This document shows, piece after piece, positions 1 to 64,000 of a stretch of DNA of 64,000 nucleotides. Source of the DNA: an uncultured Chitinophagaceae bacterium. GTDB taxonomy: Bacteria > Bacteroidota > Bacteroidia > Chitinophagales > Chitinophagaceae. Where the stretch lies: contig CAITVK010000053.1 of assembly GCA_903895845.1 (NCBI GenBank), positions 1-64,000 on the forward strand, in the 5' to 3' direction. The translations under genes and the position numbers were made by a program. Positions within the stretch are counted from its first letter, which is position 1, and each line of letters begins with the position of its first letter. The notes under the pieces are model-generated. The model ran no database searches. It was not told the DNA's origin and saw only the letters and a list, made by a program, of their open reading frames with translations.

Positions 1-1393
1 CTGATTTATAGAAATAAGCAATTACCAGTTTTTGCTCAGTTGTTAACGTTGCACCATTTAACTTTTTCTCCAAATAACCACTGTATTTATCTATGAGGTT
101 TTCCATCTTTTCATCCAAAAGTTTACCTTTTTGTATGAATAAAGACAATTCATCTTCTGAATGAAATTTATAATATGGAAGGTCTATATTGTTAGCAAGA
201 CATTCGTTGGTTAAAGTACTCATTCCTAGTCCACGCCCCTCCCATTTATTATCTATCTTCAATACTTCTGCTAATCTGGGGTTATTTGGTTTAGAATCTC
301 CCGGTATAATCCGTCTAATAGGTATATTATGCTTAATGTCTTCTAATATTAGCCTTGGCTTAAACTTACCAGGATTCCTTATTTCAATATGTTTGTTTGG
401 AACAATGTTAATGTTTATAAATCTATTGATTGCGTAGTCTCTATGCGCTAAAGAATTATTGATAGACTCTCTCAATAGTCTTTCAGGATATTCTGGTAAA
501 CTACTTCCCCCAAATTCAACACTTACACCAACAGAAATATTCTGCTGGGTAAACGCATTACTCCTTTCCATTAAAGGAAGTATATTGTCTTTCATTGACT
601 TTTTGATCTTTGATACTAAATCAGCTCGACTTGGCATATCTACATAACCATCCACCTGACAGCGACTCTCTAATATATCCTCAACATACTTTCCGCAAAC
701 CAACATTCCAAGCATTGTAGGCTGCAAGGTTTTAGTTATAAATCCTTTTCTTTCTAGAAAAGAGACGGCATCCTCAATCGTATTCTTAATACTTTCATTT
801 CGTGTATCTCTAATCAAAAGATGAATATAGTCATTAAGTTTGCTAACATCTAAGTCATTGAGTGTTGTGTTTATAACAGGTTGTAGTTCTTTGGCACTTT
901 CAAGTTCTAATATATATTCTTTTTGTTCTGCAATTTTTCGTGTATCAATTTTATGATCACCTGTAATTATTCTTTCATAAGCAGTAGAATTATAATAAAC
1001 AAACTTGTGTTCTTCTGGTAATTGTTCTACATAAATGGCAAGAATATGCTTATCAAAGAATAGGTGTGTTTCAATTGAGATATAACTTGTTAAATCTAAT
1101 GGTTTATTGTTTTCGTCTTTAAAGTTCTTTCCTAGCTCTTTTGTTTTATTTTCATTGTTTAAGTCGAACCCGGTTACAGTATATCTATTATTCTTTTCGT
1201 CTTCATGAATCCCAATAATTATTATCCCTCCATGAGTATTTAAGAAAGCACAAGCTGTCTTGTATACTTCATTCCATTTACTCGCATCATGACTATTATC
1301 TTTTATTTCCAATTTATCATTCTCCAACTTCTCAAAAGTTGAATTAATGATATGATTTTCTATAGTACCTAATATCTTATCAATTTGTTTCAT
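1..1393 (-). CDS. AlbA_2/Schlafen-type ATP-binding protein, partial
   Basis: Not in the ORF track because it runs off the left edge; I translated it by hand from the minus strand. It starts with ATG at 1391-1393 and stays open to base 1, giving about 464 residues without the C-terminus. The N-terminal part has FLNTHGGIIIIGI, typical of the AlbA_2 (Schlafen-like, putative nucleic-acid-binding) domain. Further on, LLRESINNSLAHRDY matches the N-box of the HATPase_c_4 domain that usually follows AlbA_2. Proteins of this architecture are annotated as ATP-binding or putative transcriptional regulators and are common in accessory islands; their function is mostly unproven. It reads towards the window edge, so operon partners downstream are unseen. 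The small plus-strand ORFs at 189-647 are its shadows. Confidence 0.85.
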   Translation of the reverse strand, partial: MKQIDKILGTIENHIINSTFEKLENDKLEIKDNSHDASKWNEVYKTACAFLNTHGGIIIIGIHEDEKNNRYTVTGFDLNNENKTKELGKNFKDENNKPLDLTSYISIETHLFFDKHILAIYVEQLPEEHKFVYYNSTAYERIITGDHKIDTRKIAEQKEYILELESAKELQPVINTTLNDLDVSKLNDYIHLLIRDTRNESIKNTIEDAVSFLERKGFITKTLQPTMLGMLVCGKYVEDILESRCQVDGYVDMPSRADLVSKIKKSMKDNILPLMERSNAFTQQNISVGVSVEFGGSSLPEYPERLLRESINNSLAHRDYAINRFININIVPNKHIEIRNPGKFKPRLILEDIKHNIPIRRIIPGDSKPNNPRLAEVLKIDNKWEGRGLGMSTLTNECLANNIDLPYYKFHSEDELSLFIQKGKLLDEKMENLIDKYSGYLEKKLNGATLTTEQKLVIAYFYKS

Positions 1394-1561
1394 AATGCCA
1401 TTGTGTAGAAAACACGAATTTATACAGTGTTAAACATAAATTTCCATAAACTTTTCAGAATATCTATCGGAAATATAATAACAACACTAGTTATCACTTT
1501 TTATCCGTCCTTGTTGTTATTCTGAACTCGCCGATTTTGTGTATTCCCACCAACATCTCAT

Positions 1562-1576
1562 TCACTCAAATAAACT
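1562..1576. repeat. 15-bp direct repeat, left copy flanking fic
   Basis: TCACTCAAATAAACT occurs here and again at 2424-2438 in the same orientation, one copy on each side of the Fic gene. The 242-bp gap between the AlbA_2 gene and fic shows nothing else recognisable. Confidence 0.7.
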
Positions 1577-1635
1577 CTACAACATCGGGTTCTAAAAAAC
1601 TAATTTCTAAATCAATCCAAAGATGGGAAAAATTA

Positions 1636-2355
1636 TTATCCACCACCATAAAAGTACTCCACCCACTTGGTATAAGTATCCTGCGCCGATCTACAAGTAT
1701 CCAACAGGTATTCTGGCATATGTTCAAATTCTGCCAAGCCCCTGTAATAAAATTGCTTATGGCTGTCATCAATTATAAAGGGCATCACATTCTGTTTTAG
1801 GCATTCCCTAAACAATAGCAGCCTGCCCACACGCCCATTGCCATCCTGAAAAGGGTGTATCCGCTCAAAGCGATAATGGTAGGCCACAATAGTTTCAAAA
1901 CCACTGTTTTCTTGGCTATTGTACCATGCTGTAAGTGTTTCTATATCAGCGTCTACGTTTTTGGGTAATGAAGTTGCAATACCGCCCACCTCGTTGGGTA
2001 GCTTCTTCCATTCCCCAACACCAAACCACGGTTTGCGGGCATCTTCGGTACCTGTTTTCAATATACTATGAAACGCCTTTATCATCACCGCATCCAAAGG
2101 TTTTTCCAACGTTTCCAGCATACTATCAAAAGCCACAAAGTGGTTGGATGTTTCAATAATATCATCCACTGGCACAGCTTCCTGATCCTTGAATCCGATG
2201 GTACGTGTCTCGAAAATATAACGGGTTTGTTCTTCCGTAAGCTTGCTGCCCTCTATGCGATTGGAATTATAAGCTAGGTTCACCTGTGTTTTGTGGTATA
2301 ATCCGCCATGAAACTTATCCCGCTTCTCATCCAACAATTTTTTAGCTAAATACAT
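1636..2355 (-). CDS. Fic family protein (putative AMP-transferase)
   Basis: Fic proteins transfer AMP or a related group from a nucleotide to a target hydroxyl. The catalytic signature HPFQDGNGRVGR is complete at residues 167-178, with His167 as the expected base and Asp171 as the metal ligand. Near the N-terminus, SNRIEG (31-36) fits the inhibitory-helix motif [ST]xxxE[GN]; an N-terminal position corresponds to class II, self-inhibited Fic enzymes, with Glu35 as the clamp residue. At 239 aa the protein is a short Fic core without an added winged-helix domain. No antitoxin-like partner adjoins it. It sits alone between an AlbA_2 gene and a tandem array, with identical 15-bp repeats outside both ends, which suggests a mobile single-gene cassette. 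The target is unknown. Confidence 0.93.
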   Translation of the reverse strand: MYLAKKLLDEKRDKFHGGLYHKTQVNLAYNSNRIEGSKLTEEQTRYIFETRTIGFKDQEAVPVDDIIETSNHFVAFDSMLETLEKPLDAVMIKAFHSILKTGTEDARKPWFGVGEWKKLPNEVGGIATSLPKNVDADIETLTAWYNSQENSGFETIVAYHYRFERIHPFQDGNGRVGRLLLFRECLKQNVMPFIIDDSHKQFYYRGLAEFEHMPEYLLDTCRSAQDTYTKWVEYFYGGG

Positions 2356-2423
2356 AATACATTAAAGATAATGGTAATTGAGTAACCTGGTGTTTGTATT
2401 GTTTTATATTTATTAATCGTCCC

Positions 2424-2438
2424 TCACTCAAATAAACT
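2424..2438. repeat. 15-bp direct repeat, right copy flanking fic
   Basis: Second copy of TCACTCAAATAAACT (see 1562-1576), 69 bp upstream of the fic start codon. The stretch from here to 2694 shows no ORF or structure I can name. Confidence 0.7.
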
Positions 2439-2694
2439 TACCCAATGCAAAATTTCTTACAAACTTATTTTCAACGCACACCCCTTTACCTGCTTCAAAG
2501 ATGCGGTATTATTGCAGATGGCCATTAAAATAATAATCAAATAACCCATAATACAGTATGCAGGATACTAAACAATACACGTGAACTAGGTAATTTACTT
2601 GCAATAACCTCAAAAAAAGGTAATACCATACTCTTTATATACAATCCCTGTCCGATAAAACCTACAGAAGCACTCTCGCCGACAGAACCATGTT

Positions 2695-2899
2695 CAATAA
2701 ACTTATCGAGACCACTAACGACAGCAGAAAGGGGCTCAATAAGCTTACCGAGCTAGTTTCTATTTTGGAAAGCACCTCAATAAGCTTACTGAGCTAGTTT
2801 CATTTTCAGAAAGAGGTTCGGAAAGCTTACCAAGCTAGTTTCTATTTTAGAAAGCACCTCAATAAGCTTACTGAACTAATTGCAGTTTCAGAACCCTCT
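2695..2899. repeat. 41-bp intergenic tandem array, about five copies
   Basis: Successive units start at 2695, 2737, 2778, 2819 and 2860, with lengths 42, 41, 41, 41 and 40 bp. Most begin with a variant of CAATAAGCTTACyGAGCTAG. Units 2 and 4 share the tail TTCTATTTTrGAAAGCACCT, while 3 and 5 are closer to each other, so an 82-bp dimer is superimposed. A 41-bp unit is not a multiple of three and the copies abut without spacers, so neither coding sequence nor CRISPR fits. It lies between two divergently transcribed genes, about 340 bp from fic and 180 bp from the next start. Confidence 0.88.
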
Positions 2900-3079
2900 C
2901 CGGAAGTTTTACTTAGCTAATAAATCGACCCACTTTTTAGCCATTTGGCTGGTGGGGAAAAAGAGTTATGCACATTATCAAAATAAAGTATTGTTTATAA
3001 GCATAAGCCTCCCAACTTCACTCAAAATGCTACTACAATTGTGGTGTTTGGTTCGCTTAATAACTCAAATTGCTACAAA

Positions 3080-4051
3080 ATGCCTACAAGTAACTGGTCA
3101 CGCACGGACAATTTTTTTAAAAACGCTGCCAACAAAAGCTACATTGGTGCCAAAGGAATCTTTAATGCCCTGGACACAAAACTACACGGTGGTATTGCCG
3201 ACCCAGATATATTGGCATTTTACAACAGCTTCAATCCGCTAAACACAACTTTTAATACCAATTATGCCATTTGGGATGGGCTACGCAGCACGGGCATTGG
3301 TAAAACTTTGGGCGTGGTACAGTTGTTGGACCTTTTATCGTCCACCAAAATAAAAGCCTGGGATATTGCCATTCAGGGCATATACATAAATAGTACTCCC
3401 GAATATGCACACTTGTTGCCGCATCATCGCACTCCTTTTCAAATTAGTACTGTAGAAAAAAGGGTAGCTGCCCTTGTAAACCTAATTGCAGCTATTGGCA
3501 CAGATGCTAGTTTGGCAACAGTTAAAACAAGTGTTTCCGCTTTTTTATTACAGCTTCAAACGGCCATCGGGGCACAGGCAACGCAAATAACAGGTATCGA
3601 TACAGCAATTGTCAACATGGAAACCGCTAGCAATGCTGCTTCGGATGAAGCTTTTGGCATATTTGGTGGCTTTCTTACCAAATTTAAGGCAACGCCAAAG
3701 TTGATAGACATTTATATGCCTGTATCATTTTTGCAAAATATTATGCAGGTATCCTTTTCAATGACCTTGAAGTTTATGAAGGTTAAGAAAGTTTTTAAAC
3801 GCAAGCTTGATCCTGCAAAACAAAAAATAAGGGGGACTAATGTTGGCATGTTTGCAGTAAAAGGATATTTTACCAATGGCCTTACCGACCAGTTAGCCGC
3901 AGGTGCAGCTTTTATAACAATGCCTGCTAATACTACAGAAGATTATGACTTGGTTGCTGCTGGCTATACCGATACGAATCGTCACTTTTATGTAGTGAAT
4001 GAGGGTGTAATAGATGCTTCAGTTGAAGTAGCAATAATGGTGGAGAATTAG
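3080..4051 (+). CDS. Uncharacterised protein, about 323 aa
   Basis: I do not recognise this family. The track ORF starts at 3041, but the ATG at 3080 (MPTSNWSRTDNFF) looks a better start because the 13 residues before it resemble translated spacer. There is no signal peptide. The middle (roughly residues 130-190) is rich in Ala, Thr and Gln and may form a helical or coiled segment (AALVNLIAAIGTDAS). The last 30 residues look like beta strands (FYVVNEGVIDASVEVAIMV). Cysteine is absent from the chosen reading frame. It has no operon partner: a tandem array lies upstream and a gene reading the other way lies downstream. Codon use looks like its neighbours. It could be a lineage-specific structural or phage-like protein, but nothing in the sequence proves that. 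Confidence 0.75.
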   Translation: MPTSNWSRTDNFFKNAANKSYIGAKGIFNALDTKLHGGIADPDILAFYNSFNPLNTTFNTNYAIWDGLRSTGIGKTLGVVQLLDLLSSTKIKAWDIAIQGIYINSTPEYAHLLPHHRTPFQISTVEKRVAALVNLIAAIGTDASLATVKTSVSAFLLQLQTAIGAQATQITGIDTAIVNMETASNAASDEAFGIFGGFLTKFKATPKLIDIYMPVSFLQNIMQVSFSMTLKFMKVKKVFKRKLDPAKQKIRGTNVGMFAVKGYFTNGLTDQLAAGAAFITMPANTTEDYDLVAAGYTDTNRHFYVVNEGVIDASVEVAIMVEN

Positions 4052-4090
4052 TTGTGATTGATGAGTGATTAGAGGTTAGCGATAAGTTAT

Positions 4091-4699
4091 TTACCTCGCT
4101 AATAGCACAATCAATAACTGTATTAACCCAATGAGAAATCCTATTGTAGCAGAAAAGACGCCTAACGCATTCAATTGTTTTCCAAAAGCATGTTTTAATA
4201 AAGCTTCTAATTGGTTGGTTTGTATTGCTTCAATTTTTGTAGCAACTAGTTGTTCCACATCCATATCCTCTTTCATTCCATCGATATAATTCTTCATCAA
4301 CTCGGGAAAGAGTTCTTTTAGTTCTTCTAAAAAGACGGACTTTAATTCGGCAATCGTACTCTCTCCAATAAACATGCTGATTACCGGCATACGCTCGGCA
4401 AGTTTCACCCGAAGAAAATGGTCTATATGTTTCTCAACAAAGGGCATCATTTTGTCGATGTTGGATGCGGAAGTAATCTTTGTTTCTAGCTCGTTGATAT
4501 ATGGTTTTATCTCTTCATTTGCCAATTTGCCTAAAGTGCCAGCTATCTTTTTTTTATTCTTAGGTAGAATACCTTGAAATTGAATGCCAAGAAAACTTTT
4601 GGGAACAGAAGGGGAGAATAATAATTTGACAGCTAGATAATTAACCAACCAACCTGCAAATGCACCAATAAAAGGAATGAGATAAATAATATAATGCAC
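4091..4699 (-). CDS. DUF445 family membrane protein
   Basis: The first 30 residues form a membrane segment with the family signature GAFAGWLVNYLAVKLLF, followed by the conserved ILPKNKKKIAGTLGKLANEE, both typical of DUF445 (YheB/YjiN-like). A second hydrophobic segment closes the protein (IGFLIGLIQLLIVLLAR), so the charged middle of about 130 residues lies between two membrane anchors. The start is GTG at 4697-4699; no better ATG precedes it. At 202 aa it is a compact member of the family. Function is unknown. It is convergent with the gene at 3080 and about 60 bp from tRNA-His on the same strand. Confidence 0.85.
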   Translation of the reverse strand: MHYIIYLIPFIGAFAGWLVNYLAVKLLFSPSVPKSFLGIQFQGILPKNKKKIAGTLGKLANEEIKPYINELETKITSASNIDKMMPFVEKHIDHFLRVKLAERMPVISMFIGESTIAELKSVFLEELKELFPELMKNYIDGMKEDMDVEQLVATKIEAIQTNQLEALLKHAFGKQLNALGVFSATIGFLIGLIQLLIVLLAR

Positions 4700-4757
4700 T
4701 GGGTTGGTGTTAAAATAAAGCCCTGACCGTTATCAAGTCAAGGCTAAAAGATGAATG

Positions 4758-4832
4758 GGAGAATGATGGGTCTCGAACCCACGACCTACAGTGCCACAAA
4801 CTGTCGCTCTAACCTACTGAGCTACACCCTCC
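4758..4832 (-). tRNA. tRNA-His (GTG)
   Basis: Minus-strand cloverleaf. The acceptor stem GAGGGTG pairs with CATTCTC, including two G-T wobbles. The anticodon stem ACAGT/ACTGT encloses loop TTGTGGC with anticodon GTG. The T arm is GTGGG-TTCGAGA-CCCAT. An extra 5' G (G-1) faces C73, the identity element of tRNA-His. CCA is not encoded. It lies in the spacer between DUF445 and the amidohydrolase operon. Confidence 0.96.
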
Positions 4833-4969
4833 GTCCGTATTGGGCGGCAAAAATAGGGGATTTTTTCCTTATGAGGCGCATAGAATTTGGTTTGTGGTCA
4901 AAAAAATAAAGCGCAGGTAGCCAAAGTATATTGACAGCTATTTCATACAGACATTGTTGAGTGATTATA

Positions 4970-6283
4970 CTACTTTAACCCGTACTTATATTTATATCTT
5001 TCAAACAATTGTTTCTGTTTATTATCCAGATTCAGCGCTCGTCCTTGTATAAAGGCATTGGTGATATTACTACTTTTCATATCGAGTATATCGCCGCTAC
5101 TGATTACAATATTGGCATCTTTTCCTACTTCCAGACTACCCGTTTTATCCTCTATGCCTAGTATCTTAGCTGCATTCAGCGTGATTGTCTGCAACGCTTC
5201 TTCCTTTGTCAAACCATAAGTTGCTAAGGTGCCTGCCATAAAGGGCAGATTCCGTTGGTTGTAAAACCCACCCATCAGATCGGTGTAAATGGTGAATACA
5301 ATGCCTGCCTTTTGAAGTGCGGCCGCTGTCTTATAAGGCTGATCTATCGCGTCATCTTCTATCAATGGAAGGCTATGAGGGTCTGCTAACACGATTGAAA
5401 CGTTATTTGCTTTTAAAATGTCTGTAATCATCCAACAATCCGTTGCACTTACAAGGGTGAGCTTGAATCCGAACTCTTTTGCTAAGTCAATGGCAACCAA
5501 CATCTCCTTAACCAAATCACAATGAACAAATAATGTCTTGCTTCCATCGAATAATCCCTTTACTGCTTCAAATCTTAGGTTAGTTGCCGTGTGATTTGCT
5601 TCAGCCAAATACCCTTTTGCTTCCCTGAAGAATACTTTTATAGCCTCCACTTTGTCCAATCCCTTCTTCACCGCATCTTCTGCGGCAGGAGTACCACCAC
5701 GGTTGAGATTTATCAATGAGGGCATATTCAAATGAATCCCATTGTCTATTTTATAAGCGGCATCTTCCCAGTTCCAGGCGTCTAATTGAACAACTGAAGA
5801 GTTCCCACTGATGGTACCGCCCTCAGGAACAATGTTCGCTAGTAAAACCCCATTGCTTCTCACTGTATTGATGACTTTACTATCTGTATTATACGCCACC
5901 AACGACCTGATTGCGGCATTCATATCCCCCAATTCTTCATTATCCCGGGTAGATTTGGTGCTCTCTACTTCAATCAAACCCAACTTGGTATTTGCTGCAA
6001 TAATTCCAGGATAAATTTGTTTTCCCGTTGCATCAATCACTTCAGTGGTGGCATCAATTACAGGTAATCCAGCTACTTTATCGTCAGTAATACTTACAAT
6101 CTTGCCTTTTTCGAAGATGATACTCCCTTTCTCAATCACTTTTCCGTTGCCAATATGTATGGTGCCTCCAAGGATAGCAATTTTTGTTGCTTGCGCTGGT
6201 GAAGGGTGCATATTCTCTTGTGCTAGTACCACTTGCCCAATTGAGGCAGTGAAAATCAGTATATAAATAAGTAATTGCTTCAT
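4970..6283 (-). CDS. Secreted amidohydrolase-like protein, degenerate metal site
   Basis: A signal peptide (about residues 1-21, ending VVLAQ) is followed by an imidazolonepropionase/dihydroorotase-like amidohydrolase fold: an N-terminal beta sandwich (IVSITDDK..ATGKQIYPGII) and a C-terminal closure (AAKILGIEDKTGSLEVGKDANIVI). Where active relatives carry the metal-binding HxH just after the PG motif, this protein reads IYPGIIAANTKLGL, and the late SDxP aspartate motif is IYTDLMGG. It therefore probably lacks a normal binuclear metal centre. It is the second gene of an operon, 24 bp after the large double amidohydrolase at 6308-9346, and may act as its partner. Bacteroidota often carry such pairs; the substrate is unknown, with peptides or cyclic amides plausible. 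Confidence 0.88.
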   Translation of the reverse strand: MKQLLIYILIFTASIGQVVLAQENMHPSPAQATKIAILGGTIHIGNGKVIEKGSIIFEKGKIVSITDDKVAGLPVIDATTEVIDATGKQIYPGIIAANTKLGLIEVESTKSTRDNEELGDMNAAIRSLVAYNTDSKVINTVRSNGVLLANIVPEGGTISGNSSVVQLDAWNWEDAAYKIDNGIHLNMPSLINLNRGGTPAAEDAVKKGLDKVEAIKVFFREAKGYLAEANHTATNLRFEAVKGLFDGSKTLFVHCDLVKEMLVAIDLAKEFGFKLTLVSATDCWMITDILKANNVSIVLADPHSLPLIEDDAIDQPYKTAAALQKAGIVFTIYTDLMGGFYNQRNLPFMAGTLATYGLTKEEALQTITLNAAKILGIEDKTGSLEVGKDANIVISSGDILDMKSSNITNAFIQGRALNLDNKQKQLFERYKYKYGLK

Positions 6284-6307
6284 TCTTTTTTGTTTTATTA
6301 GTGTTAA

Positions 6308-9300
6308 TTAATTCCCTTGCACTCCCGTTGCCAAGCTTCTGCTTTTAATCCTGTCCCATATTGTTTTACTATCTCCGCTTCCATCTTCCTCACAATAGTT
6401 TTCCGATTCAAATGCTGCCACAGCAGGCGTTGTTTTCTCGCCATTCTTCTTGGCGGCAATCATTTTCTGTATTAATCTTTCTTTTTCTTTGGCAATCATT
6501 TGTTGTTGCAAAGCATCTTTTTCCCGATCAAAGTACACTATGCCGTCTACCATTGTAACCAACGATTTTGCATAGATACTCAACGGATGATCGCTCCAAA
6601 GTACCAGGTCTGCGTCTTTACCTACTTTGATACTGCCTGTCTTATCTGCTATATGAAGCATTTTGGCGGGGTTCAGCGTTACCATTTTAAGGGCATCTTG
6701 CTCATCCATACCACCATACTTTACACTCTTGGCAGCTTCTTGGTTAAGCCTGCGAGCCATCTCTGGATCGTCGGAGTTTATCGCTACATTCAAGCCTTCT
6801 TTTTGCATCAAAGTAGCGTTCTGAGGTATCGCATCAACAACTTCCATCTTATATGCCCACCAATCGGAGAATGTGCTGGCATTTGCGCCGTGCTGCTTCA
6901 TTTTATCAGCCACTTTGTAGCCTTCCAATATGTGTGTAAACGTGTTTACCCTGAAATTATACTTCTCTGCAACCCGCATCAACGCAGTTATTTCGCTCTG
7001 TACATAGCTATGACAGGTAATAAAACGTTTTCCATGCATTATTTCACTAAGTGTTTCTAGTTCCAGGTCTTTTCTTTTGTTAGGTCCTTGCTTTTCATAG
7101 TCAGTGGCGCGGGCAAAGGCATCATTCAGCAGCTCTTCTACACCCATTCTGCTATCCGGAAAGCGATTATTGCCCCAAGTTTGGTAACTACGTTTAACGT
7201 TTTCCCCTAGTGCGAACTTTATAAAGGGATCCCATCCAACCACTTTCATTTGCTCGGCATTGGCACCCCATCGCAGCTTAATTAGTTGCGTTTGTCCGCC
7301 GATGGTGTTGCAACTTCCATGAAGAATATGGGATGTGGTGACGCCGCCGCTCAATTGTCTGTAAATATTAATGTCTTCGGGGTAAATGGCATCTGCTATC
7401 CGCACTTCCGCCGTCACACTTTGCGAGCACTCATTCACGCCTCCCGTTACAGCTATATGGCTATGTTCATCGATGATGCCGGGCGTCAAATGCTTGCCTT
7501 TTGCATCTATTACCTTTACATTTTTATACTTTCCAGCATCCAGATGCTGGCCTACCGCTGCTATTTTTCCACCTTCCACCAGCACATCCTCTTCTAGCTT
7601 GCCATAGCTTTCATTTGTCCATACCGTTGCACCCTTAAAGAGTATCGTTTCTGCCGTTTTTGGTACTGCCGAGCCATATCCGTCAAAAGGGTAAGTAACT
7701 ACACTTCCAATGGCTGCAAGTCCTTTGTCAGTCTTGGGTGTATCAATTACGGGCTTCTCTCTTTCTGTCTTTATTGCGTTCCAGCTCACCCATTTTCCGC
7801 CAATCTGCTGTCCGGTTCCTGCCCATAGGTCATTGCTTTGCACACCCGTCAGTCTATAATTGTTTAGTGTATCTTTTTTAAATGAAATAATCAGCTTTAT
7901 CAGGTTATCCGTCAAAGAAATATCCACTTTGGCCGTATCATTTTTAATCAGTTCTGCCGTGGGTGCGCTTGCATCTCCTTTTACCGTCAGTTTATAGGTT
8001 TCATTACCAATTGTCAGGTCATATTTTCCCTGAAGTTCCTTCCAGCCATGCTCTTTCACGCTATAATTTTCGCCTTGAACCCAATTTTCGTAGATACTCA
8101 TTTTCTCCGAGAAGATAGTATCTGAAGTGATGATGAAATTGGCCACTTTTCCAGCGTCCAGACTACCAACTTTATCATAAATATTCAATAATGTGGCGGG
8201 CGTTTTGGTCAATGATTCAAAAGCCTTTTGTTTACTCAAACCGTACTTTATCGCTTTACGAAGGTTGGTCCAAAAGGCCGAAATATCCTTCATGCCATTT
8301 GTTGTCAAAGCAAAATTCACTCCTTCCTTTTCCAATATTCCCGGATTGGATGGTGCTAGTTCCCAATGTTTCAAACTTGCCAGCGAAACAAAGCGCGCAT
8401 CTGTGGGATCCTCTACATCCATCGGCAAAGGGAAGTTGATGGGTATGATAAACGACCCGCCAGTTGCTTTTATCTCCTTGATGCGCTGATATTCGTCTCC
8501 CGCGCCACGGAAAATGTATTGCACGCCATACTCATCGCCTACTTTATCTGCCCGTAGCACCATCCATTTATCGGCACACTCAAATATTTGTGGCAAATTC
8601 TGGTTGTCATTCCACGCTTGCAACGACAGGTTTACCCCTTCGGTCGCGGGCTTGGTCTTGTACCATGCAGCATCCAGAAAAGTTTGCCTCAATAAGGCAA
8701 TAGAACCCATCAATGAGCCAGGATAATCTTGTGTACTGCTTCCCTTATCAAAAGAATAATGGGCAGAAGCACGTTCTTTCAGGATGACTTTATTTTCTTT
8801 TTGATTTGCCAGAGAAACAACCAAACCCGTACCTCTTGCAATGCCATCCGGCACGTGAGTTAATACGGTGCCGAAGCCTGCACCGCGATATTCTTTGGCT
8901 TTAGATTCATTTACATTGAATGTTTGTGACGCGTCCCGCTCTGAAACGATTGCCTGATTCCAGCCATACGCTCCCTTTTTATTGGATGCCACCTGATACC
9001 CGCTAAACGGCCCTGTCGATTCTCTTTTGGGTGTTTGTTCGCCATAATCCGTGTAAATATCTATGAAGGAGGGGTAGATGAATTTGCCTTTACAGTCCAC
9101 CACCACTGCGTCTTTTGGAAGCTTTAGCGAAGTGCCGACACCCACTATTTTGCCTTGTCTGATGACTAACGTTCCGTTCGAAATCACCGTATTTGCATCC
9201 TTTTGGATGATTGCATTCACAAAAGCATAGCAACCTTCCCGCGGATTCGCTATATCGTTGATGGGATAGGTTTCCTGCGCAATAGAAACGGTGGCAAATA

Positions 9301-9346
9301 GGAACAAAATGACTGTTGTCAGATAGAATACGATTGTCTTTTTCAT
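6308..9346 (-). CDS. Secreted tandem amidohydrolase protein (1012 aa)
   Basis: After a signal peptide (residues 1-23) the protein contains two amidohydrolase-like halves. The N-terminal half (about 25-560) keeps the fold landmarks (SLDAGKVANFIIT) but has IYPSFIDIYTDYGEQ where HxH should be, so it looks catalytically dead. The C-terminal half (about 590-1000) is intact: PGIIDEHSHIAVTGG gives HxH, then TCHSYVQ and NTFTHILEG supply later histidines and INSDDPE the conserved aspartate, followed by GSIKVGKDADLVLWS. Activity is expected in the periplasm or at the cell surface. It leads an operon with the smaller degenerate paralogue 24 bp downstream. A near-match -7 box, TATTTTCG, lies upstream. 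Substrate is unknown. Confidence 0.92.
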   Translation of the reverse strand: MKKTIVFYLTTVILFLFATVSIAQETYPINDIANPREGCYAFVNAIIQKDANTVISNGTLVIRQGKIVGVGTSLKLPKDAVVVDCKGKFIYPSFIDIYTDYGEQTPKRESTGPFSGYQVASNKKGAYGWNQAIVSERDASQTFNVNESKAKEYRGAGFGTVLTHVPDGIARGTGLVVSLANQKENKVILKERASAHYSFDKGSSTQDYPGSLMGSIALLRQTFLDAAWYKTKPATEGVNLSLQAWNDNQNLPQIFECADKWMVLRADKVGDEYGVQYIFRGAGDEYQRIKEIKATGGSFIIPINFPLPMDVEDPTDARFVSLASLKHWELAPSNPGILEKEGVNFALTTNGMKDISAFWTNLRKAIKYGLSKQKAFESLTKTPATLLNIYDKVGSLDAGKVANFIITSDTIFSEKMSIYENWVQGENYSVKEHGWKELQGKYDLTIGNETYKLTVKGDASAPTAELIKNDTAKVDISLTDNLIKLIISFKKDTLNNYRLTGVQSNDLWAGTGQQIGGKWVSWNAIKTEREKPVIDTPKTDKGLAAIGSVVTYPFDGYGSAVPKTAETILFKGATVWTNESYGKLEEDVLVEGGKIAAVGQHLDAGKYKNVKVIDAKGKHLTPGIIDEHSHIAVTGGVNECSQSVTAEVRIADAIYPEDINIYRQLSGGVTTSHILHGSCNTIGGQTQLIKLRWGANAEQMKVVGWDPFIKFALGENVKRSYQTWGNNRFPDSRMGVEELLNDAFARATDYEKQGPNKRKDLELETLSEIMHGKRFITCHSYVQSEITALMRVAEKYNFRVNTFTHILEGYKVADKMKQHGANASTFSDWWAYKMEVVDAIPQNATLMQKEGLNVAINSDDPEMARRLNQEAAKSVKYGGMDEQDALKMVTLNPAKMLHIADKTGSIKVGKDADLVLWSDHPLSIYAKSLVTMVDGIVYFDREKDALQQQMIAKEKERLIQKMIAAKKNGEKTTPAVAAFESENYCEEDGSGDSKTIWDRIKSRSLATGVQGN

Positions 9347-9571
9347 GTAATATATGCTAGTTAAAGAGAGTGGTTACGAAAATAGGGATTAATCAAGCAA
9401 TAAATTTGACCGTTCATCCAATTTTTGGGTAATTGTTTGATTTTATATTGAACATTTTCTGAAAATTTTAGGCATTTCTGTGCGCGTACATAAATAATTT
9501 TTTAGGCCATTATTTATCTATCTAACAACCATTAGGCAATGTTTAGTGTTGATAGAGGAAAGTATTAACAG

Positions 9572-10033
9572 ATGAGTAAGTTTTATTCCCTCAAAACAGT
9601 TCAAAATATACCCATTTCCTTAGACGCCGCCTGGGACTTTTTTAGCAGTCCTGCCAACCTAAAGGAAATCACGCCAAGTAATCTAGGGTTTCAGATAGTT
9701 AGTAAATACCACGGGGAAAAGATGTATCCGGGGCAGATAATCGAGTATATCGTAAAGCCCATTTTGGGGATACCGCTCTATTGGATGACCGAGATTACTC
9801 ATGTAGAAGACAAGAAATACTTTGTGGATGAGCAACGCTTTGGCCCGTATACTATGTGGCATCATCAGCATCATTTCAGGGCAGTAGACGGTGGCGTGGA
9901 GATGACTGATATCGTGCATTACAAACTGCCCCTTTGGATATTGGGGGATATTGCCAACACAATTATGGTAAAAAATCAACTAAAAGGCATCTTCGATTAC
10001 CGGTTTGAGGCAGTGGAACAACGATTTGGATAG
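9572..10033 (+). CDS. SRPBCC family protein (ligand-binding START-like fold)
   Basis: 153 aa, close to the usual size for COG4276-type SRPBCC proteins. The opening pattern (IPISLDAAWDFFSSPANLKEITPSNLGF) is the classical helix entrance of the helix-grip fold, followed by beta strands PGQIIEYIVKPILGIPLYWMTEI and a His-rich turn YTMWHHQHHF. The last helix carries the MVKNQLKGIFDYR segment typical of the family. Such proteins bind lipids or other hydrophobic ligands and are sometimes mis-annotated as cell-division inhibitors. GGAAAG about 13 nt upstream of the ATG is a weak ribosome site. Its gene end converges on carbonic anhydrase across a long inverted repeat. Confidence 0.88.
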   Translation: MSKFYSLKTVQNIPISLDAAWDFFSSPANLKEITPSNLGFQIVSKYHGEKMYPGQIIEYIVKPILGIPLYWMTEITHVEDKKYFVDEQRFGPYTMWHHQHHFRAVDGGVEMTDIVHYKLPLWILGDIANTIMVKNQLKGIFDYRFEAVEQRFG

Positions 10034-10050
10034 CAATAGGAGAAGTTTTA

Positions 10051-10182
10051 AGTTGTAAGTCGTAAGTGGTAAGTTACAAGTCGTGAGGCATAAGTTGTAA
10101 GTTGTAAGTAGGAGGTAAATAGATTAAATAAAGGCTACCTCTTTGCTTAATACTTATTACTTACCACTTACGACTTACAACT
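10051..10182. terminator. Inverted repeat of 7-bp reiterations (24-bp perfect arms)
   Basis: Arms at 10051-10074 and 10159-10182 are perfect complements of 24 bp. Each arm is built from 7-bp units of the type AAGTnGT; more diverged units continue outside (to about 10226). It fills the gap between two convergent genes (SRPBCC and carbonic anhydrase), so a bidirectional transcription terminator is the simplest role. There is no simple T-tract, so this is inferred from position and foldback potential. Confidence 0.55.
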
Positions 10183-10228
10183 CTTTGTTTAATACTTATA
10201 ACCTACCACTTACAACTTACTATTCACC

Positions 10229-10861
10229 TTACAAATTATCATAGGTATAAAACGGGTCAATCGGGCTATTAGCAGGTAACTCAAATACGGGATGGATAAT
10301 GCCATCTTTCAATCCATAAACCCATCCATGCAAGTCGGGGCGGTTGTCGTGCTTCCACGCAGACTGCACAATAGATGTCTTTGCAAGGTTATAAACCTGT
10401 TCAACCACATTCAATTCTATCAATCTGTCGGCACGGCTGTCCTCATCAGGAAACTGGTTCACTTCATCCTTATGAATACGATAAACATCCTTGATGTTAC
10501 GCAGCCATTTGTTGATAATACCGAAGGAATGCTGTGTCATTGCTGCTTTCACGCCCCCACAACCGTAGTGTCCACACACTATGATGTGCTTCACTTTCAA
10601 TACTTCCACAGCATATTGCAAAACACTCAGCATATTTAGATCGGTATGCACCACCATGTTGGCAATGTTGCGGTGTACGAATATTTCGCCGGGTTGTGTA
10701 CATGTTATCTTATCGGCAGGCACGCGACTGTCGCTACAACCAATCCACAAAAACTCTGGCGACTGTAATAAAGCCAATCGTTTAAAAAACTCAGGGTCTC
10801 TTTCGGTCTGTTCCTTTGCCCATTCTTTGTTGTCTGAAAGTAGCTTGTCGTAAATCTTCAT
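10229..10861 (-). CDS. can: Beta-class carbonic anhydrase
   Basis: Interconverts CO2 and bicarbonate in the cytoplasm with a zinc ion. The zinc ligands are all visible: CSDSR (Cys42, with the Asp44/Arg46 dyad) and HYGCGG (His98, Cys101). The 210-aa length and the ending (HGWVYGLKDGIIHPVFEL) are those of E. coli Can-like clade B enzymes. No signal peptide. It is monocistronic: a sigma factor diverges upstream and an inverted-repeat terminator lies downstream. Bicarbonate supply for carboxylations is the expected job. Confidence 0.97.
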   Translation of the reverse strand: MKIYDKLLSDNKEWAKEQTERDPEFFKRLALLQSPEFLWIGCSDSRVPADKITCTQPGEIFVHRNIANMVVHTDLNMLSVLQYAVEVLKVKHIIVCGHYGCGGVKAAMTQHSFGIINKWLRNIKDVYRIHKDEVNQFPDEDSRADRLIELNVVEQVYNLAKTSIVQSAWKHDNRPDLHGWVYGLKDGIIHPVFELPANSPIDPFYTYDNL

Positions 10862-10972
10862 GTAAAATAATTATTTCAAATTAAAGAGTTGCACATCATT
10901 AATTCATTTACTATAAGTGTAAATTGATTATAACGGGGCAAATCTATCGCTGACTCTAGTATCTAAATTGTT

Positions 10973-10980
10973 TATTTTTG
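10973..10980 (+). promoter_or_regulatory. Candidate -7 box for the sigma/carotenoid operon
   Basis: TATTTTTG matches the Bacteroidota -7 consensus TAnnTTTG exactly and faces the operon. I see no clear -33 TTTG 19-21 nt upstream. The predicted leader would be about 70 nt. A weaker alternative, TAATTTCG, lies closer to the gene. Confidence 0.3.
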
Positions 10981-11056
10981 GAATTATTAAAATAAGTATC
11001 ATTTATTAAACCTTTTTTGTTTAATTTCGTTTTTATAATTGTTAAACACAAATTTT

Positions 11057-11557
11057 ATGACGCCTTCAGAATTCGATTACATGTTACTGAACAATACAGA
11101 GTTCCTAAAGCCATTCGCTATCACACTTACGAGAGATAATGAATTGGCTAAAGATTTGTTTCAGGAAACTTTGTTAAGAGCACTTGCAAACAAGGAAAAG
11201 TATAATGATGGTACGAATATAAAAGCATGGTTGTACACAATCATGCGTAATATTTTCATAAACAACTACCGTAGAAAGGCAAAGCAAAACACCATATTTG
11301 ACAGTACTCCAAATGATTTTTTGTTGGATTACAGGCAAGGTGCCGTTACAAATGAGGCCATTGCATCCATCAATATGAAGGAAGTGCATGCAGCCATACA
11401 CAATCTCCCCGCGATATTTAAAAATCCTTTTTTGTTGTACTTTGATGGGTTCAAATACCATGAAATCGCCGACATGTTGGGCGAGCCATTAGGCACTATC
11501 AAAAGTCGTATTCACTTTGCACGTAAACTATTGAAGGCTCAAATAGATAGGCACTAA
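11057..11557 (+). CDS. ECF-type RNA polymerase sigma factor of the carotenoid cluster
   Basis: Sigma-70 region 2 is present (ELAKDLFQETLLRALAN, then AWLYTIMRNIFINNYRR), and region 4 ends the protein (YHEIADMLGEPLGTIKSRIHFARKLL), the helix-turn-helix for the -35/-33 element. There is no region 1 or 3, as in the ECF group. The track ORF starts at TTG 11039; I prefer the ATG at 11057 (MTPSEFDYM). It lies 36 bp before crtI on the same strand, so it is most likely the first gene of the carotenoid operon and its likely activator. No anti-sigma factor is adjacent, so the controlling signal is not visible. In many Bacteroidota carotenoid clusters a regulator such as an ECF sigma or MerR protein occupies this place. 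Confidence 0.9.
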   Translation: MTPSEFDYMLLNNTEFLKPFAITLTRDNELAKDLFQETLLRALANKEKYNDGTNIKAWLYTIMRNIFINNYRRKAKQNTIFDSTPNDFLLDYRQGAVTNEAIASINMKEVHAAIHNLPAIFKNPFLLYFDGFKYHEIADMLGEPLGTIKSRIHFARKLLKAQIDRH

Positions 11558-11593
11558 GCGAGAGCGGTATTTCCTTTTCTCCATAAAACTTAA

Positions 11594-13096
11594 ATGAATA
11601 AAAAGAAAGTTATTGTCATTGGTGCTGGTTTTGCGGGTTTGTCCGTGGCTAGTTTCTTAGCAAAATCAGGGTGTGATGTGACTGTTCTTGAGAAGCATTC
11701 AATGCCTGGCGGTAGGGCGAGGAAGTTTTCTGCCAAAGGTTTTACCTTCGATATGGGACCAAGCTGGTATTGGATGCCCGATGTATTTGAAAGATACTTT
11801 AAACAGTTCGGGAAACAAGTTTCCGATTACTATCAACTAAAAAGGCTTGACCCTTCCTATCGCATTTACTGGGCTGATGCCCCCATGGATATTCCTGCAA
11901 GCTACAGTGAACTGAAAACATTATTTAATCAGCTTGAACCAGGAAGTGCTGAAAAGCTTGAACAATTTATTGCGGAAGCGGCATTTAAATACAAAGTAGG
12001 TATTGATAAACTGGTGCATAAGCCGGGGCGTTCGCTCACGGAATTTATAGACTACGATTTGATAAGCGGATTATTTCGATTGGATGTGTTTAGTTCTATC
12101 AAAACACATGTGAGGAAATTATTCAAGAATGAAAAGATAAGGCAGTTATTAGAGTTTCCTGTTTTGTTCCTGGGCGCATTGGCGGAAAATACACCAGCCC
12201 TTTACAGCTTGATGAACTATGCCGACATTGTTGGGGGTACCTGGTATCCACAAAACGGTATGTATGAAATTGTGGATGCAATGTATTCAGTTGCAGTAGA
12301 GTTGGGGGTTGCATTTGAGTTTAATCAGGATGTAACAGAGATAATCATTAAGGATGGGAAAGCCGTTGGTGTAAAAACTTCTTTACGCACAGCTGATAAC
12401 ACAAAACTCACCACTTATGACGCAGATATTGTGGTGGGAGCAGCAGATTATCATTTTATAGAAACAAAACTATTGCCTAAAGAAGCGAGAAGTTATACGG
12501 ATAAATATTGGGATACGAGGGTAATGGCGCCAAGTTGTCTGTTGTATTATGTGGGATTGAACAAGAAGTTAGAAAATTTGCCACACCATTCGCTTTTCTT
12601 CGACACATCGTTTGAGGTTCACGGTAAAGAAATTTATACTGACAAACAATGGCCAACCGATCCGTTGTTCTATGTAGGTGCACCCTCTGTGACAGATAAA
12701 ACGGTAGCCCCCGAAGGATGCGAAAACCTTTTCCTGTTAATTCCCGTAGCTACTGGTTTGACGGGAGATGATGAAAAACTAAGAGACAAATACTTTGAAC
12801 TGATTGTTGAGAGAATGGAAAAGCATCTAAAACAATCTATAAAATCAAATGTTATTTACAAAAAATCATTCGCATTAAGTGATTTTATCAGTGAGTATAA
12901 TGCTTTTAAGGGGAATGCCTACGGATTGGCAAATACACTTTTACAAACAGCGATACTAAAGCCTGCATGTATAAGTAAGAAAGTGAAAAACCTATTCTAT
13001 ACGGGTCAGTTGACTGTTCCCGGTCCTGGTGTCCCTCCAAGCTTGATAAGTGGAGAGGTTGTGGCTAAAGAAATTATAAAATCATTTCATAAATAA
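11594..13096 (+). CDS. crtI: Phytoene desaturase
   Basis: CrtI introduces double bonds into phytoene, usually four steps to lycopene in bacteria, with FAD and without quinone relay. The dinucleotide-binding motif VIGAGFAGLSVASFLAKSG is at residues 9-27, followed by PGGRARKF, and the family C-terminal signature appears as TGQLTVPGPGVPPSLISGEVVA. At 500 aa it has the usual length. It is membrane-associated rather than integral. It follows the sigma gene by 36 bp and precedes crtB by 22 bp, so co-transcription is likely. Related desaturases (CrtD-type or diapophytoene enzymes) cannot be excluded by eye, but the pairing with crtB makes phytoene the best substrate guess. Confidence 0.95.
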   Translation: MNKKKVIVIGAGFAGLSVASFLAKSGCDVTVLEKHSMPGGRARKFSAKGFTFDMGPSWYWMPDVFERYFKQFGKQVSDYYQLKRLDPSYRIYWADAPMDIPASYSELKTLFNQLEPGSAEKLEQFIAEAAFKYKVGIDKLVHKPGRSLTEFIDYDLISGLFRLDVFSSIKTHVRKLFKNEKIRQLLEFPVLFLGALAENTPALYSLMNYADIVGGTWYPQNGMYEIVDAMYSVAVELGVAFEFNQDVTEIIIKDGKAVGVKTSLRTADNTKLTTYDADIVVGAADYHFIETKLLPKEARSYTDKYWDTRVMAPSCLLYYVGLNKKLENLPHHSLFFDTSFEVHGKEIYTDKQWPTDPLFYVGAPSVTDKTVAPEGCENLFLLIPVATGLTGDDEKLRDKYFELIVERMEKHLKQSIKSNVIYKKSFALSDFISEYNAFKGNAYGLANTLLQTAILKPACISKKVKNLFYTGQLTVPGPGVPPSLISGEVVAKEIIKSFHK

Positions 13097-13118
13097 ACGC
13101 TTAAAACGAGAAACGGCA

Positions 13119-13961
13119 ATGACAAACATGCAACTCTTTGATGATGTTAGCCAAGATTGTAGCAGAAATACAACGGAGAAATACAGCACTAGCTTCTCTT
13201 CGTCTATAAAACTATTGGGTGCTTCGTTGCAGCAGCCCATCTTTAATATTTATGGGTTTGTTCGTTTTGCTGATGAGATTGTAGATACATTTCATGAGTA
13301 CGATAAACAAACGCTCCTAGATGAATTTAAGGCTGCAACCTATCAGGCGATTGATAGGGGAATCAGCCTTAATCCAATCCTTCAGAGTTTTCAATTGACT
13401 GTAAATAAATATAACATTGATAAGGCGTTGATTGAGGCTTTCTTGCACAGTATGGAGCTGGATTTGGGCAAAAAGCAATACGACAGGGCTGGCTATGAGG
13501 AATATATCTATGGTAGTGCAGAAGTTGTTGGACTGATGTGTTTGTATGTTTTCTGCAATGGCAACAAAGAACTTTATGAAGAACTGAAACCCGGTGCAAG
13601 AAGCTTGGGTGCTGCATTTCAGAAAGTAAACTTCTTAAGAGACCTAAAGGCTGATTACAATGGCCTTGAACGGGTTTACTTCCCTGGGTGCGACTTTAAA
13701 AACTTTACTAAATGTGATAAACAAACCATAGAAGCTGACATACAAAAAGACTTTGATGATGCTTATCAAGCAATATTGAAACTGCCCTTGCAAGCGCGTT
13801 TTGGCGTTTATGTAGCGTATAAGTATTACTTGTCCCTTTTTAATAAAATCAAGAAGCTACAACCGCAAAACATATTGCACGAGCGGGTGCGTATTCCAGA
13901 TTATACCAAGATATTAATTCTTGCTAAAGCGGGTATCAGGCAGCAGTTCAACTTATTGTAA
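13119..13961 (+). CDS. crtB: Phytoene/squalene synthase family protein, likely phytoene synthase
   Basis: Condenses two geranylgeranyl diphosphates head to head to phytoene. Both aspartate-rich Mg-diphosphate sites are visible: DEIVD at residues 52-56 and NFLRDLKAD at 171-179. The product cyclises no further here; no lycopene cyclase, hydroxylase or ketolase gene is in the window, so the final pigment is unknown. The start is the first ATG, 22 bp after crtI; a second ATG three codons on is possible. The gene is the third in the sigma-crtI-crtB-idi order. Confidence 0.95.
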   Translation: MTNMQLFDDVSQDCSRNTTEKYSTSFSSSIKLLGASLQQPIFNIYGFVRFADEIVDTFHEYDKQTLLDEFKAATYQAIDRGISLNPILQSFQLTVNKYNIDKALIEAFLHSMELDLGKKQYDRAGYEEYIYGSAEVVGLMCLYVFCNGNKELYEELKPGARSLGAAFQKVNFLRDLKADYNGLERVYFPGCDFKNFTKCDKQTIEADIQKDFDDAYQAILKLPLQARFGVYVAYKYYLSLFNKIKKLQPQNILHERVRIPDYTKILILAKAGIRQQFNLL

Positions 13962-14039
13962 TGTCTGTATTTATTTAGTTGGTGTAATCGATTGAATGAA
14001 CGGTTCTGTTCTAATGTTGCTTTCATTTAATTTTATGTA

Positions 14040-14579
14040 ATGGAAAGAGTTGTTTTGGTTGATGAAAATGATAACGAGCTAGGTACAATGGAAAAGATGG
14101 AAGCGCATCAAAAAGGATTGCTACACAGAGCATTTAGCGTATTTATCTTTAATAAGAACGGGGAGATGTTGTTGCAACAACGTTCTTTACGCAAATATCA
14201 TAGTGGGGGATTGTGGACGAATGCATGTTGTAGTCATCCTCGAAAAGATGAAACACCTATTGATGCAGCTCACAGAAGACTAAAGGAAGAAATGGGCTTT
14301 GAGACATCCTTGAAGAAAGCTTTTGACTTTACATACAAAGCCAACTTTAGCAACGGACTAAGCGAACATGAATTTGATCACGTTTTTGTAGGTCATTATG
14401 ATGGCAAAGTTGAGCCCAACTTTGCTGAAGTTGAATCTTATGCTTTCAGGTCCCTTGATAGATTGGATGCAGGTGTAAAAGAATATCCCGATTTTTTTAC
14501 TGAATGGTTCTTGATTGCCTATCCTAAACTCAAAGAGTGGTTAAAGGAAAATGAATTATTGAACAATAGAAAGTTATAA
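14040..14579 (+). CDS. idi: Isopentenyl-diphosphate delta-isomerase, type 1
   Basis: Interconverts IPP and DMAPP, the allylic starter for the prenyl chain used by CrtB. A Nudix-fold enzyme: the active-site cysteine is in TNACCSHP (Cys63 or Cys64), metal-binding glutamates are in RRLKEEMGF (83-84), and LLHRAFSVFIFN is the usual entry strand. 179 aa is typical. It is 78 bp behind crtB. The sequence TAATTTTA exactly 4 nt before the ATG is one base from a -7 box, so it might also have its own leaderless transcript. A bidirectional hairpin terminator follows. Confidence 0.96.
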   Translation: MERVVLVDENDNELGTMEKMEAHQKGLLHRAFSVFIFNKNGEMLLQQRSLRKYHSGGLWTNACCSHPRKDETPIDAAHRRLKEEMGFETSLKKAFDFTYKANFSNGLSEHEFDHVFVGHYDGKVEPNFAEVESYAFRSLDRLDAGVKEYPDFFTEWFLIAYPKLKEWLKENELLNNRKL

Positions 14580-14611
14580 CTGTATTTAAGTATATATGGG
14601 CTCAATAAAAC

Positions 14612-14645
14612 AAAAAAGCACTTCATCCTGGAAGTGCCTTTTTAG
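14612..14645. terminator. Bidirectional hairpin terminator idi/dinB-like
   Basis: GCACTTC (14618-14624), loop ATCCTG, GAAGTGC (14631-14637), with an A-run before and a T-run after. This is the standard shape for terminating both convergent genes. Confidence 0.85.
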
Positions 14646-14656
14646 TTTAACCATTA

Positions 14657-15151
14657 TTAGTCCTCCGTTTTACGCCACAAATCTGGAGTAGACAACGCAA
14701 GGTCTGAAGCTTGTTTTATGTAAAGAAACAATTGCATCTTATAGCCGGTCAGCCACTTGACACTTGTTTCCAAAATAGCTTTTCCTAAGGTATCTGTTGT
14801 ACCCCAAGGATAAGAAACCACTTTGGTTGCCAGATCTTCCTCGCTGATAGAAGCAAATATCTCATTTACCAACTCTATCTGTGCATCAAAAATAGCCGCT
14901 GCATTCTCAAGCGTTACCAAAGGGGCATTCTCTCTAAGCTTCATCAGAAAAGGACGTGCTTCTGTTTCATTACTTTGCCAGAATAGTAGCATTCCGGTAC
15001 CTGCACCACTTAGGTATTGAAGTAACTCAATAATGCTTCTTACATTTTCCTTTGGACGGAAGTCCAATGAATCTGTAGGCACTTTAGTACTTAAACGTTT
15101 GATAAGCTTTAATTCTTTAATGATGCTGTCTTTCAAAATCTCTTTTAGCAT
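14657..15151 (-). CDS. DinB-like four-helix protein without metal-binding histidines
   Basis: The length (164 aa), four-helix pattern and phrases such as LDFRPKENVRSIIELLQYLSG match the DinB/YfiT superfamily, whose members coordinate a metal through three histidines and are often thiol transferases. This protein contains no histidine at all: at the usual third ligand position it reads KWLTGYKMQLFLYIK, where relatives have H..HRGQL. It is therefore probably metal-free, with a changed or lost enzymatic role. Monocistronic, convergent with idi. The in-frame ATG at 15151 is the obvious start. Confidence 0.78.
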   Translation of the reverse strand: MLKEILKDSIIKELKLIKRLSTKVPTDSLDFRPKENVRSIIELLQYLSGAGTGMLLFWQSNETEARPFLMKLRENAPLVTLENAAAIFDAQIELVNEIFASISEEDLATKVVSYPWGTTDTLGKAILETSVKWLTGYKMQLFLYIKQASDLALSTPDLWRKTED

Positions 15152-15248
15152 AGTGTTATTATTTGATGCAAATAGAAGGCATTCGTATCAATATACACTT
15201 ACCCAAAAGGTAAGAAACTCAAAACACATAAAAAAACGTAAATCAATG

Positions 15249-15665
15249 CTAGCTCAGTAGTTCAGTAAATATGCTTACCAATCTATTGCTGGAGATAGGT
15301 TTGATAATGTAGTCGCTGACAGCACTAATGTTTCTTGCCCTGTCCAGATCGCGCATGTCGATAGAGGAACTAACAACATAGATGACAATGTTTTTGCCAA
15401 TGCGTGGCTTCAGTGGCAGGTAAGCTTCCAGAAACTCCCACCCATCCATTATGGGCATATTGATGTCTAGAAATATAACATCAGGTAAAAGGGCAATATC
15501 ACTAGTGTCCAGTTTACTGGTTATATACTTGATGGCCTGTGCCCCATCATCAAAAAACATTACCTTGCTCACAAGGTTAGTGTATGTAATCTCTTCCTTT
15601 GCAAGAAACTGATAGATGAGGTCGTCATCTATAATACATACACTGTCAATTTTATTTTTAATCAT
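15249..15665 (-). CDS. Single-domain response regulator
   Basis: A receiver domain only (138 aa): acidic pocket IIDDD near residue 13, phospho-acceptor in IFLDINMPIMDGWEF, switch residues VVSSS and the conserved Lys in DYIIKPIS. There is no output domain, so it probably signals by protein contact or phosphotransfer. The start overlaps the end of the histidine kinase at 15662 by 4 bp (ATGA), which implies translational coupling and a dedicated kinase-regulator pair. This REC type (rcp1-like) typically accompanies PAS-type kinases. Confidence 0.93.
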   Translation of the reverse strand: MIKNKIDSVCIIDDDLIYQFLAKEEITYTNLVSKVMFFDDGAQAIKYITSKLDTSDIALLPDVIFLDINMPIMDGWEFLEAYLPLKPRIGKNIVIYVVSSSIDMRDLDRARNISAVSDYIIKPISSNRLVSIFTELLS

Positions 15666-17224
15666 AATACTTCTATTTCATTAAATTTTATAATAAATTT
15701 TGTCTCTTTGTTTGGCTCGCTTTCTATTGTTATACTGCCACCAAGAGATCTGATTTGATGCTTTGTGATAAACAATCCAATTCCTCTTGCATCGGGGTTA
15801 TTGTGAAAGGTTTTATTGAGTGTAAAGACTTTACCCCCATACTTTTTCAAATCTATTCCTAATCCATTGTCACTACATTCAAGAGAAATAAGACCACTTG
15901 CGGCTCTATGAGAAACAAATGAAATCTCTGGCGTTCTATCTGGTGAGGCATATTTAATCGCATTTGTCAGCAGATTTAATAGCACACTCTCCAGATACAT
16001 TTTTGGATAACTTATTTGCTCACACTCAGAGAAATCGTAGGTGATCACTGCCTTCGAGGCTGTAATTTGTTCGCTCAGGCTCGTAATCAAATTCTGCAAT
16101 ACGGTTTCGAACCGTAGCTCGTCCCGATGCACTTCTAAGCTTTGATTGATGTTTACTACCTCACTTAGATTTTGTACGGTGTTGGACAACTGATCGGCTA
16201 CTGCAAAGAACTTAGCAAGAATTTCTTCTTTCATTTCAGGGTCGGTCGTGCGCCTGTAAACGTCTTGAAGCGACATCAGGTTGCCTGTTGGTGAGCGAAG
16301 ATTGTGGGACACGATGTAAGCAAAATCCTGTAACACATTGCGTTTGTATTCCAGTCGCTTGGATAGTTTCTCCAACCTGTCAATTGTAGAAATAAGCTGT
16401 TGCTCATTGTTTCTTATCAGTGTAATGTCTTTGCTAAGTGTAAGCACATTGTTCACCTCACCGTTCTCATCTTGCAATGGAATTATACTAATATCAAAAT
16501 AAGCGTCTCCTTTTCGGTCTGTTTTGGTCTTCAATTCATAGTGTGCGCCTTTGCCAGTAGCAAATACCCCTTGCAGGCTTTCTATAAAAAAGGCTTTGTT
16601 TGTCTCGCTCTCCGGCAATACTTCCATTGGTGTTTTGCCAATATACTTTTCAATATCCCTGTCTGTAATTAACCCTAGGGATTCATTTATAAATTTATAT
16701 TTCAAGTCCTTGCCAATCATCATTATGATATCGGGATTATTATTTATCAGCGCCTTAAATTGCTGTTCACTTTCTCTCAGTTTCTTGTTTGATACCTTTA
16801 AAGCTTGCGTTTGTTCATCTATTATTTTTTGTAGTTGAGTCGGGGATTTAAAGTGAAGTGCCTCGGGCAATACTTTATATAAAACAAGGACTGTTGCCGA
16901 AGAAAGTAGGGCTGTTATTAGTAGGATGATGGCATTGAATCGGTAAAGCGGATGCCAAAACATGATAGCGTCTGCAAGGTGAGACAAGCCACAGAAGATG
17001 ATAAAAAAGCTGAAAAGGACAAAGACTTTTGCAAACGGAATGTCTTTTCTTCTTCTCACAAAGAAAAAGATCATCAGCGGAATCGCTAGATAACTGATGC
17101 CGATATTTATGTCTGATAAAATACAAATCCAACCTGTGCTTTCATTCCATCTGCCACATTTCCAACGGGGCATAAAATCGCTGGCATCAAAAAGCTTTTT
17201 CAAAAAATCAAGAATCGTATCCAT
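15662..17224 (-). CDS. PAS sensor histidine kinase with ethylene-receptor-like (ETR1-type) membrane domain
   Basis: Residues 34-118 form three membrane helices that align with the ethylene-binding domain of plant ETR1. With a constant offset of 13, Asp38, Tyr45, Ile48, Pro49, Ile75, Cys78 and His82 fall on ETR1 Asp25, Tyr32, Ile35, Pro36, Ile62, Cys65 and His69; the last two are the copper ligands. Then follow a PAS domain (about 152-270), a coiled linker, a HisKA-type H-box SHNLRSP with His307, an N-box LLNLLTNAIKYA (Asn421) and G-boxes DNGLGID and GIGLFITK. It autophosphorylates and very likely passes phosphate to the overlapping response regulator. Copper or ethylene binding is inference; bacterial homologues of this domain are widespread and mostly uncharacterised. 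Starts with ATG at 17224. Confidence 0.92.
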   Translation of the reverse strand: MDTILDFLKKLFDASDFMPRWKCGRWNESTGWICILSDINIGISYLAIPLMIFFFVRRRKDIPFAKVFVLFSFFIIFCGLSHLADAIMFWHPLYRFNAIILLITALLSSATVLVLYKVLPEALHFKSPTQLQKIIDEQTQALKVSNKKLRESEQQFKALINNNPDIIMMIGKDLKYKFINESLGLITDRDIEKYIGKTPMEVLPESETNKAFFIESLQGVFATGKGAHYELKTKTDRKGDAYFDISIIPLQDENGEVNNVLTLSKDITLIRNNEQQLISTIDRLEKLSKRLEYKRNVLQDFAYIVSHNLRSPTGNLMSLQDVYRRTTDPEMKEEILAKFFAVADQLSNTVQNLSEVVNINQSLEVHRDELRFETVLQNLITSLSEQITASKAVITYDFSECEQISYPKMYLESVLLNLLTNAIKYASPDRTPEISFVSHRAASGLISLECSDNGLGIDLKKYGGKVFTLNKTFHNNPDARGIGLFITKHQIRSLGGSITIESEPNKETKFIIKFNEIEVL

Positions 17225-17556
17225 GATAGTTATTATAGAGTTCTGCGTTAATCATTTAAAAATATTGTTAAAGACTGATAGAGCCAAACAACGAAAACTA
17301 AGGCTCGTTGCAAAACTTTATTAGACTTTTTTTAAACCCTGTGAACCGAAAAAAAAGAGGAGTTAGGGGGAAAAGAAAATATTCTTTTGCTAAAATAAAG
17401 GTATTTATTGGTTAATACGCTATTATCTTAAAGTTTATTTTTTGGGTGATCTGAATCTCAAAGAAAAGAGAGTAGGCTTTAGGAAGGGTTATGGGTATTT
17501 AGTAAACCGTAGCATAACAATAAAAGATGGTCTGTAGATGTCTATTTATCAGTCCC

Positions 17557-17596
17557 AAAAAGACTACTTACGTCATTAACTGAAAAAGTCTTTTTT
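17557..17596. terminator. Hairpin downstream of GNAT gene; rest of 17225-17631 gap featureless
   Basis: AAAAAGACT (17557-17565) and AGTCTTTTTT (17587-17596) can pair around a 21-nt loop, with T-runs for the leftward GNAT transcript. The remaining 407-bp gap between GNAT and the kinase start (17225-17631) shows no ORF, repeat or promoter I can support, apart from whatever promoter drives the kinase. Confidence 0.5.
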
Positions 17597-17631
17597 GTAT
17601 TCGATATCGACTGAGAATATGAGTTAAAAGA

Positions 17632-18231
17632 TTAAATTTTAGCCAATAAATGAACTTTAATGCCAGCATCCCATTCTCTTTTTAGGATAGACAAAATAAT
17701 ACTATCCCTTCGGCCTCCCTCAGCATTCGGCACGTTGCTTCTAAGGATGCCTTCAATCCTACAACCAATGCTTTTCATTGCCGCAATGCTCCGCTCATTG
17801 TTTTTATCAGCCCTAAACTCTACTCTTTCCATTCCCATTGTTTCGAAAGCAAATTGCAACAGCAAAAATTTACAGTTCTTATTCAGCCCCGTTCCCTGAA
17901 AGTTGGCACCATACCAGGTATAGCCCAATTGAAGCGTCAAATTGTTTTGTTGAATATCATAGAATCTGGTGCTGCCAGCGTATTCACCACCTTTTTTATC
18001 GAAAACTACAAATGGATACGCTGTTTTTTGGTCTCTTGATAGTCGTGCAGATGCTACATATTTCTTAAAATTTTCTTCGCCTGCAACAGGAACTAAGCTG
18101 TAGCGCCAAATATTTGGCTCATTTATTGAAAAGTGCAATAAATGGGTACTATTATTGCCATCAAGCGGAATAAGTTTTACCCTTTCGTTTTCTAAAGTGT
18201 AGTTTTTTGTAAAGTCGAATGAAGTAAGCAT
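17632..18231 (-). CDS. GNAT family N-acetyltransferase (RimJ/RimL type)
   Basis: 199 aa with the order expected for GNAT acetyl-CoA enzymes of the RimJ/RimL subgroup: ENERVKLIPLDG at the N-terminus, then LGYTWYGANFQGTGLNKNCKFLL as the acetyl-CoA loop (a Q/RxxGxG/A variant), then MERVEFRADKNNERSIAAMKSIGCRIEGILR, the highly conserved end of the fold. Substrate (protein N-terminus, amino acid or antibiotic) cannot be read. It stands alone, divergent from glmS with 72 bp between them. Confidence 0.9.
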   Translation of the reverse strand: MLTSFDFTKNYTLENERVKLIPLDGNNSTHLLHFSINEPNIWRYSLVPVAGEENFKKYVASARLSRDQKTAYPFVVFDKKGGEYAGSTRFYDIQQNNLTLQLGYTWYGANFQGTGLNKNCKFLLLQFAFETMGMERVEFRADKNNERSIAAMKSIGCRIEGILRSNVPNAEGGRRDSIILSILKREWDAGIKVHLLAKI

Positions 18232-18241
18232 CAGGCTCGCC

Positions 18242-18249
18242 TATTTTTG
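18242..18249 (+). promoter_or_regulatory. Candidate -7 box of glmS
   Basis: TATTTTTG is an exact TAnnTTTG match and would give a leader of about 50 nt before glmS. No glmS ribozyme-like structure is apparent in that short leader. The -33 element is not clear. Confidence 0.35.
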
Positions 18250-18303
18250 TGTTAATAATGAATCAAAATAAAGGTATTTTAAATCATTAAATAAATATTT
18301 TCT

Positions 18304-20142
18304 ATGTGTGGAATAGTTGGTTACATCGGTCCAAGACAGGCTTATCCTGTCATTATCAAAGGATTGAAAAGATTGGAATACAGGGGTTATGATAGTAGTG
18401 GCGTAGCACTGATAGATGAAGGAAAGCTAAAAGTATATAAAAAGAAGGGCAAAGTAGCAGAGTTGGAGGACGAAGTGGTAGATAAAAACCTAAGTGCACA
18501 CATTGGCATTGGTCACACCCGTTGGGCTACCCACGGCGAACCGAGTGACCGCAATGCTCACCCTCACGTAAGTAATAGTGGCGAATTTGCAATGATACAT
18601 AATGGTATCATCGAGAATTATGTACCTATAAAAAATGATTTACTAAAGAAAGGATACACTTTTAAAAGTGATACCGACACCGAAGTACTCCTCAATTTTA
18701 TTGAAGATATCAAGAAGAATAACGACTGTTCGCTTGAGGCTGCTTTGCGTATTGCCTTGAAGCGGATAGTAGGGGCTTATTGTATTTTATTGATTGATCA
18801 AAATGATCCCGAAACAATCATTGCTGCCCGTAAAGGAAGCCCGTTGGTGATTGGTATTGGCAAAGGTGAACACTTTCTGGCTAGTGATGCTTCCCCCATT
18901 ATTGAATATACCAAGGAAGTAGTTTATGTAAACGACTATGAAATTGCGATTGTAAAAGCAGATGAACTGGTGTTGAAGAATCTAGGTAATGAAAAACAAA
19001 CACCATTCATTACCAAGCTCGATATGGAACTGGCAGCAATTGAAAAGGGTGGCTATGAACACTTTATGCTGAAGGAAATTCACGAACAGCCAGATACCAT
19101 CTTCGATTGTTTGCGTGGAAGGTTGTTGTCTAATACTGGACAAATAAACCTCAGTGGAATAGACAATAACATTGATGTTTTCAAGAATGCACAACGTATT
19201 GTGATGGTGGCTTGTGGCACGAGCTGGCACGCAGGATTGGTAGCAGAATATTTGTTTGAAGATTTATGCCGCATCAATGTAGAAGTAGAATATGCTAGTG
19301 AATTTCGGTATCGTAATCCTGTCATCAACAAAGGCGATGTGATTATCGCCATCTCTCAAAGTGGTGAAACTGCCGATACATTGGTTGCTTTGGAGAATGC
19401 CAAAGAACAAGGCGCCTTTATTTTTGGTGTAGTCAATGCGGTAGGTAGTAGTATTGCCCGTTTAAGCAATGCTGGTGCGTACACACACAGTGGTCCTGAA
19501 ATTGGGGTAGCCAGTACAAAAGCATTTACAGGGCAGTTGGCGGTGCTGGGTATGATGGCACTTAAAATTGCTTATGCAAAGGGTACCATTACCGAAGTAA
19601 GGTATATGGAACTGATAAAAGAATTGGAAGCAATACCAGAAAAGGTAAGAGAGATATTGGTTGATACAACTAATATTGAACGTATCGCAAAGAAATATAA
19701 AGATGCAACTGACTTCTTGTTCTTGGGTCGTGGATATAATTTCCCTGTTGCATTGGAAGGGGCTTTGAAGCTGAAAGAAGTCTCCTACATACACGCCGAA
19801 GGCTATCCTGCTGCGGAAATGAAACATGGTCCTATTGCATTGGTGGATGAAACATTGCCAGTCGTATTTGTTGCTACTAAGGATAAATACTACGAGAAAA
19901 TAGTGAGTAATGTACAAGAAATTAAGGCGAGGAAAGGTAAGGTGATTGCCGTTGCTACTTTCAGCGATTCTGTTATTCCAACAATGGCAGACGACACCAT
20001 GTTTGTGCCTGATACCGATGAGGTGATTGCCCCTTTGTTAAGTGTTGTTCCTTTACAATTGTTGAGTTATTATGTTGGTGTGGCAAAAGGCTTTGATGTT
20101 GATAAGCCAAGAAATCTTGCCAAGAGTGTAACAGTTGAATAA
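18304..20142 (+). CDS. glmS: Glutamine--fructose-6-phosphate aminotransferase (isomerizing)
   Basis: Makes glucosamine-6-phosphate from fructose-6-phosphate and glutamine, the entry to UDP-GlcNAc for peptidoglycan and LPS. Cys2 after Met1 is the N-terminal nucleophile (MCGIVGYIG), with RLEYRGYDSSG and HTRWATHG completing the glutaminase domain. Two SIS domains follow (VACGTSWHAG; ISQSGETADT; later FLGRGYNFPVALEGALKLKE), and the ending DKPRNLAKSVTVE is diagnostic. 612 aa is standard. A terminator-like hairpin separates it from the DUF4954 gene. Confidence 0.98.
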   Translation: MCGIVGYIGPRQAYPVIIKGLKRLEYRGYDSSGVALIDEGKLKVYKKKGKVAELEDEVVDKNLSAHIGIGHTRWATHGEPSDRNAHPHVSNSGEFAMIHNGIIENYVPIKNDLLKKGYTFKSDTDTEVLLNFIEDIKKNNDCSLEAALRIALKRIVGAYCILLIDQNDPETIIAARKGSPLVIGIGKGEHFLASDASPIIEYTKEVVYVNDYEIAIVKADELVLKNLGNEKQTPFITKLDMELAAIEKGGYEHFMLKEIHEQPDTIFDCLRGRLLSNTGQINLSGIDNNIDVFKNAQRIVMVACGTSWHAGLVAEYLFEDLCRINVEVEYASEFRYRNPVINKGDVIIAISQSGETADTLVALENAKEQGAFIFGVVNAVGSSIARLSNAGAYTHSGPEIGVASTKAFTGQLAVLGMMALKIAYAKGTITEVRYMELIKELEAIPEKVREILVDTTNIERIAKKYKDATDFLFLGRGYNFPVALEGALKLKEVSYIHAEGYPAAEMKHGPIALVDETLPVVFVATKDKYYEKIVSNVQEIKARKGKVIAVATFSDSVIPTMADDTMFVPDTDEVIAPLLSVVPLQLLSYYVGVAKGFDVDKPRNLAKSVTVE

Positions 20143-20157
20143 ATAAATCTGCAAACT

Positions 20158-20209
20158 TGTACCGAAAAGCATTGAGAAACAAAACTTGCTCTTCGGTACA
20201 GTTTTTTAT
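20158..20209 (+). terminator. Hairpin terminator after glmS
   Basis: TGTACCGAA pairs with TTCGGTACA (arms 20158-20166 and 20192-20200), an inner AGCA/TGCT adds to the stem, and a T6 tract follows. Confidence 0.8.
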
Positions 20210-20243
20210 ATAGATTGCTTGTTGGTTAATTAAATAAGGTTTT

Positions 20244-22481
20244 ATGCCCCAGAACGCTATCGTTAAAACGCCCATCAGTCAGTTGGGATATGGTTTTATC
20301 CCTGATGAATACCTTAAGGAAGGACAAGATGAATATTTATATCGTAACCTGCAGAATAGGAGTGGTATTGTTTACAGACATTTAACAGCCTTTGAAATAG
20401 AAGGCCTTGTTCGCAACAATAATACAAGTGACAACTGGAATAACATCTTCGTTTCCGACTTCTTCAACCCCTCTTTGGTTAAGAATTGTAAGTTCTATGG
20501 CTTGGTTAGGATCAGTAAGCTAGAACCTTTCTTCCTCGACTTCAGCGATTTGAAAGTGCCGGTTGGGCTGTATAATTCTACAATCATCAGTTCGGATATT
20601 GGCGACAATGTATGTATTGATAACGTAAATTATTTATCACACCAGATTATTGGCAATGAAGTAATTATCAATAATGTAAATGAATTGGTTACGACCAATC
20701 ACGCTAAGTTTGGGAATGGGATTATCAAGCAAGGGGAAGATGAAAGCGTTCGGATTTGGCTGGAATTATGTAATGAAAATGGCGGACGCAGCGTAATACC
20801 TTTCAATGATATGCTGCCTGGTGATGCTTATATGTGGAGTAAATACCGGGATGATACCGCATTACTTGATAAATTTAAAGAGTTTACCGAGCAACAATAT
20901 CGTGATGAGAGAGGGTACTACGGTAAGATAGGCGCAAGAACGGTTATCAAGAATTGTAGTATCATTAAGGATGTCTGGATAGGAGAGGACGCCTACATAA
21001 AGGGAGCTAATAAACTAAAGAATCTAACCATTAATTCCGGTCCGAAAGGGTTGACACAGATAGGAGAGGGTGTAGAACTGGTTAATGGTATCATTGGTTT
21101 TGGTTGCAGGATATTCTACGGGGTAAAAGCTGTGCGGTTTGTGATGGCTTCCAATTCGCAGTTGAAGTATGGCGCAAGGTTAATCAATTCTTATTTGGGT
21201 AATAATGCAACAATCTCTTGTTGCGAGGTTTTGAATTCACTCATTTTCCCCGCACACGAACAACACCACAATAACTCATTTTTATGTGCGGCTCTTATCA
21301 TGGGGCAAAGTAATATTGCTGCGGGTGCTACCATCGGAAGCAATCATAACAGTAGGGGAGCGGATGGTGAGATAATTGCTAACAGGGGTTTCTGGCCAGG
21401 GTTGTGTGTCAGTTTGAAACATAACAGCAAATTTGCTTCTTATACAATGATCTCTAAGGGAGATTATCCGGCAGAACTAAATGTTACCATTCCTTTTTCG
21501 CTGATCACCAATGATGTTTCCAATGATAAACTAGTAATCATGCCGGGCTATTGGTTCATGTATAATATGTATGCAATTGCCCGCAATACCTGGAAATACC
21601 AAGACAGGGACAAACGTGTTGACAAGATACAAAACATTGAATATGAATTTCTAGCGCCAGATACGATCAATGAATTGTTTGATAGTTTAGTATTTATAGA
21701 AAAGGCGATTGGTAAAGCTTTTTTGTTGAAAGAAGAGTTGCTGACACCAGCAACAACAGACGAGGAATTGATTGCAATTGGGAAGAAATTATTAGATGAA
21801 CATAATCCTGTTGTGCATCAATTGGAAGTGATGGCAGAGGGGTTTGAGAACTCAAAAAGGCAAACTGTAATTATAAAAGCACCAAAGGCCTATTATCTTT
21901 TTAAGGAGTTGATTACTTATTATGGCAGTTGTCAGTTGATTAATTTCATCAAGACTCACTCCTTCAAAACGTTGGAAGATGTGATACATGTACTATCTGG
22001 CAAACTGAAACGGAAGCAATGGGTTAATATAGGAGGTCAATTGTTATTGAAAGATGAGGTGGAGCAGTTTAAACAACACGTGAAGGATGGAAAAATACAG
22101 GGTTGGGATGGCGTGCACCATTGGTATGCAGAAAAAGGTACACATTACACCGAGCAAAAGTTGAAGCATGCATTGGCAAGCCTTGCAGAGATTAAAAACA
22201 TCAATTTAAAGCAAATTGATGCTGCCTATTTGAATGATTTGATAGATGAGGCAATTGCTACAAAAGAATGGATTACCAATAGTATATTCGAATCGAGGGC
22301 TAAAGATTACGATAACCCATATCGTGCCATGGTTTATGAAAATGAGGCGGAAATGGAAAGTGTAGTAGGCAGGCTGGAGGATAATACATTCATCAATCAA
22401 CAAATAGCAGAACTGGCTGCTTTCAAAAATGAAATGAGTGAACTTAAGAAGAGATATAAGCTAGAAATGGCTACTTTGTAG
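20244..22481 (+). CDS. DUF4954 family protein with left-handed beta-helix repeats
   Basis: 745 aa, no signal peptide. The first two thirds carry many imperfect hexapeptide repeats of the LbH kind (for example VIKNCSIIKDVWIGEDAYIKG and ARLINSYLGNNATISCCEVLNS), followed by IMGQSNIAAGATIGSNHNSRGADGE, the most recognisable DUF4954 stretch. Such coils occur in acyl- and nucleotidyl-transferases of hexosamine metabolism such as GlmU and LpxA. The C-terminal third is helical and charged. It lies 101 bp downstream of glmS in the same direction but beyond a terminator. The function of DUF4954 is not established; a sugar-nucleotide or acyl-transfer role is inference from fold and context. Confidence 0.87.
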   Translation: MPQNAIVKTPISQLGYGFIPDEYLKEGQDEYLYRNLQNRSGIVYRHLTAFEIEGLVRNNNTSDNWNNIFVSDFFNPSLVKNCKFYGLVRISKLEPFFLDFSDLKVPVGLYNSTIISSDIGDNVCIDNVNYLSHQIIGNEVIINNVNELVTTNHAKFGNGIIKQGEDESVRIWLELCNENGGRSVIPFNDMLPGDAYMWSKYRDDTALLDKFKEFTEQQYRDERGYYGKIGARTVIKNCSIIKDVWIGEDAYIKGANKLKNLTINSGPKGLTQIGEGVELVNGIIGFGCRIFYGVKAVRFVMASNSQLKYGARLINSYLGNNATISCCEVLNSLIFPAHEQHHNNSFLCAALIMGQSNIAAGATIGSNHNSRGADGEIIANRGFWPGLCVSLKHNSKFASYTMISKGDYPAELNVTIPFSLITNDVSNDKLVIMPGYWFMYNMYAIARNTWKYQDRDKRVDKIQNIEYEFLAPDTINELFDSLVFIEKAIGKAFLLKEELLTPATTDEELIAIGKKLLDEHNPVVHQLEVMAEGFENSKRQTVIIKAPKAYYLFKELITYYGSCQLINFIKTHSFKTLEDVIHVLSGKLKRKQWVNIGGQLLLKDEVEQFKQHVKDGKIQGWDGVHHWYAEKGTHYTEQKLKHALASLAEIKNINLKQIDAAYLNDLIDEAIATKEWITNSIFESRAKDYDNPYRAMVYENEAEMESVVGRLEDNTFINQQIAELAAFKNEMSELKKRYKLEMATL

Positions 22482-22518
22482 TGATAGTTCTCTAGAAATA
22501 AGCTTATCTTTTATTGAT

Positions 22519-22586
22519 AAAAAGCGATCAGTGCAATGGTTCAGTTTGCCCCTCTCAAACTGAGTATTGTCACTAACCGCTTTTTA
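22519..22586. terminator. Long bidirectional hairpin after DUF4954
   Basis: AAAAAGCG at 22519 pairs with CGCTTTTT at 22579, continued by CAGTG/CACT and TCAGTTTG/CAAACTGA around a small loop. It lies between convergent genes with A- and T-runs on the outside. Confidence 0.8.
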
Positions 22587-22596
22587 TTTTCTTTTG

Positions 22597-22941
22597 TTAA
22601 TCTTCCTTTTCTCCCCAAGTTCTGCAACGGCTTCTCCAGTTTTGTTTGAAGCTTTCCCTTTCCTCAGGCGTCATGTTCTGCCATTTCTCCTTCAACTCCC
22701 TGCCTTTACCCCTAAAACCACATCCTCCAATACAACCATGACCACGCCCCCTGAATCCTCCAAACAATAACTTACTCAGCACAAATATTCCCAATGCCTG
22801 ACAGTAAGTGATTGCCTTTATCCCCAATACAACCACTAATATGTGATTCCACAAGGTCATTATCACAAAACCTAGAGCTACTATTGCCAATGCAGCACAA
22901 GCCACCATTCCAATTGCTTTTTTGAACCAAAACCTTTTCAT
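22597..22941 (-). CDS. Small membrane protein co-transcribed with an ECF sigma factor
   Basis: 114 aa. Two hydrophobic segments (about residues 9-32 and 36-58) are followed by a Gly/Arg/Cys-rich turn GGFRGRGHGCIGGCGFRGKG and a charged helix WQNMTPEERESFKQNW that resembles the LTxxQR-like helices of Spy/CpxP-type proteins. It begins 18 bp after the sigma factor gene, so it is probably its regulatory or target partner. A role as anti-sigma or as envelope-stress effector is a guess; no known anti-sigma domain is visible. Convergent with DUF4954. Confidence 0.75.
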   Translation of the reverse strand: MKRFWFKKAIGMVACAALAIVALGFVIMTLWNHILVVVLGIKAITYCQALGIFVLSKLLFGGFRGRGHGCIGGCGFRGKGRELKEKWQNMTPEERESFKQNWRSRCRTWGEKED

Positions 22942-22959
22942 AAAATTTGTTTTAATAGA

Positions 22960-23538
22960 TTAATAATTTAATAATTCATCGCGCAGTACTTGCAATCTCT
23001 CTCTCAAGTGCAGTACAGCATACCTTTTTCTGGATAGCAACGTGTTCACAGTCACGCCAGTTTGTTCGGCAATTTCTTTAAATGATACACCTTCCAACTC
23101 ATTCAGGACGAATACTTGTTTTTGCTCTGCCGGCAGTTCGTCCAATGCGGTATTGAGGGTTTCCCAAAAGAGGCTTCTCAGATAAGAAGTTTCGGGAGTA
23201 TCATCCAGATCGGATAATAAATCCGTCCAGCCAAGCATATCATCCTCATTGGATGAAGGATATAAATCATCCAATAATTCGGGTTTATGTTTACGTTGCA
23301 CATCAACAATCCGGTTTCGTGCTACCCGGAATAGCCACGCCGTCAGTTGCTCAATTGGTTGTGTATTGCCGGCGAGCTGATAGAATACATCTTGCAAAAT
23401 GTCTTCTGCATCCGCATCATTGCCAATACGCTTTCTAATAAAACCCAATAATCGCTTGCTATAATTGCCAATGATTCCCGCAATATTGCGTCCCCGTTCT
23501 TCTGCCATTAAAGCATTTATATTTAATGCCGCTTCCAT
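22960..23538 (-). CDS. ECF-type RNA polymerase sigma factor
   Basis: 192 aa. Region 2 is clear (DAEDILQDVFYQLAG and LTAWLFRVARNRIVDVQRK), and region 4 at the end (ELPAEQKQVFVLNELEGVSFKEIAEQTGVTVNTLLSRKRYAVLHLRERL) has the helix-turn-helix. There is an acidic linker between them (LYPSSNEDDMLGWTDLLSDLDD). It leads a two-gene unit with the small membrane protein 18 bp downstream. Upstream, 64 bp from its start, lies a 42-bp tandem array shared with the divergent EI24 gene. The target regulon is unknown. Confidence 0.92.
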   Translation of the reverse strand: MEAALNINALMAEERGRNIAGIIGNYSKRLLGFIRKRIGNDADAEDILQDVFYQLAGNTQPIEQLTAWLFRVARNRIVDVQRKHKPELLDDLYPSSNEDDMLGWTDLLSDLDDTPETSYLRSLFWETLNTALDELPAEQKQVFVLNELEGVSFKEIAEQTGVTVNTLLSRKRYAVLHLRERLQVLRDELLNY

Positions 23539-23601
23539 ATAAAGAGAAGACGGATAGTGATTGAAAATATTTTAATTCATAAAAAATTAGTTCTTTTACC
23601 A

Positions 23602-23787
23602 AAGAGTAAAATTCTTATTGTTAATAAAGACATTTTTTTTTGCAATAAGAAGGTTCTTATTATCAATAAGGACTTTGTTTTTCCTAATAAGAAGGTTCTT
23701 ATTACCAATAAGGACCTTGTTTTTCCTAATAAGAAGGTTCTTATTACCAATAAAGACCTTGTTTTTCCTAATAAGAAGGTTCTTATT
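23602..23787. repeat. 42-bp tandem array with internal hairpins (21-bp half units)
   Basis: Full copies at 23644, 23686 and 23728 are 42 bp each and nearly identical, with a diverged copy before (23602) and a partial one after (23770). Each contains AATAAGAA-GG-TTCTTATT, an 8-bp stem with a 2-nt loop. The two 21-bp halves of a unit resemble each other (both start AATAAG), so the basic quantum is 21 bp. The array lies between divergent starts: 64 bp from the sigma gene and about 140 bp from EI24. ORFs are open through it on both strands only because 42 is a multiple of three. The rest of the 390-bp gap holds nothing else I can name. Confidence 0.92.
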
Positions 23788-23928
23788 TGGTGCTTTTAGC
23801 GATTTCTTAAGTCTAAAAGAGCTTAAAAATCGTATTAGAGTCTTAAGCTTTCGCAAAACTTTAATGTACTCCGAACGCCTTACCACTTAAAAACCTAACT
23901 TGCAAGCACTAAAATAACAACATTCATT

Positions 23929-24687
23929 TTGCTGAAAGAAATTATTATCGCTTTACAGGCTTACTACAGGGCGCACCTGTTTATAAAACAACACAAACTT
24001 TGGTTGTGGATACTCATACCTGGCATCGTTTATACGCTTTTATTTCTTTTCAGTATGCACTATTTTGGGGCAACTTGTAATCAATTTATTGAATGGCTCA
24101 GCTTAAAGACAGGTTTAAAGAATTGGTTGGATAAAATAGATAGCGGCTTTCTTGGTTTCCTGTTTACACTGGGCAGTTTGATATTATGGCTCGTGATGAT
24201 GCTGTTTTATTTCTCACTTTTCAAATATATCTTCCTAATTATTGGCTCTCCCATATTTGCTTTCTTGAGTGAAAAGACGGAAGCCATTCTTCTAGGGAAA
24301 GAATATCCTTTCAAAATTGCTGACTTAGCTAAAGATATTTTCAGGGGTAGCTGGGTAGCTTCCCGTAATGCTTTATGGCAATCTGTTTATATGCTGTGTA
24401 TCCTTATTGTTAGCGTTATTCCCGCTGTGGGATGGCTTACTCCTGTAATGGCCGTTTTGGTAGAATGCTACTATTTCGGCTTTTCTATGCTCGATTATAG
24501 TATGGAACGTAATAATAAAACAACCAGTGAGAGTCTTGCATTCATTGGTCAGCACAAGGGATTAGCAATAGGCAATGGCATTGTTTTTTATATTTTAAAC
24601 CTCACCGTTATAGGATGTGTGATTGCCCCTGCTTATGCTGTAGTGGCTGCTACATTAAGCATTGTTGCTGTAAAAGAAGGAAAATAA
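23929..24687 (+). CDS. EI24 domain-containing membrane protein (CysZ-like)
   Basis: 252 aa with five or six hydrophobic segments. The central part LFKYIFLIIGSPIFAFLSEKTEAILLG and the later VECYYFGFSMLDYSMER are characteristic of the EI24/CysZ family (PF07264), where CysZ is a sulfate permease. Whether this protein moves sulfate is unknown, and no cys genes lie nearby. The start is TTG at 23929; the frame has no upstream ATG and the next Met is deep in the first helix, so TTG is needed to keep the conserved N-terminus. Confidence 0.85.
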   Translation: MLKEIIIALQAYYRAHLFIKQHKLWLWILIPGIVYTLLFLFSMHYFGATCNQFIEWLSLKTGLKNWLDKIDSGFLGFLFTLGSLILWLVMMLFYFSLFKYIFLIIGSPIFAFLSEKTEAILLGKEYPFKIADLAKDIFRGSWVASRNALWQSVYMLCILIVSVIPAVGWLTPVMAVLVECYYFGFSMLDYSMERNNKTTSESLAFIGQHKGLAIGNGIVFYILNLTVIGCVIAPAYAVVAATLSIVAVKEGK

Positions 24688-24692
24688 ACGAC

Positions 24693-24797
24693 GCCACAGA
24701 GACACAAAGGCAGAAAGAAGCATAAAGAAACCCTTTAATCCTTTCTTTTTTTTCTTCCTCTTCTTCGTGCAACTTAGAGACTTAGTGTCTTTGTGGC
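24693..24797. repeat. Imperfect inverted repeat between EI24 and methyltransferase genes
   Basis: GCCACAGAGACAC (24693-24705) and GTGTCTTTGTGGC (24785-24797) are complementary with one mismatch. Both arms are versions of the CCACAGAGACACA-type sequence, which I recall as a dispersed repeat in many bacterial genomes. The second arm ends 14 nt before the methyltransferase start. Confidence 0.6.
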
Positions 24798-24811
24798 AAA
24801 AACAAAAAACT

Positions 24812-25516
24812 ATGCGCTTAGGCAATATACATTTAATTCCCATTTTTTTGCATGAAGATGCCATTGAAACAATTCCGCCTTATGTGTTGGATGCCGTGAA
24901 ACAATGCAATGTATTTTTTGTAGAAAATGAAAAGACGGCACGACGTTACCTAAAACGTTTATGGAAAGAAATGGTGATTGACGACTATAAATGGTACGCC
25001 ATCCATAAAGCTGAAGAGCAGGTTTTACAGGCTTTTGCAAATCATATTAAAGATGGAGATACCATTGGAATCATCAGTGAAGCTGGTTGCCCTTGTATTG
25101 CAGACCCTGGTCAAATTCTAGTTAATAAGGCTCAACAATTAGGTGCAGTAATCAAACCATTGGTTGGACCTAGTTCTATTCTATTGGCATTGATGGCTAG
25201 TGGAATGAATGGACAACAGTTTCAGTTTAATGGGTACTTACCTATAGATAACTTAGAGCGAAAGAAAGCCATAAAGGAATTGGAAAACTATTCTGCAAGA
25301 AATAATTGCACGCAGATATTTATAGAGACTCCTTTTCGTAACAATCAATTGATAAAAGAAATACTACAAACCTGCAAGGAGACTACAAGACTGTGTATTG
25401 CAGTGGATATTACAGCAACATCCGAGGTAATACAAACTAAAACTGTAAAACAATGGAATGCACAAACACTGGACTTTCATAAGCGACTAGCAATCTTCTT
25501 ACTGAGTGCTGGGTAA
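24812..25516 (+). CDS. RsmI-like SAM-dependent methyltransferase (tetrapyrrole-methylase fold)
   Basis: The fold of RsmI (16S rRNA C1402 2'-O-methyltransferase) is recognisable: IGIISEAGCPCIADPGQ corresponds to the SDAGTPxxxDPG motif, and VIKPLVGPSSILLALMASGM to the second SAM-binding stretch, followed by FQFNGYLP and IFIETPFRNNQLI. The N-terminal GTPIGNLxD-like motif of true RsmI is replaced by GNIHLIPIFLHEDA, so this is a divergent paralogue, of a type I recall from other Bacteroidota. The track ORF begins at 24767, but the first 15 residues are encoded by the repeat arm; the ATG at 24812 (MRLGNIHLIP) is the better start. Substrate unknown. Confidence 0.85.
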   Translation: MRLGNIHLIPIFLHEDAIETIPPYVLDAVKQCNVFFVENEKTARRYLKRLWKEMVIDDYKWYAIHKAEEQVLQAFANHIKDGDTIGIISEAGCPCIADPGQILVNKAQQLGAVIKPLVGPSSILLALMASGMNGQQFQFNGYLPIDNLERKKAIKELENYSARNNCTQIFIETPFRNNQLIKEILQTCKETTRLCIAVDITATSEVIQTKTVKQWNAQTLDFHKRLAIFLLSAG

Positions 25517-25518
25517 AA

Positions 25519-25562
25519 GAAAAAGGCTTAAACTTCATTATGAAATTTAAGCCTTTCTTTTA
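25519..25562. terminator. Bidirectional terminator, methyltransferase/sdhB
   Basis: AAAGGCTTAAA and TTTAAGCCTTT form an 11-bp stem around CTTCATTATGAAA, bordered by A-rich and T-rich runs; it separates convergent genes. Confidence 0.85.
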
Positions 25563-25580
25563 TGTTGTAATTGAAGAATC

Positions 25581-26342
25581 TTAGTTGGAAGTCAAGCTAG
25601 CCAATAAGTATTCTTGATTCAATCTTGCAATGTTAGACAGAGAGATTTCTTTAGGACAAGTCGCTTCGCAAGCACCAGTGTTGGTACAAGCACCAAATCC
25701 TTCTTTATCCATCTGGGCAACCATATTCATTACACGGCTCTGACGTTCAGGCTCACCTTGTGGCAACAAAGCCAGATGAGAAACTTTCGCACTCAAGAAC
25801 AACATGGCACTACTGTTTTTACAAGCAGCCACACAAGCTCCACAACCAATACACATGGCAGCAGCAAAAGAAGCATCTGCATCGTTTTTGTTAATTGGAA
25901 GTGAGTTGCCATCTACTGCATTACCCGTATTTACGCTCACATAACCACCTGCTTGGATGATACGGTCAAACGATGTTCTGTCAACCACTAAGTCTTTCAA
26001 CACAGGGAAAGCTTGTGCTCTCCAAGGCTCTACAGTGATGGTATCGCCATCATTGAAAGCCCTCATGTGCAACTGACAAGTTGTATTTGCTTGCCAAGGA
26101 CCATGCGGTTTGCCATCAATATACATAGAACACATACCACAGATACCTTCACGGCAATCATGGTCAAAAGCAATTGGTTCTTTGTCTTCTTGAATCAATT
26201 GTTCGTTCAAAACATCAAACATCTCCAAGAAAGACATCTCTTGAGAAATATCTTTTACTTGATATGTTACAAATTCACCAGCAGTGTTTGTATTTTGCTG
26301 ACGCCAAACTTTCAGTGTAAGATTTATGCCTTTGTGTTCCAT
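25581..26342 (-). CDS. sdhB: Succinate dehydrogenase/fumarate reductase iron-sulfur subunit
   Basis: Carries electrons from the FAD subunit to the quinone site through three iron-sulfur clusters. Their ligands are visible: [15 protein letters not shown] for [2Fe-2S], [16 protein letters not shown] and [15 protein letters not shown] for the other two. 253 aa, cytoplasmic face of the inner membrane. Last gene of sdhCAB, 53 bp after sdhA. Confidence 0.97.
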
Positions 26343-26395
26343 ATACTCTATTTACCAATCCCGAGGGAAAGATGTATTTTAATATGTTTTAAAAT

Positions 26396-28369
26396 CTATT
26401 TGTAATTTCTTTGACTTGGTTTAATCACATCATAAACCAACGGTTCTTTGTTTAGTTTCCAATTGCTTTCTCCTGCATATTCCCAAGCGGCAACATACAT
26501 AAAGTTGGCATCGTCACGCAAAGCTTCTCCTTCTGGAGTCTGATATTCTTCACGGAAGTGACCACCACAGCTTTCTTGTCTTTCCAAGGCATCCTTACAC
26601 ATCAATTCGCCTAGTTCAATAAAGTCAGCAACACGGTTTGCTTTGTCCAGTTCTGGATTCATTTCGTTGATGCCACCAGGTACTTTTACATTGCTCCAGA
26701 ATTCTTTCTTCAAAGCTTGTATTTCGGCAATTGCCTCAGTCAATCCTTGTGCATTACGAGCCATACCGCATTTGTCCCACATAATCTTACCGAGACGTTT
26801 GTGGAAACTCTCAACGCTTTGTTTACCGTTGATATTCTTAAGTGTACTGATTCTATCGCTCACTTCTTTTTCTGCTTCAACAAATGCAGGATGATCGGTA
26901 GAGATTGGCTTGTTATAAATTTCATCTGCCAGATAGTTACCAATTGTGTAGGGGATTACAAAGTATCCATCAGCCAGACCTTGCATCAAAGCACTTGCTC
27001 CCAAACGGTTGGCACCATGGTCGCTAAAGTTTGCTTCTCCTAGCGCATATACACCAGCCAAAGTTGTTTGTAGTTCATAATCTACCCACAATCCACCCAT
27101 TGTGTAGTGAACCGCAGGATAAATACGCATCGGAACTTCGTAAGGGTTTTCGCCAGTAATCTTTTGATACATATCAAACAGGTTACCATATTTTTCCTTC
27201 ACCACTTCCTTACCCAATGCAATTATTTCTTCTTTAGAAACGTTCTCCAAGCCTTTCTTGCTTACTTCTATCTTACCATAACGCTCGATAGCAGCAGCAT
27301 AATCCAAATAAACGGCTTGCTTGCTGGTACCAACGCCATAACCAGCATCGCAACGTTCTTTAGCTGCACGGCTAGCCACGTCTCTTGGAACCAGGTTACC
27401 AAATGCTGGGTATCTTCTTTCCAGATAGTAATCTCTTTCTTCTTCAGGGATGTCAGTTGCTTTTCTTGTCTCACCTAGTTTTGCAGGTACCCATATACGG
27501 CCATCATTACGCAAGCTTTCACTCATCAAAGTTAATTTACTTTGGTGATCTCCACTTACTGGAATACAAGTAGGGTGAATTTGTGTGAAGCAAGGATTTG
27601 CAAAGGCAGCTCCCTTTTTGTGTGCTTTCCAGGCGGCAGTAACATTGCTACCCATTGCGTTGGTAGACAGATAAAATACGTTACCATATCCTCCAGTGCA
27701 CAACAACACAGCATTACCAAAGTGACGCTCAAGTTTACCTGTAATCAAATCGCGGGCAATAATACCTTGTGCTTTCCCATCAACCATTACAATTTCCAGC
27801 ATCTCGTGGCGTGAATACATCTTCACATTACCTAAAGAAACTTGTCTTTCCAATCCTTGGTAAGCACCTATCAATAATTGCTGACCAGTTTGACCAGCAG
27901 CATAAAATGTACGTTGAACCTGTGTGCCACCAAAGCTACGGTTGCTTAATAAGCCACCATATTCCCTTGCAAATGGAACACCTTGCGCCACACATTGGTC
28001 AATAATATTACCACTCACTTCGCTCAAACGATGCACGTTTGCTTCTCTTGCACGATAGTCACCACCTTTGATGGTATCGTAAAACAAACGGAATACGCTA
28101 TCACCATCATTCTGATAGTTTTTAGCCGCATTGATACCACCCTGAGCCGCAATTGAGTGCGCCCTACGTGGACTATCCTGAAAACAAAATGCTTTTACTT
28201 TATAACCAAGCTCTCCCAAGGTAGCAGCAGCAGATGCACCAGCCAAACCAGTACCCACCACTATTACTTCTAGTTTACGCTTGTTGGCAGGATTAACCAA
28301 TTTACAATGTCCTTTATAATCCGTCCATTTATCGTCTAATGGACCTGCAGGAATCTTTGCGTTTAGCAT
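26396..28369 (-). CDS. sdhA: Succinate dehydrogenase/fumarate reductase flavoprotein subunit
   Basis: Oxidises succinate (or reduces fumarate) at a covalent FAD. The nucleotide-binding motif [21 protein letters not shown] is near residue 36, [15 protein letters not shown] contains the FAD-linking histidine, and [15 protein letters not shown] and [17 protein letters not shown] are later conserved blocks. 657 aa, as in the B. subtilis/Bacteroidota (type B) enzymes. It follows sdhC by 82 bp. Confidence 0.97.
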
Positions 28370-28451
28370 TTTATCTGTTATTTTAGATTAAAATTATTTT
28401 ACCGACCTAATAGAGACAACTTTATTGTAAAATTGTTCTTGTATGATAAGT

Positions 28452-29123
28452 TTAGTTTACCCATCCGAAATGGAAACTTAAAGGCATCAAAGCAAAAGCA
28501 AGCGGAACGATGACAGAGAAGCCATAACCCAATGTGGTGAAGATGGCATTGTATCTTTTGTTGTGCACACCAATTGTTCTGAAAGCACTCTGAAAGCCGT
28601 GTGCCAAGTGATACCCCAATGAGATGCAACCCAATACATAGATGATTACCACCCATAAATTGCTGAAAACATCCTGCATTTTAGCATACAAGTTTATTTC
28701 TTCTCCCAATAAAAAACCTTGATTAGCGCGGTTAGGCAACCAGAAATTGTATAAATGAAGTATCAGGAACAACAAAATGATAGTACCCAAAAGTCCCATA
28801 CTTCTGCTATACCATTTGCTTCCTTTACTGTAACTAACTGCATAGCCTACACTACCTCTTTTGCTTCTGTTGGAGAGTTCCAGCATCAAGCCTTGAACTA
28901 TATGCAAAATCAATCCGGCAAACAAGCCAATTTCCAATATACGAGGCACTACATTGTTTCCCATGAAGTGTGCACCTGCGTTGAACATAGTTCCGCCATC
29001 GTTTGCCCAGATACAGGCATTCAAACCAACGTGTACTATCAAAAATAATATCAGGAAAATTCCGGTAAAACTCATTACCAACTTTTTACCAACTGATGAT
29101 GTAAAGACTTCTTTCCAGGTCAT
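28452..29123 (-). CDS. sdhC: Succinate dehydrogenase cytochrome b558-type membrane subunit
   Basis: A five-helix membrane anchor of the type B enzyme with no separate SdhD. It has helices such as GIFLILFLIVHVGLNACIW, LFAGLILHIVQGLML and LGTIILLFLILHLYNFW with histidines placed for two hemes (HVGLN, LILHIVQG, HLYNF, YHLAHGFQSA). The track ORF starts at 29153, but its TTG start is the TTG of an upstream promoter box; the ATG at 29121-29123 (MTWKEVFTSSVGKKL) is the real start, giving about 223 aa. First gene of sdhCAB. Confidence 0.95.
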   Translation of the reverse strand: MTWKEVFTSSVGKKLVMSFTGIFLILFLIVHVGLNACIWANDGGTMFNAGAHFMGNNVVPRILEIGLFAGLILHIVQGLMLELSNRSKRGSVGYAVSYSKGSKWYSRSMGLLGTIILLFLILHLYNFWLPNRANQGFLLGEEINLYAKMQDVFSNLWVVIIYVLGCISLGYHLAHGFQSAFRTIGVHNKRYNAIFTTLGYGFSVIVPLAFALMPLSFHFGWVN

Positions 29124-29150
29124 TGAGTAGAATTTTTTGTTTAGCGGCTG

Positions 29151-29158
29151 CAAATGTA
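29151..29158 (-). promoter_or_regulatory. -7 box of sdhCAB
   Basis: TACATTTG (minus strand) is an exact TAnnTTTG match followed by CAGCC, predicting transcription from about 29146 and a leader of about 23 nt before the ATG at 29123. The same TACATTTGCAGCC occurs upstream of the SpoU gene. Confidence 0.55.
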
Positions 29159-29319
29159 ACGAAAGTAATAACGCTATGTAATGATTTTTGTTATGTTTAT
29201 TTTCGATAACGATGTAAGAAAGAGGAATTAGATGTTATATAAATTAATAAATACAAAAAATAGTTTAAATCCTCAGATTAAAGGACTGTATAGCTACTCA
29301 CCACTCACAACTTACTAAA

Positions 29320-29403
29320 GGTGCTTTCGAAACCAAGAACCCTGTTCCGACACATGTAAATGGTGCGTTCCAAACTAAGAACCCTGTCTGGTGGTTTTAT
29401 TTA
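29320..29403. repeat. Two-copy 42-bp direct repeat
   Basis: GGTGCTTTCGAAACCAAGAA at 29320 recurs as GGTGCGTTCCAAACTAAGAA at 29362, both followed by CCCTGT; the offset is 42 bp. It lies in the 592-bp gap between sdhC and the gene at 29746. The track ORF 29360-29572 starts in it but I do not regard it as a gene. Confidence 0.65.
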
Positions 29404-29414
29404 CTCCTATTTAC

Positions 29415-29436
29415 CCCCGTATTTATACGGGGTTTT
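29415..29436. terminator. Strong short hairpin with T-run
   Basis: CCCCGTAT-TT-ATACGGGG followed by TTTT is a compact rho-independent-type hairpin for the plus strand, although no plausible plus-strand gene ends just before it. It may be left over from a lost gene. Confidence 0.55.
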
Positions 29437-29745
29437 GCATTTTCTGTATTATTTATTGAATCGTTTACCGCACCTTTGGAAGCGGACAGGTGAAGTGGCA
29501 GTAATTAAAACGGATTTGTTGAAGGGATTAAGCCTATTGGATAGTTTGAATTTGGAAAAAGACGGAGAATAAATAACAGTGGAATTAAAACAGAACAAAA
29601 TCTACGCAACCGTATAAACCCCTTTATTCGTTATTGAATTGATGCGGTATAAGGGTTTGAAGGGTATTTAGAAATTAAATTTAATAACAAACATGCGTCA
29701 ATACAAGAGTTAGGCGTCATTTTCAGAACCCTCTTCAATAAAGAT

Positions 29746-30687
29746 ATGATAGACGAAAGGGACTTTTTTTGGAAAAACTTTAGATTAGGAACTGAATTAC
29801 AAATTTCAGGTACATTTATATACAATGGAATTTATAGTTTAGACAATATGGAGTCATTCCATAATGTTGAAGAATGTTTTGAATTTCTTTATAACATTTC
29901 CGTTGGGATTGAAAGACTTCAAAAGATTTTAGTAATTCTTGTTGAACACGATGAAATATTATCACAAGAAGAATTTGAAAAATCACTTATTACCCACAAC
30001 CATTTAGATTTATTGAAAAGAATCAAATTAAAAAGACAAATAAATTTTGGAAAGACTCATACTAAATTTCTAGCCCTGTTAGACAATTTCTATAAAACAG
30101 TCAGGTATGAACGATTTAATATTTCTTCTGTTTACAAACCTTCGCAGGAAAAAGAAAAACTTGTAGATTTTATTTCTTGTGAACTAAATATAGAATTAAA
30201 GGAAGAATTAAATAAATTCTTGGAAAATAGTGACAGAGTTAAAACCTTTATTGGAAAAGCGATAAAAACTATTACGATTTCATTTTTTGACTTAATCCGA
30301 GTAGAAACAAGTAGATTAGGGATATTTACTCATGAAATTAGATACAGCTCAAAAGCATTTAAAATATTTACAGAACAAGAATTTGACTTTATTAATGAAA
30401 AACTAATGCAAAGAGAAGTGTTTTTGCATTTGCTTAAAAACTTTCCAAATGACGAATTGAAAAAATTTATAGATAACATCAATCCGCTTCAATTAGAACA
30501 ATATCATACGAATAATTACATAGAAAGTATGATGAACATTCATAAAAATAGTAGTGTGAAAGATGAAATATTACAATTGTATGATAATATTAGACCAATC
30601 AACGAAAGGATTACTGAAATAATGGCAATTGGCTCTGATATAAACTTTGATGATTTGATTGATGAAGACTACGATGAATTTGAGTAA
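29746..30687 (+). CDS. Uncharacterised AT-rich orphan protein, 313 aa
   Basis: I do not recognise a family. The protein is soluble, with no signal peptide or membrane segment, rich in Lys, Glu, Asn, Ile and Phe, and predicted mostly helical (ECFEFLYNISVGIERLQKIL; LNIELKEELNKFLE). The C-terminal end is strongly acidic (DDLIDEDYDEFE). Base composition is visibly more AT-rich than the flanking sdh and M48 genes, which suggests acquisition. It is alone, with several hundred base pairs free on both sides. An abortive-infection or other accessory function is possible but not supported by any motif. The 272-bp spacer to the next gene shows nothing I can name. Confidence 0.75.
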   Translation: MIDERDFFWKNFRLGTELQISGTFIYNGIYSLDNMESFHNVEECFEFLYNISVGIERLQKILVILVEHDEILSQEEFEKSLITHNHLDLLKRIKLKRQINFGKTHTKFLALLDNFYKTVRYERFNISSVYKPSQEKEKLVDFISCELNIELKEELNKFLENSDRVKTFIGKAIKTITISFFDLIRVETSRLGIFTHEIRYSSKAFKIFTEQEFDFINEKLMQREVFLHLLKNFPNDELKKFIDNINPLQLEQYHTNNYIESMMNIHKNSSVKDEILQLYDNIRPINERITEIMAIGSDINFDDLIDEDYDEFE

Positions 30688-30959
30688 AACGACTAACAAC
30701 AAAAGTATCTATTCAGTGGTTAGTGTGCAAAACTGGATAGCTATTGCTACTGTTTATAATTGAAATAAAAAGAAAAGCCGAAAAACCCCGAAAACGTACT
30801 TTGTGCACAATAGATACTCACAATCACTACCCCCAAATAAACATTTTTCTCTGTCTAAAAGATTTATGAAGAATATTTTCCTATACATTTACAAAGCAAT
30901 CAAAAGCTCAGAACTGTTACTGCTCTTTTGGCTTATTCATCTTTAAATTAAAAAAACAA

Positions 30960-31298
30960 ATGGAACAAAACAAAATCGACATGTTCATCGCTTCAATGGG
31001 GCAGAAATTTCCAAGCGATAAGCTAATGCTGATGAGCAGTCAACTCGAAAAACTAGATGACAGCCGCTTTCTGGTAATTCAATCCATCGATTACAAAGAC
31101 CCTACTACTTTACTCATCATCTCCATATTTGTGGGACATTGGGGAGTGGATAGGTTTATGATTGGACAAACAGGGCTTGGCATTGGTAAACTATTAACCT
31201 GTGGCGGCTTTGGAATATGGACAATCATCGACTGGTTCACTATAAAAGAAGCGACCAAAGAATACAACTATCAAAAATTTATTCAAGTTGCTATATAG
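30960..31298 (+). CDS. TM2 domain-containing membrane protein
   Basis: 112 aa. After a short soluble N-terminus, the TM2 domain appears as LLIISIFVGHWGVDRFMIGQTGLGIGKLLTCGGFGIWTIIDWF: helix, G-x-x-G-x-x-RF-Y/M-x-G turn, helix, ending in the invariant D-x-F/W. Function of bacterial TM2 proteins is unclear. Its stop overlaps the start of the DUF2752 gene, so the two are translationally linked. Confidence 0.92.
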   Translation: MEQNKIDMFIASMGQKFPSDKLMLMSSQLEKLDDSRFLVIQSIDYKDPTTLLIISIFVGHWGVDRFMIGQTGLGIGKLLTCGGFGIWTIIDWFTIKEATKEYNYQKFIQVAI

Positions 31299-31701
31299 GT
31301 TTCAACAAAACTATTATGCAAGATACCTGCTAGCTATCCTCGCGATGGCTGGTGGGTATCTTACTTTAATTGCTACCGATTCCTACGCCAATCACCAGCA
31401 TTACACAGTCTGTTTCTTTAAATTGATTACGGGAATTCCTTGCCCCGGTTGTGGAATGGGGCGTGCCACCTTGGCATTGCTTCAAGGAAACATCCCATTG
31501 TCGTTTTCGTACAACATACTATGCATCCCGTTTTCGGTGGCAATGATAGTGGCGTTTTGTTGGGCTATCACAGACCTTTTTCAACACAAAGAATCTTTTT
31601 ATCAATTTATCCGTAAGGATTTCAGTATCAATGTGAAACTGGTTTTATTTGGACTAGTATTGATTGACTGGATTGTGAATGTCATCAGACTCAAAAACTA
31701 A
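31288..31701 (+). CDS. DUF2752 family membrane protein
   Basis: 137 aa with three hydrophobic helices. The family signature is present: CFFKLITGIPCPGCGMGRATLALLQGNIPLSFSYN, with CPGCG in a reentrant loop. The chosen start is TTG at 31288, overlapping the TM2 gene by 11 bp; this keeps the first helix complete. Found in many Bacteroidota next to TM2 genes. No established function. Confidence 0.9.
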   Translation: MLYRFQQNYYARYLLAILAMAGGYLTLIATDSYANHQHYTVCFFKLITGIPCPGCGMGRATLALLQGNIPLSFSYNILCIPFSVAMIVAFCWAITDLFQHKESFYQFIRKDFSINVKLVLFGLVLIDWIVNVIRLKN

Positions 31702-31706
31702 TTTCA

Positions 31707-32786
31707 ATGAGCAAAACTCCTTTCTTTTTATATTACAGGCAAGGGCTGGAACAACCGCTTCAGGTAACCATGAAGCTTGTGGTTGATACCCTATATCTGG
31801 CTGATTATGGTGCCAACGACAGTAATAGTAACTACCTGCGTGTGCCGCTGAGGCTTTGCCATTATACCCTGTCTGAGGATAGTGCCATTATTTTTCTGGG
31901 GAGTAGTGTAGAGGAATATGTGGTAGTCCCTTCGAGTAGCTCGTTTTTTGTGCCACTGATTGCCATGATTGACAGGCGGAAGAAGGATGTATTTGGTTCT
32001 TTGTTTAAAAAGAAAGTGCTGTTGCCGGTAGCTGGTTTGCTGGCAATAATTATTGTGGTTTATATTGTTTTCAGTAAAGTAGTGCCTGCTGTTGCCCTGA
32101 AATGTATTTCGCACCGGCAGGAGATTGCCATTGGTAATAATCTCTATAAGTCTTTTGTGGAAGATGCCGAAATTGATACGGCTCAATCTATCGTGGCGCA
32201 ACAGTTCGCAAACAAACTGCACCTCAGCACAGACTATCCCATCAGGGTAACTGTATTGAAAGATACAGTGGTGAATGCCTTTGCATTTCCGGGAGGCCAT
32301 CTGGTTATTTATACCGGAATATTAAATAAGATTGAAAAGCCAGAGGAACTTGTGGCATTGCTATCACATGAAGCGAGCCACGTAAACAACAGGCACAACC
32401 TGAAAGAGATATTAAGTAATCTGTCCACTTCTTTCGTGATTACTTTGCTTACGCAAGGCGGCGGTGGATTGTCTAAGGTAATTATGGGCAATGCGAACAA
32501 CTTACAGATGCTTAGTTATTCGAGGAATCTGGAGCGGGAAGCTGATAATGAAGGAATGAAACTGATGGTAAGCAACGACATAAATCCAATTGGGATGAAA
32601 TGGTTGATGGAAGACCTGCAAAAGCTGAACGATGAAGTGCCCAGCAATATCTCTTTTCTCAGCAATCACCCACTTACGGAAGAACGCATAAGAAATGCAA
32701 CTAACTTTTCGAACAAATACCGCTTCATGAAAACTCCAATGGATGATAAGCAATTGTTGCTCTGGGATGAATTGAAGGAAGAGTAG
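31707..32786 (+). CDS. M48 family metalloprotease, membrane-anchored
   Basis: The zinc motif HEASH is at residues 221-225 (ALLSHEASHVNNRH) and the third ligand is expected in LEREADNEGMKLM near residue 274. A membrane helix spans about 105-124 (LLPVAGLLAIIIVVYIVF), and the first 100 residues form an additional cytoplasmic domain, so the protease is anchored with its active domain most likely in the periplasm. AFAFPGGHLVIYTGIL is the typical M48C substrate-cleft strand. It follows the DUF2752 gene by 5 bp and completes a three-gene membrane unit (TM2, DUF2752, M48); a role in envelope protein quality control is inference. Confidence 0.93.
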   Translation: MSKTPFFLYYRQGLEQPLQVTMKLVVDTLYLADYGANDSNSNYLRVPLRLCHYTLSEDSAIIFLGSSVEEYVVVPSSSSFFVPLIAMIDRRKKDVFGSLFKKKVLLPVAGLLAIIIVVYIVFSKVVPAVALKCISHRQEIAIGNNLYKSFVEDAEIDTAQSIVAQQFANKLHLSTDYPIRVTVLKDTVVNAFAFPGGHLVIYTGILNKIEKPEELVALLSHEASHVNNRHNLKEILSNLSTSFVITLLTQGGGGLSKVIMGNANNLQMLSYSRNLEREADNEGMKLMVSNDINPIGMKWLMEDLQKLNDEVPSNISFLSNHPLTEERIRNATNFSNKYRFMKTPMDDKQLLLWDELKEE

Positions 32787-32795
32787 TTAGTCATT

Positions 32796-32854
32796 AGTTA
32801 TGAATTATGAGTTATTAGTACATGCACTTTTTGAACAACTCATAACTCATAACT
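32796..32854. terminator. Inverted repeat of 7-bp reiterations between convergent genes
   Basis: Arms 32796-32813 and 32837-32854 pair over 17 of 18 bases. They are made of 7-bp units of the type AGTTATG / AACTCAT. The position between the M48 gene and the leftward type IX gene makes a bidirectional terminator likely. Confidence 0.6.
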
Positions 32855-32862
32855 AAATCTAC

Positions 32863-34710
32863 TTAGCGTATCATCACACTTGTCCCCTTTGTATGTTTTT
32901 GTTGGTTGTTGTTAAATGTATAATCCAGATACCAGATATAAGCACCACTTTCCTGCAATTGACCATCAACTTCCCCATTCCACCCTTTATACAAACTGTT
33001 ACTCTGGAATAATAGATTGCCCAATCTGTTATAAACCTTAAAAGACAGCTCTTTTATAAACGAAGCACCTCCATAAGGCTTCAATGTCTGTTGAGTAGGG
33101 ACGAAGGCGGTGGGTACATACAACGTATCACATGTCATGTCGTGAAGAAGCGACAATTGAATGTTGGTAATGCTGTCTACCAGACAACCCGCGTTGTTGT
33201 AAATGGGGACATTGTAAGTTCCTTCTCCCAAGTTTGAAATCTTGAAAGGTGCAGTGTAGGTATTTCCATTCAGATTAAATGTATAAGGACTCTCACTACC
33301 CGTAACTGCAATCGAAATACTACCAGTAAGGGGATAGATGCAGGTAGGTCTGGAGGTAACAGTGTCTTTGCTTGTCAGTTTTGTGCCAATAACACTAATT
33401 GTCCTGAGGGCGCTGTCTTGGCCGCACATGTTAGAATCGAGATAACGGATGAGCGCTTTGCCCACAGTCAGTCCGGTCACCAATCCATTGTCATCAATAG
33501 TAGCAATAGAGGCATTTTTGCTGCTCCAGACACCATTTGGGGTTTTGTCTGACAGTTGAGAAGTGGTATTGATGCAAACTGTGGTGATACCAGCAATGGT
33601 ATCTAGTGGACTTGGTGGCGATTTTATAACAGTAAGGTTAAGTGTTCTCAAACTATCACAACCGTTGTTGGCAATGAAAGTGTCTTCATAAACACCCGTT
33701 TTTTTGTAACCAAGATATGAATCTCCATCACATATAGATTTAATGATAGTCGTATCAGATTCTGTCACATTGATCGTAATTGTAGGGGAATAAGCGCGAC
33801 AAGTGGGAGTATTGATATTTCCAAATTGGGCAAGTAAAAGCCTGTATTGATATTTTCCTACCTTATCTGTGTTGAAAGTATAGTTAGAGTCTATAGCCCC
33901 GGGTACATTGTTCCAGGTGCCGCCATTGTCTACACTTTGTTGCCATTGATAAACGGTAGAATCATAACAGCTTTGTACAGTAGAAGAAAGGTGAATACTG
34001 CCTCCACTCTTTTTGCAAACAGAAATAGAATTGTTTAAAGATCCGTTAACCGCCAGTTGGGTAGTAGGGCCAACTGGTCTAAAAGTAATATCGTCTAAGC
34101 CAAGGTCATTACCATTACCCCCAGGAGCATTGTTTCTCATTCTCAGCACGACATCTGATACGTTTTGGGGTGTTTGGAAATAAAATGAATATTCATTCCA
34201 TTGTTCAGGCGTCTCAAGGGGAATATCTCCTGTGCCGTAAGTTTTAAGCACTGTGCCATCTTTTTGTTCGATAGTAAAAGTGATGTTTGGTAAAATTGTA
34301 TTTTTCCCTGATGAAAACATATTGATAATCCACGCAGAGAATTTATACCAGGTTCCATCACATAAACCAGATACTGTGCGTACATAGAAATCGCTAGGAG
34401 TATAAGAAGCATTTACCAACATAAAATAACCATTAGGGTCGCCAGTATGGTCTGTTGTGGTTATCCAATGAGAGGAAAAACAACCCGAAGTATAGTTTGT
34501 GAGGCTATAATAGCCATCATTGGGGCAATAAGTATTGTTCCAATAGGTCATCGTAGTAATTCCTGCTGCCAACGGTGGACCAGGGTTTGTTCCTGCACCA
34601 AAAGTTTCATTTAGGATGGGGTCACCAATGCTGCCAGTACATTGCGCATCAGCTTTTTTATTAAATAGTATAGCCATTGAAAGGATAGCAAGCAAAAGAT
34701 AGTTTTTCAT
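32863..34710 (-). CDS. Secreted Ig-like-repeat protein with type IX / gliding C-terminal domain
   Basis: A signal peptide (1-22) is followed by a long extracellular region: an N-terminal domain of about 190 residues resembling a carbohydrate-binding jelly roll (DFYVRTVSGLCDGTWYKFSAWI; VVLRMRNNAPGGNGNDLGLDDI), an Ig-like part (YQWQQSVDNGGTWNNVPGA), and a Big2-like repeat (WSSKNASIATIDDNGLVTGL). The last 75 residues (FKVYNRLGNLLFQSNSLYKGWNGEVDGQLQESGAYIWYLDY) are the gliding-motility-associated C-terminal domain (type B), the export signal of the type IX secretion system. It should be exported to the cell surface. Its ligand is not evident. Lone gene. Confidence 0.92.
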   Translation of the reverse strand: MKNYLLLAILSMAILFNKKADAQCTGSIGDPILNETFGAGTNPGPPLAAGITTMTYWNNTYCPNDGYYSLTNYTSGCFSSHWITTTDHTGDPNGYFMLVNASYTPSDFYVRTVSGLCDGTWYKFSAWIINMFSSGKNTILPNITFTIEQKDGTVLKTYGTGDIPLETPEQWNEYSFYFQTPQNVSDVVLRMRNNAPGGNGNDLGLDDITFRPVGPTTQLAVNGSLNNSISVCKKSGGSIHLSSTVQSCYDSTVYQWQQSVDNGGTWNNVPGAIDSNYTFNTDKVGKYQYRLLLAQFGNINTPTCRAYSPTITINVTESDTTIIKSICDGDSYLGYKKTGVYEDTFIANNGCDSLRTLNLTVIKSPPSPLDTIAGITTVCINTTSQLSDKTPNGVWSSKNASIATIDDNGLVTGLTVGKALIRYLDSNMCGQDSALRTISVIGTKLTSKDTVTSRPTCIYPLTGSISIAVTGSESPYTFNLNGNTYTAPFKISNLGEGTYNVPIYNNAGCLVDSITNIQLSLLHDMTCDTLYVPTAFVPTQQTLKPYGGASFIKELSFKVYNRLGNLLFQSNSLYKGWNGEVDGQLQESGAYIWYLDYTFNNNQQKHTKGTSVMIR

Positions 34711-34715
34711 GGGTG

Positions 34716-34723
34716 TGAAAGTA
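34716..34723 (-). promoter_or_regulatory. Weak -7-like box 5 nt before the type IX gene start
   Basis: TACTTTCA on the minus strand deviates from TAnnTTTG at two positions but sits 5 nt from the ATG, as in the other possible leaderless genes. Confidence 0.25.
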
Positions 34724-34863
34724 TGTATTTGCCGTTGTTAAACCATTTAAACGGTAATATTTTGTTTTAAATTTATAATATTCGATGTTCAAGCATTAAT
34801 TCCCTGGTTTACTCTGGTGATGCAAAGAACCTGCTTGGGTCATTTACATAGCTTAAAAACTGC

Positions 34864-34944
34864 GGTGCATAGCCAGCAAACAGGCTTGCATAAACCCCAA
34901 AACTTATGCTGCCCGGTATCCGGCCTTATGGCTGCACCTTTTTT
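34864..34944. other. Strongly structured intergenic element (three nested/adjacent hairpins)
   Basis: An outer stem pairs GGTGCA..GCCA (34864-34875, 2-nt bulge) with TGGCTGCACC (34929-34938). Inside lie GCATAA/TTATGC (34888-34893 with 34904-34909, 10-nt loop ACCCCAAAAC) and CCGG-TAT-CCGG (34913-34923). T6 follows on the plus strand, and the minus strand has a T5 run beyond the other side. It is far more GC-rich than the surrounding gap and lies about 155 bp upstream of the type IX gene. It could be a structured 5' leader, a small RNA with its terminator or a dispersed repeat. No sizeable ORF starts here. The rest of 34711-35020 shows nothing else. Confidence 0.5.
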
Positions 34945-35020
34945 GTAAGTTGTACCTGCACCAAATAATTTTAATTCATGTATAACCTACAGCAATTTAG
35001 ATCGTTTAACACTCTTTCAT

Positions 35021-35294
35021 GATAGTTTCTGTGGATTATAGATGAATGAACGTTAATTCGTGATAGTTTCTGTGGATTGTAGATGAATGAACGTTAATTA
35101 GTGATAGTTTCTGTGGATTGTAGATAAATAAACGTTAATTCATGATAGTTTCTGTGGATTATAGATGAATGAACGTTAATTCGTGATAGTTTCTGTGGAT
35201 TATAGATGAATGAACATTAATTAATGATAGTTTCTGTGGGTTATAGATGAATGAACGTTCATTCATGATAGTTTCTGTGGATTATAGATGAATT
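35021..35294. repeat. 41-bp intergenic tandem array, 6.6 copies
   Basis: Units start at 35021, 35062, 35103, 35144, 35185, 35226 and 35267, each exactly 41 bp, with only a few substitutions: GATAGTTTCTGTGGATTATA then GATGAATGAACGTTAATTCG and one more base. Each includes AACGTT or a variant. Copies abut directly. 41 bp cannot keep a reading frame. It occupies the 731-bp gap between the type IX gene (start) and ubiA (end). Confidence 0.95.
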
Positions 35295-35441
35295 GAAATA
35301 GTTGATAATAGTGCAGTGTGAGCTCTTATTTATTGGACTGAAACTGGAATGAAATTTCTCGCTAATGTTTGGTGTTACTTACTAAAAATAATTAAGAGAA
35401 AATAAAAGCTTAAGCTTCGCAGTTGATAGAGAATGCATTCA

Positions 35442-36335
35442 CTAATTAATCAATACATCTGCAATTACAAACACTGCAAACACCACACTCGCAATGCCGT
35501 TGGCAGTCATAAAAGCAATGTTTACTTTACTGAGGTCATTTGGTTTTACAATGGCATGTTGGTAGATAAGCATTCCTACAAATAAGGCAACCCCAATCCA
35601 GTATAACCAATGAAAGCCGCCATAAATTCCGGCAGCTATCACACAGGCTGCACTCACTATATGAAACACTTCGCTGATGCGAAGTCCCTTTTTGGTGCCT
35701 ACAATGGCTGGGATTGAATATAACTGTTGCGATTGGTCGAAGTCAATGTCGTTCAAGGCATAAATAATGTCGAAACCACTTACCCAGAATACCACTGAAA
35801 GCGAGAACAAGATAGGCAACAGATCAAAACTACCTGTTACGGCAATGTAGGCGCCAATGGGGGCAAGTGAAAGCCCAAGCCCCAACACTAGGTGACATAA
35901 ATAAGTGAATCTTTTGGTATAGCTGTAAAAAAGAATAACAAATAAAGCTACGGGACTTAGGTAGAGGCAAAGTGGATTGATGAAGTAGGTAGCTGCAATA
36001 AATAATATACAGGAGCCAATGATAAATGACAATGCATTTTCGGCAGAGATAATGCCCGAGGGTATTTCCCTGTTAGCAGTTCTAGGGTTTTTGGCATCGA
36101 AGTGTCTGTCCAGATACCGATTAAAAGCCATGGCGGCACTGCGGGCTGTAACCATGCAAACAATAACAAGCACAAGCTTTGTCCCGTATGATAAATAAAT
36201 TAACTTATCGATGGCGTTGTTATGTACTAAATGATTGTTTATCAATCCCAAAACAAACCCAATCATTGCAAAGGGCATTGCAAAAATGGTATGGGAGAAC
36301 TTGACTAATGAAAGGTAATTTTTTACTGTACTCAT
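35442..36335 (-). CDS. UbiA-family prenyltransferase (TIGR01475/MqnP-like)
   Basis: About 297 aa, eight or nine membrane helices. The first diphosphate/Mg motif is NRYLDRHFDAKNPRTANR, and the second is YALNDIDFDQSQQLYSIP. These fit the ubiA_other group (TIGR01475), annotated as 4-hydroxybenzoate polyprenyltransferase and, in organisms with futalosine menaquinone synthesis, considered MqnP. The track ORF starts at 36398, but that would overlap the SpoU gene; ATG at 36335 (MSTVKNYLSLVKFSHT) leaves a 7-bp gap and gives the usual N-terminus. It is the second gene after spoU in one unit. A role in menaquinone synthesis suits the sdhCAB quinone partner but is inferred. Confidence 0.88.
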   Translation of the reverse strand: MSTVKNYLSLVKFSHTIFAMPFAMIGFVLGLINNHLVHNNAIDKLIYLSYGTKLVLVIVCMVTARSAAMAFNRYLDRHFDAKNPRTANREIPSGIISAENALSFIIGSCILFIAATYFINPLCLYLSPVALFVILFYSYTKRFTYLCHLVLGLGLSLAPIGAYIAVTGSFDLLPILFSLSVVFWVSGFDIIYALNDIDFDQSQQLYSIPAIVGTKKGLRISEVFHIVSAACVIAAGIYGGFHWLYWIGVALFVGMLIYQHAIVKPNDLSKVNIAFMTANGIASVVFAVFVIADVLIN

Positions 36336-36342
36336 ACTTTTT

Positions 36343-36876
36343 TTATTGTTTAAACCGCGCTTCACAAATCTTCCATAAAACAATTCCTGCTGCCACACTG
36401 ATATTTAGTGAATGCTTCATGCCTAATTGTGGTATTTCGATACATCCATCGCAAAGGGGCAATAAGTCTGCATCTACTCCTTCCACTTCATTGCCCATTA
36501 TAACAGCAAGTTTGCTGGATGGTTGCCAATTAAAATTCTCCAGCGAAACACTTCCTGCCGCTTGTTCTACTGCAAATATTTTGTAATCTCGTTGTTTTAA
36601 ATCGTTGATGGCGTCTTTGGTGCTATCATAATACAACCAATCTACTGTTTCTGTTGCGCCCAAAGCTGTTTTATGAATGTCTCGGTGGGGCGGTTGAGGA
36701 GTATAACCACATAGGCAGATTGCCTCAATCAAGAAAGCATCAGAAGTACGGAATACGCTACCTACATTGTGCATACTGCGTATATTATCCAATACAACTA
36801 TCACTTTATTTTTCTCTGCTTGCTTAAATTCAGCAACGCTTTTACGCCCCAATTCATCCATGCTTAGCTTTCTCAT
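36343..36876 (-). CDS. SpoU/TrmH-family RNA 2'-O-methyltransferase
   Basis: 177 aa SPOUT enzyme without an extra N-terminal domain. Motif 1 reads VLDNIRSMHNVGSVFRTSDAF, motif 2 LAVIMGNEVEGVD and motif 3 IEIPQLGMKHSLNISVAAGIVLW, which together build the SAM-binding knot. Methylates tRNA or rRNA ribose; the exact site cannot be read. Start ATG at 36876; a second Met five codons on is possible. First gene of a unit with ubiA. Confidence 0.94.
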   Translation of the reverse strand: MRKLSMDELGRKSVAEFKQAEKNKVIVVLDNIRSMHNVGSVFRTSDAFLIEAICLCGYTPQPPHRDIHKTALGATETVDWLYYDSTKDAINDLKQRDYKIFAVEQAAGSVSLENFNWQPSSKLAVIMGNEVEGVDADLLPLCDGCIEIPQLGMKHSLNISVAAGIVLWKICEARFKQ

Positions 36877-36905
36877 CCGCTGCTTACTTTACAGTTGTTT
36901 GGCTG

Positions 36906-36913
36906 CAAATGTA
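36906..36913 (-). promoter_or_regulatory. -7 box for the spoU-ubiA unit
   Basis: TACATTTG followed by CAGCC on the minus strand, identical over 13 bases to the sdhC promoter. Predicted leader about 25-29 nt. Confidence 0.5.
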
Positions 36914-37011
36914 ATTGGTAAGTGTATTATTTGCGTTTCCCTCCCTTGTTTGGTTAGGATTGATGCGTGATAAATATGATGAAATTAATTTATAACCCCA
37001 CAGCATACCCT

Positions 37012-37019
37012 TACATTTG
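37012..37019 (+). promoter_or_regulatory. -7 box 4 nt before the PhnA-like start
   Basis: TACATTTG, exact consensus, then CCGC and ATG at 37024. TTTA lies 19 nt upstream where TTTG (-33) is expected. The start site would coincide with the ATG, giving a leaderless mRNA. Confidence 0.5.
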
Positions 37020-37023
37020 CCGC

Positions 37024-37602
37024 ATGGCACTGAACCCTCAATTAAAAGAAAGAAGTAATAATAGCTGCGAGCTATGTAGTAACGAAACACTGGAACTGAC
37101 GGCGTATGCTGTCCCCCCAAAAGGCAATGATTCTACTGATAATGAAGTTGTATTGTGTAGCGATTGTTACAGTCAGGTTTCACAATCCAACTATACCAAT
37201 GTCAACCATTGGCGTTGTCTAACTGGAAGCATCTGGAGCGAAGTTCCGGCTGTGCAAGCGTTGTCCTACAAAATATTGTGCAAACTTACTGGTGAAGCCT
37301 GGGCAACGGAAGCCATTGAATCTGTGTATCTGGATGAAGCTGTAATTGATTGGGCTAATGCAGAGGACGAAGTGGAAGCATCGAAAGTGGTACACAAAGA
37401 CAGTTATGGAGTGGTACTTGAAACAGGGGACAATGTGATCCTGACTCAGAACTTAAATGTAAAGGGCGCAAACTTTATAGCACCTAAAGGAACAATGGTG
37501 CGCAAAATAAGATTAGTGCCAGATAATGCAGAACAGATTGAAGGCAAAATAGAAGGGGACACTATTGTAATTCTGACCAAATACGTTCGAAAATCTATTT
37601 AA
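37024..37602 (+). CDS. PhnA domain-containing protein
   Basis: 192 aa from the preferred ATG at 37024 (MALNPQLKERSNNSCELC); the 19 residues before it in the track ORF include the promoter box. An N-terminal zinc-ribbon-like cluster uses CELC (near residue 15) and CSDCYSQ (about 55). The C-terminal PhnA domain is clear: SYGVVLETGDNVILTQNLNVKGANFIAPKGTMVRKIRL. E. coli PhnA (YjdM) is shorter and, despite its name, has no proven role in phosphonate use. Function here is unknown. Monocistronic; divergent from spoU with about 150 bp between. Confidence 0.9.
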   Translation: MALNPQLKERSNNSCELCSNETLELTAYAVPPKGNDSTDNEVVLCSDCYSQVSQSNYTNVNHWRCLTGSIWSEVPAVQALSYKILCKLTGEAWATEAIESVYLDEAVIDWANAEDEVEASKVVHKDSYGVVLETGDNVILTQNLNVKGANFIAPKGTMVRKIRLVPDNAEQIEGKIEGDTIVILTKYVRKSI

Positions 37603-37653
37603 TAAATACAATCAGGATGAGGTGCGTTTTCTTCATCCTGATTATTTTTATCG

Positions 37654-37980
37654 CTAGTCGAAGGCTAAGTACATTCCATAGAGTACAATGCTTATGCCCA
37701 ATATGGTTAATCCAAAAAGAAAGAAATCCTGCATATCTGGTATAATATTCAGCATGGCCATCACACAGGCAATAAAGCCCAGAAAGCCGCCAACTCCCAT
37801 CAATACAAAACCAAGAAACTGCCTTTTGGCTCTTCTGAGTTTATTAAACTCCACTAGATAATTACTGATAGCGCCCGACTCATATCCACTGGATATAAGC
37901 GATTCTTCCACTTTTTGGGGAGAAAGATTGTTGTTCAGCCACTGCTGCATAGTAGCTGTGTTGATGACAGAGTTGTTCAT
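37654..37980 (-). CDS. Small two-helix membrane protein
   Basis: 108 aa. An N-terminal helix-rich region (MQQWLNNNLSPQKVEESLISSGYES) recalls a short DNA- or protein-binding helix pair, then two membrane helices follow (FLGFVLMGVGGFLGFIACVM and FFLFGLTILGISIVLYGMY). I do not recognise a named family, though similar small proteins are usual in Bacteroidota. Its end is 51 bp from the PhnA-like gene end, with an imperfect ATCCTGATT / AATCAGGAT hairpin in between that may terminate both. Confidence 0.75.
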   Translation of the reverse strand: MNNSVINTATMQQWLNNNLSPQKVEESLISSGYESGAISNYLVEFNKLRRAKRQFLGFVLMGVGGFLGFIACVMAMLNIIPDMQDFFLFGLTILGISIVLYGMYLAFD

Positions 37981-38100
37981 TTAAGCAAGATTAGGTGTGT
38001 AAATCGTTAGAATTCTAACGCTAAGTAAATGAATTATTTTAGAAAAGTACATATTCCTAAAATAATTTTTACCACAAAGCAACACCTGTGTATCCCTTTG

Positions 38101-38355
38101 CTAGGAATGAAGCGTCAGGAACTTTTGCTTTTCGTTGTTCATGTAATAAGTCAAGGCACCCGAAGGACATTTGTTAATGGTGTTGATGATCTCTTGCGTA
38201 GTTGCGTTTTCTGGTGTAATCCATGGCTTTTCTTTCGGCTTAAAAACGTTGGGATTGTTTCGAACACAGTTACCAGAATGGATGCATTTCCCCAATTGCC
38301 ATACGATGGTTACTTCTCCATTGGTATATTCTTTTTTGATATTGTGTAAATCCAT
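38101..38355 (-). CDS. Divergent mono-cluster [4Fe-4S] protein (Fer4_19)
   Basis: 84 aa. Two cysteines in GKCIHSGNCVRNNPNVF and a third in NKCPSGALTYY match PF06902, the divergent 4Fe-4S mono-cluster domain, similar to the E. coli YjdI protein. Probably a small electron carrier or iron-sulfur scaffold. Monocistronic. YjdI and the PhnA homologue YjdM lie near each other in E. coli too, and here they are two genes apart, which may be coincidence. Confidence 0.9.
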   Translation of the reverse strand: MDLHNIKKEYTNGEVTIVWQLGKCIHSGNCVRNNPNVFKPKEKPWITPENATTQEIINTINKCPSGALTYYMNNEKQKFLTLHS

Positions 38356-38558
38356 TACTTAAGTTTTATTGATTATGAATTAAGCCGATGCTTGCTAAGT
38401 GAAGGTAATCAGAATCAAATATATTTTCTTTAGGAGAACCCGACTTGCGAAAGTTGAATCCCCCCCGATAGGTTGTTATTGCCTCTGATTTGATGTGCCC
38501 TGTTTTTCTTGTAAGGACTAATGAAATTTATAAGCGGACTAATAGACAACCTTCTTTA

Positions 38559-38566
38559 TATATTTG
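38559..38566 (+). promoter_or_regulatory. -7 box 5 nt before the RluA-like start
   Basis: TATATTTG, exact consensus, followed by CCCGT and ATG at 38572. It lies inside the longer track ORF and therefore decides in favour of the inner start. Confidence 0.45.
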
Positions 38567-38571
38567 CCCGT

Positions 38572-39627
38572 ATGAATGTGGATGTAAATATTATTCAAGA
38601 CGAAAATAGCGATGAGGCATACGAGCGCAAGACCTTTACAGTTGACAAGGGGCAAGAACCAATGCGTATTGACAAATGGATACAGAACCATATTGAAGGC
38701 GCTACACGCAATAAAATACAACAAGGGATAGATGCAGGCTTTTTGACAGTAAATGGCAAAATAGTAAAGAGTAACTATCGCATAAAACCAGGAGATGATA
38801 TTGTTTTAATGACCTTTATCAACCCCGATTACACCATTCTGAAAGCAGAGCCAGTACCACTGAATATCGTTTATGAAGATGAAGATGTACTGGTGATAAA
38901 CAAACAAGCCAATATGGTGGTGCATCCTGGGGTGGGTAATTTCTCTGGTACTTTGCTGAATGGGGTGTTTTATCATTTGTTGCAACAAAACCCCGAAATA
39001 AGTGAAGATACTTTGCCTCGTTTTGGTCTTGTACACCGCATAGATAAAAATACCACCGGGCTGATTGTTCTCGCCAAGAATGCAATGGCTGCTGCTAGTT
39101 TGTCCAAACAGTTTTTTCATCATACTGTGCAGCGGAAATATGTTGCCGTGGTTTGGGGAGATGTGGAAGAAGACAAAGGAACCATCAATGCGCATATAGC
39201 CCGACATCAACAATATCGTAAGATGTTTGCCGCTTATCCGGATGGCGAAACAGGAAAGCACGCAATTACACATTATTCTGTTCTGGAACGCATGAACTAC
39301 GTCACGGTGGTAGAGTGTGTGCTGGAAACCGGGCGTACCCATCAGATAAGGGTACACATGAAACACATAGGCCACACACTGTTTAATGACTGGGAATATG
39401 GCGGCGAAAAGATTTTGAAAGGAACTATTTATACCAAATACAAGCAGTTTGTGGAGAACTGCTTCGAGCTTTGTCCACGCTGTGCCCTACATGCAAGGAC
39501 TCTTGGATTTGAGCATCCAAGAACTGGGGAGACCATTCTATTCGAATCTGAAATACCGGATGATATGCGCTTAATGATTGAAAAGTGGCGTAACTATGTA
39601 GGCAATAACCAGATGGATGAGGAATAG
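38572..39627 (+). CDS. RluA/RluD-family pseudouridine synthase
   Basis: Isomerises uridine in 23S rRNA (RluD-like) or tRNA. An S4 RNA-binding domain comes first (MRIDKWIQNHIEGATRNKIQ..IDAGFLTVNG), then the catalytic domain with GLVHRIDKNTTGLIVLAK, where the aspartate in HRID is the nucleophile, and ETGRTHQIRVHMKHIGHTLFND. 351 aa from the ATG at 38572; the track start at 38521 adds 17 hydrophobic residues that homologues lack and that contain a promoter box. Monocistronic, convergent with a response regulator 7 bp away. Confidence 0.93.
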   Translation: MNVDVNIIQDENSDEAYERKTFTVDKGQEPMRIDKWIQNHIEGATRNKIQQGIDAGFLTVNGKIVKSNYRIKPGDDIVLMTFINPDYTILKAEPVPLNIVYEDEDVLVINKQANMVVHPGVGNFSGTLLNGVFYHLLQQNPEISEDTLPRFGLVHRIDKNTTGLIVLAKNAMAAASLSKQFFHHTVQRKYVAVVWGDVEEDKGTINAHIARHQQYRKMFAAYPDGETGKHAITHYSVLERMNYVTVVECVLETGRTHQIRVHMKHIGHTLFNDWEYGGEKILKGTIYTKYKQFVENCFELCPRCALHARTLGFEHPRTGETILFESEIPDDMRLMIEKWRNYVGNNQMDEE

Positions 39628-39634
39628 GTATTAT

Positions 39635-40033
39635 TTACCCTACACGTAGAAATTTGCTCAATACGTCCACTAATTGCTTTTCTGTAAAAGGCTTTTGAAT
39701 CACTTCATTAATGCCAGCCTCTAGGTATGGACTAGTATCGGCGGAATCTACGCTGGCAGTCAATGCAACTATTGGGGTGTTGGCTTTAAGAGTATCGGGT
39801 AATTTCCTGATTATTTTAGTCATTTCATCGCCCCAAAGCTTAGGCAAATGAATGTCTGTGAGTATGATATCAAAATGATTTTCGTCTATTAACAGTAAGG
39901 CATCCTCTCCATCGGTTGCAACCTTGAATTGAATGCCAAGCCTTCTCAAAAAGATAGAGAATAGCATTACATTCATCTCATTGTCTTCCACGAGCAATGC
40001 TTTTTTGCTAGAGAAATCTATGTTGTCAATCAA
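39635..40033 (-). CDS. Single-domain response regulator
   Basis: 132 aa receiver with LLVEDNEMN, phospho-acceptor in IILTDIHLPKLWGDE, VALTAS and the conserved Lys in VIQKPFTE. It resembles the receiver at the end of the hybrid kinase 49 bp upstream (PKLTGDQIASIIRK versus PKLWGDEMTKIIRK), so it probably arose by duplication of that domain and serves the same kinase. Confidence 0.93.
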   Translation of the reverse strand: MIDNIDFSSKKALLVEDNEMNVMLFSIFLRRLGIQFKVATDGEDALLLIDENHFDIILTDIHLPKLWGDEMTKIIRKLPDTLKANTPIVALTASVDSADTSPYLEAGINEVIQKPFTEKQLVDVLSKFLRVG

Positions 40034-40082
40034 TTAAATTGTTTTTTGGGTAAAGGGGGCATTTGCGAACAAAGTGATACTA

Positions 40083-42251
40083 CTAAACAACTTCCAATAG
40101 ATATTTCTCAAGTACAGCTTTAAAGTCAGCTTCTTTAAAAGGCTTCACCAGTAATTCGTTGATTCCCATACGATAGTACTGCTCGGTGTTGTCACCAATG
40201 ATACTTGCGGTAAGGGCAATAATGGGTAAATTACTTTTGCGTATGTCTTTACTTTTCCTGATGATGGATGCTATCTGATCGCCAGTAAGTTTTGGCACGT
40301 TGATATCCGTTAATATCACATCGTAATAGTTATTCTCAAACAGACGAACACCTTCTTCACCATCTTTTGCAATATCAAATTCCATTTGCATTTTCTTCAG
40401 CAATAGCTTTATAAGAAGTATGTTCATGTCATTGTCTTCAATCACCAATGCTTTCTTGCCCAAGAAGCTTTGAATCTGTTTGGAATGTTCTTCAACAATT
40501 GGTACTTCTTTTTGAACAGGCTCAATGTCGTAAGGCATGGTGATGGTGAAAGTTGAACCTACATTTATTTCACTCTTCACTTGAATTTTACCACCTTGCA
40601 ATTCGGTAAGCATTTTACAGATTGCCAAGCCAAGACCAGTACCTCTGATGGCCCTTCTGCCACCATTTTTTGTATTGGTAGCTTGCGCAAATTCTTCAAA
40701 GATAAAACCCTGTTGATCAGCGGGAATGCCCACGCCAGAATCTTGTACATCAATCCGGACAACAATGTTGTTGTCTGTTTTAGTGATGCTTTTGGCAATA
40801 ATTTTCACCCTGCCGTGCTCCGTAAATTTGATAGCATTGCTGGTGAGGTTGAAGAGTATTTGTTTTAGCCTGAAAGCATCACCCTGAACGATCAAGTCTT
40901 CGGGCAATTGCACGTCAGATTGCAAGGCAATATTTTTCTTCTGGGCTGCAACAGAGAAGGCATATAATACTTCATCTACAACCTTTTTGATGCTGAAAGG
41001 CTGTGTATTAAGTGTAAGCTTTCCTGCATCGAGTTTAGAGAAGTCGAGGATATCGTTTACCGTTGTCAACAAATGATCCGAAGAAGTTCGGATGGCATTT
41101 AAATAGCGTTTCTTATCTGGATCGTATTCTATGTTATCCATTTGCTCGGTAAAGCCAATAATGGAGGTGAGGGGACTACGTATTTCATGGCTCATATTGC
41201 TGAGGAAACGGCTTTTAGTCATTACCAAACGCTCGGCAGTTTCTCTTGCTTCAATAATTTCTTTTTCATACAGCATACTCTTGCGAACGTTGTAAACAAG
41301 CGCTATCACCACACAAATAATAATCAGATAAGAAGCCCAAGACAATAAATTGATGGTGTCTTTAGCCTGCTTTGCGCGTTCTACTACTAAGTCCTCTTTC
41401 TCCTTGCCCGCCTCTTCCTCTAAACCAGAAATCTTTTTTAAAGCATCATTCAACTGATATTCAATTCTCAAATTTATTTGTGCCAACTGTTTTTCGTTGG
41501 CATCTAACTTCTCTTTAAGGGTTAGTTCATTATATTTTGTTTGATAAAATGCGTCTACATCCATTTGGGATTGGTCTGGCTGTCCTGTAATTATGTGGCC
41601 AGTTGCGGATGGTGTGGATGCAGTATTGGATGATGCAATTGCCTTATCTGCCTCCTCTTTATTGCCAAACGCATCTTTCAACTTATTAATGAATGCCTTC
41701 TTCTTATTACCAGTGGATTGACTGGTATCTGTTTGCTGCATCAGACTGTCATATCCTTTTAATATAGAATTGTTAGACATCCTGTACCAGTATGGATTGA
41801 TATAGAAACCACCATTGTTGGCACTGATCTTACTGATACTGATGGAGTCTGAAATACGTTTCAACAAATCAATTGCATCGGAAACCTGAATCTTTTGTTC
41901 GATACCAGCTATTATGGCACTTACACCAACGGTGTCATTGCTGCTTTTGATTGCCGTTAAATCATTGACACATGATACCAAGTGAGACAAATATTTGTTG
42001 CTGTATAAAGTATCTTTTGTGCTTAGATAGAGCCGGTAGGAATTTTCGGCTTCAAGCAGTTCCTTGTTGGTATTGCGCAACACATCAACTTTACTGTTGT
42101 CGCTACTCAAACTATTAAGATAGGAACGCAACTGTGCCAGATTCTTTGCATTGAAGATATTTAATAGCAACACTGCTATGATGACCATTAAACAAACAAT
42201 GAGTAAGACAATGTTTGAACCTGAAAACTTAGACTTGGGCAAAGCGGCCAT
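40083..42251 (-). CDS. Hybrid sensor histidine kinase/response regulator
   Basis: 722 aa. TM1 at about 12-32 (NIVLLIVCLMVIIAVLLLNIF), a periplasmic region of about 270 residues that looks helical and carries a Ser/Thr/Gln-rich insertion (SSNTASTPSATGHIITGQPD), TM2 near 310 (WASYLIIICVVIALVYNV), H-box NMSHEIRSPLTSIIGFTEQM, N-box LTSNAIKFTEHG, G-box GTGLGLAICKMLTELQGG and a C-terminal receiver with ILTDINVPKLTG. It is a phosphorelay kinase of the ArcB/BarA layout without an Hpt domain. Stimulus unknown. The separate receiver downstream is its likely partner. Confidence 0.94.
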   Translation of the reverse strand: MAALPKSKFSGSNIVLLIVCLMVIIAVLLLNIFNAKNLAQLRSYLNSLSSDNSKVDVLRNTNKELLEAENSYRLYLSTKDTLYSNKYLSHLVSCVNDLTAIKSSNDTVGVSAIIAGIEQKIQVSDAIDLLKRISDSISISKISANNGGFYINPYWYRMSNNSILKGYDSLMQQTDTSQSTGNKKKAFINKLKDAFGNKEEADKAIASSNTASTPSATGHIITGQPDQSQMDVDAFYQTKYNELTLKEKLDANEKQLAQINLRIEYQLNDALKKISGLEEEAGKEKEDLVVERAKQAKDTINLLSWASYLIIICVVIALVYNVRKSMLYEKEIIEARETAERLVMTKSRFLSNMSHEIRSPLTSIIGFTEQMDNIEYDPDKKRYLNAIRTSSDHLLTTVNDILDFSKLDAGKLTLNTQPFSIKKVVDEVLYAFSVAAQKKNIALQSDVQLPEDLIVQGDAFRLKQILFNLTSNAIKFTEHGRVKIIAKSITKTDNNIVVRIDVQDSGVGIPADQQGFIFEEFAQATNTKNGGRRAIRGTGLGLAICKMLTELQGGKIQVKSEINVGSTFTITMPYDIEPVQKEVPIVEEHSKQIQSFLGKKALVIEDNDMNILLIKLLLKKMQMEFDIAKDGEEGVRLFENNYYDVILTDINVPKLTGDQIASIIRKSKDIRKSNLPIIALTASIIGDNTEQYYRMGINELLVKPFKEADFKAVLEKYLLEVV

Positions 42252-42329
42252 ATTTGTTGATGTGGGTTAAAGATTCGTTCGAGTAAAGCGGTTACAAATA
42301 ATTTAGATTGTAAATATATATAATTGTAA

Positions 42330-43076
42330 CTAAAATACTACATACTCTCCTTTTGAATTAACTGTTATGACTGGTAATTTCTTATTAAACTCAAAATAAT
42401 CGAAAACTTCCTTGATGTTAATAGCAAATTTCTGATAGTATTTGTCATCGCTACTCACTTTCAGGAGATATTCCACACTTTTTGGGATGTTGTATCTAAC
42501 CGGGAAAACGTGTACTGGAATAAAGTCTTGCCCATTATTTTTTGCATGTGTGGCAAGGATATAAACTTCTTCTATAGGGTCATCTTTTATGGGGATGCAG
42601 CCGACTGTTATACAATTACCGTGTATGTAAATGTCACTTCCCGGCTTTACAGAGTCGCTCAATAATGCATCCGAGGCATTTGGATAATTTAATCCAAGTG
42701 CAAGATGATATTCACTGTAAGGTTTAAATTCGCTGATGTTATAAAATCCTTCCGGCACCTGATAGTCGCCTTCCACTCGCTTTGGTCCCAAGGCACCACT
42801 GAGTGCACAAACTTTATAGGTTTTAAAAAGCTTAAACTGCTCTTTATTGGTGTTGCGTACCCAGATTTCTAGTTGACTATCGTATTTGAAGCTTCTAAGA
42901 TAAACTTGCTTTGGAGGCCACACCAAACCCTTTTGTGCAAACTGTTTTTTCAGGGTGTCCTCCTTCGATTTAAAAGCTCCTGCCACCCTTGCGTTTGCCC
43001 GCTGTTGGTCCAGAAAGCTTTGTGCAGTAACACCTTCAAAAACCAAGACTGCCAGCAGTAGTAATAAACATCTCAT
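42330..43076 (-). CDS. Secreted L,D-transpeptidase (YkuD-like) family protein
   Basis: Signal peptide MRCLLLLLAVLVFEGVTAQ from the inner ATG at 43076; the track ORF starts eight codons earlier. The catalytic signature IYIHGNCITVGCIPIKDD gives the HG..(S/T)xGC pattern of YkuD-type enzymes with cysteine nucleophile. VEGDYQVPEGFYNIS and FNPYSEYHLALGLNYPN-like blocks precede it, as in the ErfK/YafK-like subgroup. It should make or cleave 3-3 peptide bonds or lipoprotein links at peptidoglycan. A -7 box lies 5 nt before the start, and a near-palindrome array lies about 170 bp upstream. Confidence 0.9.
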   Translation of the reverse strand: MRCLLLLLAVLVFEGVTAQSFLDQQRANARVAGAFKSKEDTLKKQFAQKGLVWPPKQVYLRSFKYDSQLEIWVRNTNKEQFKLFKTYKVCALSGALGPKRVEGDYQVPEGFYNISEFKPYSEYHLALGLNYPNASDALLSDSVKPGSDIYIHGNCITVGCIPIKDDPIEEVYILATHAKNNGQDFIPVHVFPVRYNIPKSVEYLLKVSSDDKYYQKFAINIKEVFDYFEFNKKLPVITVNSKGEYVVF

Positions 43077-43081
43077 AGAAG

Positions 43082-43089
43082 CAAAAGTA
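43082..43089 (-). promoter_or_regulatory. -7 box 5 nt before the L,D-transpeptidase start
   Basis: TACTTTTG on the minus strand is an exact TAnnTTTG match with CTTCT between it and the ATG at 43076, supporting both the inner start codon and a leaderless mRNA. Confidence 0.45.
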
Positions 43090-43248
43090 AGTGGAGACAA
43101 TTATAAACTGTCTTTGATGTATTAACAAAGTGCATAAAAGTTATCGTTCGAAGTGTCTTGCTAAGAGATTCAGCCCTACTGACACTTGTTGAGGTGTGAA
43201 AAAAAAGTTGCACCTTTTGGGGGCTGATTCTGGTTCAATATATCCTGT

Positions 43249-43344
43249 GGTGTTAACACCAAACTTTGTGGTGGCAGCACCAAACTTTATGGTGTTACCA
43301 CCAATATTTGTGGTGCTAGCACCATTGTTTGTGGTGTTAACACC
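43249..43344. repeat. Ladder of five GGTGnnnnCACC sites at 21-bp spacing
   Basis: Twelve-base sites at 43249, 43270, 43291, 43312 and 43333: GGTGTTAACACC, GGTGGCAGCACC, GGTGTTACCACC, GGTGCTAGCACC, GGTGTTAACACC. Three are perfect palindromes; all keep GGTG/CACC. The 9-bp spacers vary around AAACTTTGT. Exact 21-bp spacing puts all sites on the same face of the helix, as in a cooperative operator. The 92-aa ORF through it (43141-43419) is open because 21 is a multiple of three. The rest of the 43077-43752 gap between the L,D-transpeptidase start and the ribF end shows nothing else recognisable. Confidence 0.93.
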
Positions 43345-43752
43345 ATAAGAAAGAAACGAGTGAGGAAAAGCTACAATTGTTTGGGTAATTATTGCCTGAA
43401 AGTGAGTGATAACATACACTTTGGGTTATTTGTCTGTTTAATTTCAGGAAAAAGCTACTGTCAACAACCAAAGAAACAGAAACACTTATTGGTGTAATTA
43501 TCTAACTGAATAAAGCGAAGATTAGTAGTAAATCATCCTATTGCTGTAAAGTTATTTGTGTGTATGTTGTGATTTTTGTAGCAATTGCTATAAGTTGGCA
43601 AAGGGAAACCCGTCTTGCATTTCGATTCATTTAAAAAGGCTATACCTTAGAGGTACAAACAAGCATGCAATCTCTATATTTATTCTCGAGTTGAAGCTTT
43701 AGTAAATTTATCAAATCCAATAAATTAATAAAAATAGCAGGTAAGGCATGAT

Positions 43753-44697
43753 TTACCCCAAAGCTTTCAGTATCTCTTTTGCTTGAATTGCATCACCTTC
43801 CAATTGCGCAATTAAGGCATCTAGGCCACTAAACTTTACTTCGTTTCTAAGAAAAGCATGAACATGAATCTGTAGTGTTTTGCCGTAGATAGTGGCATTG
43901 AAATCGAAAATATTCACTTCAATCAAACGCTTTTTGCCATCTACAGTTGGGCGGAAACCAATATTCATCATTCCGATAAGCGGCTTGCCTTCAAATGGCG
44001 AAAGATTTAAAGAGACGGCATAGACACCATCAGAAGGAATTAGTTTTTCTTGTACATTGAGGTTTATATTGGCTGTGGGATAGCCGATAGTTCTTCCTAA
44101 TTGATTTCCTTTTACAACTTCTCCTTCAAAAAAGTATGGATAACCCAAGAATTGATTGGCTGTTTCTATATCATTTTCCAATAAAGCATTTCTTATTCTA
44201 GTGCTACTGATAGTTACCTGGTTTAGTACTTTTTCATCTATCTCTTTCACATCAAAGCCAAGTTCCAATCCTATTTCTTCAAGCAGATGATAATCTCCCA
44301 CTCTGTTTTTTCCAAACCGATGATCGTAGCCTATTATAATTGTATGCGGTTTGAAATAATGATAGAGGAATTCTTTGCAATATTCATCAGCAGTCTTATT
44401 GGCAAATTCTTGTGTAAACGGAACAATGACCAAGTGATCGATGCCAGCTTTGTCTAGTAAATATATTTTTTCCTCAAAAGTGTTCAGCAATGCAACTGTC
44501 CCTCCATAACTTCCAACTACCGAGCGTGGATGAGGACTAAAAGTAATGATGACAGTCTCGCCATTTACTTGGGATGCTGTTTCCTTAAGTTGTCTGATTA
44601 TTTGCTGATGCCCAAGATGAACCCCATCGAAGGTTCCGATGGTAATAACAGCATTATTGAAAAGAGGTAAATGCGCTAAATCTTTATGTACTTGCAT
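43753..44697 (-). CDS. ribF: Bifunctional riboflavin kinase/FAD synthetase
   Basis: Makes FMN and then FAD. The N-terminal adenylyltransferase domain has TIGTFDGVHLGHQQIIRQL and ITFSPHPRSV, then YDHRFGKNRVGD and ISSTRIRNALLENDIETAN; the kinase domain has GRTIGYPTANINL and SDGVYAVSLN. 314 aa, usual length. An exact -7 box sits 11 nt before the start. Confidence 0.97.
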   Translation of the reverse strand: MQVHKDLAHLPLFNNAVITIGTFDGVHLGHQQIIRQLKETASQVNGETVIITFSPHPRSVVGSYGGTVALLNTFEEKIYLLDKAGIDHLVIVPFTQEFANKTADEYCKEFLYHYFKPHTIIIGYDHRFGKNRVGDYHLLEEIGLELGFDVKEIDEKVLNQVTISSTRIRNALLENDIETANQFLGYPYFFEGEVVKGNQLGRTIGYPTANINLNVQEKLIPSDGVYAVSLNLSPFEGKPLIGMMNIGFRPTVDGKKRLIEVNIFDFNATIYGKTLQIHVHAFLRNEVKFSGLDALIAQLEGDAIQAKEILKALG

Positions 44698-44708
44698 AAT
44701 GAATACTA

Positions 44709-44716
44709 CAAATTTA
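44709..44716 (-). promoter_or_regulatory. -7 box of ribF
   Basis: TAAATTTG on the minus strand, exact consensus, 11 nt before the ATG, implying a very short leader and no room for an FMN riboswitch. Confidence 0.4.
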
Positions 44717-44741
44717 GGGGGAAGCTAGTTACGAAAAAAGC

Positions 44742-44776
44742 AAAGTCGATTAATAGCTTGGTTATTTATCGACTTT
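44742..44776. promoter_or_regulatory. Inverted repeat in the divergent ribF/comA region
   Basis: AAAGTCGAT (44742-44750) and ATCGACTTT (44768-44776) are perfect complements 17 bp apart. Between divergent starts no terminator is needed, so an operator or a spurious foldback are the options. Confidence 0.3.
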
Positions 44777-44945
44777 CTATTAGTTATCAACATAGTCTGC
44801 CTCTTTACTTGATAGCAGTATTTATGGCTTTATATTAAGGATGTTCGAATAATTTGTACTTTGATAGTCTATGTTTATTCATTGGAATTGATGTTAAAAT
44901 TATCATGTAAAGCGAGCGCCTTTTTTTACTTATGACACTTACCCT

Positions 44946-44953
44946 TATTTTTG
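44946..44953 (+). promoter_or_regulatory. -7 box of the comA-aroE unit
   Basis: TATTTTTG, exact TAnnTTTG, about 24 nt before the ATG at 44978. A T-rich stretch (not TTTG) occupies the -33 place. Confidence 0.45.
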
Positions 44954-44977
44954 CGCCTCTAAAAAAACTCCTTGAGT

Positions 44978-45739
44978 ATGAATTTTAATCTTTCACAAAT
45001 ACCCGAACGTACAGAGCAGCCTAGACAAAACGGGGTGACAATGGTGATGGACAAGGGGCTTAGCATTAGGGAAGTACACGATTTTATGAGTGTTTCTGGC
45101 CCACATGTGGATATAATAAAGCTTGGTTTTGGCACTTCGTATGTAACGCCAAATCTTCGTGAGAAAATACAGGCCTATCAAAGCTATGATGTGCCAATTT
45201 ATTTTGGTGGTACATTATTCGAAGCTTTTTTGATACGAAATCAATTTCAGGATTTTATTGCAGTGTGTAAAGATTATGGTATTACACATGTAGAAGTGAG
45301 TGATGGAAGCATCACGATTCCTCATGCGGAGAAATGTGGTTACATAGAGAAACTTACAAAGCATTTTACCGTTTTGAGTGAAGTAGGTAGTAAAGATGCC
45401 TTGCATATTATTCCACCTTATAAGTGGATAGAATTGATGCGTGCAGAGTTGGAGGCTGGTTCTTCATACGTTATTGCAGAAGCAAGAGAAGCCGGAAACG
45501 TAGGTATTTATAGAGGTAGTGGTGAGGTACGTGAAGGGTTGGTACAGGAGATATTGACACAGATTCCCGAGGAAAAGATACTTTGGGAGGCTCCACAGAA
45601 AGCACAACAACTCTATTTTCTTGAATTGATTGGTTGCAACGTAAACCTGGGAAATATAGCCCCTAACGAAGTAATACCGTTGGAATCTATGCGTATTGGT
45701 CTTCGTGGAGATACTTTTCATTTGTATTTATCTAAATAG
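44978..45739 (+). CDS. Phosphosulfolactate synthase family protein (ComA-like)
   Basis: ComA adds sulfite to phosphoenolpyruvate to give (2R)-3-phosphosulfolactate, the first step of coenzyme M synthesis in methanogens. The TIM-barrel signature is well kept: MVMDKGLSIREVHDFM, DIIKLGFGTSYV, VPIYFGGTLFEA, HVEVSDGSITIP, GSSYVIAEAREAGN and LGNIAPNEVIPLESMRIGLRGDTF. The start is the ATG at 44978; the TTG in the track is two codons upstream. Bacteroidota do not make coenzyme M, so its product probably feeds sulfolactate or another sulfonate; sulfonolipid synthesis is a possibility, not evidence. It is 19 bp before aroE and likely co-transcribed. Confidence 0.9.
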   Translation: MNFNLSQIPERTEQPRQNGVTMVMDKGLSIREVHDFMSVSGPHVDIIKLGFGTSYVTPNLREKIQAYQSYDVPIYFGGTLFEAFLIRNQFQDFIAVCKDYGITHVEVSDGSITIPHAEKCGYIEKLTKHFTVLSEVGSKDALHIIPPYKWIELMRAELEAGSSYVIAEAREAGNVGIYRGSGEVREGLVQEILTQIPEEKILWEAPQKAQQLYFLELIGCNVNLGNIAPNEVIPLESMRIGLRGDTFHLYLSK

Positions 45740-45758
45740 TTGGTAAAAACTAATTGCT

Positions 45759-46526
45759 ATGATTGAGAACCCGTCAATAGGAGCGGATAGACTGTATGTA
45801 TTGATTGGGTTTCCACTTGCGCATTCTTTTTCGGAACGATATTTTAATGATAAATTCAAAAGGGAAGGGATTGAGAATACTGAATTTAAGTCCTTCTCGT
45901 TCGAAAATATCGATGATATCAGGGAAATCATTTTCAACCATCCAAATCTGAAAGGATTTGCAATTACCATTCCTCATAAAAAAACTATTTTGCCTTTTCT
46001 TGATGAGGTTACCGATGAAGTGAGGCAAATGGGGGCATGCAATTGTGTACGTATCCAACATGGAAAATTAAGCGGGTACAACACAGATGTTATTGGGTTT
46101 GAGAAATCTTTTATCAAGAAGCTACAACCTCATCATACAAAGGCTTTGATATTGGGGAGCGGCGGCGCAGCTGCCGCAGTAGAATTTGTTTTACGCAAAC
46201 TGAATATCAGTTATCAATTTGTTTCACGAAACCGTAATGAAGAAGAAGGTATTTTGTCTTATGAGGATTTAAACGAGGATGTATTGTCTGAATGCACTGT
46301 AATTATTAATACAACTCCACTAGGTACTTTTCCAAAGGTTGATGATGCAGCAGCAATCCCATATTCCTTGCTGACTCCCAAGCACTATCTGTTTGATCTT
46401 GTGTATAATCCTGCAGAAACAAAATTTATAAGACAAGGAAGAGAGCAAGGTGCTGCTACTGAAAATGGTTACGAGATGCTTGTTTTGCAGGCAGAAGAGA
46501 ATTGGGCAATCTGGAATAGAAAATAA
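45759..46526 (+). CDS. aroE: Shikimate dehydrogenase
   Basis: Reduces 3-dehydroshikimate with NADPH in aromatic amino-acid synthesis. FPLAHSFSERYFND gives the shikimate-binding serines, AITIPHKKTILPFLD the catalytic lysine, GACNCV the usual GAxNT place in a variant form, and GYNTDVIGF the conserved Asp. The Rossmann motif is LILGSGGAAAAVEFVL. The cysteine-containing GACNCV is a variation from the standard motif. 255 aa, slightly short. Second gene after comA. Confidence 0.93.
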   Translation: MIENPSIGADRLYVLIGFPLAHSFSERYFNDKFKREGIENTEFKSFSFENIDDIREIIFNHPNLKGFAITIPHKKTILPFLDEVTDEVRQMGACNCVRIQHGKLSGYNTDVIGFEKSFIKKLQPHHTKALILGSGGAAAAVEFVLRKLNISYQFVSRNRNEEEGILSYEDLNEDVLSECTVIINTTPLGTFPKVDDAAAIPYSLLTPKHYLFDLVYNPAETKFIRQGREQGAATENGYEMLVLQAEENWAIWNRK

Positions 46527-46560
46527 AAAGATTACTCTTTTGTTTTTGAAATTTTACTCG

Positions 46561-48552
46561 CTAATAATTTATCGTCACCCCAAACTTAACTAAATCCTGC
46601 ACGCCTAACGCATCAGCAGCTGCCGTACTTATTCTGGCAACTAATCCGTTATCTTCTTTTACTGGTGGTAATGGTCCCATCACTTTTGCACAGATACTTT
46701 TGTCATTCACAGTTATCCGCACGATAGAGCCCTGATTGATGTCATTTATCAATATATAGTATTTCTTGTCTTCCCAGCCACTTGTCGATTTAAAAGCAGC
46801 TGCATCACCGGTTGTGGTATTGTCAGACAAGTGTGTTCTGTCAAAATAGCCAGCATAGAAACCTTCTTTGTCAGCATATTTAGCGTACTTGGGTATTGGT
46901 GCAGGATCTACAATATCCAATGATTGGCTTCTTGAAACTGTTTCCTGAATATTTCTCTTTGTACTATCAACATTTGGAGGATACAAACGCGCTGGTATTG
47001 TATCTTTAACAACCCTAGTGGAATCTCTGGACAGTCTGGAAGTGTCCTTTGCCACAAAAGGTAAAGAGGGATTTATCTTTTTTATGATGGCAGTATTAGC
47101 TGTTACCACTGTATCTTTTGTAGCAGATAGGGTAGGGGTTGTCACTATTTCTTGACCTACAATTAATCCCATTCCAGGCCTGACTACATCAGTCTTCATT
47201 CCATTCCACTCCATCAGTTGGGCTTCTGTAGTTTTAAATTGCTTACTTATCTTATAGAGATTATCTTTTTTTGCCACAATGTATTTGATAGGCCTTGTGG
47301 TGGTTGTTACTGTTGTAGGAACTGCTGATTTTATAGTAGGAGGACTCGTATTATCCTTCAATCCGGTACTAACAGAAGGCATAACAGCGGTTGGAACTTC
47401 CGATATTTTAGCACCAACAGCAGGTATTTTCAAGGTAGAGCCCTCTTTCAAAGAACTTTTCGTATTCATTCCATTCAGCCGCATAATGTCTCCAACGGTT
47501 GTATGATTTGCTTTGGCAATAGAAGACAGCGTTTCTTTAGGTTTAATAATATGTTCCGTGTAGTTAGTTTCCTGTGCAGATGTAGATGCAAAAGTTGAAG
47601 CTGCGGGTACTTCAGGCTTAATGGCTGCTATAGCCTCCTCTTTCGCAGGTATTTTAATTGTTTCTCCACGCTTCAAAGGGCGTTTCGACTTCATGTTATT
47701 CAAGCGCATAATAGCACCGATGGTGGTATGATTTGTTTTTGCTAGCGATAGTAGTGTTTCTTTGGCTCTTATGATATGTTCTGAGAAGGCAGGTTGTTGT
47801 GGAGCAGTAACTTCAGGTGTTTTAGTTATAGGTACTTCGATAGTAGTAAATGCGCTGTTGGGTATTTTTAGACTGGACCCATCCTTCAAAATGCTTTTTG
47901 AGTTTATTCCATTCAACCGCATGATAGCCTCGATAGTCGTATGATTTGCTTTGGCAATAGAATACAAAGACTCCTTTGGTTTGATGATATGTTCTGTATA
48001 ATCAGCTGTTTGTGCTGGTTTAGATTCTGTTGTAATAAGCGTTGTCATTGTTTCAACCGGTGGAGGATTAAGCGCTTCTTTTACAGGTATCTTGATTGTT
48101 TCGCCAGGCTTTAATACACTTCTGGTATTTAAACCATTCAACTTCATAATGGCAGCTACTGTTGTTTCATTTTGTCTGGCAATTGAAGAAAAACTCTCTT
48201 TTGGTTTGATGATATATTCCTTATACCTCTGGGTTTGTTCTGATGCTTCTGCAGCAGCAACATTGGGCGCGGGAGTATTTGTAGCCTGAGTTTCCGTAGG
48301 AGTGGAGCCTATTGTTTGCTTGATAGGCACTTTGATGTTTTTTCCCAACCTCAATACACTTTTTGAAGTCAGGTTGTTGAGGTGCATCAGTTCCGAAACG
48401 GTTGTTTTGTTTGCCTTCGCAATAGTAGATAATGTTTCGCCTTTCTTTATTTTATGAAGTGAATAGCTGTTTGTCTGAGCTTCAGCAAGTTGGGTTGTGA
48501 CAGATAGAAAGAATGCAATGATTAATAATTTACAAAAAGAGACCTGAGGCAT
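46561..48552 (-). CDS. Secreted six-LysM protein with double-psi beta-barrel-like C-terminus
   Basis: Starts at the ATG at 48552 (the track's TTG is two codons earlier) with a signal peptide ending LAEAQ. Six LysM repeats follow (about residues 28, 110, 187, 260, 334 and 425; for example HIIKPKESLYSIAKANHTTIEAIMRLNG), separated by Pro/Thr/Ala-rich linkers. The final 100 residues (EGFYAGYFDR..GSIVRITVNDKSICAKVMGPLPP) look like the RlpA/barwin-like barrel. It should bind peptidoglycan in the periplasm. It is 24 bp downstream of the RsmF-like gene and convergent with aroE. Confidence 0.92.
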   Translation of the reverse strand: MPQVSFCKLLIIAFFLSVTTQLAEAQTNSYSLHKIKKGETLSTIAKANKTTVSELMHLNNLTSKSVLRLGKNIKVPIKQTIGSTPTETQATNTPAPNVAAAEASEQTQRYKEYIIKPKESFSSIARQNETTVAAIMKLNGLNTRSVLKPGETIKIPVKEALNPPPVETMTTLITTESKPAQTADYTEHIIKPKESLYSIAKANHTTIEAIMRLNGINSKSILKDGSSLKIPNSAFTTIEVPITKTPEVTAPQQPAFSEHIIRAKETLLSLAKTNHTTIGAIMRLNNMKSKRPLKRGETIKIPAKEEAIAAIKPEVPAASTFASTSAQETNYTEHIIKPKETLSSIAKANHTTVGDIMRLNGMNTKSSLKEGSTLKIPAVGAKISEVPTAVMPSVSTGLKDNTSPPTIKSAVPTTVTTTTRPIKYIVAKKDNLYKISKQFKTTEAQLMEWNGMKTDVVRPGMGLIVGQEIVTTPTLSATKDTVVTANTAIIKKINPSLPFVAKDTSRLSRDSTRVVKDTIPARLYPPNVDSTKRNIQETVSRSQSLDIVDPAPIPKYAKYADKEGFYAGYFDRTHLSDNTTTGDAAAFKSTSGWEDKKYYILINDINQGSIVRITVNDKSICAKVMGPLPPVKEDNGLVARISTAAADALGVQDLVKFGVTINY

Positions 48553-48576
48553 AAACAAAATGAGTTTGCGGTAAAA

Positions 48577-49923
48577 TTAATCTTTTAGGATTCTCCAAGC
48601 TTGTGGGTAGTAATTATTCATGCGATTGGGTAAAACTTTTGCCCATCCTAATGGCAATCCACAATAGACTATCAGATTCCAACCTGTTTTAGATTCAATG
48701 AATAAATCTTGTCTTCTCAAATATTGCAAAGCTTGTAACTCATTCAATTCCAATGTATTGAAATGATTAAGTGGTAAATAGCTCATAGCTAATTCGTGAT
48801 GTGGAATTACGTCTTTACCCTTTATTGTGCCTATTTCTATCCCAGCTTTCTTGATATATAGTTGCTTAGCTAATACTTGCAGTGCTGTTAAAAACTCCGT
48901 TGGGACAGCTTTTATCGCTTCTCCCTGCTTAAACAAGGAATAGTTTTGTGGTATGGCTATAAAGTTATTGATGGTCTCTTGCTCTATTTTATTGGGTAAC
49001 GGGAGTTTTTGCTCGGGGTAGTAGCCTTCTGCTCCGCCATCTTGCTTGGTAAAAGCGGCAATAAAGAATCCTTCTCCTTGGGTTAGATAAGGATAAAAAC
49101 GGTACCCATAAGCCGCCTTCTCTTCGGATTGTGTTTCAATAATTCCCCAACTGTCTTGTAATATAATTCTGTTACTTTCGAAACTGTGACTAGTTGTTAA
49201 CTTATCCAGCACTTCTTCATCTTCTTCTTTGCTATAACTACAGGTGCTGTAAATGAGTGTCCCCCCTTGTTTCAGGCAAGGCAATATATCGGCGACAATC
49301 CTTTCCTGACGTTGGCTGCAAAGGCGTACATTGTTCTCACTCCATTCCTCTATTGCACTTGGATCTCGTCTAAACAAGCCGCTGCCACTACAAGGAGCGT
49401 CTATTACTATTACATCAAAATAATTTTCGAGTGCTTTAAAGTGTGCTGGATCATTATTGGTAACAACTACATTGCTGCTGCCCCATTTGGTTATATTCTC
49501 TACCAATACACTCGCTCTGGCTTTAATTACTTCATTGCTAACGATCAATCCATCCGCAAAATAACTTGCCAATAGGGTACTCTTGCCTCCAGGAGCAGCG
49601 CATAAGTCCAGCACTTTTAAACCTGTTGTATTAATGCCAATGGTTTGCTTCAATACTTCCCATAAGAACATGCTGCTTGCTTCCTGCACGTAATAGCCAC
49701 CTGCATGAAAGATTGGGTCAAACGTAAAAGAAGGGCGTTGAGGAAGATAATACCCATGAGGACACCAGGGAATAGGCTTTCCTTCTTTGGTAAGCATGGC
49801 TTTCTTTGCCGGATTAAATCGGATAGACGTAACCTGTTCCCCAGAGAGGTGCACAGCCTCAAATAATGATTTGTCGAACCCTTCTACATGCTGTAATGAC
49901 TCCAATAACAATGGTGGTATCAT
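48577..49923 (-). CDS. RsmF-like rRNA cytosine-C5 methyltransferase
   Basis: 448 aa NOL1/NOP2/Sun enzyme. SAM motif LDLCAAPGGKSTLLASYF; the two cysteines used by m5C enzymes are in IDAPCSGSGLFRRDPSAI and LIYSTCSYSKEEDE. The C-terminal 150 residues (LGWAKVLPNRMNNYYPQAWRI) form the PUA-like RNA-binding tail of the RsmF/YebU group. Predicted to modify 16S rRNA (C1407 in E. coli), but orthology needs a tree. A -7-like box lies 4 nt before the start codon. Confidence 0.93.
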   Translation of the reverse strand: MIPPLLLESLQHVEGFDKSLFEAVHLSGEQVTSIRFNPAKKAMLTKEGKPIPWCPHGYYLPQRPSFTFDPIFHAGGYYVQEASSMFLWEVLKQTIGINTTGLKVLDLCAAPGGKSTLLASYFADGLIVSNEVIKARASVLVENITKWGSSNVVVTNNDPAHFKALENYFDVIVIDAPCSGSGLFRRDPSAIEEWSENNVRLCSQRQERIVADILPCLKQGGTLIYSTCSYSKEEDEEVLDKLTTSHSFESNRIILQDSWGIIETQSEEKAAYGYRFYPYLTQGEGFFIAAFTKQDGGAEGYYPEQKLPLPNKIEQETINNFIAIPQNYSLFKQGEAIKAVPTEFLTALQVLAKQLYIKKAGIEIGTIKGKDVIPHHELAMSYLPLNHFNTLELNELQALQYLRRQDLFIESKTGWNLIVYCGLPLGWAKVLPNRMNNYYPQAWRILKD

Positions 49924-49927
49924 GATG

Positions 49928-49935
49928 CGAAGATA
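49928..49935 (-). promoter_or_regulatory. -7-like box 4 nt before the RsmF-like start
   Basis: TATCTTCG (one change from TAnnTTTG) then CATC and ATG at 49923. Same layout as guaA and the PhnA-like gene. Confidence 0.4.
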
Positions 49936-49986
49936 GGGTTATAGGCTGTAGTGATAAATGTTTCGGAATAGTTTTAAATGCCCATA

Positions 49987-50181
49987 ATTCTTGCGGTGTG
50001 TAGTATGATTATTGGCATCCGTCGTTCAATTATTGACCTGCGCAGTATGATTTATGAGGTAAGCAGTGTAATTATCGGTACCTGTTGCATGATTATTGGC
50101 AGGCGCAGTACGATTATTGGCACCTGTCGTTCAATTATTGACCTGCGCAGTATGATTTATGGGGTAAGCAGTGTAATTATT
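49987..50181. repeat. 21-bp tandem array with 105-bp higher-order period
   Basis: Eight clear 21-bp units run from 50008 to 50175, most beginning ATTATTG or ATTTATG, with a diverged unit before and the start of a ninth after. Units 1-3 recur almost unchanged as 6-8 (units 2 and 7 are identical), a 105-bp higher-order repeat. The ninth unit is interrupted after six bases by a sequence identical to the left end of the IS at 60466. The 75-aa ORF (49978-50205) is a by-product of the 21-bp length. It lies 64 bp upstream of the RsmF-like start and fills the 336-bp gap to rnhA. Confidence 0.93.
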
Positions 50182-50205
50182 GATAGTATCCAAATAAGTG
50201 TGTAA
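50182..50205. repeat. Solitary copy of the IS256-family left end (24 bp)
   Basis: All 24 bases, starting GATAGTATCCAAATAAG, equal 60466-60489, the left inverted repeat of the IS256-family element. What follows here is only loosely similar to the IS interior, and no transposase lies nearby. It is either a scar of a lost copy or the end of a short non-autonomous derivative; a right end near 50240-50262 (ACACTTT) is too weak to claim. Confidence 0.75.
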
Positions 50206-50259
50206 AGTATCTAACTTGGGAGTTATTGGTAGATAGTCGTTTGGGTACACTTTTAATTT

Positions 50260-50721
50260 CTACGAGGGCATATAGCCAACATCTTCAATCAAGTTGCGAC
50301 TATCTGCGGCGGCGGTTGCAAGTTCGTCACAACGATTATTCATTGCATTGTCGGCATGGCCTTTTACCCATACAAACTTTATCTTAAACTTTCTTGATAA
50401 ATGATAGTAGCGAGTCCATAAGTCTTTGTTTTTCTTGCCTCCTTTAAAATCAGTTAGCATCCATCCGTCCAACCATCGCTTTTCTACTGTATCTACAATA
50501 TATTTACTATCGGTATAAATGGTGACGGGGATGTCGTTTCTTGTAAGGCTTTCCAAAGCAACAATCACTCCCATCAGCTCCATCCGGTTATTGGTAGTCA
50601 GCTTAAAACCTTGGGAAAGTTCTTTTCTTTTTTCTCCCCACTGCAACACAATGCCATATCCACCAGGACCAGGATTGCCACGTGAAGAACCGTCAGTATA
50701 AATTATAAGTGGATGAGACAT
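50260..50721 (-). CDS. rnhA: Ribonuclease HI
   Basis: Cuts RNA in RNA-DNA hybrids. The carboxylates are visible: YTDGSSRGNPGPGGYG (Asp near residue 10), NRMELMGVIVAL (Glu), YTDSKYIVD (Asp), and VKGHADNAMNNRCDELA at the end (catalytic-loop His and final Asp). 153 aa as in E. coli. Confidence 0.97.
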   Translation of the reverse strand: MSHPLIIYTDGSSRGNPGPGGYGIVLQWGEKRKELSQGFKLTTNNRMELMGVIVALESLTRNDIPVTIYTDSKYIVDTVEKRWLDGWMLTDFKGGKKNKDLWTRYYHLSRKFKIKFVWVKGHADNAMNNRCDELATAAADSRNLIEDVGYMPS

Positions 50722-50868
50722 GATTAATGTTTTGTGATTAATGATTAGTGTTTAGTGTAAGGCCTTTAATAGAATAGGCTGCTTCCTATTAACAAGGGAG
50801 ACAGCCTATTCTAGCCAATTCTATTAACGAATAATTAATCACTAAACGTTAATGATTAATCACTAACA
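50722..50868. terminator. Nested inverted repeats between E2 and rnhA genes
   Basis: The inner stem AGAATAGGCTG (50771-50781) / CAGCCTATTCT (50802-50812) is perfect over 11 bp. The outer arms (50722-50755 and 50831-50868) consist of 7-bp units such as GATTAAT, GATTAGT, GTTTAGT and their complements. Probably ends the leftward E2 transcript; no T-tract, so a termination role is inferred. Confidence 0.55.
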
Positions 50869-50869
50869 A

Positions 50870-52909
50870 CTATAGATAATGATACCAAGTACGGTTTAAA
50901 TCCCAGCTTTCAAACTCTTTAACAACATCACTTAGGAAGCTAGAGCCCATACTGCCATCAATAATACGATGATCGTAACTTAAGGAAAGATACATCATGT
51001 GTCTGATTCCGATGGTGTCATTGCTTGGGGATTCAATAACAACAGGTCTTTTTTTAATAGTGCCAACAGCCAATATTGCAACTTGTGGTTGATTGATAAT
51101 TGGCGTTCCCATCAATGTGCCAAATGTGCCTACATTGGTGAACGTAAATGTACCACCACTAATATCATCTGGTTTAAGTTGATTGTTTCTTGCATCATTA
51201 GCCAATTTGTTTACAGCTGTACTCAAGCCAACAATATTTAACTGGTCAGCTCCCTTTATTACTGGAACAATCAGATTGCCTGTAGGTAATGCAGTTGCCA
51301 TGCCAATATTCAGATCTTTTTTGATGATTATTTTATCTCCATCAACAGAAGCGTTCAGTAGAGGGTAACGTTTTAATACTTTTACCAGACAGTCGATGAA
51401 CATTGGTGTAAAGGTAATTTTAGTACCTTCTCTTCTTTCAAAATCTTGTTTTACACGATCTCTCCAAAGAACCATATTGGTGACATCGGCTTCTGCGAAA
51501 CTAGTTACATGCGGACTCGTTTGTACACTATCCACCATGTGTTTTGCAATCAGTTTACGCATCCTGTCCATCTCAATAATCTCTACATTGCCTGAAGGGT
51601 GTGCAGAGGTAGGAGAGGTGTACTTGCCAGATCCACCTTCTGCCAATGTAACCAAAGGCACAGTTGGCGCAGTTGGCTGAACCATATAAACTGGCACTTT
51701 TGGTGCATGCTCAACAGGTGAAGCGGTAGGCGCTATAAATGGTGTTTCAACAGTAGGTGCTACTGACACAGGTTCAATTTTAGGTTGTGGAACTTCCACA
51801 ACCGGTTCAGGCACAAACGCTGTTTCAGCAACTGATGGCGTCTCTACTATTGGTTGTGGAACATACACTTGTTCAACAACAGGGGTGGTATACACTGGCT
51901 CAACTATTGGTTGAGATGTTTCATTGACAGGTTGTGGGACCAAAGGCTCAGTTACCTCAAAATAAGGTTGTGGCTCTATTGGCGTTTCAAAATTTTGTTG
52001 CGGAACCTCTACAATAGGTTGTTGAGGTTCTTGCTCGATGAAAGGGGTAGTGGCAGGCTCAATAATTGGCTGAGGAACATAGAACTCTTCAACAGGGTGC
52101 GGATTAATAACAGGCTCTATGATGGGCTCAACTATCGGCTGAGGATAAAATAATGGTTGCTCAACAATTGGTTGAGGCGCTATGTAAACTGGTGCGTCGG
52201 CTGTTTTTTGAAGTACCACTTGTTGCACTGGCGTAGGAATCTCTACAGCAGGTTGTTGATATGCTTGAACTGGAGGTTCTTGGATATAAACAACTTGTGG
52301 TGGTGCTTGATTGGGCGCAAAACCAGAAACTTTTCCTGCTCTTTTATCGGCTATATACTGAATAATGTCTTTTTTAGAAACACGCCCATCTGCACCAGTT
52401 CCAGGTATTCTTTCTAACTCACTCAGGCTAATTCCTTCGCTGTTGGCAATATTTAATACTAATGGGGAAAAGAATCTATTATTACCAGCTGTCATCTTCG
52501 GTATATTTTGTGTGGGTTGAAAAGGTACGCTTTCCTCTACAATTGGTTGAGGGGGGGCGACTGCAATTGGTTCTGGCTCAGGTACAAATATGGGTTTAGG
52601 TGCTTCAACAATTGGCTCGGGGATTACTTCTAAAACTTGTTCTGTTGTATGTGTGGCAACAGTTTGGATATTTGTTTCAATTTTTGCTATTACACTTCCA
52701 ACCGGAACAACATTGTTTACAGGGTACAAAATCTCACTTATTATTCCTTCTACTGGCGACGGAATCTCACTATCAACTTTGTCAGTGGCAATATCAAGCA
52801 CTGTCTCATCTAGCTTTACATGGTCTCCCACTTTCTTGTGCCATTTAAGTATAGTGGCTTCCATTATACTTTCGCCCATTTTGGGCATTATTAAATCAGC
52901 TATTGCCAT
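50870..52909 (-). CDS. 2-oxo acid dehydrogenase E2 (dihydrolipoamide acyltransferase) with very long linker
   Basis: 679 aa. Lipoyl domain at 1-80 with the lipoylated lysine in ATDKVDSEIPSP; subunit-binding domain at about 145-190 (FSPLVLNIANSEGISLSELERIPGTGADGRVSKKDI); catalytic acyltransferase domain in the last 230 residues, with the active-site LSYDHRIIDGSMG. Between the last two lies a linker of roughly 240 residues made of Pro, Val, Ile, Gln, Glu repeats of the PQPIVE type, several times longer than common Ala/Pro linkers. Similarity is to branched-chain or pyruvate E2; no E1 or E3 gene is in the window, so the substrate is open. Confidence 0.93.
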   Translation of the reverse strand: MAIADLIMPKMGESIMEATILKWHKKVGDHVKLDETVLDIATDKVDSEIPSPVEGIISEILYPVNNVVPVGSVIAKIETNIQTVATHTTEQVLEVIPEPIVEAPKPIFVPEPEPIAVAPPQPIVEESVPFQPTQNIPKMTAGNNRFFSPLVLNIANSEGISLSELERIPGTGADGRVSKKDIIQYIADKRAGKVSGFAPNQAPPQVVYIQEPPVQAYQQPAVEIPTPVQQVVLQKTADAPVYIAPQPIVEQPLFYPQPIVEPIIEPVINPHPVEEFYVPQPIIEPATTPFIEQEPQQPIVEVPQQNFETPIEPQPYFEVTEPLVPQPVNETSQPIVEPVYTTPVVEQVYVPQPIVETPSVAETAFVPEPVVEVPQPKIEPVSVAPTVETPFIAPTASPVEHAPKVPVYMVQPTAPTVPLVTLAEGGSGKYTSPTSAHPSGNVEIIEMDRMRKLIAKHMVDSVQTSPHVTSFAEADVTNMVLWRDRVKQDFERREGTKITFTPMFIDCLVKVLKRYPLLNASVDGDKIIIKKDLNIGMATALPTGNLIVPVIKGADQLNIVGLSTAVNKLANDARNNQLKPDDISGGTFTFTNVGTFGTLMGTPIINQPQVAILAVGTIKKRPVVIESPSNDTIGIRHMMYLSLSYDHRIIDGSMGSSFLSDVVKEFESWDLNRTWYHYL

Positions 52910-53077
52910 ACAAACAGTTTATTTTTTTGATCAATTGTGACCCGAATGTCTCAATTATTTTGTTCAATTCCGCAAGCTCTTTACTGTAAAAAAATGCTTT
53001 TTATGAGCATCTTTTTGATTAAACAGTATTTGCCATTGTTCAAAAGTATATTTTTGACAGCGAAAGTTGTTCAATGG

Positions 53078-54328
53078 TTATCCACATATTGTTATTCTAA
53101 GCATATTAAGGGCATTTATTGCAGTTAATTGGATATTTCGCTCCCTTGAATGCCTGAAATCGAAGCGTTTTGTGATAGTTGCCCCCTTTTTTGCAACCGC
53201 AATCCATACCATTCCAACTGGTTTTTCACTGGTTCCACCATCTGGTCCCATAATGCCACTCACGGCAATGCTGTAGTCTGTTTCCATTATCTCGCGCACA
53301 CTCTCTGCCATGATTCTTACGGTTTCTTCACTTACTGCACCTACGGTTTCAAGCGTGTTTTTCGGTACATGCAATACCTTGTTTTTTATGCTGTTATCAT
53401 AGCTTACCACACTGCCTTTAAAATAAGTAGATGCCCCAGGCATAGTTGTTATCAGGTGTGCGATGTATCCTCCAGTGCAACTTTCCGCAGTGGAAACTGT
53501 GGTTTTTGTTTGTTTTAATAACTTAGCTACTACTGCTTCGATAGGCAGGTCTTCGTCTATTACCAAATACTCCCTTACCCTTTCCTTAAATGATGCGAAG
53601 TGCGAGTTTAGTGCTGTAGTTAATTGTTCTTTATCATCACCTGATGCTGTTAACCTGAGGCGTACCATTCCTGAGTTGGGTAAATAGGCTAGCTTGATAA
53701 AAGGTGGAAGTGCTGCTTCTTCATTTTTCACTAAATCCGCCAAAAAGCTTTCGCCAATGCCAGCTGTTAGCAAGGTGCGATGTGCAATATTGGTAGTTTT
53801 GAATTTAGTTGGTAACATCGGCAAGACAACATTGCTCATAATCCATTTCATCTCATGTGGCACGCCAGGAAGTGAAATGAACAATTTGCCATTCTTTTCA
53901 AATAGCATACCTGGTGCGGTGCCTTTATCGTTTCTTAAAACAGTGCAAACGTCGGGAACTTCAGCTTGTTTAATATTCACATCCAACATTGGTCTTTTGA
54001 GGATATTAATAAAAATGTTTTGTACATGGGCCAACGTTTTTTCGTCTGTTATTAGTTTGCCACCAAAGTATTTGCACAATAATGGTTTGGTAATATCATC
54101 TGATGTGGGACCTAGTCCACCTGTAATTAATATGATGGAAGCGTGTTTGCTTTCTTCATCTAGAGCATTCCATATATCGTCCCAAGTATCACCAACAGCA
54201 ATCCTATGTTTTACGGGTATTCCAATTTTATTGAGTTCTTGTGCCATCCATGCGCTATTTGTATCTATAACCTGACCAATCAATAACTCATCCCCGATTG
54301 TGATTATAGAAGCGAAATTTGTATCCAT
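53078..54328 (-). CDS. cinA: CinA-like nicotinamide-nucleotide amidase/ADP-ribose pyrophosphatase protein
   Basis: 416 aa two-domain protein. N-terminal MoCF-like domain with ITIGDELLIGQVIDTNSAWMAQELN and ITGGLGPTSDDITK; C-terminal amidase domain with STAESCTGGYIAHLITTMPGASTYFKGSVVSYDN and VSGIMGPDGGTSEKPVGMVWIA. In characterised members these recycle nicotinamide mononucleotide and damaged pyridine nucleotides. Divergent from the PBP4 gene with 74 bp between the starts. The 168-bp spacer to the E2 gene has no visible terminator. Confidence 0.95.
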   Translation of the reverse strand: MDTNFASIITIGDELLIGQVIDTNSAWMAQELNKIGIPVKHRIAVGDTWDDIWNALDEESKHASIILITGGLGPTSDDITKPLLCKYFGGKLITDEKTLAHVQNIFINILKRPMLDVNIKQAEVPDVCTVLRNDKGTAPGMLFEKNGKLFISLPGVPHEMKWIMSNVVLPMLPTKFKTTNIAHRTLLTAGIGESFLADLVKNEEAALPPFIKLAYLPNSGMVRLRLTASGDDKEQLTTALNSHFASFKERVREYLVIDEDLPIEAVVAKLLKQTKTTVSTAESCTGGYIAHLITTMPGASTYFKGSVVSYDNSIKNKVLHVPKNTLETVGAVSEETVRIMAESVREIMETDYSIAVSGIMGPDGGTSEKPVGMVWIAVAKKGATITKRFDFRHSRERNIQLTAINALNMLRITICG

Positions 54329-54350
54329 GTCTAATTTCTTATTTAAGTTC

Positions 54351-54382
54351 TTTGTTTTAAATAATCTTTATCCTTAATTTTC
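54351..54382 (+). promoter_or_regulatory. Promoter of the PBP4-like gene
   Basis: TTTG at 54351 and TAATTTTC at 54375 (one mismatch to TAnnTTTG) are separated by 20 nt, close to the Bacteroidota -33/-7 arrangement. Predicted leader about 16 nt. Confidence 0.5.
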
Positions 54383-54402
54383 GTGCAAATTACTGTTGTA
54401 TC

Positions 54403-55812
54403 ATGAAACAAGTCAAACTACTTTTTATTCTCTTGGTTACAGGATATTTTTCAGTTGCACAAACTGTTGGTGAGCGACTTAAAACAGCATTGGATAAATG
54501 GCAGTCTGATGCCGATTTAAAACATGCAAGCATTAGCTTGTTTGTGGTTAACAGTAAAACCAATGAGGTTGTATTTGATTATAACAGTCAGTTGGGACTG
54601 GTTCCTGCAAGCTGTCAAAAAGTTATTACTAGTGTTACGGCTTATGAGTTGTTGGGGAAAGATTTTAGATATAAAACTGATTTAGGCTATAATGGCAATA
54701 TAAAGAAAGGTGTGTTAAGTGGTAATCTGATCATCAGAGGTTATGGAGACCCGACACTTGGAAGTTGGCGTTATGCTTCTACCAGAGATACCACAGTTTT
54801 AAATAACTGGATTTCTGCCATTAGAAGTTTCGGTGTCAAAAAGATACAAGGAGATGTTTTTTTAGATGGTAGCAGATTTTCTTTACAGCCAATACCCGGC
54901 GGGTGGTCTTGGGAAGATATAGGTAATTATTATGGAGCGGGTTGCTGGGGTATCAACTGGTATGAAAACCAATATGATTTAACGCTTAAACCTGGTTTAA
55001 ATGAAGGCGATTATACTTCATTAGTAAAAACGTCGCCCGAATTGCTTGTGTCAGGATTGATTAACAACGTTGTTACAGGCAAACCCCATTCAGATGCTGA
55101 TGTCAATATTTATCTATCTCCATATTCGGCAACAGGTATTTTAGAGGGAACAATACCAGCAGGAGATTCAATACGCATTGCTTCTGGGTCAACGTCTGAT
55201 GCTTATTATCAATTGGGTAAAGTGCTAGAAAAAGTTTTTGATACGTCACATATATCCTACACTAGAATAACCAATAGTATTGAGTCTTTTACAAACAGAA
55301 AAACTGCTCCTCAACCAGATTCTATCTTTTATAGTTATTTTTCTCCCACATTGGATAGTATTACTTATTGGTTTTTACATAAGAGTGTAAACTTATATGG
55401 GGAGTCTCTTTTAAAGGAGATGGCCTACATAAAAATGGGGGAGGGAAGTACCGAAAAGGGAATTGGTATTGTAAAACAGTTTTGGGAAGATAAAGGTATA
55501 GAACGTACTGCTTTACGTATAAAAGATGGGAGTGGATTGAGTACTACCAACCGAATTACTACCAATGCGTTAGTAAATGTACTTCAATATGCACGCGACA
55601 AAACTTGGTTCTCCTCGTTTTACAATGCGCTACCGTCATATAATGGTATGAAATTAAAAAGCGGTACCATCAGTGGTATCAAAAGCTTCGCAGGGTATCA
55701 TACAAGCAAAGATGGTGTTGACTATACCCTTGCATTTATTGTAAACGACTTTAGCGGCACTGCATCTGAAATGACTAAAAAGATGTTTTTAGTGTTGGAT
55801 GAGTTGAAATAA
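54403..55812 (+). CDS. dacB: D-alanyl-D-alanine carboxypeptidase/endopeptidase, PBP4 family
   Basis: Signal peptide 1-20 (YFSVAQ). Peptidase S13 motifs: SxxK as PASCQK with Ser70 and Lys73, SxN as SVNLYGESLLKEM, and KTG as LKSGTISG. The long insertion between the first two motifs is the PBP4-specific domain. Acts on peptidoglycan stem peptides in the periplasm. 469 aa, typical. Monocistronic, convergent with the membrane protein at 55888. Confidence 0.94.
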   Translation: MKQVKLLFILLVTGYFSVAQTVGERLKTALDKWQSDADLKHASISLFVVNSKTNEVVFDYNSQLGLVPASCQKVITSVTAYELLGKDFRYKTDLGYNGNIKKGVLSGNLIIRGYGDPTLGSWRYASTRDTTVLNNWISAIRSFGVKKIQGDVFLDGSRFSLQPIPGGWSWEDIGNYYGAGCWGINWYENQYDLTLKPGLNEGDYTSLVKTSPELLVSGLINNVVTGKPHSDADVNIYLSPYSATGILEGTIPAGDSIRIASGSTSDAYYQLGKVLEKVFDTSHISYTRITNSIESFTNRKTAPQPDSIFYSYFSPTLDSITYWFLHKSVNLYGESLLKEMAYIKMGEGSTEKGIGIVKQFWEDKGIERTALRIKDGSGLSTTNRITTNALVNVLQYARDKTWFSSFYNALPSYNGMKLKSGTISGIKSFAGYHTSKDGVDYTLAFIVNDFSGTASEMTKKMFLVLDELK

Positions 55813-55887
55813 AAGGTGTGTTCCTGTAAAAACTATTTTATATGGATTAAAAAGGTTAGATGTTAAGGAGTGGTAGCAGAAACATAT

Positions 55888-56433
55888 CTATAAAAAGTCT
55901 CCTTGGTTTATTTCTTCGTTTTTGCGCTTGCCAAATGCTTCTGCGGAGTCTATGTGCTTTAAGTCTATAATGATGCAGAAAATCTGCCACAAACAAAATA
56001 ATGAGTAAATGAAGAGTGAAAGACTAGTAGCTAATGCAAAGGCTTTAAGTGTAAAGAAACCACAAGGAAAGTTGTAGACAACCAATATATCATATAAGGC
56101 TACTAACACTAAGCTGAGTATTAAGGAGCCAAATACCCTTATGACCTGCCTTTTGGGAGATAAGAGATTTATTTCCCTTTGTAAAGTTGACTTTTGCTTT
56201 CCATGTTTCCTGATTGTTTGAATTAAATGAGAGCTTTTGTCTTTGGTCTGTCCTTTTATTTTATTGTGACCATCCTGCATCATATTGTCAAGATGTCTTA
56301 CCTTATCTACCTTTTTTTTGCGGTGTAGATCTATTCCATCTGCGAATACACCAATCAAAAGCGTAATTGCCGGAGCAACAAAACCTAGTATCCCTATAAC
56401 TACCCTGCTGTATAAATCTATGATGTCTCTCAA
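55888..56433 (-). CDS. Uncharacterised three-helix membrane protein
   Basis: 181 aa. A first membrane helix (VVIGILGFVAPAITLLIGVFADGID), a basic cytoplasmic-type loop of about 60 residues (HRKKKVDKVRHLDNMM; IRKHGKQKSTLQREINLLSPKRQ) and two further helices (VFGSLILSLVLVALYDILVVYNF; ALATSLSLFIYSLFCLWQIFCIII). I do not recognise a family. Alone in its strand, with a 268-bp gap to ndk. Confidence 0.75.
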   Translation of the reverse strand: MRDIIDLYSRVVIGILGFVAPAITLLIGVFADGIDLHRKKKVDKVRHLDNMMQDGHNKIKGQTKDKSSHLIQTIRKHGKQKSTLQREINLLSPKRQVIRVFGSLILSLVLVALYDILVVYNFPCGFFTLKAFALATSLSLFIYSLFCLWQIFCIIIDLKHIDSAEAFGKRKNEEINQGDFL

Positions 56434-56576
56434 AACATTGTGTTTATCGTTTTGTAAATTTATATGCTTTACAGTTAAGAATCAAAATTTGAAAAGTTAG
56501 AGAAGTGTTTAGTTGAAGATTAAGAGGAATATAAAGCAAGAAATCAATATGCAATTGTGTAAAATGGGTAAAAAGT

Positions 56577-56606
56577 AAGGGCCGTGAAGAATCACAGCCC
56601 TTTTTT
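56577..56606. terminator. Hairpin terminator downstream of ndk
   Basis: AAGGGC-C-GTGA and TCAC-A-GCCC form a stem with loop AGAA and a T6 run on the plus side; on the ndk (minus) side a T5 run follows two bases later. Lies about 95 bp beyond the ndk stop. Confidence 0.65.
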
Positions 56607-56701
56607 CAACCCTAAACCCTTAAAAAACAGTGTAAAAGTAATAGGTTTTATTTACACTTATTAAAAAAAGATTAAAAAATGCTTGATTTTATCAGCAAAT
56701 C

Positions 56702-57118
56702 CTAAAATCTTTCCAACTTCGAAAAAAAGAAATCTCCTTCTATAGTGGCATTCTCATCACTATCACTGCCATGAACTGCATTTTCACCAATTGAAGCTGC
56801 AAATTTTTTACGAATCGTTCCTTCCGCAGCATTGGCAGGATTTGTAGCACCAATCAATGTCCTAAAATCTTCTACTGCATTTTCTTTCTCCAAGATAGCG
56901 GCTACTATTGGTCCACTACTCATAAATTCTACTAACTCTCCAAAGAAACCACGCTCTCTATGGACATCATAAAACAGACCTGCTTGTACAGTAGTTAGCT
57001 TGGTCCACTTTAATGCCTTAATACTAAATCCCGCTTTGATAATCTGGTCTAGAATTGCACCTGTGTAGCCCTTGCTAGTTGCATCTGGCTTAATCATCGT
57101 GAATGTTCTGTTGCTCAT
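56702..57118 (-). CDS. ndk: Nucleoside-diphosphate kinase
   Basis: 138 aa. FTMIKPDA opens the fold and the phospho-histidine motif [12 protein letters not shown] carries His116; KEN and [17 protein letters not shown] are the conserved middle. Equilibrates NDPs and NTPs. A -7-like box, TACTTTCG at 57141-57148, gives a leader of about 20 nt. Probably separate from the upstream periplasmic-binding gene 58 bp away. Confidence 0.97.
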
Positions 57119-57176
57119 AAATACTTATTTTTAATGGCTGCGAAAGTAAAGGAAATGTTCGGCTTGAAACCTAACA

Positions 57177-58343
57177 TTACTTAGTTATCCCGTTAATCTT
57201 TTTTATGAAATAGATCTTCTTATTTTCCAGATATTGTATCGATTGGTCGTTGATGTTTTTTATGGGTTCGATATTGAAATCGTTAAAAAGCTTAAATTCT
57301 TTATCTGAAAGATGATTGATGAGGTCTTTTGGATGTTTGATAAGGAGACTAGTAAAATGATACATGCTCTCATAGCCCTTAAAAAACATGTCGCTCGGTC
57401 TACCGTTTAATTGACTCTTATAATTAAATGCAAGTGTAGCTGCGGTAGATTGAGTCCTTACAAAGTTGTAAGGAGTGCTAAATATGATGTTAACACCGTT
57501 ACAGTCACTGCCGTCAAGGTCTTTAAGGCCGTCCCAAGTAGGCATTCCCATCACAGTACAGTTATAGCTTCCATTGGCAGCAAGCGTCTTAACTAATTTT
57601 ACTCCAAATGCTTCATTCAAACTACCACAGATTATGGTGTTGTCTGAGGTGCTATCTAAATTTGAAAGTAAAGATTGGGAAGTGAATGGATCAGCCAAAT
57701 CGAGCGTCTGATATACAAAAGGGGGGGCTGCGGAGGCTTTTCCAGCTTCCCTAAAATAATATTGCACTAAATCTTCGAGTTGTCCATTTCTTTTGACATA
57801 GAGGATATGGGTTGATGAATAGTTCTTTTGTATGTATTTATAAATTTGATCTACATGTGTTTTTAAGGAAGAGTTAATCATTACAAAATAAGGATTATTC
57901 GTAACGCCTCCGTCATTAGGGTAAGTAGCGGATATTAATGGGATATTTCTGTGTTGTGCTATTTCGGCCAGTGGTACAATGTCCTGCCGATTGTTGAATG
58001 CTGCAATTATCATATTTACTCCTGCAAACTCTGGCTTTCTGATTATAGTATAGATACTTTCGCTGCCTTTACTATCATAAAATAGAACATCTAAGTTTTT
58101 ATCTTCTGATTGCAAGCTATCTACTGCCATCATAACTCCATTGTAAAAGTCTAGGCCAGCAAGCATATTCTTTGGTAAGTTATTTAATCCTAGCTTATAG
58201 TCATCACCTTTAAATGCACTGTCTAAATAGATTGGTGCGAATACTGCCACTTTCAAACGCTGCTGAGCAGTTGCGATAAATGAAACTGTTAACAGAACTA
58301 AGCAAAGTATTTGGGCAAGTACAAATCGTTTTTTGGAACACAT
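57177..58343 (-). CDS. Periplasmic-binding-fold (type 1) lipoprotein-like or secreted protein
   Basis: 388 aa. Signal peptide 1-26 (LLTVSFIATAQ). The rest follows a LivJ/amino-acid-receptor type 1 binding fold: LKVAVFAPIYLDSAFKG, LDFYNGVMMAVDSLQ, VNMIIAAFNNRQDIVPLAEIAQHRNIPLISATYPND, and SDMFFKGYESMYHFTSLLIKH. No permease or ATPase genes are near, so a stand-alone sensor or a LysM-family relative (such domains are found in LysM proteins of Bacteroidota) is likelier than an ABC transporter. The ligand is unknown. Confidence 0.82.
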   Translation of the reverse strand: MCSKKRFVLAQILCLVLLTVSFIATAQQRLKVAVFAPIYLDSAFKGDDYKLGLNNLPKNMLAGLDFYNGVMMAVDSLQSEDKNLDVLFYDSKGSESIYTIIRKPEFAGVNMIIAAFNNRQDIVPLAEIAQHRNIPLISATYPNDGGVTNNPYFVMINSSLKTHVDQIYKYIQKNYSSTHILYVKRNGQLEDLVQYYFREAGKASAAPPFVYQTLDLADPFTSQSLLSNLDSTSDNTIICGSLNEAFGVKLVKTLAANGSYNCTVMGMPTWDGLKDLDGSDCNGVNIIFSTPYNFVRTQSTAATLAFNYKSQLNGRPSDMFFKGYESMYHFTSLLIKHPKDLINHLSDKEFKLFNDFNIEPIKNINDQSIQYLENKKIYFIKKINGITK

Positions 58344-58356
58344 AATTCTATTTTTA

Positions 58357-58422
58357 GTGATTAACGTTTAGTGTTTAGTGATTAGTACAATAACTAAGCG
58401 TTAATTACTAAACACTAATCAC
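58357..58422. terminator. Inverted repeat of 7-bp reiterations downstream of guaA
   Basis: GTGATTAACGTTTAGT (58357-58372) and ACTAAACACTAATCAC (58407-58422) pair over 14 of 16 positions; further 7-bp units (GTGTTTA, GTGATTA) lie between. It separates guaA (end) from the next gene on the same strand, so it may terminate guaA. Confidence 0.5.
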
Positions 58423-58431
58423 CAAAGGAGG

Positions 58432-59967
58432 TTATTCCCATTCTATTGTTGCAGGAGGCTTGCTACTTATATCATATACAACTCTATTGATACCCCTTAC
58501 CTGATTGATGATGTCATTGGAAATGTTTGCCAAAAATTCATAAGGCAGATGTGCCCAGTCAGCTGTCATTCCATCAACACTTGTAACCGCTCTAAGTGCA
58601 ACCGTGAATTCATAAGTTCTTTCATCGCCCATTACCCCAACACTTTTTACGGGTAGTAAAATAGTGCCAGCTTGCCAGACCTTGTCGTATAAACCAGTTT
58701 CTTTGAGTGATTTGGTGTATAGATAGTCTGCATCCTGCAAAAGTTTTACTTTCTCCGCTGTTACTTCTCCCAATATTCTAATTGCTAAACCTGGACCTGG
58801 AAATGGATGACGGTACAACAGATCATAAGGTATTCCTAAGGCCAGACCAACTTTGCGTACCTCATCTTTAAAAAGATAACGCAATGGTTCTACCAATCCA
58901 AGCTTCATCGTTTCGGGAAGTCCGCCCACATTATGATGTGATTTTATAGTGGCAGAAGGGCCGTGCACACTCACACTTTCTATTACATCGGGGTAAATTG
59001 TCCCTTGACCTAAGAAGCTTGCATCTTTTATTTTGGAAGCTTCTTGCTGAAAAACATCTATAAATAAACCGCCTATTACTTTACGCTTTTCTTCGGGATC
59101 TGTTTTGCCAGCCAATCCATCATAAAACAATTGCTTGGCATCTATGCCCGTTACGTTCAAATCAAGTTGTTTGTAAATGTCTAATACTTGCTCAAACTCG
59201 TGTTTTCTCAAAACACCATTATCAACAAATATTCCATATAGATTTTTGCCTACAGCGCGGCTTATCAAAGTGGCAGCAACGGTGCTGTCAACGCCACCAC
59301 TCAACGCCATAATTACTTTTGCATCGCCCAATTGCTCTTTCAGTTTAGCAACTGTCTCGTCTATAAAAGAAGCAGGTGTGAACTCTTGTTTACAGCCACA
59401 AACGTGAACTAAAAAGTTGCTGATTATTTTTTTTCCTTCAGTAGAATGGTGTACCTCAGCATGAAACTGTATGCCATAGAGTGGAAATCCACTTCCGGAA
59501 GTTCTTTTGAAAGCGGCCACCGGAATACTTTCTGTTTTGGCTAATACCTCAAAACCAGTTGGCAATGCGGCGATGGTATCACTATGACTCATCCATACCT
59601 GAGAGTTATCGGAGATGCCTTTTAGCAATACATCATCTTTTAAAATACTCAATATGGCTCGTCCGTATTCTCTTTTATTACTTTTATCTACCCTTCCTCC
59701 CAAAACTTTTGCGGTCATTTGGGCACCGTAACAAACGCCAAGAACGGGTACTTTATCTGCAAAAGCTTCAACATCTACCAATGGCGGTTCATTGTCATTT
59801 ACGCTGAATGGTGAACCACTCAATATGATTCCCTTCAAAGTTGTGTCTATTGCGAAAGGTTTGTTGTAGGGAATTATTTCACAATAAACATTTGCTTCCC
59901 GCACGCTACGCGCGATTAGTTGTGTAAACTGGCTACCAAAATCGAGTATCAAAATCTTTTCCGTCAT
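58432..59967 (-). CDS. guaA: GMP synthase (glutamine-hydrolysing)
   Basis: 511 aa. Glutaminase domain with nucleophile Cys79 in LGVCYGAQ and the His-Glu end [13 protein letters not shown]-pyrophosphatase motif [16 protein letters not shown]-terminal dimerisation ending [20 protein letters not shown]. Converts XMP to GMP. Start ATG at 59967 is only 4 nt from a -7-like box. Confidence 0.98.
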
Positions 59968-59971
59968 GCGG

Positions 59972-59979
59972 CGAAGGTA
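59972..59979 (-). promoter_or_regulatory. -7-like box 4 nt before guaA
   Basis: TACCTTCG (one change from TAnnTTTG), then CCGC and ATG; the PhnA-like gene has TACATTTG, CCGC, ATG. No room for a purine riboswitch if transcription starts here. Confidence 0.4.
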
Positions 59980-60111
59980 AATGAAGTAAGGGGATGTAAT
60001 GAATATCTGGTTTAATTGGTGGATAAACTACTGCATTGGGTGTGTATTGAAGAGACAATTGGGGATAGATTACAACTTGGATATAGGGTTTTCTGTGATG
60101 CTATTTAATAC

Positions 60112-60270
60112 CAATGTCGTTTAGTTAAGGATGCTTTTCAATAATACGCCATTAAATACCGGGTGTCAGCCTGAGCTTGTCGAAGGCATATAAAGAATGA
60201 ATGAACCTTTATTAAATTCGGTTTCGACAAGCTCAACCTGACAGTCGTTCCCTTAACTAAACGACATTGA
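60112..60270. mobile_element. MITE-like element, 18-bp inverted ends around a REP-like palindrome
   Basis: CAATGTCGTTTAGTTAAG at 60112-60129 and its exact complement at 60252-60269 are the ends. Inside are 21-bp arms (60164-60184 and 60223-60243, two mismatches) containing GAGCTTGTCGAA, a core I recall from REP-type palindromes in many bacteria. ATTTAATAC flanks both sides (60103-60111 and 60271-60279), which fits a 9-bp target duplication. No ORF inside, so it needs a transposase elsewhere. Confidence 0.8.
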
Positions 60271-60296
60271 ATTTAATACTCTCTTTTGGATAAAAT

Positions 60297-60464
60297 GAAT
60301 ATTCAAATGGTTTAAATGAACATTCAAATGGATTAAATGAACATTCAAATGATTTAAATGAATATCCAAATCATTTAAATGAACATTCAAATGAATTAAA
60401 TGGATATTCAAAAGATTTAAATGAACATTCAAATGATTTAAATGGATATTCAGATCATTTAAAT
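60297..60464. repeat. 21-bp tandem array, eight units, abutting the IS
   Basis: Eight units from 60297, most of the form GAACATTCAAATGATTTAAAT with scattered substitutions. The IS left end begins at 60466, one base into what would be unit nine. The 119-aa minus ORF across it (60253-60612) shows only the 7-residue echo of the repeat (HLNHLNV). The whole 544-bp gap 59968-60511 holds the MITE-like element, this array and the IS end. Confidence 0.93.
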
Positions 60465-60465
60465 G

Positions 60466-61754
60466 GATAGTATCCAAATAAGTGTGTAAGTTATAAACTT
60501 GCAGATTTATTATGAAAGAGAAAAACGAGTTATTAAAAGGGTTGCCCACAGACTTCTTTAAGCAGTTCAAGAGTGGGGATGATTTTACGGGTTTTATGGA
60601 TGCTTTGTTCAAGCGTGGTGTTGAAGAGCTTCTGTCAGGGGAGTTGGATGCGCATTTAGGCTATGACAAGCATACTACTTCGAGCGGCAGTAACAAGCGT
60701 AATGGTTATAAGAGCAAGACCATCAAGACGACCAAAGGCAGCTACATTATTGATGTTCCTAGGGACAGGGAAAGCAGTTTTGAGCCACGCCTGATCCCCA
60801 AACGTAAGCGGATGATAGACCATATTGAGGATGTGGTGGTCAGTTTCTATGCTAAGGGGATGAGTACGGAAGATATCAGTACCCAAATCAATGAGTTGTA
60901 TGGTGTGGGCATCAGCAGTTCCACTGTATCCAATATCACGGAAAGGGTATTGGTGGATGTGGCACTGTGGCAGCAACGCCCCTTGGACGGTACCTACCTG
61001 GTAGTGTGGCTGGATGGCATCGTTTTCAAGGTGAGACAGGACAATAAAATCATCAATAAATGTGTTTATATCATTGCCGGGTTGAATACAATGGGCAAGA
61101 AAGAAGTATTGGGTTTATGGATAAACGAACAGGAAAGTGCCACCTTCTGGATGAAGGCATTGACTGATTTAAGGGCAAGGGGCGTACAGGACATCCTCAT
61201 AGCCTGCTCCGATAACCTCAAAGGACTCACGCAGGCCATACAGGCAATATTCCCAGAGACGGTCACACAACTTTGTATCGTACACCAGATAAGAAACAGC
61301 CTCAAAAAAGTGCCCTACAAGAACAGAAGGGAAGTGGCAGCAGACCTCAAGAATATCTATGAGGCTTCCAATGAGGAGGCAGCTTCACAGGCTTTCTTTG
61401 GCTTCGAACTCAAATGGGGTAAGACATACCCATACATCTGCACCTCTTGGAAAAACAACTGGGCAAACCTTGTCCCTTTCTTGCAATACCCTATGGAAAT
61501 AAGGAAACTCATTTATACAACAAATATGATAGAGAACCTAAACAGGAATGTAAGGAAGTTCACAAAAAACAAAACAATGTTCCCTGATGACGATGCAGTA
61601 ATGAAAGCGGTATACCTGGCAATACAGCATGCTTCAAAGGTCTGGACTAAAGAAATAATGAATTGGGCTAGTATTGCTAGTCAGTTTTTAATCATTTATC
61701 CAGAAAGATCTAAAATTATTTTTTAATCATTTACACACTTTAGTGGACATTATC
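60466..61754 (+). mobile_element. IS256-family insertion sequence, 1289 bp
   Basis: Left end (60466-60489) and complement of right end (61731-61754) match at 19 of 24 bases: GATA.T.TCCA...AAGTGTGTAA. The length and single transposase gene are typical of IS256. I see no 8-9-bp target duplication: the left flank is array DNA (TTTAAATG), the right flank GACGGAAA. This suggests that the two flanks no longer belong together. Confidence 0.85.
60512..61726 (+). CDS. IS256-family transposase (mutator type)
   Basis: 404 aa, full length. Opening KGLPTDFFKQFKSGDDFTGFMDALFKRGVEELLSGELDAHLGY and NKRNGYKSKTIKT are characteristic. DDE residues fall in VVWLDGIVFKVR, LIACSDNLKG and TTNMIENLNR; the C-x2-H signature is QLCIVHQIRNSLKKV. 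No frameshift or stop, so the element may still be active. Confidence 0.97.
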   Translation: MKEKNELLKGLPTDFFKQFKSGDDFTGFMDALFKRGVEELLSGELDAHLGYDKHTTSSGSNKRNGYKSKTIKTTKGSYIIDVPRDRESSFEPRLIPKRKRMIDHIEDVVVSFYAKGMSTEDISTQINELYGVGISSSTVSNITERVLVDVALWQQRPLDGTYLVVWLDGIVFKVRQDNKIINKCVYIIAGLNTMGKKEVLGLWINEQESATFWMKALTDLRARGVQDILIACSDNLKGLTQAIQAIFPETVTQLCIVHQIRNSLKKVPYKNRREVAADLKNIYEASNEEAASQAFFGFELKWGKTYPYICTSWKNNWANLVPFLQYPMEIRKLIYTTNMIENLNRNVRKFTKNKTMFPDDDAVMKAVYLAIQHASKVWTKEIMNWASIASQFLIIYPERSKIIF

Positions 61755-62060
61755 GACGGAAACATCTGGGAACATCGGAACAAATTGAATCTTCAGTTCC
61801 TTGATGAGGCAAAGCGAACGTACCATAGCGGACCAAAAGGCGGACGGAACACTTTGAAGCATTGGAACTGACTGGCAACATTGGTTCTTCGATGAGGCAA
61901 CGTGACGTATAACATCGTAGTTTGTCAGCCACTAGCATCAGTATTGCAAATATGGCTGGCGATGGAACAAACTTATCTTCAGCACTTTCTTTAAGCTTTT
62001 GTTTCGGCTGAACAACCTCATCAAGCCTTTCAAGTAATTTTTCAATCAATATTGCTTATA
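61755..62060. other. Unassigned remnant beside the IS right end
   Basis: No convincing gene. GTTCCTTGATGAGGCAA (61796-61812) and GTTCTTCGATGAGGCAA (61884-61900) form an imperfect direct repeat 88 bp apart. The composition is more GC-rich than other spacers. The 99-aa minus ORF here starts with TTG and ends in the IS end, so it is more likely chance or a broken remnant. Confidence 0.4.
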
Positions 62061-62100
62061 AACAAAGTGCAGCTAATTCTATTATTAGCTGCACTTTGTT
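62061..62100. terminator. Perfect 17-bp hairpin terminator of the hydrolase gene
   Basis: AACAAAGTGCAGCTAAT (62061-62077), loop TCTATT, ATTAGCTGCACTTTGTT (62084-62100): perfect complement with T-rich ends, directly downstream of the leftward hydrolase gene. Confidence 0.88.
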
Positions 62101-62118
62101 ATTGCATCTATCCCTTTA

Positions 62119-62997
62119 TTACATCCTTGCCTTCAAGAAAGCAATTGCTTTGGTATGGGCATCCTCTGTTGCTTGTTTGTTGTACACAGGATTACTTGGG
62201 TTGGCAAAACCATGATTGGCATCATAACGATATACAGACAACGTTCTTCCTGCTTCCTTCATATCTTTCTCAAACTGGTCTACTACCTTTGGTGAAATAT
62301 AAGCATCGAGGTTACCAAAGAACCCAATTACATCGCAGTTGATGGTTTTCAAACGAGATATATCAGTCTCTGGTCTGCCATAATACATTACACAACCTGC
62401 TGCTTGCTTTCCTGCCAGGATGGTGGACTGCAAACTCCATCCTCCTCCAAAGCACCATCCAACGGTGTATATTTTTGCTTTGTCGCCAGCATATACAATA
62501 GCGCCCTTTATAATGTTTTCCAAACGCTCGCTCTTGGCACTCTTCATGTATGCCATGGCACTATCGGCCGTAGTGGCTACCTTGCCGTCGTACATGTCTA
62601 CTGCAATCACGTTTATGTCGCCCAGTTCAGTCGCAAATGTCTCTGCTTCGCGCTTGATGTTGTCATTCAGTCCCCACCATTCTTGTATTACAATCAGCCA
62701 TTTATTTGTTTTCTTTTTAGATTTAATTAAATAGGCCTGTGCCTCAGTCCCATCGGGTGCAGGATACTTAATCATGCTTCCGGTTGCATTTGTGAGCTTA
62801 TAATAAGCCGGAAAATGATGCGCTTTGGCAAAGCCGGGTAAGTTGGCATCCAGCTCTATCTGATCCTTTATTGCATGGTTATAACAGGCTATGTAACCTT
62901 CGGGAGCCAGAAATGCGGGTGCCTTAGGTTTAAAGGTGTAACTGAGTAATGCGGCAGACGCAATAGCTGCAAACAGAAATAGTAAAGCTTTTTTCAT
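62119..62997 (-). CDS. Dienelactone hydrolase family protein, exported
   Basis: 292 aa alpha/beta-hydrolase. A hydrophobic N-terminus (about 1-20) without a lipobox suggests export or a membrane anchor. The Cys nucleophile is in VGWCFGGGWS (Cys182), with Glu106 in IQEWWGLNDN as the usual partner, an Asp in FFGNLDAYIS and a His in YDANHGFANPSNP. The extra N-terminal 60 residues are not part of the DLH core. Substrate unknown; dienelactone itself is unlikely in this context. Monocistronic. Confidence 0.92.
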   Translation of the reverse strand: MKKALLFLFAAIASAALLSYTFKPKAPAFLAPEGYIACYNHAIKDQIELDANLPGFAKAHHFPAYYKLTNATGSMIKYPAPDGTEAQAYLIKSKKKTNKWLIVIQEWWGLNDNIKREAETFATELGDINVIAVDMYDGKVATTADSAMAYMKSAKSERLENIIKGAIVYAGDKAKIYTVGWCFGGGWSLQSTILAGKQAAGCVMYYGRPETDISRLKTINCDVIGFFGNLDAYISPKVVDQFEKDMKEAGRTLSVYRYDANHGFANPSNPVYNKQATEDAHTKAIAFLKARM

Positions 62998-63263
62998 TGT
63001 TATTTATTTTATTTTGAGTATTATTTTTATTAACATTGTCACCCCTGCTATGTTCAAAATTTACATCCCATTTTTATAAACAGTTTTTTTGCATTAGGTT
63101 TGCACGACTTCAATAGGTGTATTTCCCATCAATTTATTTTAGTCAGGTAGTTCTCAATCGTTCTAGTTACGAAACAGGTAAGGCATAATCTGTTGAGCCG
63201 TTTCCATGGTTAGTCGGTTTGTTACAGGCATTAATTGAAAGATATTTTAATATACAATCATAA

Positions 63264-64000
<737 letters not shown>

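Follow-up and report, generated by a model that had tools for sequence, protein, structure and literature searches.

In this work, a sensor histidine kinase encoded on the minus strand of the window (the whole 64,000-nucleotide stretch of an uncultured Chitinophagaceae contig that was analysed) was found to carry an N-terminal domain of the ethylene-receptor type, and judging from its sequence, its predicted structure and its likeness to characterized relatives, it is probably a bacterial ethylene receptor. Bacterial ethylene receptors of the same architecture are already known, AzoEtr1 among them, and by sequence the window kinase is a new Bacteroidota member. To our knowledge, such receptors have been assayed in very few species, namely cyanobacteria and Azospirillum. 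The identification rests on the identity of the domain, the conservation of its residues, the fold predicted for it, the motifs of kinase and receiver, and a gene coupling that recurs in relatives. It provides a clean Bacteroidota case with the partner regulator attached; the particular point of interest of this kinase is its place in a sub-lineage that has leucine at the position of ETR1 Lys91.

Domain organization of the kinase

The kinase frame opens with ATG at 17224 and its stop ends at 15662. The sequence-only reading had given these coordinates correctly, although the strand was absent from it. The following features were assigned:

15662–17224, minus strand: ethylene-receptor-type sensor histidine kinase, 520 aa, EBD–PAS–DHp/HATPase (ORF and translation; Pfam ETR1_N, PAS_4, HATPase_c)
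16853–17134, minus strand: ETR1_N ethylene-binding domain, aa 31–124, three predicted membrane helices (Pfam, genome scan, AlphaFold2)
16421–16741, minus strand: PAS domain, aa 162–268 (Pfam PAS_4, E 1.2e-9)
16304–16306, minus strand: predicted phospho-acceptor His307 in the motif SHNLRSP (motif position; function by analogy with the histidine-kinase family)
15683–15994, minus strand: HATPase_c catalytic domain, aa 411–514 (Pfam, E 1.9e-14; motifs)

The match of ETR1_N (PF25487) to residues 31–124 reached 104.7 bits (E 3.3e-30) against a curated Pfam cut-off of 27. In a genome-wide scan the same domain was recovered at E 4.9e-31 as the only one in the 4.0-Mb genome, and none was found in 14 control genomes by the same search. 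A chance or generic membrane-helix similarity is therefore excluded as the source of the match, both by the score and by the clean controls. The fusion to PAS and kinase domains, proposed earlier from the letters, was borne out by PAS_4 and HATPase_c. The kinase boxes are intact on motif inspection, with His307 in SHNLRSP, the N box NLLTNAIKYA, G1 DNGLGID and G2 GIGLFI. A GAF domain, which follows the membrane domain in plant-type ETR1, was not found in the window kinase by Pfam; PAS_4 occupies that place.

The putative copper and ethylene pocket

The pocket residues and the position discussed below map as follows:

17111–17113, minus strand: codon of Asp38, equivalent to ETR1 Asp25 (alignment)
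16991–16993, minus strand: codon of Cys78, equivalent to ETR1 Cys65, putative Cu(I) ligand (alignment; invariant in 28 diverse relatives)
16979–16981, minus strand: codon of His82, equivalent to ETR1 His69, putative Cu(I) ligand (alignment; nearly invariant in 28 diverse relatives)
16922–16924, minus strand: codon of Leu101, at the position of ETR1 Lys91, no basic residue (alignment)

Alignment confirmed that all seven pocket residues of ETR1 are matched at a constant offset of 13 (D25 to D38, Y32 to Y45, I35 to I48, P36 to P49, I62 to I75, C65 to C78 and H69 to H82). The Tyr, both Ile and the Pro are likewise invariant across the 28 relatives. BLASTP aligned the kinase with the ETR1 membrane part at 34% identity over 96 aa (E 5e-15); the Arabidopsis ETR1 sequence used in the alignment and in this search was entered by hand, and the AzoEtr1 sequence was fetched and aligned independently of those letters. 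The pocket had been called complete; this holds for the seven residues and fails for the equivalent of Lys91, which is missing here and in close kin.

A structure prediction, proposed earlier as a check, gave a confident three-helix membrane domain. With 13 sequences, AlphaFold2 reached pLDDT 91.7, with three long N-terminal helices (28–58, 65–87 and 94–123) and a linker helix (128–144) after the third; Cys78 and His82 are positioned in the second helix. A model built from two sequences was poor (pLDDT 58). A PDB search by sequence recovered no solved structure related to the membrane domain, and by fold there was no match under E 2. The proposal of an ethylene-receptor-type sensor with putative Cu(I) ligands Cys78 and His82 is supported by sequence and by analogy, since in Azospirillum a receptor of this architecture binds ethylene (PMC11819568). 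A copper P1B-ATPase is encoded in the genome, and 13 of the 14 control genomes also pass the cut-off for one, so its presence is permissive rather than telling, as nearly all genomes have one.

Regulator and neighboring genes

15249–15665, minus strand: single-domain response regulator, 138 aa, putative phospho-acceptor Asp67 (Pfam Response_reg, E 3e-14; ATGA overlap; same pair in relatives)
14657–15151, minus strand: DinB-like protein of 164 aa, encoded 97 bp beyond the regulator on the downstream side (Pfam DinB_2, a weak hit under the cut-off)

The start of the regulator (15665) shares the four bases ATGA with the kinase stop, as the sequence-only reading had noticed. The receiver motifs (acidic IIDDD, Asp67 and the Lys in IKPIS) are intact, and by Pfam the protein is a bare receiver without a DNA-binding domain. 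A receiver-only gene lies immediately downstream of the kinase in about 25 of the 68 relatives' loci examined, judged from the start of each sequence; therefore the kinase–regulator pair is a recurrent unit. The DinB-like gene adjoins the pair in the genus-mate G368 (87%) and the relative G319 (76%) and was not found beside it in G252; it is possible that it forms the third gene of the unit.

Adjacent to the pair, on the plus strand at 11039–14579, a sigma-70-family (ECF-like) gene is followed in the same direction by phytoene desaturase-like, phytoene synthase and NUDIX (isopentenyl-diphosphate isomerase-like) genes, which is probably a carotenoid cluster with its own sigma factor. Carotenoid genes were rejected as conserved context of the pair, as none occurred in the stretches fetched around the relatives' genes.

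Leucine at the position of ETR1 Lys91

In helix 3 the register shifts to an offset of 10, and ETR1 Lys91 falls on Leu101. A passage in PMC11819568, citing Azhar et al. 2023, describes Lys91 as involved in output and as modelled to bridge Asp25 and helix 3, with a predicted bond to Asp25. The pair was tallied in 90 sequences that retain both Cys65 and His69; they comprise ETR1 together with sequences from Bacteroidota genomes and from plasmids of other phyla. A basic residue (K or R) stands at position 91 in 72 of the 90, and in every one of these position 25 is acidic (70 Asp, 2 Glu). Among the 18 sequences with a non-basic residue, position 25 is acidic in nine, Asn or Ser in eight (8/17 non-acid) and unaligned in one. 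In a tree of 98 columns, the window kinase and six other Leu-91 sequences (L065, L066, L067, L069, L075 and L107) form a group of seven with support 86, within which the same-genus four are joined at 98. Phylogenetically independent comparisons with tree support number just two to three for the association of a base at 91 with an acid at 25 and zero against, which is not significant; in these sequences the association is therefore suggestive, not proven.

Because the helix-3 lysine of ETR1 is leucine here, the coupling of binding to output in the window kinase probably differs in detail, as far as its sequence indicates, from that of ETR1 and AzoEtr1. We tentatively hypothesize that a Bacteroidota sub-lineage has taken the Asp25–Lys91 polar bridge apart and kept the copper pocket, with ethylene binding signalled to the kinase in some other way. 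If true, the D/L, N/L, S/L and N/D pairs that occur naturally already supply the variants with which to probe the bridge model. In this clade, variation falls at exactly the two residues through which ligand binding is proposed to reach output, so the model becomes testable in a system that is small and can be expressed.

It would go further to suppose that Cu(I) and ethylene are bound but that, with the bridge gone, output is constitutive, inverted or shifted in affinity, which would make this a functionally distinct sub-lineage. The leucine shared by the clade, the pairing of residues 25 and 91 and the output role described for Lys91 speak for this, but the independent comparisons are few and Lys91 is perhaps not needed by bacterial kinases, and we regard it as possible though doubtful. 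It is a refinement of the ethylene-receptor explanation and not its opposite. A basic residue at 91 is common, not universal, lies outside the seven binding residues and is not treated as defining for bacterial ethylene receptors.

Distribution and relatives

The ETR1_N domain was detected in 5 of 13 genomes of the genus, 72 of 399 of the family Chitinophagaceae and 21 of 396 in a phylum-wide sample; ethylene-receptor-type proteins are thus widespread but patchy in Chitinophagaceae. Beyond membership of this family, nothing supports the earlier assignment to a soil- or plant-type bacterium. ACC deaminase was not found in the genome (20 bits against a cut-off of 392), a link to plant association was rejected on that ground, and no tie of the receptor to a plant lifestyle is visible.

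The close relative G319 has Asn at the Asp25 position, and among the five of the same genus the G204 kinase (L068, G204:C153:14138–15589, minus strand), 48% identical to the window kinase over aa 31–516, has a degenerate pocket with Phe at both the Asp25 and His69 positions; no regulator was found directly downstream of it. Because of these two cases, the sequences suggest that the ETR1_N domain can persist without ethylene binding. In further Chitinophagaceae kinases (L101, L102, L103, L112 and L197–L200) His69 is Phe or Tyr, and Cys65 is also lost in some; some pocket-altered kinases are second copies beside a canonical one in the same genome (G192, G064). From their sequences, the His69-altered kinases seem to have put the fold to use for a different signal. 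That the membrane domain of the window kinase is likewise a relict, a mere anchor with the PAS domain as the real sensor, is very improbable, since pocket-less kinases do exist (in G204, and L101, L102, L103, L199 and L200 of other genera) but none of the seven pocket residues has changed in the window kinase, G368 or G252, at an overall identity of just 63–68%.

Stand-alone ETR1_N proteins were also observed in phages and on viral contigs:

L144, 2893–3762, plus strand: Molly1_65 of Maribacter phage Molly_1 (MT732451.1), ETR1_N; the same in L151 at 5001–5870
L154 3968–4387, L155 3749–4558, L159 3788–4348, L160 3974–4441, L161 3120–3569, L162 3992–4399, L163 1102–1692: stand-alone viral-contig ETR1_N proteins (Pfam)

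In the isolated Maribacter phages Molly and Colly, a 289-aa 'hypothetical protein' matches ETR1_N at E 1.5e-16. It keeps Tyr32, Ile35, Ile62, Cys65 and His69 and has Asn25, Ser36 and Asp91. The unusual Asn25/Asp91 pair recurs in the ETR1_N of two frames of about 1,567 aa in Bacteroidota genomes (L120 in G788, L122 in G974). The phage gene lies 3 bp before an amidase gene, the sole annotated lysis gene; in the paper describing these phages no holin is listed and ethylene goes unmentioned. Among structural matches of the window domain, a 289-aa viral model ranks first; it is probably this phage protein. The proteins on IMG/VR viral contigs measure 135–269 aa, carry no kinase, score 50–121 bits (all above the Pfam cut-off), keep Cys65 and His69 throughout, and matched no PHROG family. 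Some of these contigs may be cellular; L154 adjoins DUF72 and RF-1 genes.

Ligand and proposed mechanism

By analogy with its relatives, ethylene is the best candidate ligand of the window kinase. Ethylene, another small olefin or copper had been put forward as candidate signals; the first stands, and copper is a cofactor in the ethylene-receptor family rather than a likely signal. ETR1-type sites also take other small π-acids, and relatives and phage proteins lacking Asp25 still have the copper ligands. It could therefore be argued that the natural signal is another olefin, CO or copper status itself. We consider this unlikely, as all seven ethylene-binding residues are retained, the annotated neighbors of the pair include no copper-homeostasis gene, and the bacterial relatives so far assayed respond to ethylene (PMC11819568).

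For the ethylene receptor, we infer copper, ethylene, phosphotransfer and output from family knowledge of AzoEtr1, SynEtr1 and ETR1. Cu(I) would be held by Cys78 and His82 of the N-terminal three-helix membrane domain, with Asp38 nearby, and would bind ethylene dissolved in the membrane. Binding would alter helix packing in the kinase dimer, and through the linker helix and PAS domain this would change autophosphorylation at His307. Asp67 of the single-domain regulator, which is co-translated with the kinase, would then receive the phosphoryl group; since it lacks a DNA-binding domain, this regulator would probably act on other proteins through protein contact.

Comparison with known ethylene receptors

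Arabidopsis ETR1 has the same seven binding residues, three-helix membrane domain and kinase core, whereas its GAF domain and fused receiver are both missing from the window kinase, its Lys91 is leucine here, and its N-terminal cysteine spacing differs. SynEtr1 of Synechocystis PCC 6803, compared by description, likewise combines a bacterial ethylene-binding domain with a histidine kinase whose output runs through a regulator (PMC11819568), but it also senses light, and the window kinase has a PAS domain only. In AzoEtr1 of Azospirillum brasilense Sp7, ethylene binding has been shown and all seven residues are present (PMC11819568). Its host is an Alphaproteobacterium, its gene lies on a plasmid, and its counterpart of ETR1 Lys91 is Lys98, in contrast to Leu101 of the window kinase. 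On the other hand, the two kinases align over their full length (25% identity, E 3e-40), share the EBD–PAS–HK order and the seven binding residues at 525 and 520 aa (PMC11819568), and are each followed by an overlapping single-domain regulator, AzoRRetr1 of 135 aa with an 8-bp overlap in Azospirillum and the 138-aa protein with a 4-bp overlap here.
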